DNA of 64,000 nt from Sorex araneus (Eukaryota > Chordata > Mammalia > Eulipotyphla > Soricidae). Shown piece after piece: positions 1-64,000 of the stretch. Under the pieces are notes generated by a model, which did not search any database, was not told the origin of the DNA, and saw only the letters and a program-made list of their open reading frames with translations. The stretch spans positions 115,521,552 through 115,585,551 of the forward strand of contig NC_073313.1 in the NCBI RefSeq assembly GCF_027595985.1, read 5' to 3'. Every line of letters begins with the position of its first letter. The stretch's first letter is position 1. The translations under genes and the position numbers were made by a program.

Positions 1-344
1 AAATGATTCCTCCAACTATCATTGACTTAGTGATCTTTAGTCTGTTCCAACTGCCTTCTATAGCACATGAGATAGTCTTCCAACTATGGAGCACTATTCC
101 TATCACTTTTGCCTATGTTCCTTGGGTGTCAGTCTCATATTATGTTATTTTATATTCCACAAATGAGTGCAGTCATTCTATGTCTGGCCCTCTCTTCTGA
201 CTCATTTCACTTTGCATGGTACTCTCCAAGACCATACACTTATAAGCAAATTTCATAACTTCATCTTTCCTAATGGCTGCATAGTATTCCATTGCGTAGA
301 TGTACCAAAGTTTCCTTAACCAGTCTTCTGTTCTTGGGCACTAG
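1..344 (-). mobile_element. L1 3' end (ORF2 C-terminus plus 3' UTR), old
   Basis: On the minus strand this is the end of L1 ORF2 (TGGAATACTATGCAGCC-like text at about 270-300) followed by the 3' UTR. It matches the same part of the younger minus-strand L1 at 30285-31202. It runs off the left edge and stops abruptly at about 344, where the likely LTR begins. Many substitutions mark it as old. Confidence 0.85.
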
Positions 345-800
345 GAGCAACAGACTCTTATCTAGCTAGAAAGCCCCATGTGGGGCAGCTTGGGGTGGGG
401 GGAAACTATAAAAGCCAACTTGAACTAAAGAAGTGCATGTATATGCTGCTGCATCCCGTGTGCTGCTTGTGTCCATGTGGCCAAGCACATGTGGTGCCAG
501 AACACATGTGTCACCTACATCCCCCCTCTTGAGACTTGTACTGGGCCTCTCTCCATCATTGAAGAAACGCTCTTTCTCTCTCCTGAGCACAATACTTTTT
601 CTCTCTTCCTTTCTCTCCCTCTTCTCTTTCCTAAAACCTCTAAATAAAATCTGTTTTTACTTCACTGCTCATCTCTTTCTGAAATTCTTTTCTGTGAGAA
701 TAGGGACCCAAAAGACCTGGGTAAGGCCTAGAACTCGCTCATTTATCAGTCCTAAACTTCACAGCCAGTCCCTGGGTAACAGAAATGGATCGGAAGAAAG
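345..800 (+). mobile_element. Probable solo LTR of an endogenous retrovirus
   Basis: The block has LTR-like order: a TATAAAAG box at 407-414, about 230 bp of sequence with a long pyrimidine-rich stretch, an AATAAA signal at 643-648, then a T-rich region like U5. No gag, pol or env sequence flanks it, so it would be a solo LTR or a fragment. Edges are approximate and no target-site duplication was found. The family is not recognised. A non-viral regulatory or 3' UTR sequence remains possible. Confidence 0.5.
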
Positions 801-856
801 TGACCATCTCTCTCTTCTTTGCCTCACATAAATCACTCGTGAGGACCCACCGACTT

Positions 857-1108
857 CTGTAGCACTGTAGCACTGTCATCCCATTGTTATCGATTTGCTC
901 GAGAAGGCACCAGTAATGTCTCCATTGTGAGACTTGTTGTTACTGTTTTTGGCATATCGGATATGCCACGGGTAGCTTGCCAGGCTCTGCTGTGTGGGTG
1001 GGATACTCTGGGTAGCTTGCCAGGCTCTCTAAGAGGGACGGAGGAATCTAACCCGGATTGGTCACGTGCAAGGAAAACGCCCTACCTTCTGTGCTATCAC
1101 TACAGTCT
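857..1108 (-). mobile_element. RTE-tailed SINE
   Basis: Read on the minus strand, this copy has a tRNA-like head (B-box region near 1040-1060), a body with two GGCAAGCTACC-like repeats, the CAAAAACAGTAACAACA segment, and the RTE-like tail ending in GACAGTGCTACAGTGCTACA-type repeats. It is complete and moderately diverged. Family details are under 23549-23796. Confidence 0.9.
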
Positions 1109-1709
1109 ACTGTCTTCACTTTCAATAAATATTAGCTTAATAAATGAAGATGAATAAGACTGGCAATCTGGCTGAGTTCACAGAGCAACGTAGCTTTGGG
1201 GAGAATATTGTTTTCAGATACCATAAGGGTACCTTGCAGGTGATCAATACCCTTCTATTGTTTATTAAATGGATACAGTCCTATAATCTTGAGAGTCAGG
1301 GCCTTTTTATGATTTTGTATAGCCTCTTGTCTTCTCACTCTGCCTCAACCCTTAAATGGGCCTTATTTCAAGGCATGTGGTTCGAGCTATGACTCTGGCT
1401 AACATGGTGCTAATGAACTGATTTCTTCTTCCTGTCCATTCTACAACTCCCAGAACCAGTTCCCTGACAAGTTCTCTTTTGCATTCATTTGCCTGAAACT
1501 TGTTCTATCCTTAATGGGTTCTGGTATAGATTTTTTCCTTCCTTAGTTGCATGATGGTTTGATTAATTTGCATTTATTGAACACTCTTCAATAATACTGT
1601 GCCCAGGTCCCAAATGTCTTATTCAATGTCTTTGTGTGCACTAGTCCTTTTACTCATCTCCATTTCCCCTGATGGACGCAAATATGGAAGTGCATCTAAA
1701 TGATTATAA
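1109..1709. other. No recognisable element
   Basis: AT-rich sequence with only short chance ORFs (longest 82 codons, at 1144-1392). No splice-site pattern, repeat or homology was recognised. Confidence 0.5.
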
Positions 1710-1935
1710 TAGGTCACATGTGTTTGGCACATGCTATATGCCAAGCACTGAGCTAAGAGCATCATATGCTTTATCTCAGTCTTCACACATGCCCAATGAG
1801 GTAGATCATACATTTTTCTCTATTTTTCAGCTGAAAAAAATTGAAGTTACTCAAGGAATCATTAACGTGCATAAAGCCATACAACCTGATAGTCTGACAG
1901 ATGAAATTCGATTCCAAATTCTGGCCTCCTAAATT
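1710..1935 (-). mobile_element. MIR SINE (ancient mammalian)
   Basis: On the minus strand it follows the MIR consensus: a decayed GGCAGAGC-like part near 1900, the core near 1820-1850 (CAGCTGAAAAAAATTGAAG for the usual CAGATGAGGAAACTGAGG), and the 3' part near 1740 (ATGCCAAGCACTGAGCTAAG). MIRs predate placental radiation, so this marks old, stable sequence. Confidence 0.75.
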
Positions 1936-2230
1936 TTTCTTATATTCTTTGTGGGAAGAAACAAATTATCAGCAAATAAATCATTGTTTGAGATTCTGGT
2001 CAGAGTCCAGCTTTTATACACACCTACCAGACTTGTTTATCTCTGCTGCTACTTCTAAGCATAAGCACTGAAACAATTCCTTATATATTCTTTTATATAT
2101 ATATATTCTTTTAAGAGATTTTTGAATCAATTTTCCTGATTTTAGGACTCATTATATATGTGTTACTGAGAGAGTAAGAAGCTGTTGCAAAGTCACATAT
2201 AAGGACAGCTAGAAACAGAACCTGAACTTT

Positions 2231-2850
2231 TTGTTTTGTTTTGTTTTTTTAAATATTTTTTTAAAAAAATATTTTATTGAATCACCATGTGGAAAATTAC
2301 AATGCTTTCAGGCTTAAGTCTTAGTCATACAATGCTGAAACAACCATCGCTTCACCAGTGCCCATATCCCACCACCGAAGACAAAAAAAAAAAACCCACA
2401 GTACACCTCCCATCCCACCCACCCCTGCACCGCCCCCGTCTTGTAACTGATAAATTTCACTTTACTTTCTATTTACTTTGGTTACATTCAATACTTCAAC
2501 ATAAACCTCACCATTATTATTAGGAGCACCCCACTAGAGTCAGACCTGTTGTGAAGAGAAATGAGGTTTTGGATTCGATCATTGCAAGCTTGTAAACCCC
2601 ATCTGTGGCCGTCATAATATGGCGGTCCCCACGCCCTTCATCCCCGGGAAGGGACAGGCGAGAGAGAGAGAAATACCTTTCCCCTCCTGGGCGAGCATGT
2701 GGTCTCAGCTTGGTTCTCAGGCTGGAGACAATCTGCAAGGAGCTGCCCATGTTGAATTTGGTTCAGCTGGGTCTGGATTCACGTTCATGCAGCTGCGGAG
2801 GAGCCGCACGCGCATGCGGCCCCCGGGGTCACATCTCAGCAGCGGTGGGA
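2231..2850 (-). mobile_element. L1 3' UTR copy with GC-rich upstream half, full TSD
   Basis: A 5'-truncated L1 insertion bounded by a perfect 14-bp target-site duplication (AGAACCTGAACTTT at 2217-2230 and 2851-2864). The A-tail reads as T-rich sequence at about 2240-2278. The tail-proximal part (2279-2520) matches the 3' UTR of the L1 at 45615-46856. The upstream part (2600-2850) is GC-rich, with CpG-rich runs near 2790-2825, and differs from the commoner L1 3' UTR in this window. Confidence 0.85.
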
Positions 2851-2975
2851 AGAACCTGAACTTTCGAGTTGTCAATACTAGCCTGCTTACACACCCAGGA
2901 TACATACAGGTAAAAAATATGGGGATTTCCAAACCTGTGTGAAATTTCTATATTGTTTTATAATGAATCTTCAAG

Positions 2976-3132
2976 GGAATGGAGTAATAGTACAGTGAGT
3001 AGGACTTGAATGTAGCTGACTCAGGCCTCATCCCTGTTTTCCCATATGGTACCCTTAGCTAACTAGGAATGATCCCTGAGCCGAGAGCAAGGAGTAAACC
3101 CTAAGTACTGCTGGCTGTGGCCCCCAAATAAA
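2976..3132 (+). mobile_element. SOR-type SINE, old
   Basis: A diverged copy of the poly(A)-tailed shrew SINE: head GGAGTAATAGTACAGTGAGT, then ATGGTACCC-, AATGATCCCTGAG- and TGGCTGTGGCCCCCAAATAA-type tail blocks in order. The B box is strongly eroded. Confidence 0.75.
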
Positions 3133-3150
3133 TATTTTCCAGAAACTGTC

Positions 3151-3290
3151 TTTGGGATGGAGGTGGCAAAGATAGCAATGCCAAAGGCACCTGCCTTGCA
3201 AGTATGAGGCTCCAAGCTCTATCTCAAGCAATTCCCCACATGTACTGAGATTGATCCAGCAGCAATGTTGTTTGGGATCCCTTAAGGAAA
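3151..3290 (+). mobile_element. Possible very old tRNA-derived SINE
   Basis: The text near 3186-3240 resembles a tRNA-like head with an A-box-like start and CCTTGCAAGTATGAGGCTCC. The remainder is too decayed to assign to a family. Confidence 0.35.
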
Positions 3291-4169
3291 CTAAATCACA
3301 AAATGAGTCAGTAGCTTATCCTGTCTCACACGGTCAAAGGAGAAAAAATTATTTTTTCTACTCTTCTAGGATCCTGACTAAGACATCCCTGAAAATAAAA
3401 GACCTTTAACCAGAGAAAAAAAATTAATTAATTTTGAGTGTATATGAACCACAAATATGGGTTTTGTGAAAGCATGTGATTTATATAACTTTTAGACAGA
3501 GAATCAATAAACTTGTGAGGAATAGACAGCACAAAGCAAGTTTCCTTATACACTAATTTAGTAAGAAACTAAGCAGATCTCATTTGCAGAGACTAAACAG
3601 GCCCTACATTCCTTCTTTGTACTAATAAGGATGTCTTTTTATCTCCTGGTACAGGGAGGATGTCTTTCACATTTGAGATTTATTTTCTATTTTCTGGGAG
3701 ACAGAGGGGTTTAGAGTGTCATTCTTGCATTGGCTTTTTCTCAACTAACTTTAATTTAAAATAATCAGCATGCCATTTTTGACATGTCTCGGGGTGACTT
3801 GCTCTGAGCCCCAACTGCCATTAAATGGTAATAAGGGATTTAATTTAAGGTCCTTTAGTTCCAGAAGCCAGTTATTTTCCAACTCTACTACAATGAATCA
3901 CAGAGGCATGTTTAGAAACCATCTAACAAGAAAAGGAAAAAAGATATGTGTAAGGCATGTCTTATAACTATCTTTACCATAGGCCACTTTAAATTTTATC
4001 TCTTTTGAAATACTTTATATTACATAATATGCAAAAATTGTTCTGGGAACCAGGTAGTGACTAAGGAATCTATAATAAGCTGCAAAGAGACTATCTTCAT
4101 GTAACTGAATTTGATGGAGTAATGCTGCAGTAAGCCAAAGAGATCTCTGCTAATCATTGTTCCAACATT
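3291..4169. other. No recognisable element
   Basis: AT-rich, with an A-run at 3416-3422. The longest ORF is 65 codons and no motif was recognised in it. Confidence 0.5.
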
Positions 4170-4375
4170 GCCTAGAGTACTTCTGGTGCCTTCCAAAATC
4201 ACTGATATGATTAGCCTTTTACATACTTTAACTCTCATAACAACTCAATTATGTAGACATTAAATTTTTCCTCCTGTTTCTGAAGGAACTGAAGTCCTAA
4301 GAGCATAATTCTCTTGTCCAAGGTCACAGAGCTAGTAAGTGGCAGAACAGCCTCAATTTAAACCCATGCAGTTTT
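4170..4375 (-). mobile_element. MIR SINE (ancient mammalian)
   Basis: On the plus strand it shows the reversed MIR order: TAACTCTCATAACAACTC (4229-4246), TCTGAAGGAACTGAAGTCC, then CAAGGTCACAGAGCTAGT (4319-4336) and AAGTGGCAGAAC. This is the best preserved MIR in the window. Confidence 0.88.
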
Positions 4376-4899
4376 TTTAAGGACCATGTATTTCAGTATG
4401 ACAAATGGTAAAGGAAATCTAGAGTCCAAAAAGCTCATGCAAATCAAGTCTGAGCAAAATATCTGCAGTCTGATGAAAAGTAAGAACCTGAAGGACCAAC
4501 TCATTGAAAAGCAAAGCCAGCAGTTGATCAGAAGGCTCAATTTAGAAGACTCTTAGAAAATTAATATATGTAAAACTCCACTTAAATGAAGTTGGAAGTC
4601 TAGAAGAGAATCTTTACACATACATACTCATCCCATACTACAAATCCCAGAGAGAAGAGACAGGTATGGCATGTCTGTAAAGAAATGTTGCTACTTTATT
4701 GTCTCAGATGAGGAAGGAGGAAGCTCCTTGCCCAGCAACAACTCTAAGAAACAATGCCAGACCTGTCAAATAAAACGTCACTTTATTTCAAACTCAGTTT
4801 CCTTAGATGAATTCCATTTTTATAACAAGCCTAAAAATCTATATAGAAACAATTCTGTTATTGACGCATTTTCCCCCTGTTATTATTATATCTCCCTTC
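4376..4899. other. No recognisable element
   Basis: No repeat or gene recognised. A 157-codon ORF starting at 4671 runs through it into an old SINE-like block and shows no domain or plausible composition. Confidence 0.45.
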
Positions 4900-5070
4900 C
4901 CTGTTATTATTGTTTCAATGGCAGGGAGTCACACTCACTTGGCTGTGGTTCTCACAGGCTGTGTGGTTCACACACACTCAGCTACAATGCTTGCACACAT
5001 TTGGTTGTTTGTGCACTGCAGATGGCACACTTGTATGTGCCACAGGTAACAAATGGTGCAAGAGGACACT
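4900..5070 (-). mobile_element. Possible member of an unnamed old SINE family
   Basis: On the minus strand it carries ACAACCAAATGTGTG-, GAGAACCACAGCCAAGTG- and similar ACCAAGTG-spaced text. Comparable text appears at 39580-39790 (minus) and 61085-61400 (plus). The tRNA-like head is not visible here. Confidence 0.35.
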
Positions 5071-5819
5071 GTGCCCACAATCCAGCCATTAAGATTTATG
5101 CCAGTTGCTTCCAATCTAAAATTTGTCCATTCCAGTATAGCTGAGGGGGGCAGGAAACCCCTTCACCCTTAGCCCCAGTGGACTTGTGATACCCAGGACC
5201 GTGGGGACTCTAAGGCATCTGAGCAACTGCTTACACCTCCCACCTCACACACTCTAAGGGCTGATGGGAAACTACAGGACCTTACTTTAGTACCAGAATA
5301 TGCCCCATAACTATCCCTTAGCAGCCCCTTCAACTAAAAGGGAGGATCTAGATCTAGTCCTGTCTATACTGCTGCAGTGCATGGTAATAGAAATTATCAG
5401 AATATCAGAAGCATAAGCAATAGCCTGTTTGTGTACAGCAATGTATTGTAAGGTCAGTACTCATATAATCAGGAAAATAAAACTCCACTGTCACTACCCA
5501 AGAACAGGAAAACCAAGCAATTCTATTGCTCCAGCAGGCAAGGTAAGAAGTCCAAGCAAGTCCAAGAATTCAATCAAAATTTTTGAACGTGGTGAAGGAA
5601 GACCTTGAATGCATGCTCTATGCAATGGCAATAGAAAAAAAGAAATAAACTTCATCTCCTTCAATTTGATTGACAATCAACTCAAAGAAGATTTGATTCA
5701 GCATGTAAAAGAATCCATAACAGTTAAATCAAGGAAACAAAGAATCTAATAGCAAGCCAGATCAACAGAATTCTGAATGTAGCGAGCCATATCAGCACTG
5801 AGCAAAATGCTTCCTATCA
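5071..5819. other. Unassigned, possibly decayed 5' part of the following L1
   Basis: It leads without a clear boundary into the old L1 at 5820. A-rich text from about 5480 onward has L1-like composition, but no motif could be placed. Confidence 0.35.
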
Positions 5820-6568
5820 TAACTTAATCATGGAGGAAATAAAAGAGAAAGTGAAAAATTCCTTGATATGAATAATAATGGAGAAACAAACTATGAAAAC
5901 CTATGGCACGCAACAAAGGCACCACCAAAGCAGAAATTCACAGCAAAACAGGGTACAGTAGGGAAGAAAAATAAGACAAATCCATACTCTAATCGCTTAT
6001 CATAAGAGCCTAGAAAAGGAGCAACAAATGAATCCTGAAACTAGAAAAAGGAAGGAAATAATTACAGCTAGAACAGAAATCAATGTACAGAAATCAAGAA
6101 AACAATACAAAGGGTCTAGGAGATAGTTCTTTGAAAGAATAAAGAATATAGACAAACCCTTAGCTAGAATAACAAAGAAAAATAGAAATAAATTAGACCA
6201 GAGATGACAGGAAAGAAATCATAACAATCTCCTCAGCAACACAAAAGGTTACTATAAACTCTATATTGTAAAGGTGAAGATCCTGGAGAAATTGATGAAT
6301 TTCTAGAAACCTTTACCTCACAAAATTGAAGGAGGTAGAAAATCTGAACAGCAAGGAAATTTAAAGAGTAATTAAAATATCCCCTATAACAAGAGCCTTT
6401 TTCCACACAGATTCATTGGTGAATTCTACCAATTTTTCAAAGAAGACTTACCAACCAGACTTCTCAATCTCTTCCACAATTTTGAATATATAGAAACCCT
6501 CCCAAACAGCTCCAATAAAGCAGAACTCACACTAATATCCAGAGCAAATAGAGATGATAAAAAGAAAA
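5820..6568 (+). mobile_element. Old L1, ORF2 segment before the RT core (part 1)
   Basis: Decayed ORF2 sequence: the AAAACCTATGG, GAAATAATTACAGCTAGAACAG, TTAGCTAGAATAAC and GGTGAATTCTACCAATTTTTC blocks occur in L1 order. Stops occur in all frames. The same element resumes at 9045, 10410 and 11390. Everything between is younger insertion or array expansion. Confidence 0.85.
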
Positions 6569-6830
6569 CCACACCTTACCTCTAGTGCAAACCACAATAC
6601 CCAAAAGGAGAGAGGGAGCAAAAGGGAATGTCCCACCACAGAGGCAGGGCAGGTTGGCGGGGACGGGGTGGGAGTTGTGGAAGAGATGCTGGGACCATTG
6701 GTGGTAGAAAATGGGCACTGGTGGAAGGATGGATACTCGATCATTGTATGACTGAAACACAAGCATGAAAGTTTGTAAGCCTGTACTGTACCTCGTGGTG
6801 ATTCACTAATAAAAAGTAAATAAATGAAAT
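6569..6830 (+). mobile_element. L1 3' UTR copy (common type), 5' truncated
   Basis: It begins inside the 3' UTR (TGCAAACCACAATACCCAAAAG) and passes through the GGGCACTGGTGGAAGGATGG block to the CGTGGTGATTCACTAATAAA end. It interrupts the old L1 between parts 1 and 2. Confidence 0.9.
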
Positions 6831-8735
6831 TTATTTACTTCAAGACTAAAAGGGCTCTGTAAGACAAGAAAGAAAACACCCATAAGTGCAACAAACCCTT
6901 ATAGAAAGATGGCAGAAAAACCCCATGACAATGATCTCTCTCAATGTCAATGGTCTAAATGCACCTATCAAGAGACACAGAATGGCAAAATGGATCCAGA
7001 AACTGAAACCAATACTCTGCTGCCTACAAGAAACACATCTGAATAATCAAAACAAACACAGATTCAAAATTAAAGGATGGAAAACAATCTTGCTAGCAAA
7101 CAACTCCCTCAAAAAAGCTGGGGTGGCCATACTAGTATCCAACAACATAGATTTCAGGTTGAAAAAGATCAGAAAGGAGAGAGAAGGACATTTTCTATTT
7201 ATCAAGTGTTATGCACAACAGGAAGAAATCACACTCTTAAATGTATATGCACCCAATGAGGGACCAGCTAAATACTTAAAACAACTGCTAACAGATTTTA
7301 AGAAGGACATCGCCAGCAATACAAGAGTAGTTGGAGATTTCAACACTGCCTTATAACCTCTGCATAGATCAACAAGAACAAAATTCAGCAAGGAAACACT
7401 GGCTCTGAAGGAAGAAATAGAAGAGAAAGAACTAACAGACCTATACAGGTCCTTACACCCCAAAAAGAAAGAGTACACATTCTTTTCCAGTGCACACAGA
7501 ACATTTTCTAAAATAGAACACGCGCTGGGTCACAAAACATACCTCACAGAAGATAGAAATTGTATCAACTATTTTTTCAGACCACGATGCACTGAAGATA
7601 GAAGCTACTCACACACAGACACGGAGAACCAAATCAAACACTTGGAAATTAAACAACTCAATGTTGAACAATGAGCGGATCAGGAAGGAAGTCAAGGAAG
7701 AATTCAAAAGATACCTGGAAACAAATGAGAATGAAGACACATGCAAAAATGCTCTTCATCATTAATCATCAGAGAGATGCAGATCAAAACAACCATGAGA
7801 TACCACCTCACACAACAGAGACTGGCACACATCCAAAAGAACAAAAGCAATCGTTGTTGGCCTGGATGTGGAGAAAAAGGGACCCTCTTACACTGCTGGT
7901 GGGAATGCCGACTGGTTCAGCCCTTTAATAAAACAGTATGGACACTCCTCAAAAAATTAGAAATTAAGCTCCCATTTGACCCAGCGATACCACTCCTGGG
8001 AATATATCCCGGAGAGTCAAAAAAGTATAGTTGACATGACATTTGCACTCAAATGTTCATTGCAGCTCTGTTTACCATAGCCAGAATCTGGAAAAAACCT
8101 GAGTGCCCGAGAATTGTTGACTGGTTAAAGAAACTGGTACATCTACACAATGGAATACTATGCTGCTGTTAGAAAAGATGAAGTCATGACCTTTGCATAT
8201 AAGTGGATCAACATGGAATGTATTATGCTATGTGAAATGAGTCAGAAAGAGAGAGACAGATATAGAAAGATTGCACTCATCTGTGGAGTATAAAGTAACA
8301 ATGTGGGAGACTGGCACCCAAGAATAGTAGAGATAAGTACCAGGAGGTTGGCTTCAAGGCTTGGAAGCTGGCTTCACACGCTGGGGGAAGGGGCAGCTCA
8401 GATAGAGAAGGGAACACCAGGTAAAGTGTGGTTCGAGGACGGGAGATACGTGCTGAAAATAGACTATAAACCAAACACGATGACCACACAGTGCCTCTAT
8501 TGCAAACCTCAACACTCAAAAGGAGAGAGAGAACAAAAGGGAATGCCCTGCCACAGAGGTGAGGTGGGGTGGGGGGGATGGGGTGGGGGTTGGGAGGGAT
8601 ACTGGGATCATCGGTGGTGGAGTATGGGCACTGGTGGAGGGATGGGTACTTGAGTATTGTGTGACTGAAACACAAACACGAAAAGTTGTAAGTCTGTAAA
8701 AAATAAAAAATAAACATAAAAAAGTTTTTTTAAAA
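6831..8735 (+). mobile_element. L1 with large internal ORF2 deletion (endonuclease joined to C-terminus)
   Basis: ORF2 starts near 6886. Its 156-codon open stretch is the apurinic/apyrimidinic-type endonuclease domain: LNVNGLN with catalytic Asn at residue 20, QETH with Glu at 49, NVYAPN, and GDFNT near the end. After about 7370 the frame is lost, but EN-proximal sequence continues to 7740. There the sequence jumps to the ORF2 C-terminal region ([14 protein letters not shown], the Cys/His motif), omitting the whole reverse transcriptase. A full 3' UTR follows and ends in an A-rich tail near 8735. It cannot be autonomous. The product would lack RT activity. Confidence 0.9.
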
Positions 8736-9044
8736 AGTAAGGAGGGCTTAATGGCCCCTGAGTGACATAGAGTGACAATCTTCACACTCTCTCCTCTTAG
8801 GAAAGCTTTTTGGAGCATTTTCAGTTGTTCATTCATAACAAACAATACAAAATAAATTATTTTGGTTCTGCTTTGGGGCAGGGTTGGGGTTCTGGATGAA
8901 AACATCCAAAATATGGTGGTGGGAAGGTGTAATGGTGGTGGGATTGGTGTTCAAATATTAAATGTAATCAAATATTTTGAACTACTTTATAAAAATCAAA
9001 TAAAACTTAAAAAAGAAAAATCAAAAAACAAAAAAAAACCCTTC
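8736..9044 (+). mobile_element. 3' end of an old non-LTR retroelement (family shared with 61610-62205)
   Basis: It contains ACAATCTTCACACTCTCTCC, GGTGGTGGGAAGGTG, GGTGGTGGGATTGGTGTTC and TTTATAAAAATCAAATAAAA followed by an A-rich tail. The same blocks in the same order occur at 62070-62200. This is likely an L1-lineage 3' UTR of another age class, but the family name is not known to me. Confidence 0.6.
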
Positions 9045-9877
9045 AATTTCCCCGATGAATATTAATGCAAAAAGAAACCTCAAAAAAATCTTAGCAAATC
9101 CAATCCAACAGCATATCAAAGGATCATACACCATGATCAAGTGGGATTTATACTAGGTATGTAAGGATGACTCAATATATGCAAATCAATTAATTTAATA
9201 TAACATATCAACAAATGGAAAGATGAAATCATAAGATATATCAATCAATGCAGAGAAAGCTTTTGACAAATTAAAATACCCCTCAACAAGATGAGCATAA
9301 AGATAGTAACAGCCATTTATAATAAACCAACAGATACTATATTCAACAGTAAAAAGCTAAAACTATTCCCTTTGAAGTCAGACAGAAAGAAAGGATGTCC
9401 ACTTTCCCAGCTTTTATTCAATATAGTACTAAATAGATAAAAAAAATAAATCAAATTGATCAAACTGAGAAAAGCAAACAAACTATCACTATTTGCAATA
9501 TGTGCAAAACCCTAAAGATTCCACTAAAAGACTTTTAGAAATAATTAACCAGCATATCAAGTAATAGGCTACAAATTCAACACACAAAAATATAGTACAT
9601 TATTATATGCAAATAGTGATCTAGAACAGAAAGAGATCAAAGAGACTACAGCATTCAAAATTGTGCCAAAAATCGTTAAGTATTTAGGAATCAACTTAGC
9701 AAAAGAGGTGAAAGTCCTTTATCCAGACAACTATAAATCACTTAAGAAAGAAAATAATAGAGGACCTCAAGAAATAGAAAAATATTTCATGCTTTTTTTG
9801 TAAGAATCAACATTGTCAAAATGATCATCCAATCTAAATTATTAAATAGATTCAATATCAATGAAATTCTTAAAGAG
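9045..9877 (+). mobile_element. Old L1, ORF2 reverse transcriptase segment (part 2)
   Basis: Continues the element at 5820-6568. It carries GATCAAGTGGGATTTATACTAGG, the CAGAGAAAGCTTTTGAC block and AGACAGAAAGAAAGGATGTCC in ORF2 order. The FADD region is degraded at about 9490-9500. Many stops are present. Confidence 0.9.
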
Positions 9878-9890
9878 CATAGAACAGTCA

Positions 9891-10128
9891 CTGTCATCCC
9901 ATTGCTCATTGATTTATTCAAGCGGGTACCAGTAATCTCTCATTGTGAGACTTATTGTTACTGTTTTTGGCATAACCAATACACCACGGGTAGCTTGCCA
10001 GGCTCTGCCTTGCGGGCGGGCAAGAGACTCTCGGTAGCTTGCCGGGCTCTCCGAGAGGGGCAGAGGAATCAAACACAGGTCGGCCGCATGAAAGGCCAAC
10101 ACCCTAATGCTGTGCTATTGCTCCAGCC
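9891..10128 (-). mobile_element. RTE-tailed SINE with 13-bp TSD
   Basis: Complete copy in the old L1, flanked by CATAGAACAGTCA at 9878-9890 and 10129-10141. The repeat tail overlaps the left TSD. The head (GGGCTGGAGCAATAGCACAGC on the minus strand) and the RTE-like tail are both recognisable. Confidence 0.93.
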
Positions 10129-10159
10129 CATAGAACAGTCATTGACAAAAATCTGTACG

Positions 10160-10400
10160 GTCACTGTCACTGTCATCCCATCTCTCATCGATTTGCTTGA
10201 GGGGGCACCAGTAACGTCTCCATTGTGAGATTTGTTACTGTTTTTGGCACAATGAATATGCCATGGGTAGCTTGCCAGGCTCTGCTGTGTGGGCGAGATA
10301 CTCTCGGTAGCTTGCTGAGCTCTCTGAGAGGAGAGGAGGAATCGAACTTGGGTTTGCCTTGTGCAAGACAAACGCCCTACCTCTGTGCTATCACTCCAAC
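10160..10400 (-). mobile_element. RTE-tailed SINE
   Basis: Second copy in the same orientation, 32 bp from the first. Likely imperfect TSDs are CAAAAATCTGTACG (about 10146-10159) and CAAAAAATTGTACG (about 10401-10414). The tail reads GGTCACTGTCACTGTCATCC on the plus strand. Confidence 0.92.
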
Positions 10401-10409
10401 CAAAAAATT

Positions 10410-10705
10410 GTACGAAGTCATAAAAAAAATCCTCTAATTGTCAAATCCATTCTGAGAATAAAATGGGAGTTATTATCGTTTTTTACTTGAATCTATACTA
10501 TACTATAAAGCCATAGTAATAAAAACAACATAATATAGGAATAAGGTTTGCTAGTAGACCAATGAGTTAGAATGGAATACACAATGATAAACCCTCAGGC
10601 AAACTGTCAAATAATGTCTGACAAAAGAATTTGGTTTATATATGAATTGAAGTAGGGATAGCCTCTCCAACAAATATTAGGAAAGTTAGATAGCTACATT
10701 TCAAA
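10410..10705 (+). mobile_element. Old L1, ORF2 segment (part 3)
   Basis: Contains the TACTATAAAGCCATAGTAAT and AATGAGTTAGAATGGAA blocks that follow the RT domain in L1 ORF2. The array at 10709 interrupts it. Confidence 0.85.
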
Positions 10706-10708
10706 CAT

Positions 10709-10955
<247 letters not shown>

Positions 10956-11390
10956 GCAAAAACAGAAGTAGGGGAAGCAGCAGAAGAAGCAGAAGTAACA
11001 GCATCAGAAGCAGAAGAAGCAGCAACAGAAGCAGAAGGAAAGGAAGAAGAAGAAGCAAAAGCAGAAGAAGAAGAAGAAGAAGAAGAAGAGGAGGAGGAGG
11101 AGGAGGAGGAGGAGGAGGATGAAGAGGAAGAATAGGAAGAAGACGAGGAATAGGAAGAGGGGGAGTGTAAGGAGAAGTAAGAGAGAGGAAGGTTGGAAGG
11201 GGAGGAGGAGGGGGAGAAGGATGAAGAGGAAGAATAGGAAGAAGACGAGGAATAGGAAGAGGGGGAGTGTAAGGAGAAGTAAGAGAGAGGAAGGTTGGAA
11301 GGGGAGGAGGAGGGGGAGAAGGGGGAGAAGGGGAAAGGAGGAAGAGAAGGAAAAAGAAGAAGGAGAAGCAGAAGAAGGAAGAAGAAATAC
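10956..11390. repeat. GA-rich region with a perfect 102-bp tandem duplication
   Basis: Irregular GAA/GCA/GAG purine-rich DNA. The unit at 11118-11219 is repeated directly at 11220-11321 and appears identical. The unit length is divisible by three, so the translated repeat is also exact (34 codons). With the preceding microsatellite it makes about 680 bp of purine-biased DNA inside the old L1. Confidence 0.95.
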
Positions 11391-12650
11391 CATCCATATC
11401 GTTCACCTTACACAAAAAAATTGTTCAAAGTGAATCAAAGACCTTGACATTAGACCAGACACACTGAGTAAAATACAGGAAGAGCCCTCCAATATTTGGA
11501 CTTCTTTATGTCTTCAATGATACGACTCCATTGAGAAAAACAATAGACAAGAATAAATATGACTACATAAAGCAAAAAGGTTTCTGCATGGTAAATAAAA
11601 AAACACAGGGTAAAATTAAAGATACCTTACTTATTGAAACAAAATATTTTCACACAATATGTCAGATAAAGGGTTAATATTCAAGATATTCAAAGCACTC
11701 ACAAAGATTAATATCAACAAATTCAAAAACTGTATTAAAAAATAGAAAGATATGAACAAGCACTTTTCAGTGGAAGATAGACAGATGGCCAGTAGGCATA
11801 TGAAAAAACGCTCACACTTATTTCAGGGAAACCAATTAAGATGACAATGAGATATCACCTCATACCAGTGAGGATGGCATATATTAGGAAGGATAGGAAT
11901 AACCAGTGCTGACAAAAGTATAGTTAAAAAGGCACTCTCATGCACGGCTGGTTTTCTACTCTCAATGCACTCTCATGTTATCTACTTTGGTCCTTATGGA
12001 AAAAATTATTGGTATTTCTAAGAAAACTAAAAATAAAGCTAGCATATGATTTGGTGATAACACTTCATGGTATTTGCCCCCAAACCTCAAAAATATCCAA
12101 TCATGGAGAGTATCATGCTGAGTGAAATGAGTCAGAAGGAGAGGACCATGATATACAAGAATGACTGCACTCATCTGTAGAATATAAAAAAAAAGTAGTA
12201 TGTGACTAATATCCAAGGACAGAAAAAATCAGGGCACAGGAAGACTGGCCAATGGTTGGAAGCTTGCCACAAGTATGACTGGCATAGAGGCAGTTAAAAT
12301 AGAGAAGGGACCACTCTGACAATAATAGTTGGAAATGATCACTCTGGACAAGAACTGAATGTTTAAAGTATGTAAAGGGATTTCCATGATGGCCTTTCAG
12401 TATCTATATTGCAAACCACAATATCAAAGGAAAAGGAGGAGCAGGGAAGTACATGCCATAGAGGCACAGGTGGGGGAGGAAGGATAACTGGGGACATTGG
12501 TGGGAAATGTACACTGATGAAAAGACAGGTGTTAGAACATAGTATGACTGAAACCCAATCATGAACAACTTTGCAACTGTGTGTCTCATGATGATTAAGT
12601 TTAAATGTGTTAAGATACGTAAAAAATAATTATAAAATAAAAATTAAAAA
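11391..12650 (+). mobile_element. Old L1, ORF2 C-terminus and 3' UTR (part 4)
   Basis: Resumes the old L1: TGACATTAGACCAGAC, GACTACATAAAGCAAAAAGG, the ATGAGATATCACCTCATACC block, a decayed Cys-motif region near 11900-11990, then the 3' UTR with ACTGAAACCCAATCATGAAC and an A-rich tail near 12600-12650. With parts 1-3 this shows a single L1 expanded by nested insertions from about 3 kb to about 6.8 kb. Confidence 0.88.
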
Positions 12651-13320
12651 TTGCAAATATTTAAAAAATATCCATTCATTAAAGATATATGTGTACCTAT
12701 CTTCACTGCAATCTTAGTATAATAGACATGTTATGAAAGTAACACAAGTTCCAATGACAGAAGAATGGATAAGCAAAGCTCTGGTATATAGACACAATGA
12801 AATACTACACAGTCACTCACGAGGAATGATGAAATACGTAATTTGCAGCAACTGAATGGAATAGGAGGATCCTATATTAAGTAAAGTAAGTGAGAAGGAC
12901 AAGGTCAAACCCCAGAGGCTCTCACTAATTTGTGGTATATAGAATAGTATGTCAAGAGAAAGGTAAGTAACAAATGGAGGTCAATGATGGCTTTAGATTA
13001 CAGAAACAAAAATGCCAGTGAAAGAGAGAGCGGAGGGGGGAAGAAGATGAAGATGAAAGTATCTCTACATATCTAAACCATGAATCCAATACCACCCTAA
13101 GCATGGGACAAAAACTACAATAATTAAATTTAGAAAATCTAACAATCAAGGAATCAGGTTGAGGGGTCATAGCGGATCTGGGATAAGCACTAGGGGGATG
13201 AGGAAGAGGGATAGTGGGAGTGCAGAGGAAAACACTGGTGCACATTTCATTGACCTGTTTCGTAACGTTCTCGTGAGAAGTGTTAGTACTCATGTGCTGC
13301 ATAATAGTTGAAGCTAATTA
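12651..13320 (+). mobile_element. Second old L1 3' end, strongly decayed
   Basis: The text GAAGAATGGATAAGCAAAGC, GGTATATAGACACAATGAAATAC and TTTGCAGCAACTGAATGG matches the end of L1 ORF2. From about 13010 on it is unassigned purine-rich sequence, possibly the 3' UTR. Confidence 0.7.
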
Positions 13321-13799
13321 GCAGTATTATTAAATAGTAATACTGCCAGTCTCCTTCAGACAGCTTTATGAGATGGCTCTGCTGAGTTAGCTGAGTGGTA
13401 CAACCTCACAAATCAGAACATTCCACACACACACTTGGCCTTTCAAGTGTGTCTTGTTCTATGAATCTAGAGTTTGAAAGATGGTGTGTTTGAGGAACAT
13501 TGGTAGTGTTATTTAATGGTTGAAATCATTAAATAATAGTGTCCTTGGATTATAATTCCAACTCTGTGATGTTCTCAGATTCCATTTCTTTTCCTGCCTC
13601 TGAAACAAAGCTGTGTGTGTGCATCTGTAAACACTGCAGATTAAAAGAACTGAATAAATAGCCATTATGACTGACCTTGTGTCTTTTATGCAGAAAAAGG
13701 GAAAACACTGTGTGCCTGAAAACACACTGTAAATGCATACATAAATAAATCACAGTGTTGAAATCAAAGAAAAAATTGCATGCTACAAAAATGTGAAAA
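13321..13799. other. No recognisable element
   Basis: AT-rich. A tRNA-like line near 13371-13430 is too weak to call. Confidence 0.4.
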
Positions 13800-13945
13800 A
13801 ATGATGGTGTACTAAGATGGCCCTGGGCATGTGTGGTGGCACTCGCATGTGGATGACACTGTTTGTGTGGGGTGGTTGCTAGTGCTGGGGATTTCCTTAG
13901 GCCTTCAAGGCAGGCGTTCAGCCACTGAACCATCTCAGATACCCA
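13800..13945 (-). mobile_element. Old tRNA-derived SINE, not SOR
   Basis: On the minus strand: GAGATGGTTCAGTGGCTGAA, GCCTGCCTTGAAGGC, then AAATCCCCAGCACTAGCAACC, a tRNA-like head with A- and B-box-like blocks. A tail of CA-rich text follows. It differs from SOR heads in the A-box region. Confidence 0.55.
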
Positions 13946-14255
13946 ACAGTTTTTCTTCTCATTTCTAGGGACATATGTACATATTTCATCACAAGATCAC
14001 ACTTTCCAAACTGCTTTTTGTCGCATTTCCAAATAAACCCATTTTCGTTTTGAAAAAAACTGTCTCCTTAATTTTTTTGAGGCCAGGATCCTCATACACT
14101 GATGAAGCAGGGTAGGGCAAAGTGGTTTAGAAAACAACCTTGAAGAAAACTCAAATTTACCTACTTTCAGCATTCAGTTCTTAATTTTTCAGTACCTGTA
14201 GTGAAAACCATAATGCCCAAGAGGGCAGGGAGGGGAAGGGAGGAGAAGGTGGGGG

Positions 14256-14258
<3 letters not shown>

Positions 14259-14292
<34 letters not shown>

Positions 14293-14293
14293 G
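14259..14293. repeat. (GACA)n microsatellite
   Basis: About nine units of GACA inside the L1 3' UTR. Confidence 0.97.
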
Positions 14294-14299
14294 GGAGCC

Positions 14300-14302
<3 letters not shown>

Positions 14303-14338
<36 letters not shown>
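14303..14338. repeat. (GA)n microsatellite
   Basis: About 17 GA units, separated from the GACA array by about 10 bp. Confidence 0.97.
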
Positions 14339-14340
<2 letters not shown>

Positions 14341-14488
14341 TGCCTGCTGTAAAAGCAGACTGATGAGATTGGGGGTGAAATGAGGGAAACTGGGAACACT
14401 GTTGGAGAGAAATGTATACTGGTGAAGGGATAGGTGTTAGAACACTTTATGATGGGAAACCCAATCATGAACAGATTTGCAACTATAT

Positions 14489-14665
14489 ATCCTCTGCCCC
14501 TCTCGGAGAGCCCGGCAAGCTACCGAGAGTATCTCGCCTGCATGGCAGAGCCTGGCAAGCTACCCGTGCCATATTCGATATGCCCAAAACAGTAACAACA
14601 AGTCTCACAATGGAGACCTTATTGGTGAGCAAATGGTGAGCAACGGGATCACAGTGACAGTGACA
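14489..14665 (+). mobile_element. RTE-tailed SINE, 5' truncated (no tRNA head)
   Basis: Starts in the body (CTGCCCCTCTCGGAGAGCCC), has both GGCAAGCTACC repeats and CAGTAACAACAAGTCTCAC, and ends in a near-perfect (ACAGTG)n tail. It lies in the L1 3' UTR. LINE-like 5' truncation fits target-primed reverse transcription. Confidence 0.9.
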
Positions 14666-14735
14666 GTGATATCTCACGGTGGCTTAATTATTTAATTAAA
14701 TAAATAAACAAGTTTTTTTAAAAATAAACAATATT

Positions 14736-15389
14736 AGATGAGAAAAACAAAAAAAAACTACTTTGTACATAAATCTCAATCTGTTTTCTTTCTTCTTGCA
14801 CTTTCCTTGATTTAGGCTTTACCATTCTCTACAGGGATGTAAATACGTCAAATATACATTCATAAGACAGACATCAGGGCACAATTTGTATAGGGCCTGG
14901 GAGAGTATAAATTGTACTATTTAGCCTAACATGATTGGAAAAGTAAGAACGAACTGACATTTCTCAAGGAAAGTCAAGTTTGTCTGACTATGAATTTTTC
15001 AGTGTCTAAATCATGCCTTCTCCAACAGGGATTTTATTTTGAAGTTACTATTATCTGAGTTCATTCTTATGGATCTTCCAAAATACACTGAGAGCAGTTT
15101 GTTTCCTTTGCAAGCTCTGTTGAATCTGTTTATTTATTGCTGGTTCTGAGGTCTTGGCCTCATTCAGTAAGGAGTATGAGGAAGGAATTCCTATTCCAAA
15201 TAAAGTCAAAACTCAAGGACCCTGTCTCCCATAAACACATACACACACGATGCTCGCAATTGTTATGCATATCTCAAGTAAATGCTTTCTTTATACCTAA
15301 TTTCATCTTTTAAGGATACTTTATAGGTATAATAATAATATATTTTGTTGGATATGAGTTAATTTGAGGGTCAATATACATTGGTAGCA
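14736..15389. other. No recognisable element
   Basis: AT-rich with a short CACACACA run near 15238. No ORF of note. Confidence 0.5.
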
Positions 15390-15660
15390 TTAAGGAATGA
15401 TAGAGCTAAATATCCACAGAGACAATAATACTGAAATCATGAGACCCAAACTTAAATAAGCAAACTTTAAAAGGTGCCTGTGTATATGGCAGGTAGTGGG
15501 GCAGGGAGGGCAGGGTGTTAGGAAATGATACTGGAAACACTGGTGAAGGAAAGTTGAATTTGCTGGTAGGATTTGTGATGGAACTCCTTGTGCATTTAAA
15601 ACCTAGCTATCAATAACTTTGTAAATCATGGAGCTTTCATAAAATCAAATGAAGGCAAAA
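15390..15660 (+). mobile_element. Old retroelement 3' UTR (L1 or HAL1-like)
   Basis: GGGCAGGGAGGGCAGGGTG, GATACTGGAAACACTGGTG, GATGGAACTCCTTG and TTTGTAAATCATGG, followed by AAAAT-rich tail text. These blocks recur on the minus strand at 33480-33650 next to an ORF1 remnant. Confidence 0.55.
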
Positions 15661-16760
15661 ATAGTTTTGTAAGATAAAATGAGGCTAATTAAGGGTACAC
15701 AAAAAGCAATGCATTCCTTGTCTCGTAAGAGAGGGAGAGGGAAAAAAAGAGAGGAGGTGATGAAAATAGAAAAAGGAATGTGCCATACGGGATAGTCTGG
15801 AAAGATCATCCAAGATATATAGCATTTTGGCCTCTATATAATGAGAAAAGAAGGAAACATGGAAATAATGACAACTATAGATGAAAAGTAGAGCTTGTGA
15901 ATCAAAATTTATAAGGGTTTGTGGACAGCATAAAGAGAGAAATTCCATATTGGGTGCCTGAGAAGTTCAGAAAATTTTCTATAAGTTCAGAAAATTAAGA
16001 AAAGATGTACTAAGAAGTCCAGGCGGTATAAATTTAAAAATTAAAAAAATTGCATGATTGACTTTGAAATGAATTCAAGGAAGCAGAAAAAAATGATTAT
16101 AAGAGAGGCTTGGAATAGTGTTTCACGTGGTTCTTTTTCTCCCTTGAGCATGTATACAGAACTCTGACTTGTCAAAAATCTCAGTCCCAGCATGGACTGG
16201 AGTAGCCTCTATAAAGTGTATAAAGTGGTGCCTGGAATAGTGTGGAAGAGGAGTAATTGTGGGATGCAGAGCAAGACATAACTGGTTTTTGGCATAAAGA
16301 GAAAGAAGAACACAGAAGCCATAGATAACACAGAGAAACCCTAGAGATAGGGCAGAAGTAATATTGGATCTTACATGAGATTTTTTTTTGTTTCACAAGT
16401 CTTGTTCTGTCAAGCCAGAGAATAAAATGCAAATAAGGGCCATACGGCAGTTTTAGAAAATAAGTGGACACCTCGGATATTGGGGAGATAAGTTAAAATG
16501 TACATGCACGTGTGTGCACACCTGCATGCAGATATTCACACACTGAAGAAGGGTATTATTCCGGAATAGCCTATTACCCATGCCCTCAAGTAAGTTCAAA
16601 ATGTCTTGCCTTGGATTTAAGTCAAGGATATGGCCCTAAAAGCAGGTCATATAATAATATAAGCTGAGTACTGATGAAAATGTTTCCCTAGTCCTAGCCC
16701 ACCGAAAATAAACCCAGGATTCACAGGCAAGGCTACCGCTGTAAATAGTTAATTTAAGAA
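15661..16760. other. No recognisable element
   Basis: About 1.1 kb of unassigned DNA with a purine-rich stretch at 15728-15780 and a CACGTGTGTGCACACC-like alternating stretch near 16506. ORFs below 100 codons. Confidence 0.5.
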
Positions 16761-16935
16761 GTTGGACCCAGGCACTGGAGGTATAATACAATGGATAAGG
16801 CACTTGCTTTGCTCTAGGCCAACCTAGGGTCCATCTCCAGAACCACACAAGTTCCCCCAAATCCCACCAGGAATGATTCCTGACTAGAGCCAGGGTTAAA
16901 CACAGCCATGTGTGGCCCAACTCAGTCCCCCCGCT
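16761..16935 (+). mobile_element. SOR-type SINE, old
   Basis: GGCACTGGAGGTATAATACA head, GGCACTTGCTTTGC, CATCTCCAGAACCACAC, CAGGAATGATTCCTGACTAG, and GCCATGTGTGGCCCAACTC before the end. The order is complete, with numerous substitutions. Confidence 0.8.
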
Positions 16936-18340
16936 CCCACCCCTGGTTCCCTCTCCACACAAATTCAGAAACATTGAGGAATAAGCATCGTAACACTTTT
17001 TATCAGGGTGTGGGAGAAGAAAAATTATATTGAAAATATCCCAAAACAAAGAGAGCTAGGCATAATCTCTCTTATATCTCCGCTTTACTCCCTGAAAGTC
17101 TTGAATGTATATGATGTGACACATGAGACAAACTTTTCTTACATAATTTTGCAAAAATTGATGAGAAGGGTGAGTGGGTCCTTTCTATTTCCAGTAACAA
17201 CAATTGGATAATGGGAATTGATACTCTGCTTCCTGTAAAATATAGGGTAGAAGGACAAAAGACCAAAGGGGCTAATCCTTTATCAGTTACCAGTTGAGGA
17301 ACTCTGGATTTTAGATTCTATGTAATCATTTCATAGTGCACATTGTTTATTTGCCTCAGATAGGAAGTATATTTTCTTGCCAATGCTTAAAATGCAAAGA
17401 TATTCAACCCTGAACAAATTAAAAGTAACACAAAGTAAATGACCTTTATTCATTATGACACTCTCAGCTCTAGCTGAATAAAGAACATCTTTTTTCACCA
17501 AAACTTTAAATGACAGAGTGTACTGGATCAAAATCATAATGACATTTATCCTGTTATCTGATGCCTCAAAGAGGTTGAAGGGATTCATAAATATAGTTGT
17601 CTTCACAGTTCAGACACATTTTTCACTTTTTTTGACAGTTATTAAATGCAATAATTTTGTGATGGTAATTTCTGTGTAATAACCATATGAAAAATGTAAG
17701 TCTTGTTTTCTAATCAGTAAATAAGAAACTGAGGAGTATCTTGAGAGTCATAAATCAGAAAATGAAAGACCCTTAAGATGCCATTCAAGAAATAGGATGG
17801 AATTCTGTGTGTCAGAATTGAAGTAGATAAGAAGGAAATTGTGGTACAGTTAAAGGGACTTTTTAAATGCAGTAGTTCCCTGATCCATCCAAAGAGATAC
17901 AGTCATCTTACCAAATAATGGGTAGGCAAAAAAGCACATTGACATTTTTTGAGGTCTTGAGTTCTTGCTTGAATAGTAAGTAATCCCATAAGAAATGAAG
18001 AGGCAAAGCTTATTGAAGCAGATAACTTGAAAATGAAATAATTTAGGTGTAAACAGTGGTTCTTCCTGGTAGAATGCTCTGCAAAGGAAGTGAATTCATT
18101 TTCTCGAGCTGAGCATAATTGCTTCAGCTCTTTTCCTGTACCCCCTAACCTTAACTAGGTATATTGCAAATATATGCTGATTGCTCCAAGAGAATTTTAC
18201 CTAAGAGTTGAGAAATGGCAGAAATAACAACAGAAAAGCAGCATTAATTGCATTCTTCTCCATAAATCAGGGATAGAATATTATGATAATGACACTTTTT
18301 ATTCAGAAATATCTACTTCAGTCAGAATAGGGATGTGGGA
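16936..18340. other. No recognisable element
   Basis: The largest unassigned block in the left half. Chance ORFs up to 91 codons (17331-17606, minus) show no domain. No splice-bounded exon was seen. Confidence 0.5.
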
Positions 18341-18523
18341 TCAGAGCCATAAAATACAGAAACTAGGGTGCTTGCTTGTCTTGTACACAACTGACCCAAG
18401 TTTGGTCCCTGGCATTACAGTTCGCTCAAGACCCGTTGAGAGTGACCCCTGAGTGTAAAGTCAGGAGTAAATCCTGAGCATTGCCATGTGCCTTCCACCC
18501 CCCCCAAGAAAAAATAAAAAAGA
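18341..18523 (+). mobile_element. SOR-type SINE, old
   Basis: GGGTGCTTGCTTGTCTTGTACA, CCCAAGTTTGGTCCCTGGCA (B-box region), GTGACCCCTGAGTGTAAAG, CAGGAGTAAATCCTGAGCA, then a C-run and A-rich tail. Confidence 0.8.
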
Positions 18524-18921
18524 ATAACCATGGCAAAGCCCTAAATGAGCTATAGAGAATCTAGAGTATAAAGCATGATGAAACATCTGTTAAGGTTAAC
18601 CAGTAGTGTTTACTACCTCATGACTGCTTTTGAGGCAAAACAGGCTGATTTCCTGTTCATTATAAAATTTTTCTTCATCACACCAAAAACAGTTACGTTC
18701 ATAACATGCTTGTCTGGCAACCCATTTAACTCACTTTATTACTTTTTGAAAAGTTGTTTTACTATTGACCTTGGGATACAGGTCACCGATAGAGCATCTG
18801 ACATGGATGTATGAGCCAACACGCTGAAGCCCCACATGCGAAGTGTGAATCCTGCATTCTCACTGCTCTCTGTACTCCCCAGAACCACACTAAAAGTACT
18901 CACTCTAAAACATTAAGTGAC

Positions 18922-19113
18922 GGAGGGGCTGGAACGATAGCACAGTGGGTTGGGCATTTGCTTTGCATGCGGCTGACCTGGGTTCAATTCCCAGCATCCC
19001 ATACGGTCCCCCAAGCATGGCCAGGAATAATTCCTGAGTGCATGAACCATGAATAACCCCTGTACATCGCCAGGTGTAACCCAAAAAATAAAATAAAATA
19101 AAATAAATAAAAA
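18922..19113 (+). mobile_element. SOR-type SINE, young, 16-bp TSD
   Basis: A well preserved copy: head GGGGCTGGAACGATAGCACA, B box GGTTCAATTCC, then AGCATCCCATACGGTCCCCC, the CCAGGAATAATTCCTGAGTG block, CCAGGTGTAACCCAAAAAAT and an (AAAAT)n tail. Perfect TSD TAAAACATTAAGTGAC at 18906-18921 and 19114-19129. Poly(A)-type tail and TSD length fit L1 mobilisation. Confidence 0.95.
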
Positions 19114-19199
19114 TAAAACATTAAGTGACTGAAAGTTCCACAACTAAAGTACTACAACCCAGTGTGCAACCCCACAATCTTCTTAACAACAAAGGGAAG

Positions 19200-19304
19200 G
19201 GAAGAGGGAGACCCAGCAATTCCACTTTGGGTTATCTATCCCCAGACCACAGAAAGAGTCATTGCAAAGGACACGGGCACACCATTATTCACGGAACCTG
19301 TGGC
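19200..19304 (+). mobile_element. L1 ORF2 fragment upstream of the FOXK2 pseudogene
   Basis: ACCCAGCAATTCCACTTTGG and GTTATCTATCCCCAGACC correspond to the conserved [10 protein letters not shown] region of ORF2, followed by ACACCATTATTCACGG. It ends where FOXK2-like sequence begins. Confidence 0.7.
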
Positions 19305-19962
19305 CACACAGTCCAAACCTGCTGTTATCCAAAGGAGCTTTGCCTAGAGGGTTCCAGGCAGTTCTCATCTCTTGCAGCAGCAGATGCCTCTGACCATCAA
19401 GCCCATCACCTACACAGTCGCTGCCCCTGTCCCCACCAAGACCTCCCAGCTTGTGGTTTAGATGGCGCACGTTGTCCACCAGATCCGTGCTGTATCTGTC
19501 AACGGCACGGCTGCACCGGCTCCCATGAGGCCAGGCGGGTTCCTCTGAAGGTAGAGCCACCAAAAGTGAAAGTAGAGCCTATTCCTGCCATTGATCTGTC
19601 CAGTTGCGCTGGGCGACAAAAGCTGACTCATTCAGACATCCCAGACCAGCCCTGTGTGCAGACGACCTCTGCACACCAGCAGCGACAGGTCCCAATAAAA
19701 ACCGCCACGCGGAATGGTACGCGGTGCTGGTTACGGCCACCGTCCACTGCCGGCCGAACAGTAAGGTGGCAAGTTCTCTGCACCCGTTGGCGACAAACAT
19801 CCCCGCCCCGGCCACCCATCCCAATAAGCGTCAGAAGGGTGAGCAGCGGAAGCAGACAGAGCTGAAGCAGATCAAGATCCAAGAGAGGTGAGGGCGTCCT
19901 CGATGCCTGCAGTATAGACACGCCCCCAGCAATCTCTGGAAAGGGGTGTAATCCAGAATTAA
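19305..19962 (+). pseudogene. FOXK2: FOXK2 retropseudogene (C-terminal coding part)
   Basis: Pieces of the forkhead transcription factor FOXK2 C-terminus appear in order across changing frames: KPAVIQ (about 19318), MPLTIKPITYTVAAPV (from 19384), MAHVVHQIRAVSV, KVKVEPIPAI (about 19564), VPIKTATRNGT (about 19690), SSLHPLAT (about 19774), ELKQIKI, and a final GV.N before TAA at 19960-19962. Stops occur at about 19347 and 19459, and several frameshifts separate the pieces. Uninterrupted continuity suggests a processed copy. The DNA-binding forkhead domain is absent. The identification rests on recalled FOXK2 sequence. FOXK1 fits less well. No promoter or intact ORF is present, so it is a dead copy. 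Confidence 0.87.
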
Positions 19963-20069
19963 CAATTCCAAAGACCTTTCCTACTCCAAAGTAGCAACTT
20001 GGTGTTTTTCTCGCAGAGTAAATTCTGTCCGCCTGTACAGGGCCTGTGGTTGGACTTCAACTCAGCACC
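19963..20069 (+). pseudogene. Possible FOXK2 3' UTR remnant
   Basis: About 107 bp follow the pseudogene stop before L1 3' UTR text starts. No poly(A) tract separates the two. It may be FOXK2 3' UTR, but I cannot confirm this from memory. Confidence 0.35.
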
Positions 20070-20325
20070 GAAAATGTAAAACCTGAGTGGCCTTCAAACA
20101 CAAGTCATAATACCCAAAAGTAGAGAGAGAGTATGGGGAATATTGTCTGCCATGGAGGCAGGGGGAGGGTGGGAAAGGTGGGAGTATACCGGGGATATTG
20201 GGGAGGGGGAATGTGCACTGGTGGAGGGATGGGTGTTTAATCATTGTGTGATTGTAACCCAAACATGAAAGCTTGTAACTATCTCACAGTGATTCAATAA
20301 AATTAAAACAAACAAAAAAACAAAC
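20070..20325 (+). mobile_element. L1 3' UTR downstream of the FOXK2 pseudogene
   Basis: AATACCCAAAAGTAGAGAGAG, TGCACTGGTGGAGGGATGGG, CATTGTGTGATTGTAACCC, ATCTCACAGTGATTCAATAAA and an A/CAAA-rich tail. It is in the same orientation as the pseudogene and may have supplied its 3' end. Confidence 0.85.
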
Positions 20326-20341
20326 AAAAGATTTTCAATGG

Positions 20342-20517
20342 GGCACCATAGAGATAGGATAGCAGGAAAGGCGGGTTCAATCACTGGCACCTCGTATGGT
20401 CCTCCAAGTCCATCAGCAGTAGTCCGTGAGCACAGAGCCAGCAGTAAGCCCTGGGCAATGTCGGGTTTGGCCCCAAGTCAAAACTCAAACTAATCAACCA
20501 AAATGCAAAACAAAAAT
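20342..20517 (+). mobile_element. SOR-type SINE, old
   Basis: GGTTCAATCACTGGCACC, CGTATGGTCCTCCAAG, GAGCACAGAGCCAGCAGTAAG and GGGTTTGGCCCCAAGTCAAA follow SOR order. The A-box part is reduced. Confidence 0.75.
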
Positions 20518-20682
20518 TAGTGATAGAGAGGTAGTCTAGTGGGTAAAGTATTTGTCTTGCACCTGGACAGCCCGGGGCCAGGAGTGATTCAGAGAGGGAG
20601 TCTGAACATGGGTGGGCGTGGTCCAAAGCAAAACAAAACAAAACAAAACAAAACAAAGCAAAACAAAACAAAACAAAACAAT
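20518..20682 (+). mobile_element. SOR-type SINE with internal loss and (CAAAA)n tail
   Basis: GAGAGGTAGTCTAGTGGGTAAAG head and TTTGTCTTGCACCTGGACAG, then a shortened tail region and about 55 bp of (CAAAA)n. It directly abuts the previous SINE. Confidence 0.7.
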
Positions 20683-20743
20683 TCCACTCCTTAAAATCGG
20701 CTCTTAATTTAGACTAAATCAGACCTGAACAAAACAACAAACC

Positions 20744-20932
20744 TGGGGCTGGAGCAGTAGCACAGCGGGTAGGGCCGTTTGCCTTGCATGCGGCAGAGGA
20801 CATGGGTTCTATTCCCAGCATCCACATGGTCCCCCGGAGCACTGCCAGGAGTTATTCCTGAGTGCAGAGCCAGGAGTTAACCCCTGTTCATCACTGGGTG
20901 TGACCCAAAAAGCAAAAAAACAAAAGACAAAA
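20744..20932 (+). mobile_element. SOR-type SINE, young
   Basis: Nearly consensus: GGGGCTGGAGCAGTAGCACA, CTTGCATGCGGCAGAGG, GGTTCTATTCCCAGCATCC, GAGTGCAGAGCCAGGAGTTA, ACTGGGTGTGACCCAAAAAG and an A-rich tail. Confidence 0.95.
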
Positions 20933-21182
20933 AGAACCCCAAACCTGTTTCTAGAGAGTCCCTACAGTACACACAGCCTTTCCCAGACTTTTTTCTCTCA
21001 GGAGGGACTCTGCAGGAACTCAGCTTCCTCAGAGCAAGCCTGCACCCAGTGACAGCCCGCCTGCAGGGCAGCAGGACTGGGCCACTTGCCTACCTAGTCT
21101 ACTGGCTGGAACCACACCGGCTGCTCTGGAGCTGGCACTGATAGACAAGACATTATTTTCTTATTTGCATGTAGAATATTTT

Positions 21183-21359
21183 TTTTTTTTTTTTTGCTTT
21201 TTGGGTCACACCCAGCGATGCTCAGGGGTTACTCCTGGCTCTGCACTCAGGAATTACTCCTGGCGGTGCTTGGGGGACCATATGGGATGCCGGGGATCGA
21301 ACCCGGGTCGGCCGCGTGCAAGGCGAACGCCCTACCCGCTGTGCTATCGCTCCGGCCCC
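21183..21359 (-). mobile_element. SOR-type SINE, very young, 17-bp TSD
   Basis: The closest copy to consensus in the window: GGGCCGGAGCGATAGCACAG head, CGTTCGCCTTGCACGCGG and CCGGGTTCGATCCCCGGC on the minus strand, with a long pure T-run (A-tail) at its left end. TSD TGCATGTAGAATATTTT at 21166-21182 and 21360-21376. A further copy of that motif at 21382-21398 shows a pre-existing local duplication. Confidence 0.97.
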
Positions 21360-21424
21360 TGCATGTAGAATATTTTGTTATTTGCATGTAGAATATTTTG
21401 AAGTGTACTTTCTTTAAAAAATAA

Positions 21425-21590
21425 TGGGGTTGGGACTGCAACAATAGCACAGCAGATAGGGCATTTGTCTTGCACACGGCCGACCCAAATTCAATTCCCA
21501 GCATCCCATATGGTCCCCTGATTACCGCCAGGAGTAATTCCTGAGTGCAGAGCCAGGAGTAACCCCTGTGCATCGCCGGGTGTGACCTCA
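21425..21590 (+). mobile_element. SOR-type SINE
   Basis: GGACTGCAACAATAGCACAG, CTTGCACACGGCCGACCC, TTCAATTCCCAGCATCCC, GAGTGCAGAGCCAGGAGTAA and ATCGCCGGGTGTGACC. No A-tail: it joins directly to another SINE 3' part. Confidence 0.92.
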
Positions 21591-21712
21591 GTTCGAGGTT
21601 TGAGTTACAGCTGCCCATAGGGTCCACAAACCCTGCCAACAATGATTCCTCAGTGCAGAGGCAGGAGAAAGTCCTGAGTAAATAAAGGCTCTAAACCCAA
21701 AAAACATTTTTA
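21591..21712 (+). mobile_element. 3' half of an older SOR-type SINE
   Basis: Begins near GTTTGAGTTACAGCTGCCC and carries AATGATTCCTCAGTGCAGAG, CAGGAGAAAGTCCTGAGTAA and CTAAACCCAAAAAAC. It may be the remaining 3' part of a SINE that received the copy at 21425. Confidence 0.65.
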
Positions 21713-22384
21713 AGAAAGAAAATAGAGGGAAATCCTTGTGCTTTCCTGGTGGAATTAAACAGCTCACAATGGTATATTTAGGCAATTTAGAAACAATTAT
21801 TATTTACTTAAGGGCCACATATGATAAATCTTTCCTAAGTATTGTGAATCAATCCACTGTGTGAAACTTTCACAAAGCTATTGTGTGTAATACACATTAA
21901 AATTATGAAATTAAATGCACATTAGCTGGACTTACACTTAACCATTTAAAATAAAATGAAAGCATCATGTGAAAATCAAGTAAGTTTATAAAGCACCTTG
22001 ATTCATATTCTACAATCCAGGATTTACCTCTACTTTCTAAATGATATGCTAATAATGCAATTTTTATCTAATATTACACAACGTTTACTTTTTGCAGTAG
22101 GGAAGATGAAAAATTTAAGTACTCTATCTTCTCTCTCACATACATTCATTTATGTTATTATTTTAAATATCATAACTAATTCACTGTTGAACTAAGTGAT
22201 CTACCATGATTCTCTCTCTCGCACTCTCTCTCTCTTCTTTTGGTGTCATTTCTCTTGCCTTGTTTTCTATTTACCTAACATTAAACCCCCCATCCTTTCA
22301 AAATCATCCACAAATTGTCAAATGTCCATTAAGAGATATTTTTAAAATTTTAGCACTGTTTGCAATGATCATTTAAAATGATTC
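21713..22384. other. No recognisable element; short TC-rich run
   Basis: AT-rich DNA with a TCTCTCTCTC-rich run at about 22211-22236. The final 60 bp may be decayed L1. Confidence 0.45.
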
Positions 22385-22520
22385 AGCAATTCTACATCTT
22401 GGCATTTATCCCAAGAGCTCCAAAACATTAATTCAAAAAGGTAGTTGCCCTTTGGTGCTCATTGCAACATTATTCACAATAGCTAACATCTGGAAACAAC
22501 CCAAATGCAAGAAATTATTT
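22385..22520 (+). mobile_element. L1 ORF2 C-terminal fragment, old
   Basis: CAGCAATTCTACATCTTGGC, CTCATTGCAACATTATTCAC, AATAGCTAACATCTGGAAAC and AACCCAAATGC are the conserved end of L1 ORF2. Truncated at both ends. Confidence 0.85.
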
Positions 22521-23538
22521 TGTAAGTACTCAAAAAAAGTTACAAAATGTTTACCATGCCCATTTTTTGTAAGCTCCTTTCCAATAATCTTGTGTCTTCC
22601 TCTTATGCTATGGAATCATAAAAATGACCTTTCTCTTCGTCTACATTCCCTCCTCTGTCCCCCCTCTAGTTTTCCCTACACCCTCAACATATCTCTCCCA
22701 AAGCAAGCAATGCATCATTATTCTTTTACTCATTTGAGTCACTAATATGAGGCACACAGTAGCGTAAAATGTTGCTTGAGTAAATCAGAGTCTTGCAAGA
22801 GATCTAATTTTGTCCTGAATTGCATCCATTTTTAAAAGTATGGCATATACCTAGATTCAGGAAAGACTGAATAACTATCACTTATGCTTAAGAGGATATT
22901 TATGAACAGCATGTTCTCCTGCCTCTTTGACCAAAAATACAAAAATAAACGTGTTCAAAGACTGTAAAAAAGTAGCCACTGGGGCCTTTTTTTTAAAAAA
23001 AAAAACTTTGAGGAAAGAATAACTGGATGAGATATTGTTCCCTGGGTCTAAACACAGGATAAAATGGACTCAGTCCAGGTGATCTCACCAGAAAATGACT
23101 AGTGGGACTCTGGTCTTTTGATGGTTGCAAAACCAACCAATAATATTATGGAAAGGGAGTCTAGGGTAATGGATAAGTGGCATGTAAGACTCTTAACTTC
23201 CTTCTGGACATGGGAGTGGCCTGTTCAGTTTTAGGCTCTTACTTGGGATATTTGTCATTCCTCTCTTAGCAATGGGTAACTATCCATACAACCTTCCAGG
23301 AAGAGACACTTTTTAGACATCTTGAATCTTCATTCTCTCTTCAACACCCAAGTAAAACCATCCAAGCACAGGATGAGGAACTGGGAGTGGACAATGTAGG
23401 CTGGGCAAGTGGCATTCCATGAAAATTCATAAGGGCAAAACTAGTGAGCATTCCGTGAAAGGACCTTTGCCACTTCCCATCTGCTGCCAATATCCCTTGG
23501 AGCTAACAGACATATATAGACAAAAAAATTAACAAACT
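22521..23538. other. No recognisable element
   Basis: A T8A12 run sits at 22987-23006. A 97-codon chance ORF at 22452-22745 overlaps the L1 fragment. Confidence 0.45.
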
Positions 23539-23548
23539 ATGGTTCACA

Positions 23549-23796
23549 GGGGCTGGAGCGATAGCACATTGGTTGGGCGTTCGCTTTTCACCCGGCCGAC
23601 CCGAGTTCGATTCCTCCGCCCCTCTCAGAGAGCCTGGCAAGCTACCGAGAGTATCGAGCACGCACAGCAGAGCCTGGCAAGCTACCCCGTGCGTATTGGA
23701 TATGCCAAAAACAGTAACAATAAGTCTCTCAATGAGAGACGTTACTGGTGTCCGCTTGAACAAATCGATGAGCAACTGGATGACAGTGACAGTGAC
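23549..23796 (+). mobile_element. RTE-tailed SINE, complete reference copy, 10-bp TSD
   Basis: A 248-bp copy flanked by ATGGTTCACA (23539-23548 and 23797-23806). Parts in order: a tRNA-like head shared with SOR SINEs up to the B box; a body with the repeated GGCAAGCTACC motif and an ATATGCC palindromic stretch; CAAAAACAGTAACAATAAG; a 3' block from GTTACTGGTG to GATGACA that matches the end of the RTE fragment at 40538-41580; and a (CAGTGA)n tail with no poly(A). The tail still reads in frame as CPLEQIDEQ, as does the RTE C-terminus with some changes. Mobilisation by an RTE rather than L1 is inferred from the tail. Confidence 0.95.
23562..23613 (+). promoter_or_regulatory. RNA polymerase III internal promoter (A and B boxes) of the SINE
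   Basis: A-box-like TAGCACATTGG at 23562-23572 and B box GAGTTCGATTC at 23603-23613, 30 bp apart. This is the type 2 arrangement inherited from a tRNA gene. Equivalent boxes occur in the other SINEs that retain a head. Confidence 0.75.
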
Positions 23797-23806
23797 ATGG
23801 TTCACA

Positions 23807-24347
23807 AATTTCTGAAAATTTATGAATCTCCATGTAGTGCTCCAAGTTTTTGCAGTAAGGAAACCTTTATAAAGAAAGGGGTATGGTGCAGGATTTTAAA
23901 GTTATAGATGATGCTGCTGTTCTCATCTATCCCATTATCCCAAATACATATAGTCTCTTGGTATATATCCCTTCCTCATCCTCTGTTGATAGTTTTGGAT
24001 TTACAAGTTTATTCTTCTGTATTCCTGGATCAGAGGATTCTCATTAACTATTTGGTTCTTTATGGGACATGAGAGAACGGACCCCATACCTCCCCTGGAC
24101 CATATTTCCTCGATTTTTCTGAGACAGCTTTCATTTATTTGGGCAGACTTTGAGTAAAGATTTCTAGAACTTGTAGAGGTGAAATTTATCCAACATGCCT
24201 CTTGCTTGATCTCTTAATTTGCTCATGAGAAAATGCCATTAAGAGGTCATGAGAAAATACCATTAAGACCTTACTTTTACAGCCTGAAAAAAGGAAATAT
24301 AAAGTAACAAGGAATAAGGTCCAGCTCAGCCAATAGCAGGTTAAGTA
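23807..24347. other. No recognisable element
   Basis: Contains a short near-duplication (TCATGAGAAAATGCCATTAA / TCATGAGAAAATACCATTAA at 24223-24268). No gene seen. Confidence 0.5.
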
Positions 24348-24362
24348 TCTGTTAGTACTTTT

Positions 24363-24546
24363 TTTTTTCTTTTTGGGTCACACCTGGCAATGCACAGAGT
24401 TTTACTCCTGGCTTTGCACTCAGGAATTACTCCTGGCAGTGTTCAGGGGACCACATGGGATGCTGCATATGGGATGCTTGGAATCGAACCCGGGTCAGCT
24501 GCGTGCAAAGCAAATGCTCTATCCACTGTCCTATCACCCAAGCCCC
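24363..24546 (-). mobile_element. SOR-type SINE, 15-bp TSD
   Basis: Minus-strand copy with its A-tail as a T-run at 24360-24370. It carries an extra duplicated GGGATGC block near 24456-24478 and ends at the head near 24540. TSD TCTGTTAGTACTTTT at 24348-24362 and 24547-24561. This target sequence was used twice (see 25158). Confidence 0.95.
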
Positions 24547-24560
24547 TCTGTTAGTACTTT

Positions 24561-24561
<1 letters not shown>

Positions 24562-24633
<72 letters not shown>

Positions 24634-24715
24634 TTTCCTCCTTCCTTCCTTCCTCCCTCCTTTCTTCCTTCTCCTTTCTTCCTCTTCCTTCCTTCCTTCC
24701 TTCCTTCCTTCCTTC

Positions 24716-24799
<84 letters not shown>

Positions 24800-24802
24800 T
24801 TT
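24562..24802 (-). repeat. (CTTT)n / (CCTT)n array, expanded SINE A-tail
   Basis: Pyrimidine-rich array on the plus strand: (CTTT)n to about 24630, mixed CCTT/CTCC to about 24715, then (CTTT)n to about 24802. It sits where the A-tail of the minus-strand SINE at 24803 should be, so it is (AAAG)n grown from a poly(A) tail. Confidence 0.95.
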
Positions 24803-25157
24803 CAGGAGGTATCACACCCAGCGATGCTCAGGGGTTACTTGTTACTGTACAATCTGGAGTTACTCCTGCCAGTGTTTGGTGTGCCATATGGGATGCTGGG
24901 GATTGAACCCAGGTCGGCCACATGCAAGGCAAACACCCTACCCGCTGTACTATTGCTCCAGCTTTTCTCTTTCTTTTTTTTTGCTTTTTGGGTCTCACCT
25001 GGCTATGCACAGGGCTTACTCCTGGCTTTGCACTCAGAAGTTACTCCTGGAGGTGCTCAGGGGACCATATGGGATGCTGGGGATCGAACCCGGGTCGGCC
25101 ACGTGCAAGGCAAATGCCCTACCCGCTGTGCTATCACTCCAGCCCCACTCCAGCTTT
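24803..25157 (-). mobile_element. SOR-type SINE, interrupted by a second SOR SINE
   Basis: Body at 24803-24968, with its last head bases resuming at 25148-25157 after the younger SINE. The outer TSD is TCTGTTAGTACTTTT at 24547-24561 and 25158-25172. Confidence 0.88.
24969..25147 (-). mobile_element. SOR-type SINE inserted in the head of another SINE, 13-bp TSD
   Basis: Near-consensus copy with a T-run at 24973-24982. TSD CTCCAGCTTTTCT at 24956-24968 and 25148-25160. The youngest of the three nested SINEs. Confidence 0.93.
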
Positions 25158-25224
25158 TCTGTTAGTACTTTTAATCCCAAGAACCAGGACTTTGGAATAA
25201 AAAGAATTTTGACTATATTTTTCC

Positions 25225-25460
25225 CATAAATTTAATTTTTAAAATAGGATCACTGTGAATTGCAAACTTCTTGTGATTGAGTTTCAGGCATATAATGTTC
25301 CAACATCAATCCATTGTGCAGTATCTACTGCCTTCCACCAATATCCTCCATTTCCCTTCTTCCCCACCCCCATGCCCACCATCAAGAGGCAGCTTTGAGC
25401 CTTTGGGGGCCTGGACGACAGATATTGTTTTGGGTGGATTGTGGGAGGGAGGGAAATATC
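25225..25460 (-). mobile_element. Old retroelement 3' UTR (same class as 33480-33650)
   Basis: TTTCAGGCATATAATGTTCCAACATCAATCC-type text (split: 25281-25312) is shared with 33522-33550. It also has the CCACCAATATCCTCC pyrimidine-rich part seen in several L1/HAL1 3' ends read backwards. Confidence 0.6.
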
Positions 25461-28219
25461 CAAATCCCTGCATTAAAATCTGAAGGACTCAGATGAAATC
25501 TTGCTCTTTTGGAAGAGAAAGCTGCCCTCTTTACCTCAAGACAAGCTTTATCACAAGCCCCATTTTAACTTTGCCACAATCGGATAAGTCTTTTCACTCA
25601 TATGTTTCTGAGAAGTGAGGTCTAATCGAGAGTTTTAATCATTAGGCCCATACAAATGACCCGTGGGATACTTGAGAAAGAAATTGTATTCAGTTGTAGA
25701 AACATGGCCTACTTACTTATGCACATTGGCAGCTAGTGTAGGATGTCTTTAAATTGAATTTTGGAGTGGTCTTAACCTTAATGTACCCTCACCAATTTAT
25801 TCCCCCCCCCAGAAACTAAGGCAACCTTTGAATGACTGATAGCTGCCTCCTCAAATATAATTCTCTTTTGTTAGAAAATCCAGGCATGACTTTAAAAGAT
25901 TATACTATGTTAAATCTGGTTACTTTACTTTCTATTCCAAGCCCCTCCTCACAATTGGAACATTATTGTCTTTAGATTCTAGAACACGCATATGCCAGAA
26001 GGCCAGATCTGGGACGCAGATCTGAAAAATGTGAGTTTTCTTCTTTTCAACTCTCTTTAGATCAGAGTATTTGCAAGGTGTGATAAGAAGTTGTTATTCC
26101 CACTAAAGTTGTAGAAAGCAATGCTATGCTCACAGGATTCCCAGTCCAACAAATGAAACTTTTAGTCCTGATAAGAACCCTGGCGTTAAGGGGAAAGTCT
26201 TTCAATATAGTATAGCCTCTAATTATGCTTTATGAGGCACATTGTCTCCTGTAGCTCATATAATCAGACTCTAAGAGAGTTTTGGTCAACAACTCCCTGA
26301 ACTTCAAGTGTCCTTCCAGGAACTTCTCTACTTCTCTACTGCTTAAGGTACCAGAATGGCTAAGGGTCAGGGGTACAATTCTACATATAAGCTCAGGTCA
26401 CTGTATATGGGTGTTGTTGCTGCAGCTATTGCTGCTGCTGTTACTGATACTGATACCATTAGTCGACTTTTATAGTGACGGCTTTTCTTTTTTTGTCATA
26501 CCACAAATAAAGCACTGTAACGCTGATGACATCTTGTGGTCAGGGTGCTATTCTTATTAGCAGTCCATACAGACCTAGAACTAGTCAGATCTGCTGCAAC
26601 TGTTCCACAAGAAAAGGAACTAAGGAGCAGCCTGACAAATCCAGCATCGAACTGGCATAGTGTGGATTTCTGGGAAATTAATGTTAGTTTGGCCTTTCAT
26701 TTATTCTTCTATGTCTCTGCCTGTGAAATTCATTGTACTATGTCTGAGCTTGGAGTAATGGAAGAAATGAGTATTTCATTTACACATATCTATCGTTGCT
26801 ACAAAGATGGTCCTTCTATATTTCTAAAAGTTCAAGGCCCAGACTTCTGAAACTTATGAGAAGAATGCAAACATATAAATTAAAGCAACATATTTATATG
26901 CAATTTATATGCAAACATATAAATTGAAATGACTCTAACAAAGTTATGTAATTTCTTTAAATGAAAGGCCTTTTGGGTGAATGTGCGCAATGCTTATGAA
27001 TATAATGAAGCCAACACTTTGGGGATAGAGCAGTGGAACAAAACTGAGTCTTTACCTTCCATGAGGTATCTTTAGTTGGACTCTGGTGAGGTTGCATACA
27101 GAATGGAGATCACTTAAGCTTTTGGGGCCTTCCTCCTTTTCCTCATCCCTAAAACTGATTTGGAAGGCTTTCCTCTGTGGAGGATATGGCTAGATTTAAA
27201 TGATTCTTATGTTAAAGAATAGCTCTTAAAGTACAAAAGGCATTGTAAACATTCAGTAATATAATTGTGTGAAATTGGTTATTTGTCACCACTCAGTTTT
27301 CCTTGCATTGAACAGAGACGTCTCCTGGGCCAGAATAAGCTAGGAAAACTATCTCTCCTGTTATCTGTGAGGAGTCAAATAATTGCATTATATTTTCCTG
27401 GGTCTTTGGCACTCTTTGGTTCTGCTTCTAAAATGTTTATATTTCTGCTTGATCTACCGGTGAAATGGATGATTAGCTGGAAGTATCCAGGATTCTAAAC
27501 ACTTGGTCTGAGCTCTTTCAGTTGGATCTTTGAACAGGCTGCTTCTCCCAACAGTAGCTGCTTTTACAAGTGAACCTTGTTAGACTCTTTACCTGAGGAT
27601 TTTTCCTTCTAAGTGGAATGTCCAGCAGCAAAGTGAAAGCTTTCAGAAATCTAGCTGTGAATAACTTTTACTGAAAAATATTGCTATTAATGCAAACGCA
27701 TTCACCTAAGAATAATGGAACAAAGGCCAGTTTACAGCTTCTTGCTTTTAGAAGAAGAGAGTGGGCTTTTGAAATTGATTGCTTCGGTGAACACAATTTG
27801 TACTGTTTGCCTCTCAATTGGACTTGTGACAGCTTTCAGCTATGTTTGAAATACCAGAGAAATTTCTCTTTTGTCCCTTGAAGGGGAAGCAGCTAAATCG
27901 ATTTGGGTTATTTGTCTGGAAAACTGTCTTGCTATCTGGAAAACTGTCTCTCTAGATGCATAAAACAGCCTCTTTTATAACGATGGGGCCCTAGGCCATA
28001 GCTACCTTCTATAATTACAAAGTATACAGCATCTATCAGCAATAAAAATGTATAGTTTCTCTTTGGAAATGTTCTGACTGAATTGCAGCTGTTTATCATT
28101 ATTTCTAAATACGAAGCTCTGAATAGGTGGTGACAACTGCCAGACAGGTGTGATTTAAATAAGCAAATGAAAAAATAAATAAACAAAACCTTGGAAGAAT
28201 TCTGATTATATTTTCCAAA
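25461..28219. other. No recognisable element (2.8 kb)
   Basis: The longest stretch with nothing assignable. A 12-bp duplication (TGGAAAACTGTC) lies at 27918-27948, and GCTGCTG-type text at 26414-26440 is short. ORFs up to 104 codons (26536-26850) lack domains or splice context. It could be intron or old intergenic DNA. Confidence 0.5.
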
Positions 28220-28233
28220 GAAGTGTCATTTCA

Positions 28234-28418
28234 GGGCTGGAGCTATAGTACAGCTGGTCAGACTTTTGCCTTGTAGCTGACCTGGGATGCATCCCCAGCA
28301 TCCTATATAGTACCCTGAGCCTGCCAGGAATGATCCCTGAATACAGAGCCAGGAATAAGTCCTGAGCACCACTGGATGTGACCAAAATAAACAAACAAGA
28401 GAAGAACAAGCAAAAAAA
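28234..28418 (+). mobile_element. SOR-type SINE, middle-aged, about 15-bp TSD
   Basis: GGGCTGGAGCTATAGTACAG, CTTTTGCCTTGTAGCTGACC, CCCCAGCATCCTATATAG, ATACAGAGCCAGGAATAAGT, then an A-rich tail. TSDs AAGTGTCATTTCAGG (28221-28235) and AAGTGTCATCTCAGG (28419-28433) differ at one base and slightly overlap the start. Confidence 0.9.
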
Positions 28419-28721
28419 AGTGTCATCTCAGGTATTTAGAATAATAATCATGAGCAGTGTTCTCCCCCATGAGTCAGCATTTGGGGAAGTTAAACAACAA
28501 CATAAGGGGTTAGGGGATAAAAGGAAGGACTGGGAAAGGGACCTCATCTGCTCAAATTTTTCACATTCTGGGGTTATATGAAAGCTAGAAGGACACAAAG
28601 ATTAAGCGCACCCTTCCCCCTTCCATGTGTTGAGTAATAAGTAAATTAGAGGAATCTTGATGTGCTCTAGGAAGAGAATTAAGTTTAGTGTCTCGAGAAG
28701 TGATGCTTAGTCCCAATATAG

Positions 28722-28960
28722 TTGATCCTTGAACAACAGGAGTTTGAACTGGGGATGTGTAATCCCAAATTTACTACTGAATTTTTCTCCTGACCATGTT
28801 TCTAGATTCACCAGTTCAACCAACCATAGATGTCAGTACTTTGAATCTTCAGATGCGAACCCTGCATGTAAGGAGAGCTGATTGTTGCTTGTAGATTTTT
28901 GATATTTGGCTCATCTGTGATGGTTCCCCTAACTCATCGATTGTTGACAAGTCCACTGCA
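28722..28960 (+). mobile_element. Tigger/MER2-like DNA transposon MITE (ancient)
   Basis: Left end GTTGATCCTTGAACAACAGG with GAGTTTGAACTGG, and right end TTCCCCTAACTCATCGATTG, resemble the recalled inverted-repeat ends of Tigger-family MITEs (consensus GTTGACCCTTGAACAACA). Internal AGATGCGAACCCTGCATGTA fits the GCGGAACC region. Fossil cut-and-paste element with no transposase. Confidence 0.8.
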
Positions 28961-29373
28961 TAGAGTGCTCTTTTAAATGAGAGAAAACAGTGTTAGGGAA
29001 GATGGCTTGTATTAGTGCTGTATAAAATTGGTTAGATAATGCTATCTCTCTATTGTTAATCTAGAGCTTCTTTATGCACATTGGAGTAAACAAGAGTATA
29101 CATGAAAGGGAGAAATGCTTGCCTAGCACAATGTAGGGGTTCTTAAAGATAGTTATTTTAAAAGTGAATGAATACACAGAGAAAACACATTTTTTGTTCA
29201 TGGGGTGTGTTCCTTTGGAGGAATTAAAGTCTAGTGCTAAGTGTCTTGAACAGGAGTAATGGTGGTGAGGGGTGTTTGTCCAAGTGTACAGATTGCCAAG
29301 TCATGAGCACTTGATCTATTAGGGAAGGAACTAAAATGATTCTATTTTGACTTCCTGCAGTGATTCATACACT
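28961..29373. other. No recognisable element
   Basis: AT-rich. Nothing assigned. Confidence 0.5.
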
Positions 29374-29496
29374 TGTTTTTTGTTTGTTTGGGGGCCTCAT
29401 TCAAGGGTTACTCCAGGTTCTATACTTGGTAGCTAGGAAACTAGGCTTAAACAGGGCCTCCACACACACTCAATCCTTGGAGTTATCTCCACAGTC
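29374..29496 (-). mobile_element. Possible very old SOR-type SINE
   Basis: Reversed SOR-like order: T/G-rich tail (TTGTTTGTTTGGGGGCCTC), GGGTTACTCCAGGTTC, and a decayed head ending ATCTCCACAGTCC. About half the expected positions are lost. Confidence 0.45.
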
Positions 29497-29624
29497 CCTC
29501 CCCCACCCTTTCACCCACATATTTATCTATACTATATATTGCCCTCTCCTATTTTAAGCATGAAGAATCATGCTAGTAGAATGCTTCTTCCACTGTGCAA
29601 TTCTCTTTATAATTATTAAGTACA

Positions 29625-29785
29625 TTAATAGGTGCAACTTATTATATGCTAGGCACCTGGAAAAGTTTCTTTACATGTCTACACTCATTTAGTTCTTAAT
29701 TTGCTAGGTGTTATTGTACTCATTTCAAAGATGAAGAATCTGAGGCCCAGAGAGGTTAAATATCTTTTTTAAGATGAAATGGCCG
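29625..29785 (-). mobile_element. MIR SINE (ancient mammalian)
   Basis: Plus-strand text TTATTATATGCTAGGCACCT, CAAAGATGAAGAATCTGAGG and CCCAGAGAGGTTAAATATC is the reversed MIR core and flanks. Confidence 0.82.
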
Positions 29786-30240
29786 GAAGAACATAGTACA
29801 TTTCAGAACAGTATTAGAGAATGAGTAAATGTTTTTAATTAGCCTATTTGAGAGACAGAAGCATGTATATTGCTTTTGTCAGTCTCAGTGAAGTGGGAGG
29901 AATATTCCTAATCTTCTTTAATTTTATCAAGAGATATTTTTGAGAGATAAAGACTAATTGTCCTTGATTTCATTATCCATAGCAAAAAACATTGGGCTCT
30001 TTTGGAGGGAAAGACACAAAGAATGTATGCCTGTGGTCAAATCTCTGGAATAAATGAACCATGGATGATGGCCAATTCCAGAGTCAGTCACCAGGCTTGG
30101 TTGATTTGCTCAAATGCTTACTCATTTACAAGGTGAATTGATCCAATATATAGAGGCACAAGCAATTTATAACAACATATTTCTGATTCCAGATTTATTT
30201 TGTTTTCCATTCATAATAGAGATACATTTCATTATACCAC
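29786..30240. other. No recognisable element
   Basis: AT-rich, no motif assigned. Confidence 0.45.
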
Positions 30241-30284
30241 TTTTATATTTTAAATTTATTAACTTCGTGATGTGACTTACTATT

Positions 30285-31202
30285 TTTATGTACTTTTTTA
30301 TTAATGAATCACCATGAGGTACAATATGTACAATAGTTACTGATATACAAACTTTCATGCTGGTGTTTCAGTCATACACTGATTGAGTACCCATCCCTCC
30401 ACAATGCCCGTTCTCCACCAACAATTATCCCAGTATCCCTCCCACCACCCCCACCTCGTCACCCCCCCGCCAGCATGCCTTTGTGGCAGGGCATTCCCTT
30501 TTTCTCTCTCACTCCTTTTGGGTGCTGTGGTTTGTAATGGAGGCATTGGGTGGCCATCGTGTTCAATCTATAGTCAGCTTTCAGCACGCCTCTCCCATCC
30601 TGAGAGGGTCCTCCAACCACACTTTAGTTGGTGTTCCCTTCTCTATCTGAGCTGCCTTTTCCCCCAGCATGTGAGGATGGCTTCCAAGCCATGGAGCAAA
30701 CCTCCTGATACTTACTTCTACTATTCTTGGGTGTTAGTCTCCCACTCTGTTGTTTTATATTCAGCAGATAAGTGCAATTTGTCTATGGCTGTCTCTCTTT
30801 CTGACTCATTTCACTTAGCATAATACTTTCCATGTTGATCCACTCATACAAAAAGTTTATGTCTTCATCTTTTCTTAACAGCTGCATAGTATTCCATTGT
30901 GTAGATGTACCAAAGTTTCTTTAACCAGTCATCTCTTCACGGGCACTTGGGCTTTTTCCAAATTCTGGCTATTGTAAACAGTGCTGCAATGAACATACAA
31001 GTGCAGATGTCATTTCGACTGACCTTTTTTGCCTCTCCAGGATATATTCCCAAAAGTGGTATTGCTGGGTCAAATGGGAGCTCAATTTCTAATCTTTTGA
31101 GAAGAGACCATATTGTTTTCCAAAAAGGCTGAATCAGTTGGCATTCCCACCAGCAGTGTAGAAGGGTCCTTTTCTCCCCACATCCACCCCAACAGAGCAA
31201 AA
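30285..31202 (-). mobile_element. L1, 5' truncated, 11-bp TSD
   Basis: On the minus strand it runs from the ORF2 Cys-motif region (GGGAATGCCAACTGATTCAG at about 31140) through ORF2 C-terminus text (110-codon ORF, 30937-31269) to a full common-type 3' UTR and an AT-rich tail at 30285-30305. Perfect TSD GACTTACTATT at 30274-30284 and 31203-31213. It landed inside the element at 31214-31680. Confidence 0.93.
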
Positions 31203-31213
31203 GACTTACTATT

Positions 31214-31680
31214 CTTGTTAGGATTACCCCCCAAAGTCCGACCGACCCGTTAAAAAGGAACCATTTCATATTGCTGATGATTAGATGACATTAGGTCGCG
31301 CAGCCGCTGCCGCAGCTGCTCGGTTTTGGGTTTCTGTATAAAGTCCAGGGAAAGTACAGCCAGAAATAACATCACTACAAACTATTACCCTTTCATGGTG
31401 CTCATAAGATGGAGAAACCTAGAGAGAGCTGGCTCGGCATCTCCACTTTGTGCTCAAAAAGCGGTGGAGGCTGTGCTGTGCTCAGGAGGAAGGGGTTGAG
31501 AGAGAGAGGTTAAAAAAATTGAGGAATACCCGGCTCCCACTGTCGCAGCCCGGCGTAAGCTCTCAGTTCACATTCTGGAATTTTTTCAGTGGGCTGCTGG
31601 AGTCCAAGGGCCCTCTTTTGGGCTCTTCTATCATGCTCGACCGGCAGCCGTGCCAAAAGGCTCTTTGTGATTTTTAAAAC
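31214..31680 (-). mobile_element. Retroelement 3' region, GC-rich, split by the L1 at 30285
   Basis: On the minus strand, the part nearest 31214 (GGTCGGACTTTGGGGGGTAA then AACAAGAATAGTAAGTC) resembles the L1 3' UTR at 46540-46600 and 2520-2560. The rest is GC-rich with several CpGs (31290-31320, 31535-31560). It probably resumes left of the L1 at 30273 down to about 30240, ending in AATAAATTTAAAATATAAA. Family uncertain. Confidence 0.5.
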
Positions 31681-31939
31681 ATTTAAGAGTTGTTCAATGA
31701 CATATTCATCTAAAGTACTTAATTGATATTAGCTCAGAAACAACAATTACTATAATTTCTGAGAACAGTCTTTTAATCTGAGGGTTAGGATCTTGGAATA
31801 CTATATTCTTCATTTTGTAGACCAGACCTAAGAGAATTTTTTGATAAAATAATTTGATCGGCAATTTTAAAGTAGGTGATATGTTTATGGCAGGATATAT
31901 ATTATGTATCCAAATTAAAACCTTAAAGAATATGTATCA

Positions 31940-32194
31940 CTGTATCACTGTCATCCCGTTGTTCATCAATTTGCTCAAGTGGGCACCAGTAACGTCTCCA
32001 TTCGTCCCAGCCCTGAGATTTTAGCAGCCTCTCCTTACTCATCTTTCCCAATGATTGGAGGCTCTTTCAGGGTCAAGGGAATGAGACCTCTTATTTCTCT
32101 ATTTGGCATATCGAATACACCACAGGGAGCTTGCCAGGCTCTTCCGTGTGGGTGGGATACTCTCAGTAGCTTGCCGGGCTCTCCAAGAGGGACG
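31940..32194 (-). mobile_element. RTE-tailed SINE-like element, long headless form, 14-bp TSD
   Basis: Shares the body and RTE-type tail with the SINE at 23549, but has an extra segment of about 85 bp (about 32005-32090) between GTCTCA and TGGAGAC on the minus strand, and no tRNA head. The tail is (TGATAC)n-like. TSDs AAGAATATGTATCA (31926-31939) and AAGAATGTGTATCA (32195-32208) differ at one base. A second such copy is at 59509. Confidence 0.85.
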
Positions 32195-32208
32195 AAGAAT
32201 GTGTATCA

Positions 32209-33009
32209 GAGAATACAAGCAAGTATATTAAAACCAAATACATGTGTGCTGCTTTAGGCACATCAGTGGGCTAGAGTTAGACTACTATAATCTAACTCAT
32301 CCATAAAATACATTGCAGAAAATATAGCAGAATGTTCGTAGATTTTATTCTCAAAGGTGTTTTTAATTATATGATTCCATTAGCAATTGCAACAGAAACA
32401 AAATAAACAAACCTAAAAATATGGATCATTTTAAAATTTCATAGTAAGTGAAATTAATCGCATCTTCCTCAGATATAGTGATGCTTATTTTTTAAAGAAG
32501 CTCCAAAGAAACCAATGCCTTTTTCAGTTCAATTTTCATTACATACCATGCAGAGGTATTTAGTATTTTTTCATGAGTTTCCTTAGTGCTTATAACTGTG
32601 ATACCTAAGTGTTTAGTGAATCAATTAACAATGAAATCAGTGCGTCATCAATCATTCTATTAGTACAGAGGTCACTGGCAGTATCATGTCAACACTTGTT
32701 CTCTACAGTAATCATTTTTAACCATTTTATACCTGTGGACCAATTAGCAGATTAGTGATGGAAATCCATTGCTCTAGAGCTCATAGGACAACGTGGGCAT
32801 TTAATAATTGATTAATATCACTGTGAACAAATCTCTGCATTAGAGACAATTATATTATCATTTTGGATTAATTCTTTGCAATGCTTTTTCCTGAATACGT
32901 GAAATTGATTTAAGAGAACAGTAATGAACTGCATATATGGGTAATAGACTTTTTTCTTTAAAGTGAAATATATATAAATTTGTACTTAATCACTGCTGCT
33001 TTGTTATGC
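32209..33009. other. No recognisable element
   Basis: AT-rich, about 0.8 kb, no ORF above 60 codons. Confidence 0.5.
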
Positions 33010-33478
33010 TTATACTGTATGGGCTGTATATTAAAAATTGTTATAGTTTAGGTAACAGGGTTACAATCGTGTTCAACTTCATAATATTAATGTATGAAGT
33101 ACTGCAAGCCACTATCACCAAAATGTCCATGACTTTCGACCCCTTCCCCTATGCCCCCTTTGGTTTGAACATCATCTTCATCATCACTCCCTTATTGCTT
33201 GTTGATTGACAGCTATGGTTTTGGCACATACTGTTACCATCCTTGGCCACCACCCTCATGTTCCAGACATTTCATCTATGTTCTTGTACTACTTCCAGTC
33301 AGTGTTATCATTCCCTTTACCTCCTCCCACAAACCTGATACTTCAGGTCTGTATTCCAGTATCCAAGGTTTTTACCATCCGTGAATATTTTCTATACCCT
33401 TATTTCTCTATGTATCACAAATTAATGAACTCTTCCTGTATTCATCCTTCTGCCTCTGGCTTTCTTTTTGATGTTCAT
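33010..33478 (-). mobile_element. Likely old L1-type 3' UTR
   Basis: The minus strand is purine-rich and ends GTTACCTAAACTATAACAAT, similar to ATTACCTGAGCTATAGTATC at 50825-50844. No coding part retained. Confidence 0.4.
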
Positions 33479-33479
33479 T

Positions 33480-35045
33480 GAGACACCATGATTTACAAAG
33501 CTGTACATAAAATAGTTGTTTCAGGTATATAATGTTCCAACATCAATCCCAAGACCAATGTCCCCTTCCCTCCATCAATATCCTCAGGTTCCCTCCCACC
33601 CCTGACCTGACCCCTTGGCAGGCATTTTGTTATAACAAAATTACTTCCTCCAATAGAACATAAAATAATGGCAAATCAAATGATCATAATATAAATTAAT
33701 AAAAGTCAATTTGTGATGATTAATTACTATATGTTTTTAACTTTTCTTAATCTAGGTAAAGATTTCTTAAGCCTTTAAAGGAGATCTTTTAACACTTATT
33801 GAAAAACTGATTTTAAGACTATGAATTCCCCAAGCCTGTCCATGAAGATCTGTATAATTCCTTCAAATATGAATAATACTCTAATTGGATAGAGTATTCT
33901 TGGTGAAGCATTCAGCTCATCGATTAGTTGTACTCAATCTTTCCATATTCTGGCCTGTAGAGTCTCATTTGGTAGATCTGAAATACATCTTATAGGCTTT
34001 CCTTTGTATATTAGTTCTGTTTTTTTTATCTTGCTGCCTTTAATTGTTTTGTCTTGGTGTTTGGATTTTGTCATTTTGAGTTTAATGTGTCCTGGGGTTT
34101 TTCAAATGGGGTCTATATTCACTGGGACACTTCAGGCCTCTTGGATCTCAGTGCCTATAATTCTCAACTCCGGGAAGTCCTTTACCCATGATTTCTTTAA
34201 CTGCTGTTTCTCAACACATTTGTCTTCCTGTTCTTCAGGGACTCCGATGGTTCTTATATTGCTCCCTTCAAACTTATCCCATAGTGCTCCAGTGTGCTGT
34301 TCACTTATTTTCAGACTATATTCCACTTTATGCTGTTTCCTACTGGTTTCCTCCTTCTCACCTTAAACTCCTTGATCTTTTGCTCAACTATTGTCATCCT
34401 GCCATTCAGAACTTCTTTTGACTTTTTTTAATGTCACCTACCATAGTCTTTATTTCTTACATTTCTTACTGTGATACATTTTTTTCATTTTGACTCTCAT
34501 ATTTTCTTGTGCTTACTTCTGACTACCTGTGTTATTTTTTTCTGTGAATTCACTGAACATTCTCATCATAGTGTCACTAAAGACACTATCTGAGGATTTA
34601 CTAGTGTTTATGTTTTAGAAGACTCTTTTCACTCATTGAGCTCGGTGGGTTTCTACGTGTTTTTTCCCCCATTGGTTTTCTAGTATTCTTGATGTGCTAG
34701 GGGGGTGGTGAGTCTTTGTAGTTAACCCTCCTGAAAGATGCTGAGGGATTAAGTTGGAGGTTGTTCTCTGTCCTCTTTGCTGTCCTGGGATGATGAATCA
34801 GCAAGCAAAAGATGAGGAAGGACCTCTGGTGTGGGCCTTTAATATCACACAGGTTGGATGTGGTGGCTGCTTGGACCCACGCAGGAGGGAATTTCTGTCT
34901 CATGTTCAAGCTCTGTCTTCTGTTCAGAATAGTCTCAGTGACATCTGCCTGAGTCAAGTCTCACCTAGGATGCTGGAACAGCAAGCAGAAGGTCAGGTGA
35001 TTTATTTATATCAGCATGATATCCTCCAGTTTCAGTCAAGTTGCT
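33480..35045 (-). mobile_element. HAL1-like element: L1 ORF1 remnant joined directly to a 3' UTR
   Basis: On the minus strand: a GC-richer 5' region (35045 to about 34650), an A-rich coiled-coil-like part, then ORF1 RNA-binding-domain remnants in order. These are NIRTIGVPEEQED (about 34270), PGHIKLKMTKSK, KGKPIRCISDLPNETLQAR (about 33985) and ASPRILYPIR. No ORF2 follows: about 110 bp later the 3' UTR begins (33650-33480). That is the layout of half-L1 (HAL1) elements. An L1 with ORF2 deleted would look the same. Several stops and frameshifts make it non-functional. Confidence 0.72.
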
Positions 35046-35111
35046 GAAACTGCATGACCTGTTTCTTGTGACTTCCTAATATTATGCTATGCACATGTTG
35101 CACTGCTCTGT

Positions 35112-35358
35112 AGCACTGCCATCCCACTGTTCATAGATTTGCTCAAGCAGGCACCAGTCTCCATTGTGAGACTTGTTGTTACTGTTTTTGGCATATCGAG
35201 TATGCCATGGGTAGCTTGCCAGACTCTGCCATCCAGGTGGAATACTCTTGGTAGCTTGCCGGGCTCTCCGAGAGGGACAGAGGAATCGAAGCACAAGGTA
35301 AACGCCCTACCCGAGTGCAAGATAAATGCCGTACCCGCTGTGCTATCGCTCCAGTCCA
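35112..35358 (-). mobile_element. RTE-tailed SINE
   Basis: Tail TGTAGCACTGCCATCCCACTG on plus at the left edge, AGTCTCCATTGTGAGACTTG, both GGTAGCTTGCC repeats, and a duplicated head segment (GTAAACGCCCTACCC / GATAAATGCCGTACCC at 35298-35336). A small deletion removes part of the tail (CACCAGTCTCCATT lacks AACG). Confidence 0.92.
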
Positions 35359-35857
35359 TATATCACAATTTCTTTTTCCATGCATCTTTTGTTGAACAGT
35401 TGGGTTTCTGCTGTTCCCTTGTTGTTGCACTAAAGGTTGCAATGGACATAGGTGCACATATAACTTTTCAAACTAAAGTTTCTGTATTTTGGACCTAGAA
35501 GTATGATAATTGAATAAAATATAGCTTTTTCTTATTTTATTGAGAAATATCCATATTGTTTTCCATATTGAGTGGACAAAATCACATGCTTACCAACAGT
35601 GAATGAGGGTTCCTCTATCACCACATCCCTGCTAACACTTGGTTCCAGATTTTTGATATGTGCCATTCTTACTGGTGTCACTGTCATTTTGTTTGTGTTT
35701 CCCTGATACCAAGCTATAATGAACATGTTTAAATATGTTTATTGGCCATCCACATGTCCTTTTCATGGAAGTATCTATTCATCACTTCTCCAATTTTTTG
35801 ATGGGGTTCTTGTTTATTTAATTTCTGAGCTTTCTGAGTGCTTTATAGATTTCATAT

Positions 35858-36093
35858 GGGAGCGATAGCATAGTGAGTGGGTAGGGCATTTGCCTGTATG
35901 AGGCTGACCCCGGTTCCATTCCTCCGTCCCTTCGGAGAGTTCGGCAAGCTACCAAGAGTATCCCACCTGCACGGCAGAGCCTGGCAAGCTACCTGTGGCA
36001 TATTCAATATGTCAAAAACAGTAACAAGAAGTCTCACAATGGAGATGCTACTGGTGCCCGCTGGAGCAAATCGCTGAACAACGGGACGACAGT
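35858..36093 (+). mobile_element. RTE-tailed SINE, slightly 5' truncated
   Basis: Starts at GGGAGCGATAGCATAGTG. B box CCGGTTCCATTCC is altered by one base. The full body and tail to GGGACGACAGTG are present. It lies in the old L1. Confidence 0.92.
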
Positions 36094-36507
36094 GCTTTAG
36101 TGTTTTATCAGAGAACTGTGTGTGACTATCTTATCCTCTTCATTTAAGTGTCTTTTAATTTTAACCCAAGTTTATTTTGCCATGTAAAAACTTTTAGCTT
36201 CCTATAATTGCACTCACTTGTTTTGGGTATCTTTGCCAGTGTATATGTGTCATTGAGGAGACCTTTGACATCTAAATTCTGATGAGTTCTGCCTATGTTA
36301 CCCTCAATGAATTTCATGGTTTCTGGTAGAATTTATAGGTCTCTGAGCCACCTGGAATTAAATTTTATACAAAAGTGAGAAACCTATTTTTTTAGTAATT
36401 TTTAGTCAATTTTTTCCCAGCATCATTTGTTGAAGAAGCTTTTCTTGATCCACTTCATAAGCCCAACTCCTATGTCAGGGAACTGCCCACCTATCTGACA
36501 GTTATAT

Positions 36508-36676
36508 TTTTTGGGGGGGTCACACCTGGCGATGCACAGGGGTAATTCCTAGCTCTGCACTCAGGAACCACTCCTGGCGGTGCTCAGGGGACCATATGGG
36601 ATGCTGGGATTTGAACCCGGGTCGGCCGTGTGCAAGGCAAACGCCCTACCCGCTATGCTATCACTCCAGCCCCCCC
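36508..36676 (-). mobile_element. SOR-type SINE, young, 15-bp TSD
   Basis: TSD ATCTGACAGTTATAT at 36493-36507 and 36677-36691. The short A-tail is partly replaced by a run of G (plus strand TTTTTTGGGGGGG). Confidence 0.95.
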
Positions 36677-36871
36677 ATCTGACAGTTATATGGACAGATA
36701 TAACTGTCTCCAAAACTGAGAACAAGTTTTTATAGGAGACCCCTGAGGCTCGTACATGTGCCCACAATACATATTTTGTTAAAGCTGCAAAATTTTACTA
36801 CTGGAAACAGTTATGACCCATTGGTCTGTCAGGCTATCCTTTTTAAAATACCACGCTTTTTAAAATTTTGT

Positions 36872-37037
36872 TTGTTTTTGAACAACATTTGGTAGTCCTC
36901 AGGGGTTATTCCTTGCTCTGTACTCAGGAATTCCTCCTGGTGGTGCTCAGGCGACCATACAGAATGTCAGGGAATTGAACTTGGATCAACTAAATGCAAG
37001 GCAAGTACCCTAGCCATTTCACTATCACTCCAGCTCC
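36872..37037 (-). mobile_element. SOR-type SINE, older
   Basis: Plus-strand GGTAGTCCTCAGGGGTTATT, CTGTACTCAGGAATTCCTCC, GTGCTCAGGCGACCATAC, then the eroded head ending CACTATCACTCCAGCTCC. Confidence 0.9.
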
Positions 37038-37185
37038 AGTTGCATGCTGTTTTGATTGCTGTAGCTTTATAGTATTGTCATTCAGGGAATGTAATACCTC
37101 CCAACTTCATAGTTTTTCAGGATGTTTTTGTGTACTCGTGATTTTTTTCTTTTTTTTCTGTTTTTAAATATATACATACATACAG

Positions 37186-37434
37186 CGCTGGAGCAATAGC
37201 ACAGCGGTAGGGTATTTGCCTTGCACGCGGCTGACCCGGGTTCGATTCCTTCGCTCCTCTCAGACAGCCCGGCAAGCTACTGAGAGTATCTCACCAGCAC
37301 AGCAGAGCCTGGAAAGCTATCCATGGCATATTCAATATGCCAAAAACAGTAACAGAAAGCCTCACAATGGAGACGTTACTGGTGCCCGCTCGAACAAATC
37401 TATGAGCAATGGGATGACAGTGGCAGTGACAATG
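37186..37434 (+). mobile_element. RTE-tailed SINE, first of a direct pair
   Basis: Complete. Its 3' block ATGGAGACGTTACTGGTGCC to GATGACA aligns with the RTE fragment end at 44 of 53 positions by eye. Flanked by ACATACAG at 37178-37185 and 37435-37442. Confidence 0.95.
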
Positions 37435-37442
37435 ACATACAG

Positions 37443-37690
37443 GGCTGGAGCAATAGCACAGCAGGAGGGCGTTTGCCTTGCACGTGGCCGACCCAGGTTC
37501 GATTCTTTCACCCCTCTCAGAGAGCTCTTCAGGTTACCGAGAGTATTCTGCCCGCACAGCAAAGCCTGGCAAGCTACCTATGGCATATTCGATATGCCAA
37601 AAACAGTAAAAACAAGTCTCACAATGGAGGCATTACTGGTGCCCGCTCGAGCAAATCGATGAACAATGGGACAACAGTGCTACAATGCAA
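37443..37690 (+). mobile_element. RTE-tailed SINE, second of a direct pair
   Basis: Complete. Starts immediately after the right TSD of the first copy. The tail ends GGGACAACAGTGCTACAATG. The two copies differ at scattered sites, so they are separate insertions, not a recent tandem duplication. Confidence 0.95.
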
Positions 37691-37691
37691 C

Positions 37692-37822
37692 ACAATGAGG
37701 TATACAGTTTCAGGGTTGTTCCTGATTGGGTTTCAGTTATATAATACACCACCAATGTCCTTGGTTTCCCTCCCATCCCCAACCCACCTACCTTTGCGGC
37801 AGCACTTTGCTTCTCTCTTTTG

Positions 37823-37871
<49 letters not shown>

Positions 37872-37935
37872 GTCCTTTTCAGCATCATGGTTTGCAATAC
37901 ACATAATGAAAGGTTATCACATATATACTCATGGG
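37692..37935 (-). mobile_element. L1-type 3' UTR with (TC)n
   Basis: Plus-strand GATTGGGTTTCAGTTATATAA, ACCACCAATGTCCTTGGTTTCCC (split), and the CTCTCTTTTGCTTCTC part expanded to (TC)n at 37826-37870, then CATGGTTTGCAATACACATAA. Confidence 0.7.
37826..37870. repeat. (TC)n microsatellite
   Basis: About 22 TC units with one interruption, at the site where other L1 3' UTRs carry GAGAGAGA. Confidence 0.97.
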
Positions 37936-39579
37936 TTTTAATGTTTCAATGTCAATTTTTTAATCTGATATTTTCCTAAAGTCTCTGCCTTTGGACCAGA
38001 AGCAGAAGAAGTAATTTTGCCACTTTTCAAAAGATATATGTATGGCCCATGCACGTGTATGAGCCTCAGGGGGGTCTCCTCTAAAGACTTGTTCTGAGTT
38101 TTGGTATTTCACCAGAGAAGCCTTCTAAACACCAGTTCCTATTTTCTCTATTTGTTGAGTCCTGTCTCTTTGATTCCAAAGAGTGAACCTTGTTGTTTCT
38201 GGAGGAATACTTCCGTAACCTGATCTGAACATATTCTGCTTTGATCATTGGTTATTTTAGATGAGGTCCTATAGACTAATTATTTGTTTTGTTGTCCTAT
38301 TTGTCTTAAAAGCACCATAAAATCTTATTAATCCTATGGACCATTGCCTTTTCCCCAAAAGAACTCCTAACTATTTTAGGTTAAGATTGCTAGAAACGCA
38401 TCTGTGAGTCATAGGATAAATATCAATGCTTTTAACTGTCATGGGAGAGCGATGATACTTTGAAGCTACACCCAAAGATTATAGGGAAGTGGAACATTTC
38501 AAAAGTGTTTCTGGAAAAGGTCATTTTCTATCTAAGCATACTTGTATAATATATTCCCTACATTGACATTGTCCAGAGATTCAGGTTCCATTGAAAATGG
38601 CATGAGGTAACAATTTAATACAAAATTGTGAGTGGAAATAATATAACAGATTTATTTATGTTCCTAAGATTAAGGTCAGTGTTTTCCTTTGGAATTTACT
38701 ATCTTCTGGGTTGGCAGAGAAATTAAGGTTTATCTTGTGCAGTAGCATTACTGATCCTTGAATACCCTTTAGATGGATCAGATTTCTTGGTGCTTCTGAG
38801 TTAGCTGTTACATAGCAATTACATTTTTAATGTTTTAGGAGAGAGTAAATATTTTTAATAACTAGTTTGAGAATTTAAATGTAATTTCTGTGTTAATCAA
38901 GGTATCACCTAATAGGTATCTTTCTCAAAATTTTAAAAAAGAACAGAGAAAATGGATTCTTTCAGGAAAAGAATAAAATACAATTTTTCTGACCTGTTTC
39001 TATCTACATTATAAGGTTTAACTTCTGCAGTTGTTGACGTGACATTATTCTTTATGATGAGAGTTGCTATTAGTTTTTGAATGAAAAATAGATCGTTGTT
39101 GCAGCAGATAAAGAAAAATCGAGTCACTTATTTAAAAGACTCTTTTCTCTTTGTGAAAACCAACACTTGCTATCTAAATGAATAGCATATTTAGAAATAA
39201 GTCTTTTATACCATGGATATTCTAATTCAACAACTTGGATAGAAATGTACTGAAGAGAACAAAGTGTTTCTAAATGTTAGTTCCAGGAAATTCTAGCTAT
39301 ACTTTCCATCTGTTTTCATCAAACCCCTGGAATGCAAATGTCTTTATCGTTTCACAATGCCTTCCTTCCTCTTCTCTGTCTTTATTTTACTTTATATTTT
39401 AAGTTTCATTTACCTCCTCCTTTCCCTTTTCCTTGTTCCTGTGATGACCAAGGCTTACACACACTTGTTTGCCATTTTCATACTTTGCTTTCAGTGCTCT
39501 CCAGGACCTGCATGTTTGGTTGTGGTATTTGCAAATTTATTTACAGCACTAGCTGGGATGGGGAGGGGCTGAGGGAAGA
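37936..39579. other. No recognisable element (1.6 kb)
   Basis: AT-rich. The 178-codon ORF at 39332-39868 overlaps its end and an old SINE, with no domain seen. Confidence 0.5.
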
Positions 39580-39790
39580 CTGGTGTATGTGTGTGTGTGG
39601 TGTGTGTGGGGGAGCACACATTAGTTGTAGTTCTCACCAACATTTGGTTGTGGCACCAAGATTGCAAATAGCAAAGTTTCTACGATTGCATTTGGGCATA
39701 TGGGACAGTGCCAGTAATTTAACTAGAGACCTCTTGCTTGCAGGGAAGGTGCTGGTATGCCTGGGGCTCGTCTCTGACACTTCTATGTGG
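39580..39790 (-). mobile_element. Unnamed old SINE family, includes (TG)n
   Basis: On the minus strand: AGAGACGAGCCCCAGGCA, CAAGAGGTCTCTAGTTAAAT (B-box-like), then ACAACCAAATGTTGGTGAGAAC. The (TG)n at 39585-39611 lies at its 3' end. Related text: 4900-5070 and 61085-61400. Confidence 0.45.
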
Positions 39791-39899
39791 AGTGTGTGGA
39801 AACCCTTCATGTATAAAAATGTATTAGATAGGAAAGAGCTAACTTTATCAGCAATATGTGAACAATGAAATATGAATAATGACCTTCAAAGTAGTTAAC

Positions 39900-40037
39900 T
39901 TTGAGGCTAGACAGCCAGTAGTGTTGGTACTTACCTTGTCTGCTGCTCACCAACGTAGGTCCTCAGTACCACATATGGTCCTTTGAACATCTAGCCAGGA
40001 ATAAGCCCTGAGCACAGTCAGATGTAGATGGGAAACA
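39900..40037 (+). mobile_element. SOR-type SINE, old
   Basis: AGACAGCCAGTAGTGTTGG head remnant, TCCTCAGTACCACATATGG, CAGGAATAAGCCCTGAGCAC, CAGTCAGATG, then an AAAC-rich end. Confidence 0.75.
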
Positions 40038-40537
40038 AAGCAAAATGTTACCTTGGAAGCTTGCAGAGTTATACAATGTCATCATTGCTAAAAATGTTTT
40101 TAAAATTTCATAACTTGTTTATGAGCCACATATGCTTTTCCAATACCCAGCAGAGTTATGTCTGTGTTTATTCTCCTCTTTTCATATTGGATTACCTGTG
40201 AAGTTTTAAAAATATGACTTGGACTACCTATGAGGCTTTAAAAATATGGTTTAGGCTTATGTTAATTAATTGTGTAGTGTGGCTTTGGAATGAATAGCCA
40301 ATATTGTGAACCATTGGGCTAAATATTTTACCAGGTTCTTAGGCTCTCATTAGTTTTTCTACCACCTGAAAGTGATGTAAAACCAAAAATCATAGTTAAA
40401 AACTATTTAAAGATAACAATAACATAGCTTGTCAGATTTTGATTTCACTGTGCTCTTTTGTTCAAAACCAATAGCTAATTTAGCACTGTCTTTGTAAACA
40501 TTTTGGCCATAAAGCCATCAATCTATCCTCACTAAAG
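40038..40537. other. No recognisable element; short imperfect duplication
   Basis: GTTTTAAAAATATGACTT (40203) and CTTTAAAAATATGGTTT (40235) form a loose local repeat. The block borders the RTE fragment. Confidence 0.5.
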
Positions 40538-41580
40538 TACTTGTCACACTTGTCACTTGTCATCCCGTTGATCTTCTATTTACTCGAGCAGGCACCAGTA
40601 ACATCTCCATTTGTCCCTGTTGTGTGCTAGTGTAGCCCAATGGGATCCGCTCGCTCCAGGAACAGGAAGAGCCTCAAACCGTTCATTCAGGGTTTTGACG
40701 AAGAAGTCTGACCATCTTGTAGGTGGGCGGCCACACGGTCTTTTGACATCATGTGGAATCCAGTTGTTAACAGCTCTAGTCCAGCGGTTGTCTCTAAATA
40801 GCATTACGTGTCCAGCCCATCTGATTTTTGACACCTTGGCAAATGAGATAGCGTCCCCTGATTCTTGATCGTCGATGGAGGTCAGGACTCTGAATCCTTT
40901 CTCGCACTTGAGTGAAACGTGATACTCCAAGCATAGTTCGTTCAGTTCCTCTTAGGGATACCTGAATAGAGTTCTCATCCTGTTTTCTTAGGTCTCAGGT
41001 CTCTGAGGCGTATGTTAGTGCAGGAAGAATGGTGGAGTCGAAAAGATGTGCCCGGAGCTGGAGGTTCTTTGTCCTCTTAACCACTTCTTCGACCCTCTTG
41101 AAGGCGTTCCACTCTGCTCTCTTCCTCCTGTGCAGTTCTGGCACCAAGTCGTTCCTCATGTTGAGTTCTCGACCCAAGTACACATAGCTGCTGCATTTGG
41201 AGATGTTCCTTCCGTTGAAAGCAAATGGAACTTCAGAGTCTAGTTTGTTTTTCATGAACATTGTCTTGGTGAGATTCAGCTGCAGTCGGACCTTTCCACA
41301 ATTGCAGTCGAAGTCGGCCAGCATTTGTGCCACTTGGCTAATGTTTGGTGTTATGAGAACGATGTCTTCATCGAAGTGGAGGTGGTGTAGTTGCCAACCA
41401 TCTACCTTCACTCTCATTCCTTCTCATTCCAGTCATCACATGATGTTCTCGAAGGTGGCACTCACGAGTTTTGGTGAAATAGTATCACCCTGCCGAACCT
41501 CTCTCTTTATGTCAATGATTACTTCCTTGTAGAATGGTGAGATTCTGGTGGTGAATCCATAATACAGCTCACAGAACTGT
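40538..41580 (-). mobile_element. RTE-clade LINE fragment, nematode-like (RT domain to 3' end)
   Basis: Minus-strand ORFs (41417-40995, 140 codons; 40930-40580, 116 codons) join with the frame upstream of 41417 to give part of an RTE reverse transcriptase and its C-terminus. Landmarks: YKEVIIDIKREVRQGDTISP (about 41540-41470), LHHLHFDEDIVLITPN (about 41395), YVYLGRELNMRNDL (about 41185), LPALTYASET (about 41010), KIRWAGHVMLF (about 40815) and RPPTRWSDFF (about 40715). The catalytic FADD box reads FDED, and there are at least two frameshifts or stops, so it is dead. It is 5' truncated inside RT and ends in TGACAAGTGACAAGTGTGAC-like repeats without poly(A). ACTAAAG at 40531-40537 and 41581-41587 may be a short TSD. 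The wording is much closer to nematode RTEs than to ruminant BovB, as far as I recall both families. It matches RTE1_Sar as I recall it. Confidence 0.92.
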
Positions 41581-41587
41581 ACTAAAG

Positions 41588-42499
41588 GACATACAAGAAT
41601 AAAGCATATTCATAAGAAAGACCATCTTATTTTGAATTTTATCTGACTAGGTTTAGACTTATATCGTTTGTTTGAAGATCTTTTTTATTCTGTGCTATTT
41701 TGAATAGTGAGTTTTCAATTCATGTATTATGACCATATAAGAGAAGTGAAGGAGTTTTGTGTTTGTTTTTCATATAAATGAAGAGGAATAGCTAAAATTT
41801 ATATTTTTATTACATAATTTTAGCTTATGTGGACTTGAATTTTATTTGTTTTACAGTACATATTTTGTTAGCAATTTCTTCATAGCAACAACCTTTATTA
41901 AGTATCATTCATACAAGACAATGCAGTATTTAACTTTTCTGATTGATTTTACAGAATAATAAACATGTCAGAGATGGTGTTAACTCCTCCTCAGATTAAT
42001 TATATTTGACTTTTATTACATGAATAAACATATTTATATGATCAATATCTTCCATATAATTTGATTTAAGAGCAGAATTCACTTAGTGATGTTAAAACAA
42101 TAATAAAGTGCAATAATTTACAGATTTAAATGGATAATAAAATGTAGTTATAAAATATCAAAGAAAAAAATAAAATTATGATTTTTATCTTTTAAATACC
42201 AAAGAGAAACTTGAATAACAAATTCACATGACCTACTTATTTGTTGATAGTGAACCAAAGAGTTTAAAGGTACAAGTGAAACAGGAGCATTTATTCTCTT
42301 GATGATAATGTCCGCTTGTTCTCTACAAGCAGAAATCCAGAATGCTGAAAGGGTGTTAATGAATTTCATTATATCTGTTAAAAACTGCCTCTGGAAAACT
42401 GGTACAATCCAGATTGATAAAATAGGGTAAGATCCAAAAGAAAATTCTAAAGTGCAGACATTTTGTGTCTCACCAAAACTTGGCTTTTAAAAACTCTTT
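41588..42499. other. No recognisable element
   Basis: Strongly AT-rich (TATATTT-type runs). Chance ORFs only. Confidence 0.5.
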
Positions 42500-42590
42500 G
42501 CAAGGGACTTGACTCAGTGGTAGAAATGTGCCTTGCATGTGTGACACCCTGGTTTTGATCCCCAGTGTTGCAAAAACCAAAACATCCCCC
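42500..42590 (+). mobile_element. Old tRNA-derived SINE head
   Basis: GGGACTTGACTCAGTGGTAG (A-box area), GTGCCTTGCATGTGTGAC, TGGTTTTGATCCCCAGTG (B-box area), then AAAACCAAAACAT. It resembles a tRNA-Ala-derived head, unlike SOR. Not a tRNA gene, since the acceptor stem does not pair. Confidence 0.6.
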
Positions 42591-42764
42591 CATATATTAA
42601 CTTCATATAATTCCACAACCAATGTAAAATTTTACAAGCGATTTTAAATGAACCAAGGAACATTTCTTATTTACTGGGGTGATAAACAGTGCTATTTTAA
42701 AAATAGGTATCTCTTATGCATGCACTTCACAGACCAATGTCTTCTCTCTCATTCTTTGAAAATA

Positions 42765-42990
42765 TCATGATAACCACTGTCTATTGAGATGCCAGACACA
42801 TTGTTTTGTATATAAGTGTATTAAACTGCCACATTTGTCCTCTGTTGATCTATATAAAAAACAATTGCATATGGTTCAGTAAAATACACAATTCTAAGCT
42901 TTTCTTATAGCTGACGTAGTTACCGCCATTTTCATTTATAGATAAGGAAGCTGAGATTCAAAGGAATTGCTTTATCTTGAATCCTAAAAT
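42765..42990 (-). mobile_element. Probable MIR SINE, diverged
   Basis: Plus-strand TCTATTGAGATGCCAGACAC near 42780, and TAGATAAGGAAGCTGAGATTC (42940) with AAAGGAATTGC, fit reversed MIR order, separated by about 130 bp of poorly matching text. Confidence 0.5.
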
Positions 42991-43189
42991 ATGATAATAG
43001 CATAGGAATAATTCAAATAGGAATAGCACAAATTCTGACTGATTTTTTAAAATAATAACCACTCTAGAACTTTCTAATTTATTTAAATGATGTAAACATG
43101 AGACAGACCTATGATAAGAATTCACTTTTCAAGAATAAAGTAGTATTGAGGAATATTATTATTTATATTAAAGTATAACTATTATTTTA

Positions 43190-43625
43190 TTTTTAAATAT
43201 TTTATTAAAAACTATGATTTATAAAGTTATTGATAATTGAGTTTAGTCATATAATATTTCAACGCAATCCATCACCAATGTCTACTTCCCTCCAACAGTA
43301 TTCCCATATTCCATCCCCATCCCAACCCCAACCCATCCCTGGGTTGACAACTTGACAGGCACATTACAAAGTCCCAGTGGTTGCAGCTTAGATCTCATGT
43401 TTTCAGTTTTTTTGAGTCTGTGTTTCGGATATATGACTCTATCATTCACTCATATCACCAGTATAACTGAAGCCCTGATGTCTGTTCACCCATTATTTCT
43501 TTTTTCTTTTTCCTCTCTTGATTAATTTCCTTCTCTTTCTTTCCTTTATTTCTCCTCTCTAATCTCTGGTGTCAAAGGTGATCTAGGCATCCATCTTTGA
43601 CTGTCACACATTTCCTCATCCAGGA
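43190..43625 (-). mobile_element. Old L1 3' UTR
   Basis: Plus strand starts TATTTTATTAAAAACTATGA, then CATATAATATTTCAACGCAA, CCATCACCAATGTCTACTTCC, CATTCACTCATATCACCAG and TTTCCTCATCCAGG: a reversed L1-type 3' UTR with a long pyrimidine-rich middle (43497-43560). Confidence 0.6.
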
Positions 43626-43829
43626 TTCAATATAGAACAGATAAGCAAGATCATCTTATGTATTTTAGTTGCATCAAATTAAAAGTTGCAAATTAAGAAT
43701 AAATAATAATAGATTAAAGTTTGAATGTCAAAGAGAAGTGTAAATTTTGTGTTAGATGTTGTGGCTTTAAATGATATCACTGGCAGTTGATAAAATTAGC
43801 AGCTATACCTACTTAGTCATAGGTGTGTG

Positions 43830-43925
43830 ATACCATCCACTCATTGCATGACTTTAAGCAATTGATTTTCTGCTTTGAGCCTCAGCCTAAAATATGTAAG
43901 ATGAAATGATTGGCATTGTTAATTT
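43830..43925 (+). mobile_element. MIR SINE core fragment
   Basis: CATGACTTTAAGCAATTGAT, TGCTTTGAGCCTCAGCC and ATGTAAGATGAAATGATTGG follow the MIR core in forward order (consensus: TGTGACTTTGGGCAAGT, CTGAGCCTCAG, TGTAAAATGGGGAT). Confidence 0.65.
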
Positions 43926-44129
43926 TACAGCAAATTCAGCATGTATCATTCTGTGACTTTTTTTGGATCTTATATATTTTAACACATATTCTTTTTTGTA
44001 TCATTCACCCAATATGTCCTACAGAATACATGGAAATCACCATAAATAAAAGGAAAAAAATTTCCAAAGTAAAAGGTAAAATAAAATCACACTTTTTGAA
44101 ATTTATTTTTAGTGTATTTATTTAATTTG

Positions 44130-44225
44130 ATTTGGGTTTTGGGGTCACAGCTGGCAGTGCTCAGTGCTTACTCTTTGTTCTGTGCTCAGGAATCACTCCT
44201 GATGGTGCTTGGCTTACCATATTCA
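44130..44225 (-). mobile_element. SOR-type SINE, 5' truncated, old
   Basis: Plus-strand GGGTTTTGGGGTCACAGCTG, CAGTGCTCAGTGCTTACTC, GCTCAGGAATCACTCCTG, GGTGCTTGG. The head half is missing. Confidence 0.8.
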
Positions 44226-45598
44226 TTTAATCAAGTGTTTGAAGATCTTACAATGATCACTTGTCACCTGGCATAGTAGTGGCTGTGGAGTGTGTGTGTG
44301 CGTGCATGCGTGTGTGTGTATGTGTGTGTGTGTAAGTAGGTAGATTTTAGGGTCAGTGGAGATAGATAATCCAGGAATACATTTAGAGTATCGAAAGGAT
44401 CAGGTCTGTATATAAACATAACATGTCTATTATGTATTTGCAAATATATATGAAAAATACAGAACACAGACTAGAGGAAGATAGAGTGGCTATGTGTAAG
44501 GTGTGGAAAATTTAAGGAGAGATTGAATTAGAAAAGATGAATAGTTTTGTTTGGAATATGACAGGTTTACTTTATTGCTTATGGATACTTAAAATGCATT
44601 ATGTTCTATTAAACATTTGGGACTAGAGTTCAGGAAGGAAAATTGGCTGGAGATACATGTGGAAGGATATCTGTTAATAAATATCTTTCATTCTTTTTGA
44701 AGTTTGGTTATACATGAGGAGCCATTTATGGAAGACAGATTCAATTCTTCTCCTATGAAGCAGTGTCAAGGTAAGAGAGGGAAAGGAATTTTAAAAGAGG
44801 CTGAGAATCTAGCAAGAGCATTGCAAAGCCATAACGTGCAGAGAAAGTTGACACTGGAAGCTAGGGTGCATGGTTATGAAACAGATTATCGGTATAAGAA
44901 TTGGGATTCAGGGAAGTTCTGTAAGGTCTTCCAAATCTTTTCCTCATTTAATGTGGTTTCTATTTGACTGCCTATTCAGACAGTTCCTTGCTTTTTATGG
45001 TTTCACTTATGAGTTTTCAACTCTACGGGGGTGTTAAAGCAGCATGCATTCAATAGAAACTGTACTTTGAATTTTGAATTAGGGCGTGCTGGTTTTCTTT
45101 TTAGTGCAGTATTCAGTACATTGCATGAGCTATCAAACTATCATAAAGAGTCTTTGTGTTAAATAGTTTAGCCCAACTTTAGACTAATGGAAGCATAGAG
45201 CACATGATCTGTTATGTTTGGTAGGTTAGATATATTGAATGCATTCTCAAGATATTTTCAAGTAAAAGAATATTCAGACATATGCAATAGATTTTGCCAA
45301 TAAAGACACAGCTTAACTTCAGATATCACGATAATAGTGACATGATGGGCACTTGGAAATTGAGAAAAACTGACAGAACAACCTTCAGAAGAACAAGTAC
45401 CATTAATGAAGGACGTTGATGATATAGTTTGGAGTCAGAATTATCACTGTTGATTGCAATTAAACTGTTAGTGTTCTCCAGAAAACAGAATGAGAAGTGA
45501 AAGAACAGGGGCAGGGAGTGGGCAATGATCACAACAAGGCCGTTGTATTCTGTATTTTCAATCCTGTTTGTCTTACAGCTACATTCAAGTTTCTATTT
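44226..45598. other. No recognisable element; (TG)n at 44288-44334
   Basis: An interrupted GT/GC repeat at 44288-44334. An 87-codon ORF at 44704-44967 is Lys/Arg/Glu-mixed but has no domain that I recognise and no splice context. Confidence 0.45.
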
Positions 45599-45614
45599 AA
45601 GAACTTTGTGAAAG

Positions 45615-46856
45615 GTGGTATCATAGTTGTTTTGATCTGCATCTCCCTGATGATTAGTGACGAAGAGCATTTTTTCATGTGCCTTTTAGCCATTCGTATT
45701 TCTCCCTTGAGAAAGTTTCTGTTCATTTCTTCGTTCCATTTTTTGATAGGGTGGGATGTTTTCTTTTGGTAGAGGTCAACCAGTGCCTTGTATACCCTTG
45801 ATATCAACCCCTTATCGGATGGGTATTGGATGAATATCCTTTCCCATTCTGTAGATTGCCTTTGTATTCTGGTCACTGTATCCTTTGCAGTGCAGAGACT
45901 GGCTCACATCCAAAAGAACAAAAACAACCGCTGTTGGTATGGATGTGGGGAGAAAGGAACCCTCCTACACTGCTGGTGGGAATGCCGACTGGTTCAGCCC
46001 TTTTGGAAAACAATATGGACAATTCTCAAAAAATTACAAATCGAGCTCCCATTTGACCCAACAATACCACTCCTGGGAATATACCCCGGAGAAGCAAAAA
46101 AGTATAGTCAAAATGACATCTGCACCCATATGTTCATCGCATCACAGTTTACAATAACCAGAATCTGGAAAAAAACCAAATGCCCGAGAACAGATGACTG
46201 GCTAAAAAAACTTTGGTACATCTGCACAATGGAATACTATGCAGCTGTTAGAAAGCCATGAAATTTGCATATAAGTGAATCAACATGAAAAGTATCATGT
46301 TGAGTGAAATGAGTCTGAAAGAAAGATACAAACACAGAAAAATTGCACTCATATGTGGAATATAAAGTAGCAGAAAGGTACAAGCTAGCAATGATGCAAC
46401 CTCTGGCAGAAAGCCTTCTGGACTCAGGCACTAAAATACTAAAATACAGAAATCTAGAACCTCGCAGCAGCTACTGTGACCATAAGACCTCATATCTCTT
46501 CATTCTCAGCAATGGAAAACAAATTATCAAATGCTTCCTTTCCAGCAGGTCCGACTCTGGGGGGTGGGGGGGAAACTTCAAACAATAATAGTGAGCTTTT
46601 TTGTTTGTATGTAATCAAAGTAAATAGAAAGTAAAGTGAAATTTATTAGCTACACAGGCGGAGTGGGGGGCTAGGGGGCGGGGGGGAGGTTTACCGTGGT
46701 TCTTGGTGGTGGAATATATGCACTGGTGAAGGGATGGGTGTTCAAGCATTGTGTCACTGAGACTTAAGCCTGCTTAAGCCTGATAGCTTTGTAACTTTCC
46801 GCATGATGATTCAATAAAAAAAAAAAAATTAAAATTAAAAATTAATAAATTAAAAA
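45615..46856 (+). mobile_element. L1 with 5' inversion (twin priming), 16-bp TSD
   Basis: TSD AAGAACTTTGTGAAAG at 45599-45614 and 46857-46872. The 45615-45890 part is ORF2 on the minus strand ([20 protein letters not shown] to REMQIKTTM). At about 45890 the orientation flips to plus and continues with [11 protein letters not shown] and the Cys motif [14 protein letters not shown]. In the uninverted order the two parts are adjacent, with only a few bases lost. The 3' UTR (46380-46830) is the variant type also at 2231-2850. A-tail with AATTAAAA-type text. 5' truncated and dead. Confidence 0.95.
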
Positions 46857-47004
46857 AAGAACTTTGTGAAAGTTTATTTTCCCTTAAGTCCATTAAACAA
46901 TGAAGAGTGAGCTATGTTGTGCAATAAAATCACAGTGGAAAGTCACTCCAGGGGGAGGGCCATTAAATGACTAACAAAGCCAGGAAGGTTAAGCTATATT
47001 TAAA

Positions 47005-47815
47005 CATTTTTTTTTAAATTGAGCTTGTAATTTGTCATACTGCTAATGATGGTTTCACATGAAAATAATTTCAACACAACACCCATCACCAATGTATCCA
47101 CCTCCTTCCCCCAAGGACCAGAGTACCTGTCCTACTAGTTGGTTAGTTGGTTAACACAACTAACCAACTCAACTGTGTGGATCAGTTCCCACCCCACTCC
47201 CCCCATGCCCATTGTGCTGCCTCTGGTCCTTTGTTGCTACATTGCTGTGTATCTAAGCCCCACATATGAGAGAGATCATTTTATATCAATCCCTTTCCTT
47301 CTGACTGACTTAATTCAGCATGAAATTGTCTAGTTCCATCCATGTTGCTACAAATTGCATAATTTTGTTCTTTCTTAGACATGCATACTATCCCATTCAG
47401 TATATGTACCACAACTTCTTGATCCATTCAACAGTAGTTGGACTTCTGGGTTGTTTCCATATCTTGGCTATTGCATTAATATTACAATGAACATAATTGT
47501 GCATATATCCTTTTGGAATGAATGTTTCTAGATTTGGGGGATAAATGCCAGTAAGTGGTATCGCTGGGTTGTGTGGGAATTCTATTCCTATTTTCTGTAA
47601 AGATCTCCATATTGTTTTCATAAGAGACTGAGCCAGAGGACATTCTTACTAACAATGGCAAAGGGTTCCTTTCTCACCACAGTTCCACTAACACTGGCTA
47701 CTTACAGACTTTTTGATATGTGCCATTCTCATTGGCATGAGATGATATCTCAATTCTGTTTTGCCTAATTTTTGTTGCAATTAGTATTCAATATGAAGGT
47801 GATGTTTGAAGACTT
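47005..47815 (-). mobile_element. Old L1 3' end (ORF2 C-terminus and 3' UTR)
   Basis: A T-run at 47008-47016 marks the A-tail. On minus, IWRSLQKIGIEFPHNPAIPL (about 47615-47555) and KIWKQPRSPTTVEWIKKLWY are the ORF2 end in one 74-codon open stretch. Upstream text ATCTCATGCCAATGAGAATG continues to about 47740. The subfamily is older than the common type, as its UTR differs. Confidence 0.88.
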
Positions 47816-48971
47816 TCATGGTGTCATTGATCATGAAAAGACAGTGGACAGATGAAAGTGTCAAGCAAATCACTCATTTCCTTTAAAGTGTTTTATTTAT
47901 TTGTTTATTTTGTCAATGGCTATCACTTTGGAATTGTCATTTAGAAAGTTTTTCTGTTGATGCTCACATAGGGTGATAAGGGAATATCTATATATTTAAA
48001 TATGATTTATTATTTTTATTAATCTTAATTTTTACCTCCAGAAATATGTCAAAAGCATAAAACCAATGGGTTCCACGAGGTAAATGTTGTTATCCCTAAA
48101 TTATTCAACAGGGACACAAGTAAAGCAGGTTAGGTGATATTTTGTGCAGGATATAAATTTCAGGAAAGAATTGGAATACCTGAGACATATAGTTTTAGTG
48201 GAGTACAGAACAGCAAGAAGTAAATACTTTTCTTTGTCAATGTGCTGAGAAAAATCAAGTCAAGGATTTTATACTCTGCAAGAGCACCTATAGTGTCTCT
48301 GATGTCATAGACAAACACTTTTCCTAGGTTTTGATTTCAGGGTATGGAAATATTGATACAAAGGCATGTGAGTAAGAAAAACCTATATAGGCAACACACA
48401 TACTAAATTAGCAAAGAGAATCCATATTGGGAGAAGTGTATTTTCTTCTTAATCTCCTAATAGATTAACCAATACAAATAACAAAGAGAGTACAAAAATA
48501 ATTAGGTGATTATATTTTAAAACATTATCACATTTTAACTTTTACATCTTTTATTGTTTTACTCATGTTTCCGGTACAACAGGAGCAACTTGTCAATTTC
48601 TTTTACATTTTTAGTTATGCAAAACCAATAAACTTGAAATGTTCATGTGTTATGCTTGTCGCTATGAATATAGGTAAGTATCATTTTATTTTTTGGTTTT
48701 GACTGCGTTTTCCAGTTATTTAATAAGCACAAAATCTCTTTATATTCTTGTAAATAGGTTTTCCTAGAACAAATGGGGTCATCAGAACTATCCCTACATG
48801 ACTCTAATGTTGCATAACTTTCATTATTTGTTCATACAAAATCATGTATCTCTTTCTTTCTGTTTTCTAGCTTTCTTTAGTATTTAGGGATGAGTACCAA
48901 ACAAATCTTCCCCCAAAGTACTAAACATCTTTTTAGAATAATTTTGCTTTGAGCAGTCTGTGTAAACAAAT
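47816..48971. other. No recognisable element
   Basis: AT-rich, 1.2 kb, only short ORFs. Confidence 0.5.
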
Positions 48972-48987
48972 AATACAAGGGTGGTGT

Positions 48988-50649
48988 TCAAACTTTATTA
49001 CAAAGCAGTAACAATTAAAACAGCATGGTACTGGAACAAAGGCAGAGCTGCAGACCAATGGAACAGGGTGGAATATCACTACACACAACCCCAAATGTAT
49101 GATCATCTAATCTTTGATAAGGGAGCAAGAAATGTGAAGTGGAGCAAGGAAAGCCTCTTTAACAAATGGTGCTGGCACAACTGGACAACCACATGCAAAA
49201 GAATGGGCTTAGACCTCGACCTGACACCATGCATAAAAATCAGATCAAAATGGATTAAAGACCTCAACATCAGACCACAATCCATAAGGTACATTGAAGA
49301 CAAGGTCGGCAAAACCCTCCACGATATTGAAGATAAACTTATCTGCAAATATGACATGCAACTGGCCAACCAAGTGGAAACAGAGATCAACAAATGGGAC
49401 TACGTTAAACTAAAAAGCTTCTGCACCGCAAAAGACCCAGTGACCAGAATACAAAGACTATCTACAGAATGGGGAAGGATATTTACACAATACCCATCAG
49501 ATAAGGGGTTGATATCAATGGTATATAAAACACTGATTGAACTCTACAAGAAGAAGACATCCAACCCCATCAGAAAATGGGGTGAAGAAATGAACAGAAT
49601 CTTTCCCAAGGAAGAGATACGAATGGCCAAAAGGCACATGAAAAAGGGCTCTACATCACTAATCATAAGGGAGATGCAGATCAAAACAACCATGAGATAC
49701 CACCTCACACCACAGAGACTAGCACACATCCAAAAGAACAAAAGCAACCGCTGTTGGAGAGGATGTGGGGAGAAAGGGACCCTTCTACATTGCTGGTGGG
49801 AATGCCGACTAGTTCAGCCCTTTTGGAAAACAATATGGACGATTCTCAAAAAATTAGAAATCAAGCTCCCATTTGACCCAGCAATACCACTGCTGGGAAT
49901 ATATCCCAGAGAAGCAAAAAACCATAGTCGAAATGACATCTGCACTTATATGTTCATTGCAGCACTATTTACATTAGCCAGAATCTGGAAAAACCCCGAG
50001 TGCCCTAGAACAGATGACTGGTTGAAGAAACTTTGTACATCTATACAATGGAATACTATGCAGCTGTTAGAAAAAAGGAGGTCATGAATTTTGCATATAA
50101 GTGGATCAGCATGGAAAGTATCATGCTAAGTGACATGAGTCAGAAAGAGAGAGACAGACATAGAAAGATTGCACTCATCTGTGGAATATAGAATAACAGA
50201 GTAGGAGACTAACACCCAAGAATAATAGAAATAAGTACCAGGAGGTTGACTCCATGGTTTGGAGGCTGGCCTCACATTCTGGGGAGAGGGCAACTCAGAG
50301 AAGGGATCACCAAGTATAATGTGGTCGGAGGCCATGCGGGGGAAGGGTGATGAGGGCCAAATGCAGACTAGAGACTGAGCACACTGGCCACTCAGCACCT
50401 TTATTGCAAACCACAACAGTTAATTAGAGAGAGAGAACAAAAGGGAATACCCTGCCACAGTGGCAGGGTGGGGTGGGGGTAGATGGGATTGGGAAGGGTA
50501 GGAGGGATGCTGGGTTTACTGGTGGTGGAGAATGGGCACTGGTGAAGGTTCTCGAACTTTGTATGAGGGAAACATGAGCACAAAAATGTATAAATCTGTA
50601 ACTGTACCCTCACGGTGATTCACTAACTAAAAATAAATAAATTTAAAAA
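48988..50649 (+). mobile_element. Young 5'-truncated L1 with 16-bp TSD and nearly open ORF2 end
   Basis: TSD AATACAAGGGTGGTGT at 48972-48987 and 50650-50665. The 368-codon open frame 48981-50087 covers the ORF2 region after RT to the end. It holds TRIQRLSTEWGRIFTQYPSD, the Cys motif [14 protein letters not shown] (about 49768-49809) and LLGIYP. A one-base loss in CTTTGTACATC (about 50034) shifts the last 17 codons. The common-type 3' UTR follows and ends CACGGTGATTCACTAACTAA. The lack of stops across 350 codons marks a recent insertion. RT and endonuclease are absent. Confidence 0.96.
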
Positions 50650-50665
50650 AATACAAGGGTGGTGT

Positions 50666-50850
50666 GGGGAGATAAGGGTGGGGGTGGTGAAGAAAATAAT
50701 GGGAAGGGGGATGGAAGCAAGACCAGAGATGACATAGAAACAGGGGTCATAGGCACATTGGTGTCAAATATTTGAAGTAATTTTGAATATCAGTACCATA
50801 AATTTCAATTCTAGTATTACCCTATTACCTGAGCTATAGTATCTTAAAAA
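50666..50850 (+). mobile_element. Possible old L1-type 3' UTR end
   Basis: GGGTGGTGAAGAAAATAATG, GGCACATTGGTGTCAAATAT and ATTACCTGAGCTATAGTATC resemble 33010-33160 reversed. The young L1 would have inserted into it. Confidence 0.4.
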
Positions 50851-50899
50851 TAATCTATTTAAGTATCATAAAGCAATATTTGTCTCATATTATTATTAA

Positions 50900-51073
50900 C
50901 ATTTATTTTGGCTTGGGGGCCACACCAAGTAGTGCTCAGGGCTTGCTACTGCATATTCACAGAGGAATTAAATTCTGGTGGGGCTCATGAAACCATAATT
51001 GTGCTGGTGATTGAATGGCGGTCAGATGTGTACAAGGCAAGCACCTTGCCTTCTGTTCTCTCTCTCCAGTCCT
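50900..51073 (-). mobile_element. SOR-type SINE, old
   Basis: Plus-strand GGCTTGGGGGCCACACCAAG, AGTGCTCAGGGCTTGC, GGTGGGGCTCATGAAACC, TACAAGGCAAGCACCTTGCC and CTCTCTCCAGTCC. Confidence 0.85.
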
Positions 51074-51396
51074 TAGTCTCATATTATTACTCATTGTATC
51101 ACAGTTGACATTTTCTTTTGAGATGTGATGACCTTTAACAGAGTTGATCTTAAAATTTCAAGTGATATATAACCAATATACTCTAAAATACAGTAAGAAA
51201 AACATTAATGTCCAGGGATTAGTGTGGGGCTCTTCCTTTCTCCCTTCTCATTTTAAGACATAGTGGTATTGCATGATTCTTAAAAACAAACTCACAACCC
51301 TACTCTAGAAACCAGACAAAATCATTTCGATGGTCAGTTTTACTGTTTCAGAATTAGGACTGAAGCAACACAAATGAGTTTCAAAAATATTTATTT

Positions 51397-51577
51397 TTTG
51401 TTTGTTTGTTTGTTTTGGGGTCACACCCAGCGATGCACAAGTGTTATTCCTGCTTTGCACTCAGGAATTACTCCTGGTGGTGTTCGGGGGATCATATGGG
51501 ATTCTGGGAACTGAACCCAGTTCGGCTGCTTGCAAGGCAAATGCTCTAGCCACAGTGCTATTGCTCCAGCCCCCCCG
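51397..51577 (-). mobile_element. SOR-type SINE, 11-bp TSD
   Basis: TSD AATATTTATTT at 51386-51396 and 51578-51588. The (GTTT)n part at 51398-51415 is a mutated A-tail. Body and head complete. Confidence 0.93.
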
Positions 51578-51609
51578 AATATTTATTTACTAAGAATAAA
51601 AGCAATCTG

Positions 51610-51788
51610 TTCCAGAGTTATATTACAGCAGGCGGGGTGCGTGCCTTGCATGCAGCTGACCCAAGTTTGATACCTGGCACCTCATATAGTCCCTTGAGCA
51701 TGCCAGGATTGATCCCCGAGTGCAGAACCAGCAGTAAGTCCTAAACATCTTTGGGTGTGGCCCCTAAACAAAACAAACCCACCAAAAG
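51610..51788 (+). mobile_element. SOR-type SINE, old
   Basis: TATATTACAGCAGGCGGGG, GTGCCTTGCATGCAGCTGAC, TTTGATACCTGGCACCTC, GTGCAGAACCAGCAGTAAG, GGGTGTGGCCCCTAAAC. Confidence 0.85.
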
Positions 51789-53367
51789 TAACCTAACTAA
51801 AATCTGAAATACAACGGTGACAAAAACTTGTTCTTAGGTTAATTTAAATGTATAACATTTATTCAGAGCCTGAAGTACTTTGACTAGCAATTTTATGTAT
51901 TTGATCTTAATGTTTGAAATTTTCCTTCCAGTGACTCTGAGATTCACTGTGATTTGTATCCGGTCCTATTATATCAGCAGGTTCCTGTCATAACCATAAA
52001 GTTGGACATCTGACTAGAGAAAACCTGCAGCCATATATATGGTTTTAGGATGGCTGGTAGTAGAAACAGTGGGTCCCTTCTTACTCCTTCATATTGATAG
52101 AGTTAAGTATAGTCAAAATGCTCTCTCCCATAAATTGTATAACAGTCATGTAGATTTTACTCGCTTTGCTTTTTCCCTCTCCTTCATAAATGTAAAATAT
52201 CACCCATATATCTGGTTTAGAGCTGACATCATTAACCATCATTTTAATTCTAAACCAGGACAGGGGAATAGCAGAAAAATTCAATGATCAGAAAGTCTCC
52301 CTCAGTAGAAAGCTATTTACATCTTTGTGGGGTTGACCCCTATTTGCAGATAATTGTTCACTGGTATTTTTTTTAACACAGTTGGGGGGCAGTTCATAGC
52401 TCACTTACATCTAAGTCCCTGGAGCTATCCGAATGCTTCATTAAGGAAATAAATCAACTAATTTATCAATGTGATACTCAAACAGAGAATTAGAGCCAGG
52501 ACTCTGAAGCAAAAATTAGACTTTTCAAAATTCACTCCTTTTATTTCTCATTGTTATTCTATAATAACAAGAAACAAATAATTATTTGTTGGCTAAAGAG
52601 ATCTTATACCATGGTCCTTGACAAACGATGTATACTAGCGAGTTTTTATAAGTCTTATTCATTTTATGCAGTTATGCTGCTTAATAAGAAGCAGTTTAAT
52701 ATTTAGTGATGTGCAATTGATTTCATTTTACCATGTCAGTCTGAAAGACAAATCATCTATTCCAATGAGCAAACATCTTTTGCCTTGATCAACCTTATAG
52801 TGACCTTGGCGTGACTTCCCTCTATTTGGAAGTAATGATACCCAAGTCCCATTTATCTTCCCAGTGATATTGTCTGGCCTCATGTAATGGCTACTAACCC
52901 TTGAGTTGCTCTAAGGAAATGAAGCATTATGCAAATTTTCACTCATTCCACTGAGGTCAACCTTTTCAGAACTTCCCCCCAAAGAATAATGCTTCATTTA
53001 TGCTTCCTCCTGCTTATGAATTGGAGCCTCTTAGGAGCTGTGTTGCCCTCACTCATTTTCTCTGTAGCCTGTATGACCTTCCTTGAGAAAAGGACTTCTT
53101 TACAGTGTAATTATGACAAACCAAGGGTTGTAAGTTCATTCACATCCACTTAGACATTTAGGGTACTGATGGGATTAAAGCAATAAAAAGAAGTACCTAT
53201 TTTTTCTTGAAGTGTTTAGAGTACTTAATTGGCTCCTAGCTCCCCAAAAGGCAAACTCCCAGTCACTATAGGCTAAATCCATTAAATGAGAAAGACACTG
53301 TTTTCCTCTTACTTTCCACTTGAAGAATGGTTAAGTGCTTTTAAACCCTTTAAAGTATGAATGGATT
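51789..53367. other. No recognisable element (1.6 kb)
   Basis: AT-rich. Chance ORFs up to 82 codons. Confidence 0.5.
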
Positions 53368-53502
53368 GGGCCAGAGAGATAATGCAGGGGTTAAGGTGCT
53401 AATCTTGCATGTGGGTGACCCCAATTTGATCTATAGCATCATATATGGTCCCCTGAGTGCCACCAGGCACCCAGGCACGGCACAATCCTCCCTTCCCAAC
53501 CC
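53368..53502 (+). mobile_element. SOR-type SINE, 3' truncated or decayed
   Basis: GGGCCAGAGAGATAATGCAG, CTAATCTTGCATGTGGGTGAC, CAATTTGATCTATAGCATC, ATATGGTCCCCTGAGTGCC, then unrelated C-rich text. Confidence 0.8.
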
Positions 53503-53936
53503 TCCCACCATTCTACAACATAGGATGAGTAGAAACTTCATTATGGGAAGGCTAGTGCATAGCTCTGTTGTGGCAGGATGAACGAAATATATTTGTTCCA
53601 GAACATTGTTCTTCAACTACTTATAATTAGTCAAAAAATATCCAAGTCATACGCAGCTTTAAAAACCACAGATATTTGACAACATGACATTATTTACATT
53701 TCAAGTCTTTTCATTTGACTACTGCCTTACAGAAAGTTTCTTGATTTCTATAGTGAATCACTACATTTGTTTACAGATTTTTAAATGTTTGACAGAAAGG
53801 TTGATGGTTAGAAAAATTGAAAGTATGAGTGTTAAGAACTACTATTAACTTAAAAGCAACTATTATACTAAGGGAGTTATAATAAAGTCAGCAGAAGACT
53901 ACTGTTAGTTTAAAAATAGTGATTTATAGCTTCTTT
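53503..53936. other. No recognisable element
   Basis: AT-rich, nothing assigned. Confidence 0.45.
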
Positions 53937-54665
53937 GAGCCAACAAACAGTGCACTAATACCCAAAGAAAGTAGAGATATTATTAAAAAAGGACATTTCA
54001 GACCGATTTCCCTGATAAATATCGAAGCAAAAATCCTCAAAAATAAAAAAGTGCACAGATTTTGGCCCAGAGTGATAGTACAGTGAGTAGGTCACTTGCC
54101 TTGCATGTAGCCAACCCAGGTTCAATCCCCAGCATCCAATATGGTCCCAAGCACTGCCAGGAGTAAGTCCTGTATGCAGAGAGAGGAATAACTCCTGAGC
54201 ACTTCTAGGCATGGCCCAATAATCTAAATAATCATCATCACCATTAAATCCAAGGACATATCAAAAAGATCATACATCATTATAAAGTGGGATTTATTAC
54301 AGGGAAGCAAGGGATGACACAACATATGCAAATCAATTAATGCAATACATCACATCAATTAAAAGAAATATAAAATTAATAGCATATCAAGTGATACAGA
54401 AAATGTTTTTTACAAAATCCAACATTCATTCATGATAAAAAAAAATGCCTCAAGAAAATTGGATTGGAAGGAACCTGCCTCAAGATAGAAATGACCCTCT
54501 ACGACAAACCCACATAATTCTGAATATTGAAAAGTAAAATCATTTCCTTTGAGATCAAGCAAAAGGCAAGGATGTCCACTTTCTCTACTTTTACTCAGCA
54601 TAGTATTAGAAGATTTAGCAATCGCAGTCAAACAAGAAAAAATGTCAAAGGGGCCCAAATTAGAA
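53937..54665 (+). mobile_element. Old L1 ORF2 RT region, interrupted by a SINE
   Basis: GACCGATTTCCCTGATAAAT, CATCATTATAAAGTGGGAT, AAAAGGCAAGGATGTCCAC and GAAGATTTAGCAATCGCAG are RT-domain blocks in order, with stops. A SOR SINE lies at 54064-54226. The element seems to resume at 56766 and 58439. Confidence 0.87.
54064..54226 (+). mobile_element. SOR-type SINE
   Basis: GGCCCAGAGTGATAGTACAG, GTCACTTGCCTTGCATGTAG, GGTTCAATCCCCAGCATCC, then a shortened tail ending GGCATGGCCCAATAATC. Confidence 0.9.
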
Positions 54666-55870
54666 TAGAAAAAATCAACCAAGAAGACCTGGAATATCTG
54701 AACAGACCTATCACCATCAAGGAAATTGGAACGGTAATAAAAAGTCTCCCCAAGTACAAAAATCCCAGCCCAGATGGTTTCACTAGTGAATTCTTCCAAA
54801 CCTTTCAAGATTACTTACTCCCTCAAGAAGACTTACTCTTTAAGCTTTTCCAAAAAATTGAAGTATCAAGAACACTTCAAACAGTTTCTATGAAGCAAAA
54901 ATCACCCTGATACCAACAGCAGATAGGGATACCAGAAAGAAAGAGAATTATAGACCGATGTCCCTGATGAACACAGACGCAGAGATCCTCAACAAAATAT
55001 TAGCAAATAGAATCCAACGACTCATCAGAAAGATCATACATCATGACCAAGTAGGATTTATCCCAGGGATGCAAGCATGTTTTAACATTCACAAGTCAAT
55101 CAACATAATTCATCATGTCCATAAAAGAAATAATAAAAACCATATGATCTTATCAATAGATGCAGAGAAAGCATTTGACAACATCCAGCACCCGTTTTTG
55201 ATGAAAACTCTAAGAAAATGAGCATCGAAGGAACTTTCCTCAATATAGTCAAAGTCATCTACCTCAATGGGGAAAAACTAAGATTGGGCACAAGGCAAAG
55301 TTGCCCGCTTTCACCACTCCTATTCAATATAGTCCTGCTAAGTCCTGGCCATAGCAGTTAGTCAAGAAAAAGATATAAAGGCCATACAGATAGGAAAGGA
55401 AGAGGTCAAGTTATCACTATTTGCAGACAATTTGATACTATACTTGGAAAACCCTAAAGACTCTACAGAAAAGCTCCTAGAAACAATAGGTCTATATAAT
55501 AAAGTGGCAGGCTACAAAATTAACACCCAACGTCCATGGCTTTCTTATAAACAAAAAATGAAAGAGAAGAAAGAGACATTAAAAAAACAATCCCGTTAAC
55601 AATAGTGCCTCAGAAAATCAAGTACCTTGGAATCAGCTTAGACAAAGAAGTGAAGGACCTATACAAGGAAAATTACAAAATACTACTTCAAGAAATGAAA
55701 GTACACTAAGTAATGGAGACACATCCCCTGCTCATGAATAGGGAGAATTAACATTTTCAAAATGGCAATACTGCCCAAAGCACTATAGAAATTTAATGCG
55801 GTCCCTATCAGGATACCCACGACACCTAAATTAGAAAAAGCAAAAATATGCAAAGGAAAATCATAAACAA
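54666..55870 (+). mobile_element. Younger L1 ORF2 RT fragment, truncated at both ends
   Basis: [46 protein letters not shown] (about 55042) and [16 protein letters not shown] (about 55153) are RT landmarks. The catalytic FADD box reads FADN at about 55420-55431, an inactivating change. A stop at 55219 and a frameshift follow. It ends near 55870 without a 3' UTR. Confidence 0.93.
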
Positions 55871-55879
55871 AAATAATTT

Positions 55880-56765
55880 TTTAAATTTTATTGGAACGTT
55901 TAATTTCAAGTTTTATTTTTGTTTGGGTAAAATGATTACATTAGTGCCAAACTACACGGTATTGATATGCACAGTTTCTGCAACCCACCACCACCATCAA
56001 AGTGTCCGTGACCCTCTGACCCAGTAGAACTGTTCCTATCTCAATTAGTTTGGTATTCATTCTGATCCAGTCCTTGCCCACTGCAGGCTTTGGTAATTAG
56101 TATTGTAATTCAAGGTCAATATTTTGTTCACTGTCACTGTCACTGTCATCCCATTGCTTGTCGATTTGCTCTAGTGGGCTCCAGTAACATCTCCATTGTA
56201 TGACTTGTTGTTACTGTTTTTGGCATATCGAGTATGCCACGGGGAGCTTGCCAGGCTGTGCCAGGCGGGCTAGATACTCTTGGTAGCTTGCCAGGCTCTC
56301 TGAGAGGGGTGGAGGAATTGAACTCCTGTGTGCGCGTGAAAGGCAAACACCCTGCCTACTGTGCTATCGCTCCAGCCCGAATATTTTGTTATTATTTTAT
56401 ATTGTATCTCCCCTCACTTTGTTTCATTATATTCCACAGATGAGTCATCTTTGATTTAGTTTGTTAAGCATGATACCTTACAGTTTCATTCATATTGTAG
56501 TGAACTATATCATTTTATCTTTTCTTCAAGCTGCACAGTATTCTCTTGTGCATATATGCCATGACTTCATTTTCCATTTATCAACAACTGGACATTCAGG
56601 TTGTCTCTATATCCTGGAACAATGGCAATATTGTATTACAAAAGCATTGTAATGAACATAGATCTAGATATACATTTTTTAATTGAATGTCTCTGTCTTT
56701 CAGTAGATGTCAAGAAGTAGAACTTCTGGATCATATAGAATATGGGAGAATATGAATTTTCTGAC
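55880..56765 (-). mobile_element. Old L1 3' end (ORF2 C-terminus and 3' UTR), interrupted by a SINE
   Basis: Tail side at 55885-55925. The 3' UTR runs to about 56440, then ORF2 end text reversed (CTGCACAGTATTCTCTTGTG at about 56530, CAACAACTGGACATTCAGG at about 56581). An RTE-tailed SINE sits at 56129-56379. Confidence 0.85.
56129..56379 (-). mobile_element. RTE-tailed SINE, 11-bp TSD
   Basis: TSD AATATTTTGTT at 56118-56128 and 56380-56390. The plus-strand left edge is CACTGTCACTGTCACTGTCA, the reversed repeat tail of at least three units. Complete head at the right (CTATCGCTCCAGCCC). Confidence 0.96.
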
Positions 56766-57417
56766 TTTACAATATTCTATAGAACTGTAGTAACCAAACT
56801 ATAATGGACTAATGGATTTTAGTATAATGCACTAAAGACTAACAGCACAACTTAACAGAATTGAGAGCCCTGAGATAAATCCTTAGATAAAGGAAAAGAA
56901 TCCAGGTGCTTGAAGTGGAGCAAGAAAAACCTCTTTAGCAAAGTATTGGGAAATTTGGATAGCCACATTCTCCATACAATCTTCCATCCCCAACCCAGCC
57001 GCCCCATGAAACTCAAACTATATCTCATTCCATTCATAAAAGTTAAATCAAAGTGAATTAAATGACTTGAAATAAGACCAGAATAAATAAAACACATAAA
57101 GAAAAACATAGATAAAACTCTCTAGGTTATGGATCTCAGAGGTGCCTTCAATTATTTGATATCATTGAGAAAGACAAGGAGACTACTTTAAACTGAAGAG
57201 TTTTTACATGGCAAAATAAACTAAGGCTGAAAAAAATACACCCTTTGAATGGGTGAGAATATCTTCAGAAAATACATCAAATAATGGCCTGATATCCATG
57301 ATATATAAAACTTAGCAATAACAATGAAAAACTAACAACCCCATCAAATAATGGTGAGGAAAATGAACAAACACTTCTAAGAATACATAAAGATGGCCAG
57401 CGAGCATATAAAAAATA
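56766..57417 (+). mobile_element. Old L1 ORF2, post-RT segment
   Basis: TAGAACTGTAGTAACCAAAC, GTGGAGCAAGAAAAACCTC, AAATCAAAGTGAATTAAATG and AAACTGAAGAGTTTTTACATG follow ORF2 order. It resumes at 58439 after the double 3' UTR insertion. Confidence 0.85.
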
Positions 57418-57426
57418 TCATCACTT

Positions 57427-58429
57427 CTTTTTTTAATTGAATCACTGTGAGATACAGTTATAAAGCCTTCATGTTTAAGCTTCAGCCATACAATGATCGA
57501 ACACCCTTCCCTCCACCAGTGCACATTTTCCACCACCAATGCCCCTAGTATTCCACCCCCCATCCCAGTCCTCAACCCTGCCTCCATGGCAGACAATTCC
57601 CCCCATATTCTCTCTCTAATTTTGGGCATTATAGATTGCTTGAATTTTCCCACCATCACTCAAGCCTACCTGCCAGGGGCAGACTCTAGATAATTTATTT
57701 TCTATTGCTCACTTTGAGTATCATGAGAGGTCACATGGATGTGAAAGCAGCTACGTGCTTCTGGAACTCTAAAATTGTAAATGCTTGGGGTCCAGAGACA
57801 ACTCGGTAGGGTGCCACTCCATTTTGGGATTCAACTGAGAGTTTCTGGATCAGGGTCATTGGTGTGCTGAGATGGTGCCTGGAGTCAGATTGTTGGCGTG
57901 AGGACCAGGACCCCAAGCAGGTGGGTGCTGGGGAGGGACGGCCAGACTCCTCTGCTGCCACCTTTTAAAAAAAATTTTATTAGTGAATCACCATGAGGTA
58001 CAGTTACAGACTTACAAACTTTCGTGTTTGTGTTTCAGTCATACAATGGTTGAGTTACCATCCCTCCACCAGTGCCCATTTTCCACCACCAATGGTCCCA
58101 CCATCCCTCCCACCACCCTCACCCCGTCCCCCCCCACCTCTGGGGAAGGGCATTCCCTTTTGCTCTCTCTCTCCTTTTGGGTGCTGTGGTTTGCAGTAGA
58201 GGTATTAAGTGGTGATCATATTCCATCTATAATCTACTTTCAGCCTGCATCTCCCATCCCGAACGGGCCCTCCTAGCACCCTTTACTTGGTGGACCCTTC
58301 TGTATCTGAGCTGCCTTTTCCTCCAGCATGCGAGGCCGGCTTCTATGCTGTGGAGTAATCCTCCTGGTATTTATCTCTACTGTCTTAATCCTGGAATCCA
58401 CATACCTGGGCCTTGCTTCTGGAAGCTTG
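57427..58429 (-). mobile_element. Two L1 3' UTRs in tandem within one TSD
   Basis: TSD TCATCACTT at 57418-57426 and 58430-58438. On the minus strand a common-type 3' UTR (58429 to about 57963) ends with its A-tail (plus-strand TTTTAAAAAAAATTTTATTAG). A different 3' UTR follows (57962-57427), GC-rich at its start and ending in a second A-tail (plus-strand CTTTTTTTAATTG). Confidence 0.88.
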
Positions 58430-58438
58430 TCATCACTT

Positions 58439-58640
58439 ATTTTCAAAGAAACACAAATAAAAAAATGAGCTACCATCTCACATTAGTGAGAATGGCATAT
58501 TTCAAAAGTATCAGAAATAATCAGTGTTGGTAGGGATGTGATTAAAAAAACCCTTGGTCACTGTTGGTGGAAATATTGTCTGGTTCAGTCTCTATGGAAA
58601 GCAGTTTGGGGATTATCATGAAAGAATGAATGTGATTTAT
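58439..58640 (+). mobile_element. Old L1 ORF2 C-terminal remnant
   Basis: AAATGAGCTACCATCTCACAT, GAGAATGGCATATTTC, CACTGTTGGTGGAAATATTG and GGTTCAGTCTCTATGGAAAG are the C-terminal ORF2 blocks. Confidence 0.87.
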
Positions 58641-58736
58641 ACTTATAATCCATGAAAATAAATATTAAAAGATGAAAATATATGTACTGAAATGAGAAAT
58701 AGAAATTTATAAAGGTAATATTGTTTAGATATATGG

Positions 58737-58897
58737 GTCAGAGAGATCGTTCAGGGCTTCAGAAGTTTGCATTGCATTAAACCAACCTTAATAAGACACC
58801 CCCCACATCGCATGTGTTCCCCCAGGGACTTCCAGAAATTATCCCTGGGTACAGATCCAGGAGAAGTCTTGAGCACCACTGAGTGTGATCTAAAACC
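58737..58897 (+). mobile_element. SOR-type SINE, old
   Basis: GGGTCAGAGAGATCGTTCAG head, ATGTGTTCCCCCAGGGAC, ATTATCCCTGGGTACAGATC, AGGAGAAGTCTTGAGCACC, ACTGAGTGTGATC. Confidence 0.8.
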
Positions 58898-59047
58898 TCT
58901 CATGGCAGTGCTCAGGACTGACTCCTGATTCTGTGCTCAGGTATCATTCCTGGTGAGGCTCAGGAATGGTGCCAGGAATCAAACCTAGGTCAGTTGCATG
59001 CAAGGCCATTTCCTTAGCACTGTACTATCACTCCAGCCCCCCCCCCG
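58898..59047 (-). mobile_element. SOR-type SINE, inverted relative to its neighbour
   Basis: Plus-strand GGCAGTGCTCAGGACTGAC, GTGCTCAGGTATCATTCC, CATGCAAGGCCATTTCC and CTATCACTCCAGCCC. It abuts the 3' end of the plus-strand copy, giving tail-to-tail inverted SINEs. Confidence 0.9.
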
Positions 59048-59205
59048 CACCCTTGCAGTTATTAAGCACTATAATGGCAGAGACACTAAATTAGATGTTT
59101 TACCAATGGCATCTTAATAAGTAACAAAAACGTGTTTAAATTAGCATAAGTAATATGAGCTACAACGATAAACAATGAACATTTTCTGGGCATGAGACTA
59201 TTTTT

Positions 59206-59424
59206 TCACTCAGGTTTCAGCCTATTCAGATATTGGTGCGTTTTGTTTTGTGTAAAGATTTCCTCTAACAAGTGACTCAAATACAGGTTTAGCAATTCCC
59301 TATACACGACCTTTTTAAACTTTTGTGCTATTTCATCTGCATTCCACTCAGCCAGTAAACAAAGGGAGAGGTAGTGGAGGAACACATGAGCTGTTTTATG
59401 GTCAGTCCTCAGTATGATATACAT
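59206..59424 (-). other. Open frame of 72 codons, unassigned
   Basis: The frame reads like ordinary protein: ADEIAQKFKKVV, ELLNLYLSHLLEEI and TQNKTHQYLNRL, leucine-rich and possibly helical, ending in TGA. No polypyrimidine tract or clear splice acceptor precedes it and no homologue is recognised. ORFs of this length are common by chance, so this may be nothing. Confidence 0.2.
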
Positions 59425-59508
59425 TATTCTGGTTCATACTGCATTCACCATAACCCAATCAAATGTTACAACCTAAACTCAAGTTTAGTTAGGAAATGAT
59501 CTTTCTAT

Positions 59509-59796
59509 CACTGTATAACTGTCCACTGTCATCCTGTTTTTCAATTTGCTTGAGGGGGAGCCAGTAATGTCTCCACTCATCCTAGCCCTGAGATTTTAGC
59601 AGCATCTCTTTACTCGTCCTTCCCATTGTTGCCGCATTGAAGGCTCTTTCAGGATCAGGGGATGAGACCCATCATTGTTACTGTTTTTGACATATCAAAT
59701 ACACCACAGGGAGTTTGCCATGCTCTGCTGTGAGGGCAGGATACTCTTGGTAGCTTGCCAGGTTCTCCAGGAGGGAAAACTAGACATTAAGAAGTC
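59509..59796 (-). mobile_element. RTE-tailed SINE-like element, long headless form
   Basis: Second copy of the form at 31940-32194: same body, CAAAAACAGTAACAATGATG on the minus strand, then the extra segment of about 85 bp ending in CAGGGCTAGGATGAG, then the RTE-type tail. No tRNA head. TSD-like TGATCTTTCTAT / TGATCTTTATAT at 59497-59508 and 59797-59808 place about 21 unassigned bases at its 5' end. Confidence 0.82.
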
Positions 59797-59947
59797 TGAT
59801 CTTTATATAGGGCATGTAATGAAAATGGGTTTAGTTAGCTTCTAGCTTCTAGGTAGTCTCTGCAAAAAATTGATACATGTATATTTATTTAGCACATATT
59901 GAAAGCAAAGCTTATTGGACTCCATGGAACTGGGAGTATATCATTAA

Positions 59948-60077
59948 TTTTTGGCTTTTCGGGTCACACCCGATGATGCACAAGATTTTACTCCTGGCTC
60001 TGCACTCAGGAATTACTCCTGGCGGTGCTTAGGGGTCCATATGAGATGGTAGGAATTGAACCCAGTTCAGCCCTCCC
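59948..60077 (-). mobile_element. SOR-type SINE, head missing
   Basis: Plus-strand TTTTTGGCTTTTCGGGTCAC, CTCCTGGCTCTGCACTCAGG, GGCGGTGCTTAGGGGTCC and GGAATTGAACCCAG. It stops in the B-box region. Confidence 0.9.
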
Positions 60078-61084
60078 CCTTGTATATGATTTTTAAAGGA
60101 CATATTTTTCCACACTACTTATAAGCAAATACTGAAAAATATTTTTACAATTTTCTATATAGGTCTTCCTGAAAGTATATATAGGACAAGGGATCAGGTA
60201 TAGAATATGATAAGGAAAATAGGAAATACTATTGATTTGGGATTTATTGAAGCTTCTGTTACCTAAGTCTTAAATAGTGCAAAAGAAAGTCTATGTTGGT
60301 GAAGGCATGGGGATGTTAGATTCATGGAAGCCTGTCCTCAATATTTATTGCTGCGTTAATCCACCCAGAAAACTGGTTAGTGCCTGGAATAACAATTAGA
60401 GGATATGGCTCTGACTGGTTTGTTATACTTGCTATCTTCTTTCCAACAGTTGCTTTGACAGTAATTTTTATTGCTTTTCATTCTCCCTTTTTGTTATTGC
60501 ACTGCCACTCATGGATATACAGCAATACTTTAGCAAATGCCAAAACATCTAAGCTGGGTGCAAATCAAAGTTGCCAAAAGCAGTCAAATACCAAAGGCAG
60601 ATAAATAGCTTAATGTCTGCTACTCAGCACCCTATCATCCCTCCCCCGTAAGTCAGGTATTTGTTACCAGATCTCTTTGATTTGAGCTAGTATCAAACAT
60701 AGGGAATTTAGAAAATTTTAAGCTATGAGAAGCACATGACCTTGGTTAAAGCAGGAAGAAAGCAGCAATTTTTGTCTGCCTTTCTGTTCCCTTTCCTTTA
60801 TTCTTTTAAGCCCTATTTTATTATTTAAACCCAAACCCCGTCATTTCAGTTTCCACTATTAACTCATTCTTAACAAAATGGCCTCTACTCAGTTACTAAC
60901 AACATATTGTTGTTGGTTTGGTGCTTCTATACTTCCTGGAAGCATTTGTTTTAAAATTTGGTCAATCTTATTTTTTGTAACTCTGTGTGCTAATGGTTCT
61001 TATAGCTTTCTATTTATACTAGGGATGAACAATTGGGTAATATATGGAAGATAATGAAATGCAGCTTTCTCATTATCAGTAAAG
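60078..61084. other. No recognisable element (1.0 kb)
   Basis: AT-rich. A 74-codon ORF (60380-60604) has a hydrophobic stretch but no start context, homologue or flanking exon signals. Confidence 0.5.
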
Positions 61085-61400
61085 TTAAAAATATGGCTCA
61101 GTGGTAGAGCATCAGGCTTGTAGGTAGGAGACTGCTCATTTCATTCCTGGCAGAGGTCTATATACCAAGTGTAGTCCTGATGGCACTGCCCTTGGTGAAC
61201 TCCTGCACCAAACAAAACTGTGTGATCTCCACAAACTGCAACCAAGTGTCTGAGAATACTATAACTACAAGTGAACCTTCTGTGAACACAGCAACTGTCT
61301 ATGCACTATAACCTAGGGTGTGGCATAGTGAGTATCACAGTCAAGTGTCTGTGGCCCTCAGTCATCACAACAATATCAACAACAAAGAACAGTGGGGAGG
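61085..61400 (+). mobile_element. Unnamed old tRNA-derived SINE
   Basis: Head ATGGCTCAGTGGTAGAGCA, GGAGACTGCTCATTTCATTC, then text with repeated AACCAAGTGT / CAAGTG motifs (61240-61350). Its body resembles 39580-39790 and 4900-5070 reversed. Confidence 0.5.
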
Positions 61401-61609
61401 GGAAAGTTATAAATAAGTGAAGAAAGAGTACTAGAATAAATCCTGTGTTACTGGATTGAAGAGAATGAGAGAAATGTTTATAGAGATACAGATTAGCTGT
61501 GTGTATGTGTAGTTTCCTAGTTATACCTAAAAGATTTCCACATAATTATCAATAAGTATATTGAGAGCACAGATCATAATTTAAAAATACTGCTCTTCAT
61601 TAACAGGAA

Positions 61610-62205
61610 CCAAGACCTTTGGAGAATGCTTGGTTCGAGAGCTAGGTTAAGACAAATACATGATGAGAACCCAACCGTGCAGCCATGCTCAAGGCCACTC
61701 CCCACAGGCTTGGATGAGCCTCACCTATGAGGGAACCTGCAGAAAAACCCAGGTATGTGTGATCCATGACTGAGCTCTCTACGTTTGCATGGAGAGGGAC
61801 TGGGCATCCTCTCCCCAGCTCCACAGTTTTCCAGTAACTTGGCAGTCACACCCACAAACTGTCTCCAGCGCCATATAATCTAATCAATGGCCAAGATCCA
61901 GTGACTATGAAATAAAGCTCCCAGAAGAGAACAACACAGAACATCCTGGAGCACACCACTACAAATACTTTAACCTTCTTATGAACCAAAAGTAGCACAC
62001 ATTTGTTTGGGTTTAACATCTGTGCTTGTAATCTCTTATACAAGGGCTTATATGGCTCCAGGATGAAACACAACAATCTTCACACACTTTCCTCTTATGG
62101 GGGTGGGAAGGTACACGGTGGTTGGATTGGTGTTTGAACTGTAATGAACTGTAATGAACTATTGTGAACAACTTTATAAAAATAATATAACATTTAAAAA
62201 AATAC
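61610..62205 (+). mobile_element. Old non-LTR retroelement 3' end (same family as 8736-9044)
   Basis: The 3' part has ACAATCTTCACACACTTTCC, GGGGGTGGGAAGGTACAC, GGTTGGATTGGTGTTTGAAC, a TGTAATGAAC duplication and TTTATAAAAATAATATAACA, then an A-rich end. The upstream 400 bp is GC-richer, non-coding, and its left edge is uncertain. Confidence 0.55.
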
Positions 62206-63624
62206 ATGATAATCCTGCTGCCAAAGTTGGAAATTTAAGACTCATTGCTGCCCTGGAAATTGGCCTCATCTCATCCTGAGATGTGTACTCTCGGCTCACC
62301 CCCACCCCCCTGGAAAAGCCTGTGTTTTCTTTTGACTCTCTTTGTGTGTGTGTGTGTCTCTCTCTCTTTCTCTCTCTCTCTCCCTCCTTCTCCCCTCACA
62401 TTCTTATAAGTAAAATTTTAATAATAAAAGTATCTTAATTTTACTAAAAAATGTCGTAGATCTAAACAAAAATTGGATGATAGTATACTATGTCCAAAAT
62501 AATAAATCTCCATGTGTCCATAATGTTTAAAATTAATGAGTGGTCTGTATCCCAGTTGTGACAGATGCTACACAAATTATGCATGTGATGAAATTCCAAA
62601 GATTTACATATGCATAAGATAAAAAGTACATAAAATAGTAAAACTCAGTTAATTGCTTAGTTTAATTAATAATATATTTGCACCAACATCAACTTCCTGG
62701 TTTGGGTAATGTAGTATGATTATAAAGGATATCTTGGGAAAAAAATATAGGCAAACTCAATGAAATATTTTTATATCTTTCTGTGAGACTAAAAATATTT
62801 CAAAATTCAAGGATTTTTTAAAGTAATTGAACAAATAGAGAAAAAAGGACAAATATTCATTACAGAATAACTCCAAGTAATAAATGTAGAAGGAATAAAG
62901 GAAATAATCACCATTAGGATGCTATAGTAGTAACTGATCTAGCAAAAATCATTACTAAATGCTAAATTTAGTAGGCTAAAGAGAAAGAAAATGTGTAAGT
63001 ATAATAATGTGTAAGCCTCATATTATTCTCACCAAATGTATATTGATTACAAAGAAGAAATAGTAAAGTTATTGTGATAACCACCTTAACCAGGCAATCA
63101 AGATTCACATTATGTACCTCGGATACAGTGAGAAGGCACATTACCTCTATGGGTATTCTTTCCAGAAATGCACAAATTTTTTCTAATCACAAGAAAATAT
63201 CATCTAACCATAAATTGAAGATTTATCTGAGTAACACTTTACAAAACACCTGACCAGTACTCTGAAAAGTATCAAGGCCAGAAAGAAAAAGAAATGTCAA
63301 GTAACTGTCAGATATTATAGGAGATTAAAGAGACACAAGACTAAATACAATATGCAATCCTGACTTGAATCCTAAAATATAAAAATAAAATTCATAGGAA
63401 AAGTGGTGAAACTCAAGCAAATTCTGTAGTTGACTTAATAGTGCTGTAGTTCAGTTAGTACTATTGTACCAATGATTATTTCCTAACACCATATTCAATT
63501 TTTAGTTCTGTACAATGAACTAAATGTTAGATAACATGCTTTTTAAATAACATTTGTTTTTCTCTGCTGTAAAGAAAATACACATTAGATAATATTCAAA
63601 GCAACTTCGTAAGAAACTTTTATA
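62206..63624. other. Unassigned; (TG)n(TC)n at 62343-62385
   Basis: A pyrimidine-rich (TG)n(TC)n tract at 62343-62385 is followed by AATAATAAAAG at 62420-62430, which loosely recalls an LTR R region (compare 540-660). From 62450 on it is plain AT-rich DNA. Confidence 0.4.
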
Positions 63625-63802
63625 GGGGCAAGACAGATTGTACAGTATGATGGCTTGCATGTGGCCGACCCAAATTCAATCCTTAGCACCACTTATGCTT
63701 CCCTGAGGACTTCCAGGTATAATCTTTGAGTTAAGAGCAGGAATAAGCCCTGAACACAGTCAGATGTGGCCCCAAAACAAAAGCAAAAAGAAAAAGAAAA
63801 GA
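63625..63802 (+). mobile_element. SOR-type SINE, old
   Basis: GGGGCAAGACAGATTGTACAG, GGCTTGCATGTGGCCGACCC, TTCAATCCTTAGCACCAC, GAGCAGGAATAAGCCCTGAAC, CAGATGTGGCCCCAAAAC, then an A-rich tail. Confidence 0.87.
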
Positions 63803-63890
63803 ATGAAACAATTATAATCCCAGCACACTCTTGAAATTAGTACTATTAAACTTTTCTGTGTGATGCATATATGCATATATATGTACATGA

Positions 63891-63916
63891 ATATATATAT
63901 ATATATATATATATAT
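63891..63916. repeat. (AT)n microsatellite
   Basis: About 13 AT units, preceded by ATGCATATATGTACATGA-type alternating text. A (TG)n run follows at 63978-63992. Confidence 0.95.
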
Positions 63917-64000
63917 CTCAACCTGTCACCAAAATCAGATAGTCAATATATACCTTACAATTTAAAAATGTCAGTATATGTGTGTGTGTGTGCATGTGCG

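Follow-up and report, generated by a model that had tools for sequence, protein, structure and literature searches.

The genome of the shrew Sorex araneus carries two kinds of SINE with a common tRNA-like head, namely SINE-A, which ends in poly(A), and SINE-B, which ends in a block resembling the 3′ end of a nematode-like RTE. SINE-B is very probably an RTE-dependent composite SINE, and the SINEs of this genome would then be mobilized along two routes, i.e. by L1 for SINE-A and by the nematode-like RTE for SINE-B. It also seems probable, at a lower level of confidence, that in this way a transposon of a nematode parasite gave rise to a second SINE system in one mammalian lineage, independently of ruminants. 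The system would comprise the autonomous RTE, a headless mini-RTE and a tRNA-headed composite present in some hundreds of thousands of copies, with the promoter borrowed from the resident L1-dependent SINE and the 3′ signal located inside the RTE coding sequence.

The strongylid RTE1_Sar-type RTE is abundant in the genome and its deletion derivatives, the mini-RTEs, are present. In the proposed mechanism, the RNA or a copy of a mini-RTE would have been joined to a SINE-A head, by template switch or adjacent insertion; polymerase III would transcribe the resulting SINE-B from the head; and the RTE protein would recognize the shared 3′ block, cut the DNA approximately ten bases past a T-run and prime reverse transcription there.

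Architecture and abundance of the elements

SINE-A consists of a 66-nt tRNA-like head, a body of its own and a poly(A) tail, as exemplified by the copy at 21188..21358 (minus strand) of the window, i.e. the whole stretch of 64,000 nucleotides that was analysed. In SINE-B, a 66-nt tRNA head is followed by a body of 111 nt and by the RTE-like 3′ block, and the heads of the two consensus sequences are identical at 66/66 positions. The head consensus contains an A-box-like TAGCACAGCGG and a B-box GGTTCGATTCC, which form a putative internal promoter. The mini-RTE is headless, a longer RTE 5′ piece being joined straight to the RTE 3′ block, and its RTE sequence extends past what SINE-B retains.

In the window, the RTE itself is represented by a 5′-truncated fragment of the younger subfamily (40541..41580, minus strand; ~1,040 nt), which has a broken ORF and GTGACA-like terminal repeats. 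The 3′ block common to RTE and SINE-B, formed by the final coding bases and the tail, lies at 40541..40612 (minus strand). An initial annotation had named 12 SINE or SINE-like copies ending in this block. The block is indeed found at all 12 places: the 72-nt RTE tail matches 11 of them (E from 1e-12 to 6e-5), and the one at 14490 was found with a SINE query, with a control value of 0.02 matches per first-order Markov shuffle of the window (50 shuffles, at most 1).

Nine of these copies are tRNA-headed SINE-B. On the minus strand they lie at 869..1105 (90.3% to the consensus), 9889..10129 (86.8%), 10168..10401 (86.6%), 35112..35357 (82.9%) and 56141..56378 (86.6%; with an 11-bp duplication, AACAAAATATT), and on the plus strand at 23550..23788 (88.8%; with a 10-bp duplication, ATGGTTCACA), 35859..36096 (86.3%), 37187..37422 (89.9%; GTGACA-type tail) and 37442..37681 (89.6%; GTGCTA-type tail), the last of which adjoins the preceding one. 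The others do not fit the description as SINEs in the same way: the copy at 14490..14656 (plus strand; 86.9% to the SINE-B consensus) lacks the head and begins at body position 64, while those at 31940..32192 (minus strand; 93.8% to the mini-RTE consensus, of which it is itself a member) and 59524..59776 (minus strand; more diverged, 83.3%) are headless mini-RTEs, in which the RTE 5′ region is fused to the RTE 3′ end.

The genome that was searched comprises 2.41 Gb in 65 contigs. Sampling of 20 segments of 10 kb, chosen at round coordinates, yielded 28 SINE-B (counted across the body-tail junction) and 85 SINE-A (counted across the middle), which scale, very roughly, to ~340,000 and ~1,000,000 copies per genome, respectively; the same 200 kb contain 2 RTE 3′ ends. 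Exact matches to a 31-mer from one SINE-B subfamily number 6,744 genome-wide (0 for the reversed-pattern control), and those to a 32-mer of the younger RTE tail number 534 (control 0). The possibility that SINE-B is mere debris of 5′-truncated RTE copies was considered and rejected, the head being the start point in 27 of 40 sampled copies.

Origin of the 3′ block and of the SINE-B body

The alignment of the RTE 3′ end with the SINE at 37186, initially put at 44 of 53 positions, is reproduced at 45/54, and both elements end, as had been reported, in GTGACA-like repeats instead of poly(A). Indeed, tails made of GTGACA/GTGCTA/GTGATA-type repeats without poly(A) are found in SINE-B, mini-RTE and RTE. 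The SINE-B consensus agrees closely with the consensus of 29 RTE 3′ ends; when the older and the younger RTE subfamilies are taken separately, each differs from SINE-B by 4 mismatches in 54 positions (50/54, 93%), above the 85% that the initial annotation had regarded as supportive, and 53/58 columns are equal once the start of the tail is included. With respect to the older subfamily, 3 of the 4 mismatches fall on CG/TG/CA positions.

The RTE ORF ends in the shared block, its stop codon falling within the tail repeat, and 8/8 loci finish in ..DK* in the chosen frame; SINE-B, translated by eye in that frame, gives WRRYWCPLEQIDEQWDD. A protein search with a natural RTE C-terminal piece returned 677 matches, and among the 120 of them that were listed the best, from Nippostrongylus, is 72% identical. 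The organisms named among the same 120 are Nippostrongylus, Heligmosomoides, Necator, Haemonchus, Angiostrongylus, Ancylostoma and Parelaphostrongylus, a few proteins being without a name; these are genera of strongylid nematodes. Many of the 120 proteins are partial; in 45 of the 120, the C-terminal part contains a match to a loose WxYW or WxxYW pattern, as in Nippostrongylus P0001 (WRRYWRPLEQIDDQRDDR). The likely donor of the SINE-B 3′ block is the RTE, because the block encodes the RTE C-terminus that is common to strongylid nematode proteins. The claim that the RTE gave rise to the SINE is thus supported, the block being coding in the RTE and the nematode proteins ending alike.

The initial expectation that identity would be confined to the 3′ end did not hold, since the SINE body also matches the RTE 5′ region: the SINE-B body equals the RTE 5′ consensus at 105/111 positions. 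The body had been a candidate for SINE-specific sequence, which was dropped when long RTE copies were found to match it near their 5′ end. In a search dedicated to this block, 40/40 scored matches (including that of the query to itself) extend over the block and into the RTE sequence that follows it. The block is present in 19/19 aligned RTE 5′ ends (16 taken in rank order plus L050-L052), with 79.8-93.8% per copy and in no case with the head joined; in two loci, L052 and L087, a SINE-A head is found further upstream of the RTE 5′ block, not joined to it. Between the 5′ block and the endonuclease start MTVCTFNARTLAS on its downstream side there are 121 nt; the block may be coding or untranslated, because the consensus frame leading into MTVCTFNARTLAS is open through it.

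Read from the aligned consensus sequences, SINE-B is a tRNA head followed by an RTE 5′ piece and an RTE 3′ piece, like ruminant Bov-tA, and the RTE-derived share of the element amounts to ~70%. Bov-tA also includes a Bov-A part, i.e. one from the BovB 5′ end.

Sequence identity alone does not give the direction of transfer, which leaves room for a flow in the opposite sense, with the RTE having acquired both its 3′ end and its 5′ piece from the SINE. Such a history is extremely improbable, as the 3′ block encodes a C-terminus common to strongylid nematode proteins, the 5′ block runs on into RTE-only sequence on its downstream side in 19/19 and on its upstream side in 15/19 of the RTE 5′ ends, with the head joined in 0/19, and mini-RTEs hold RTE sequence beyond the share found in SINE-B.

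With transfer from RTE to SINE as the preferred direction, the identity of the RTE itself rests on its occurrence in a shrew genome and on its closest proteins being strongylid: it is very likely RTE1_Sar. Horizontal transfer of RTE1_Sar has been published, with S. araneus as the sole mammalian host in the survey, according to the excerpts of PMC6542046. The RTE may, therefore, have arrived horizontally, as indicated by PMC6542046 together with the nematode protein matches; the word SINE is absent from the main text of PMC6542046.

Close to the question of how head and RTE came together, L087 (C5:86424181-86424696) offers an RTE that starts near the block start, directly after the poly(A) stretch of a SINE-A, i.e. 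the type of neighbour able to yield a head-plus-RTE fusion.

Insertion sites and related SINE/LINE pairs

The insertion-site set leaves aside L001 and L049, which duplicate window or L029 sequence, along with copies too near the locus end and SINE copies beginning after position 8. In SINE-A, duplications were found in 44/73 copies (0, 0 and 3 with swapped flanks), with a median of 16 nt and an A fraction of 0.77, 0.82, 0.77 and 0.68 at the first four positions; the difference between these 73 copies and the 77 behind the pooled comparison given below reflects different E-value cut-offs. SINE-A insertion sites have the L1 pattern, i.e. poly(A) followed by duplications that often start with AAA. 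In SINE-B, duplications were found in 11/28 copies of a first sample (mean of 0.47 with swapped flanks, 15 swaps) and in 15/27 copies of a second (0-1 in ten swapped trials), the latter sample being drawn from the first 40 exact 31-mer matches, all from one contig. These samples supersede an earlier scan with other settings, which had given duplications in 8/25 SINE-B and 12/29 SINE-A (swapped 0 and 0).

When the two SINE-B samples are pooled, the median duplication is 12 nt (n=26) versus 16 nt in SINE-A (n=44; p 6e-8). AAA stands at the start of the duplication in 0/26 SINE-B versus 21/44 SINE-A (p 6e-6), an excess in SINE-A that could partly reflect the difficulty of telling poly(A) from duplication. 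The T-run is free of this difficulty: TTT within -14..-8, i.e. approximately 10 nt upstream, is found in 18/26 SINE-B versus 3/44 SINE-A (p 6e-8). A T just before the duplication combined with A as its first base occurs in 12/26 SINE-B versus 12/44 SINE-A, which is not significant (p 0.13). SINE-A and SINE-B copies, therefore, sit at sites with different endonuclease signatures, and the features of L1-dependent elements, i.e. a poly(A) tail and AAAA-starting duplications, are found in SINE-A and not in SINE-B. According to the excerpts of PMC13295347, Bov-B and other RTE elements, as well as their SINEs, are marked by a T-run approximately ten bases upstream of the duplication and by TA at the cut. 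The claim of a SINE mobilization route beside L1 is, in this respect, supported by the insertion sites, and we infer from the sequences that SINE-B uses the RTE as its helper.

RTE copies were scanned likewise. Among 7 copies, one (L005) has an exact 10-bp duplication and the window copy an imperfect one of 10 bp (9/10; 41581-41590 and 40531-40540), which scored under the SINE cut-off, while 5/7 gave nothing convincing; random positions beat the cut-off in 1/210.

It could be argued that SINE-B is moved by L1, as is SINE-A, and that its RTE tail is a relic without a role, given that the promoter head is common to the L1-type SINE-A and that L1, as is generally known, is able to move many RNAs. 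We consider this highly improbable in the light of the lack of poly(A), of the duplications, which are shorter and never start with AAA, and of the upstream T-runs, and also of the 3′ block and tail repeats being retained across the SINE-B copies compared. Dependence of SINE-B on RTE is, thus, the reading retained here, with several details counted against it: the RTE copies yielded hardly any duplications from which their own signature could be read, TA at the cut is not clearly enriched over SINE-A, and the tail units are slightly unlike, being AAGTGATAC or AAGTGAC in RTE and AGTGCTAC or AGTGAC in SINE-B. On the same side stands the structure of the shared 3′ block: the minimum free energies from RNA folding were not better than those of 200 shuffles (z 0.74, 0.09 and -0.09), so that no stem-loop is claimed.

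The tail unit depends on the subfamily in SINE-B, mini-RTE and RTE (AGTGCTAC, AGTGAC, AGTGATAC, AAGTGATAC, AAGTGAC), and the first base of some duplications could belong to the tail repeat unit. Taken together, the two observations hint at microhomology or slippage at priming.

SINE-A is presumably the Sor SINE, which has an A-rich tail; SINE-B differs from Sor in having no A-rich tail. Sor is listed as a T- SINE of the shrew genome in the excerpts of PMC11240701. Pairs of a SINE with a partner RTE are a familiar phenomenon, as the excerpts of PMC3747384 make clear, and the mammal rows available from the 2013 table (PMC3747384 Table 1) hold no shrew pair. In the open-licence literature, as far as its accessible portions go, no report of an RTE-partnered SINE in a shrew was found, and an entry in Repbase, Dfam or SINEBase is possible; the available portions of PMC4476161, PMC12026660, PMC3183009 and PMC11240701 do not treat such a pair.

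The closest known system is that of Bov-tA and Bov-A2 with BovB in ruminants, in which, according to the excerpts of PMC3747384 (Table 1) and PMC8620236, a tRNA-headed SINE (Bov-tA) coexists with a derivative that has the RTE 5′ end as its head (Bov-A2). The same excerpts (PMC3747384; PMC8620236) describe another feature in common with the shrew elements, i.e. a tail that derives from a horizontally acquired RTE, the genome having L1 as well. Unlike Bov-tA, the shrew SINE-B has an RTE of strongylid-nematode type, another head and a separate origin; unlike both Bov-tA and Bov-A2 with BovB, its 3′ block is the coding end of the ORF. Its tail appears to be explained by the strongylid-type RTE.

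Other likenesses are partial. RTESINE1 and RTE1-N1_LA, of opossum and elephant, join an RTE 5′ end to an RTE tail as the mini-RTE does (PMC3747384 Table 1, in the rows available), but, unlike SINE-B, they have no tRNA head and belong to other RTE lineages. Ped-2, paired with BovB in the springhare, resembles SINE-B in adding an RTE tail to the head of an existing tRNA SINE (ID), as given in the same rows (PMC3747384 Table 1), and differs in both the head and the RTE.

SINE-B with its nematode-type RTE is an unusually complete example of an RTE-partnered SINE, because one genome contains the donor lineage, the intermediate, the product and also an L1-type SINE that shares the head. The intermediates are still readable, so that the steps by which such SINEs are born can be tested one at a time. 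Furthermore, SINE-A and SINE-B share the head but not the tail, the body or the insertion signature, and hence provide an internal control for the role of the 3′ end and of the helper. If the proposed origin is correct, the shrew elements repeat, with different parts, the history of BovB in ruminants, in which a foreign RTE arrives and host SINEs switch helper; helper switching after horizontal transfer would, then, look recurrent rather than accidental, and a substantial part of the repeats in a mammalian genome may owe its shape to the transposon of a parasite.

Subfamilies and age

The mark GATGA[A/G]CAA is common to SINE-B and the older RTE. Most older RTE copies have GATGAGCAA or GATGAACAA, in addition to decayed forms, and the younger RTE has GAAGATCAA at the same place. 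Among 48 tail-bearing copies, mini-RTEs and three RTE ends included, 36 have TGAGCAA or TGAACAA, 2 have AGATCAA and 10 have neither, the AGATCAA carriers being the window RTE and L014. The RTE copy whose 3′ end the initial annotation had aligned with the SINE (40541-41580) belongs to the younger subfamily, SINE-B bearing instead the mark of the older one; the window RTE is, therefore, a later relative of the donor and not the donor itself. L073, with mixed marks, was omitted from the split between older and younger RTE; of the 40 matches in one similarity search, 20 sequences were taken, and another match is L025 itself.

With CpG-type positions removed, the median distance to the own consensus is 0.118 for SINE-A (n 77, range 0.011-0.388), 0.083 for mini-RTE (n 7) and 0.062 for SINE-B (n 33); the values for older RTE, 0.048 (n 20), and younger RTE, 0.029 (n 28), come mainly from best-hit samples and lean young. 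RTE copies that were met without a similarity search (L014, L025 and the window copy) have distances of 0.025-0.108. SINE-B and older RTE likely overlap in age, an approximate statement in that the RTE samples are mostly best hits. The overlap of age peaks that had been predicted is thus roughly seen, with the qualification that most of the dated RTE copies belong to such samples. SINE-A is broad in age and older on average, so that its head was available to SINE-B.

SINE-B is more diverged on average than the younger RTE copies, and older RTE-like ends with (GAT)n tails exist. Both facts would suit a different source, i.e. an older, vertically inherited mammalian RTE as the origin of the SINE-B tail, the nematode-like RTE being only similar to it. 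This source is very improbable, since SINE-B matches the nematode-like RTE lineage at both ends and has, in addition, the marks of its older subfamily, and since RTE1_Sar was found in no other mammal searched by PMC6542046. The older subfamily of the nematode-like RTE is, hence, the source favoured here.

The (GAT)n-tailed RTE-like 3′ ends, with TGAGACC-type sequence, are found at L010 (~5308), L026 (~9157) and L027 (~751), and some of them sit on mini-RTEs with further shared 5′ sequence, which suggests that an RTE subfamily whose tail unit was different existed earlier. In L010 (5309) and L027 (752), the duplications of SINE-A read as mini-RTE sequence, i.e. SINE-A was apparently inserted into old mini-RTEs and was, therefore, still active after them. 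In the window, copies of two SINE-B subfamilies, one with a GTGACA and the other with a GTGCTA tail, are arranged head to tail at 37187-37681, and the second seems to have inserted where the first ends.
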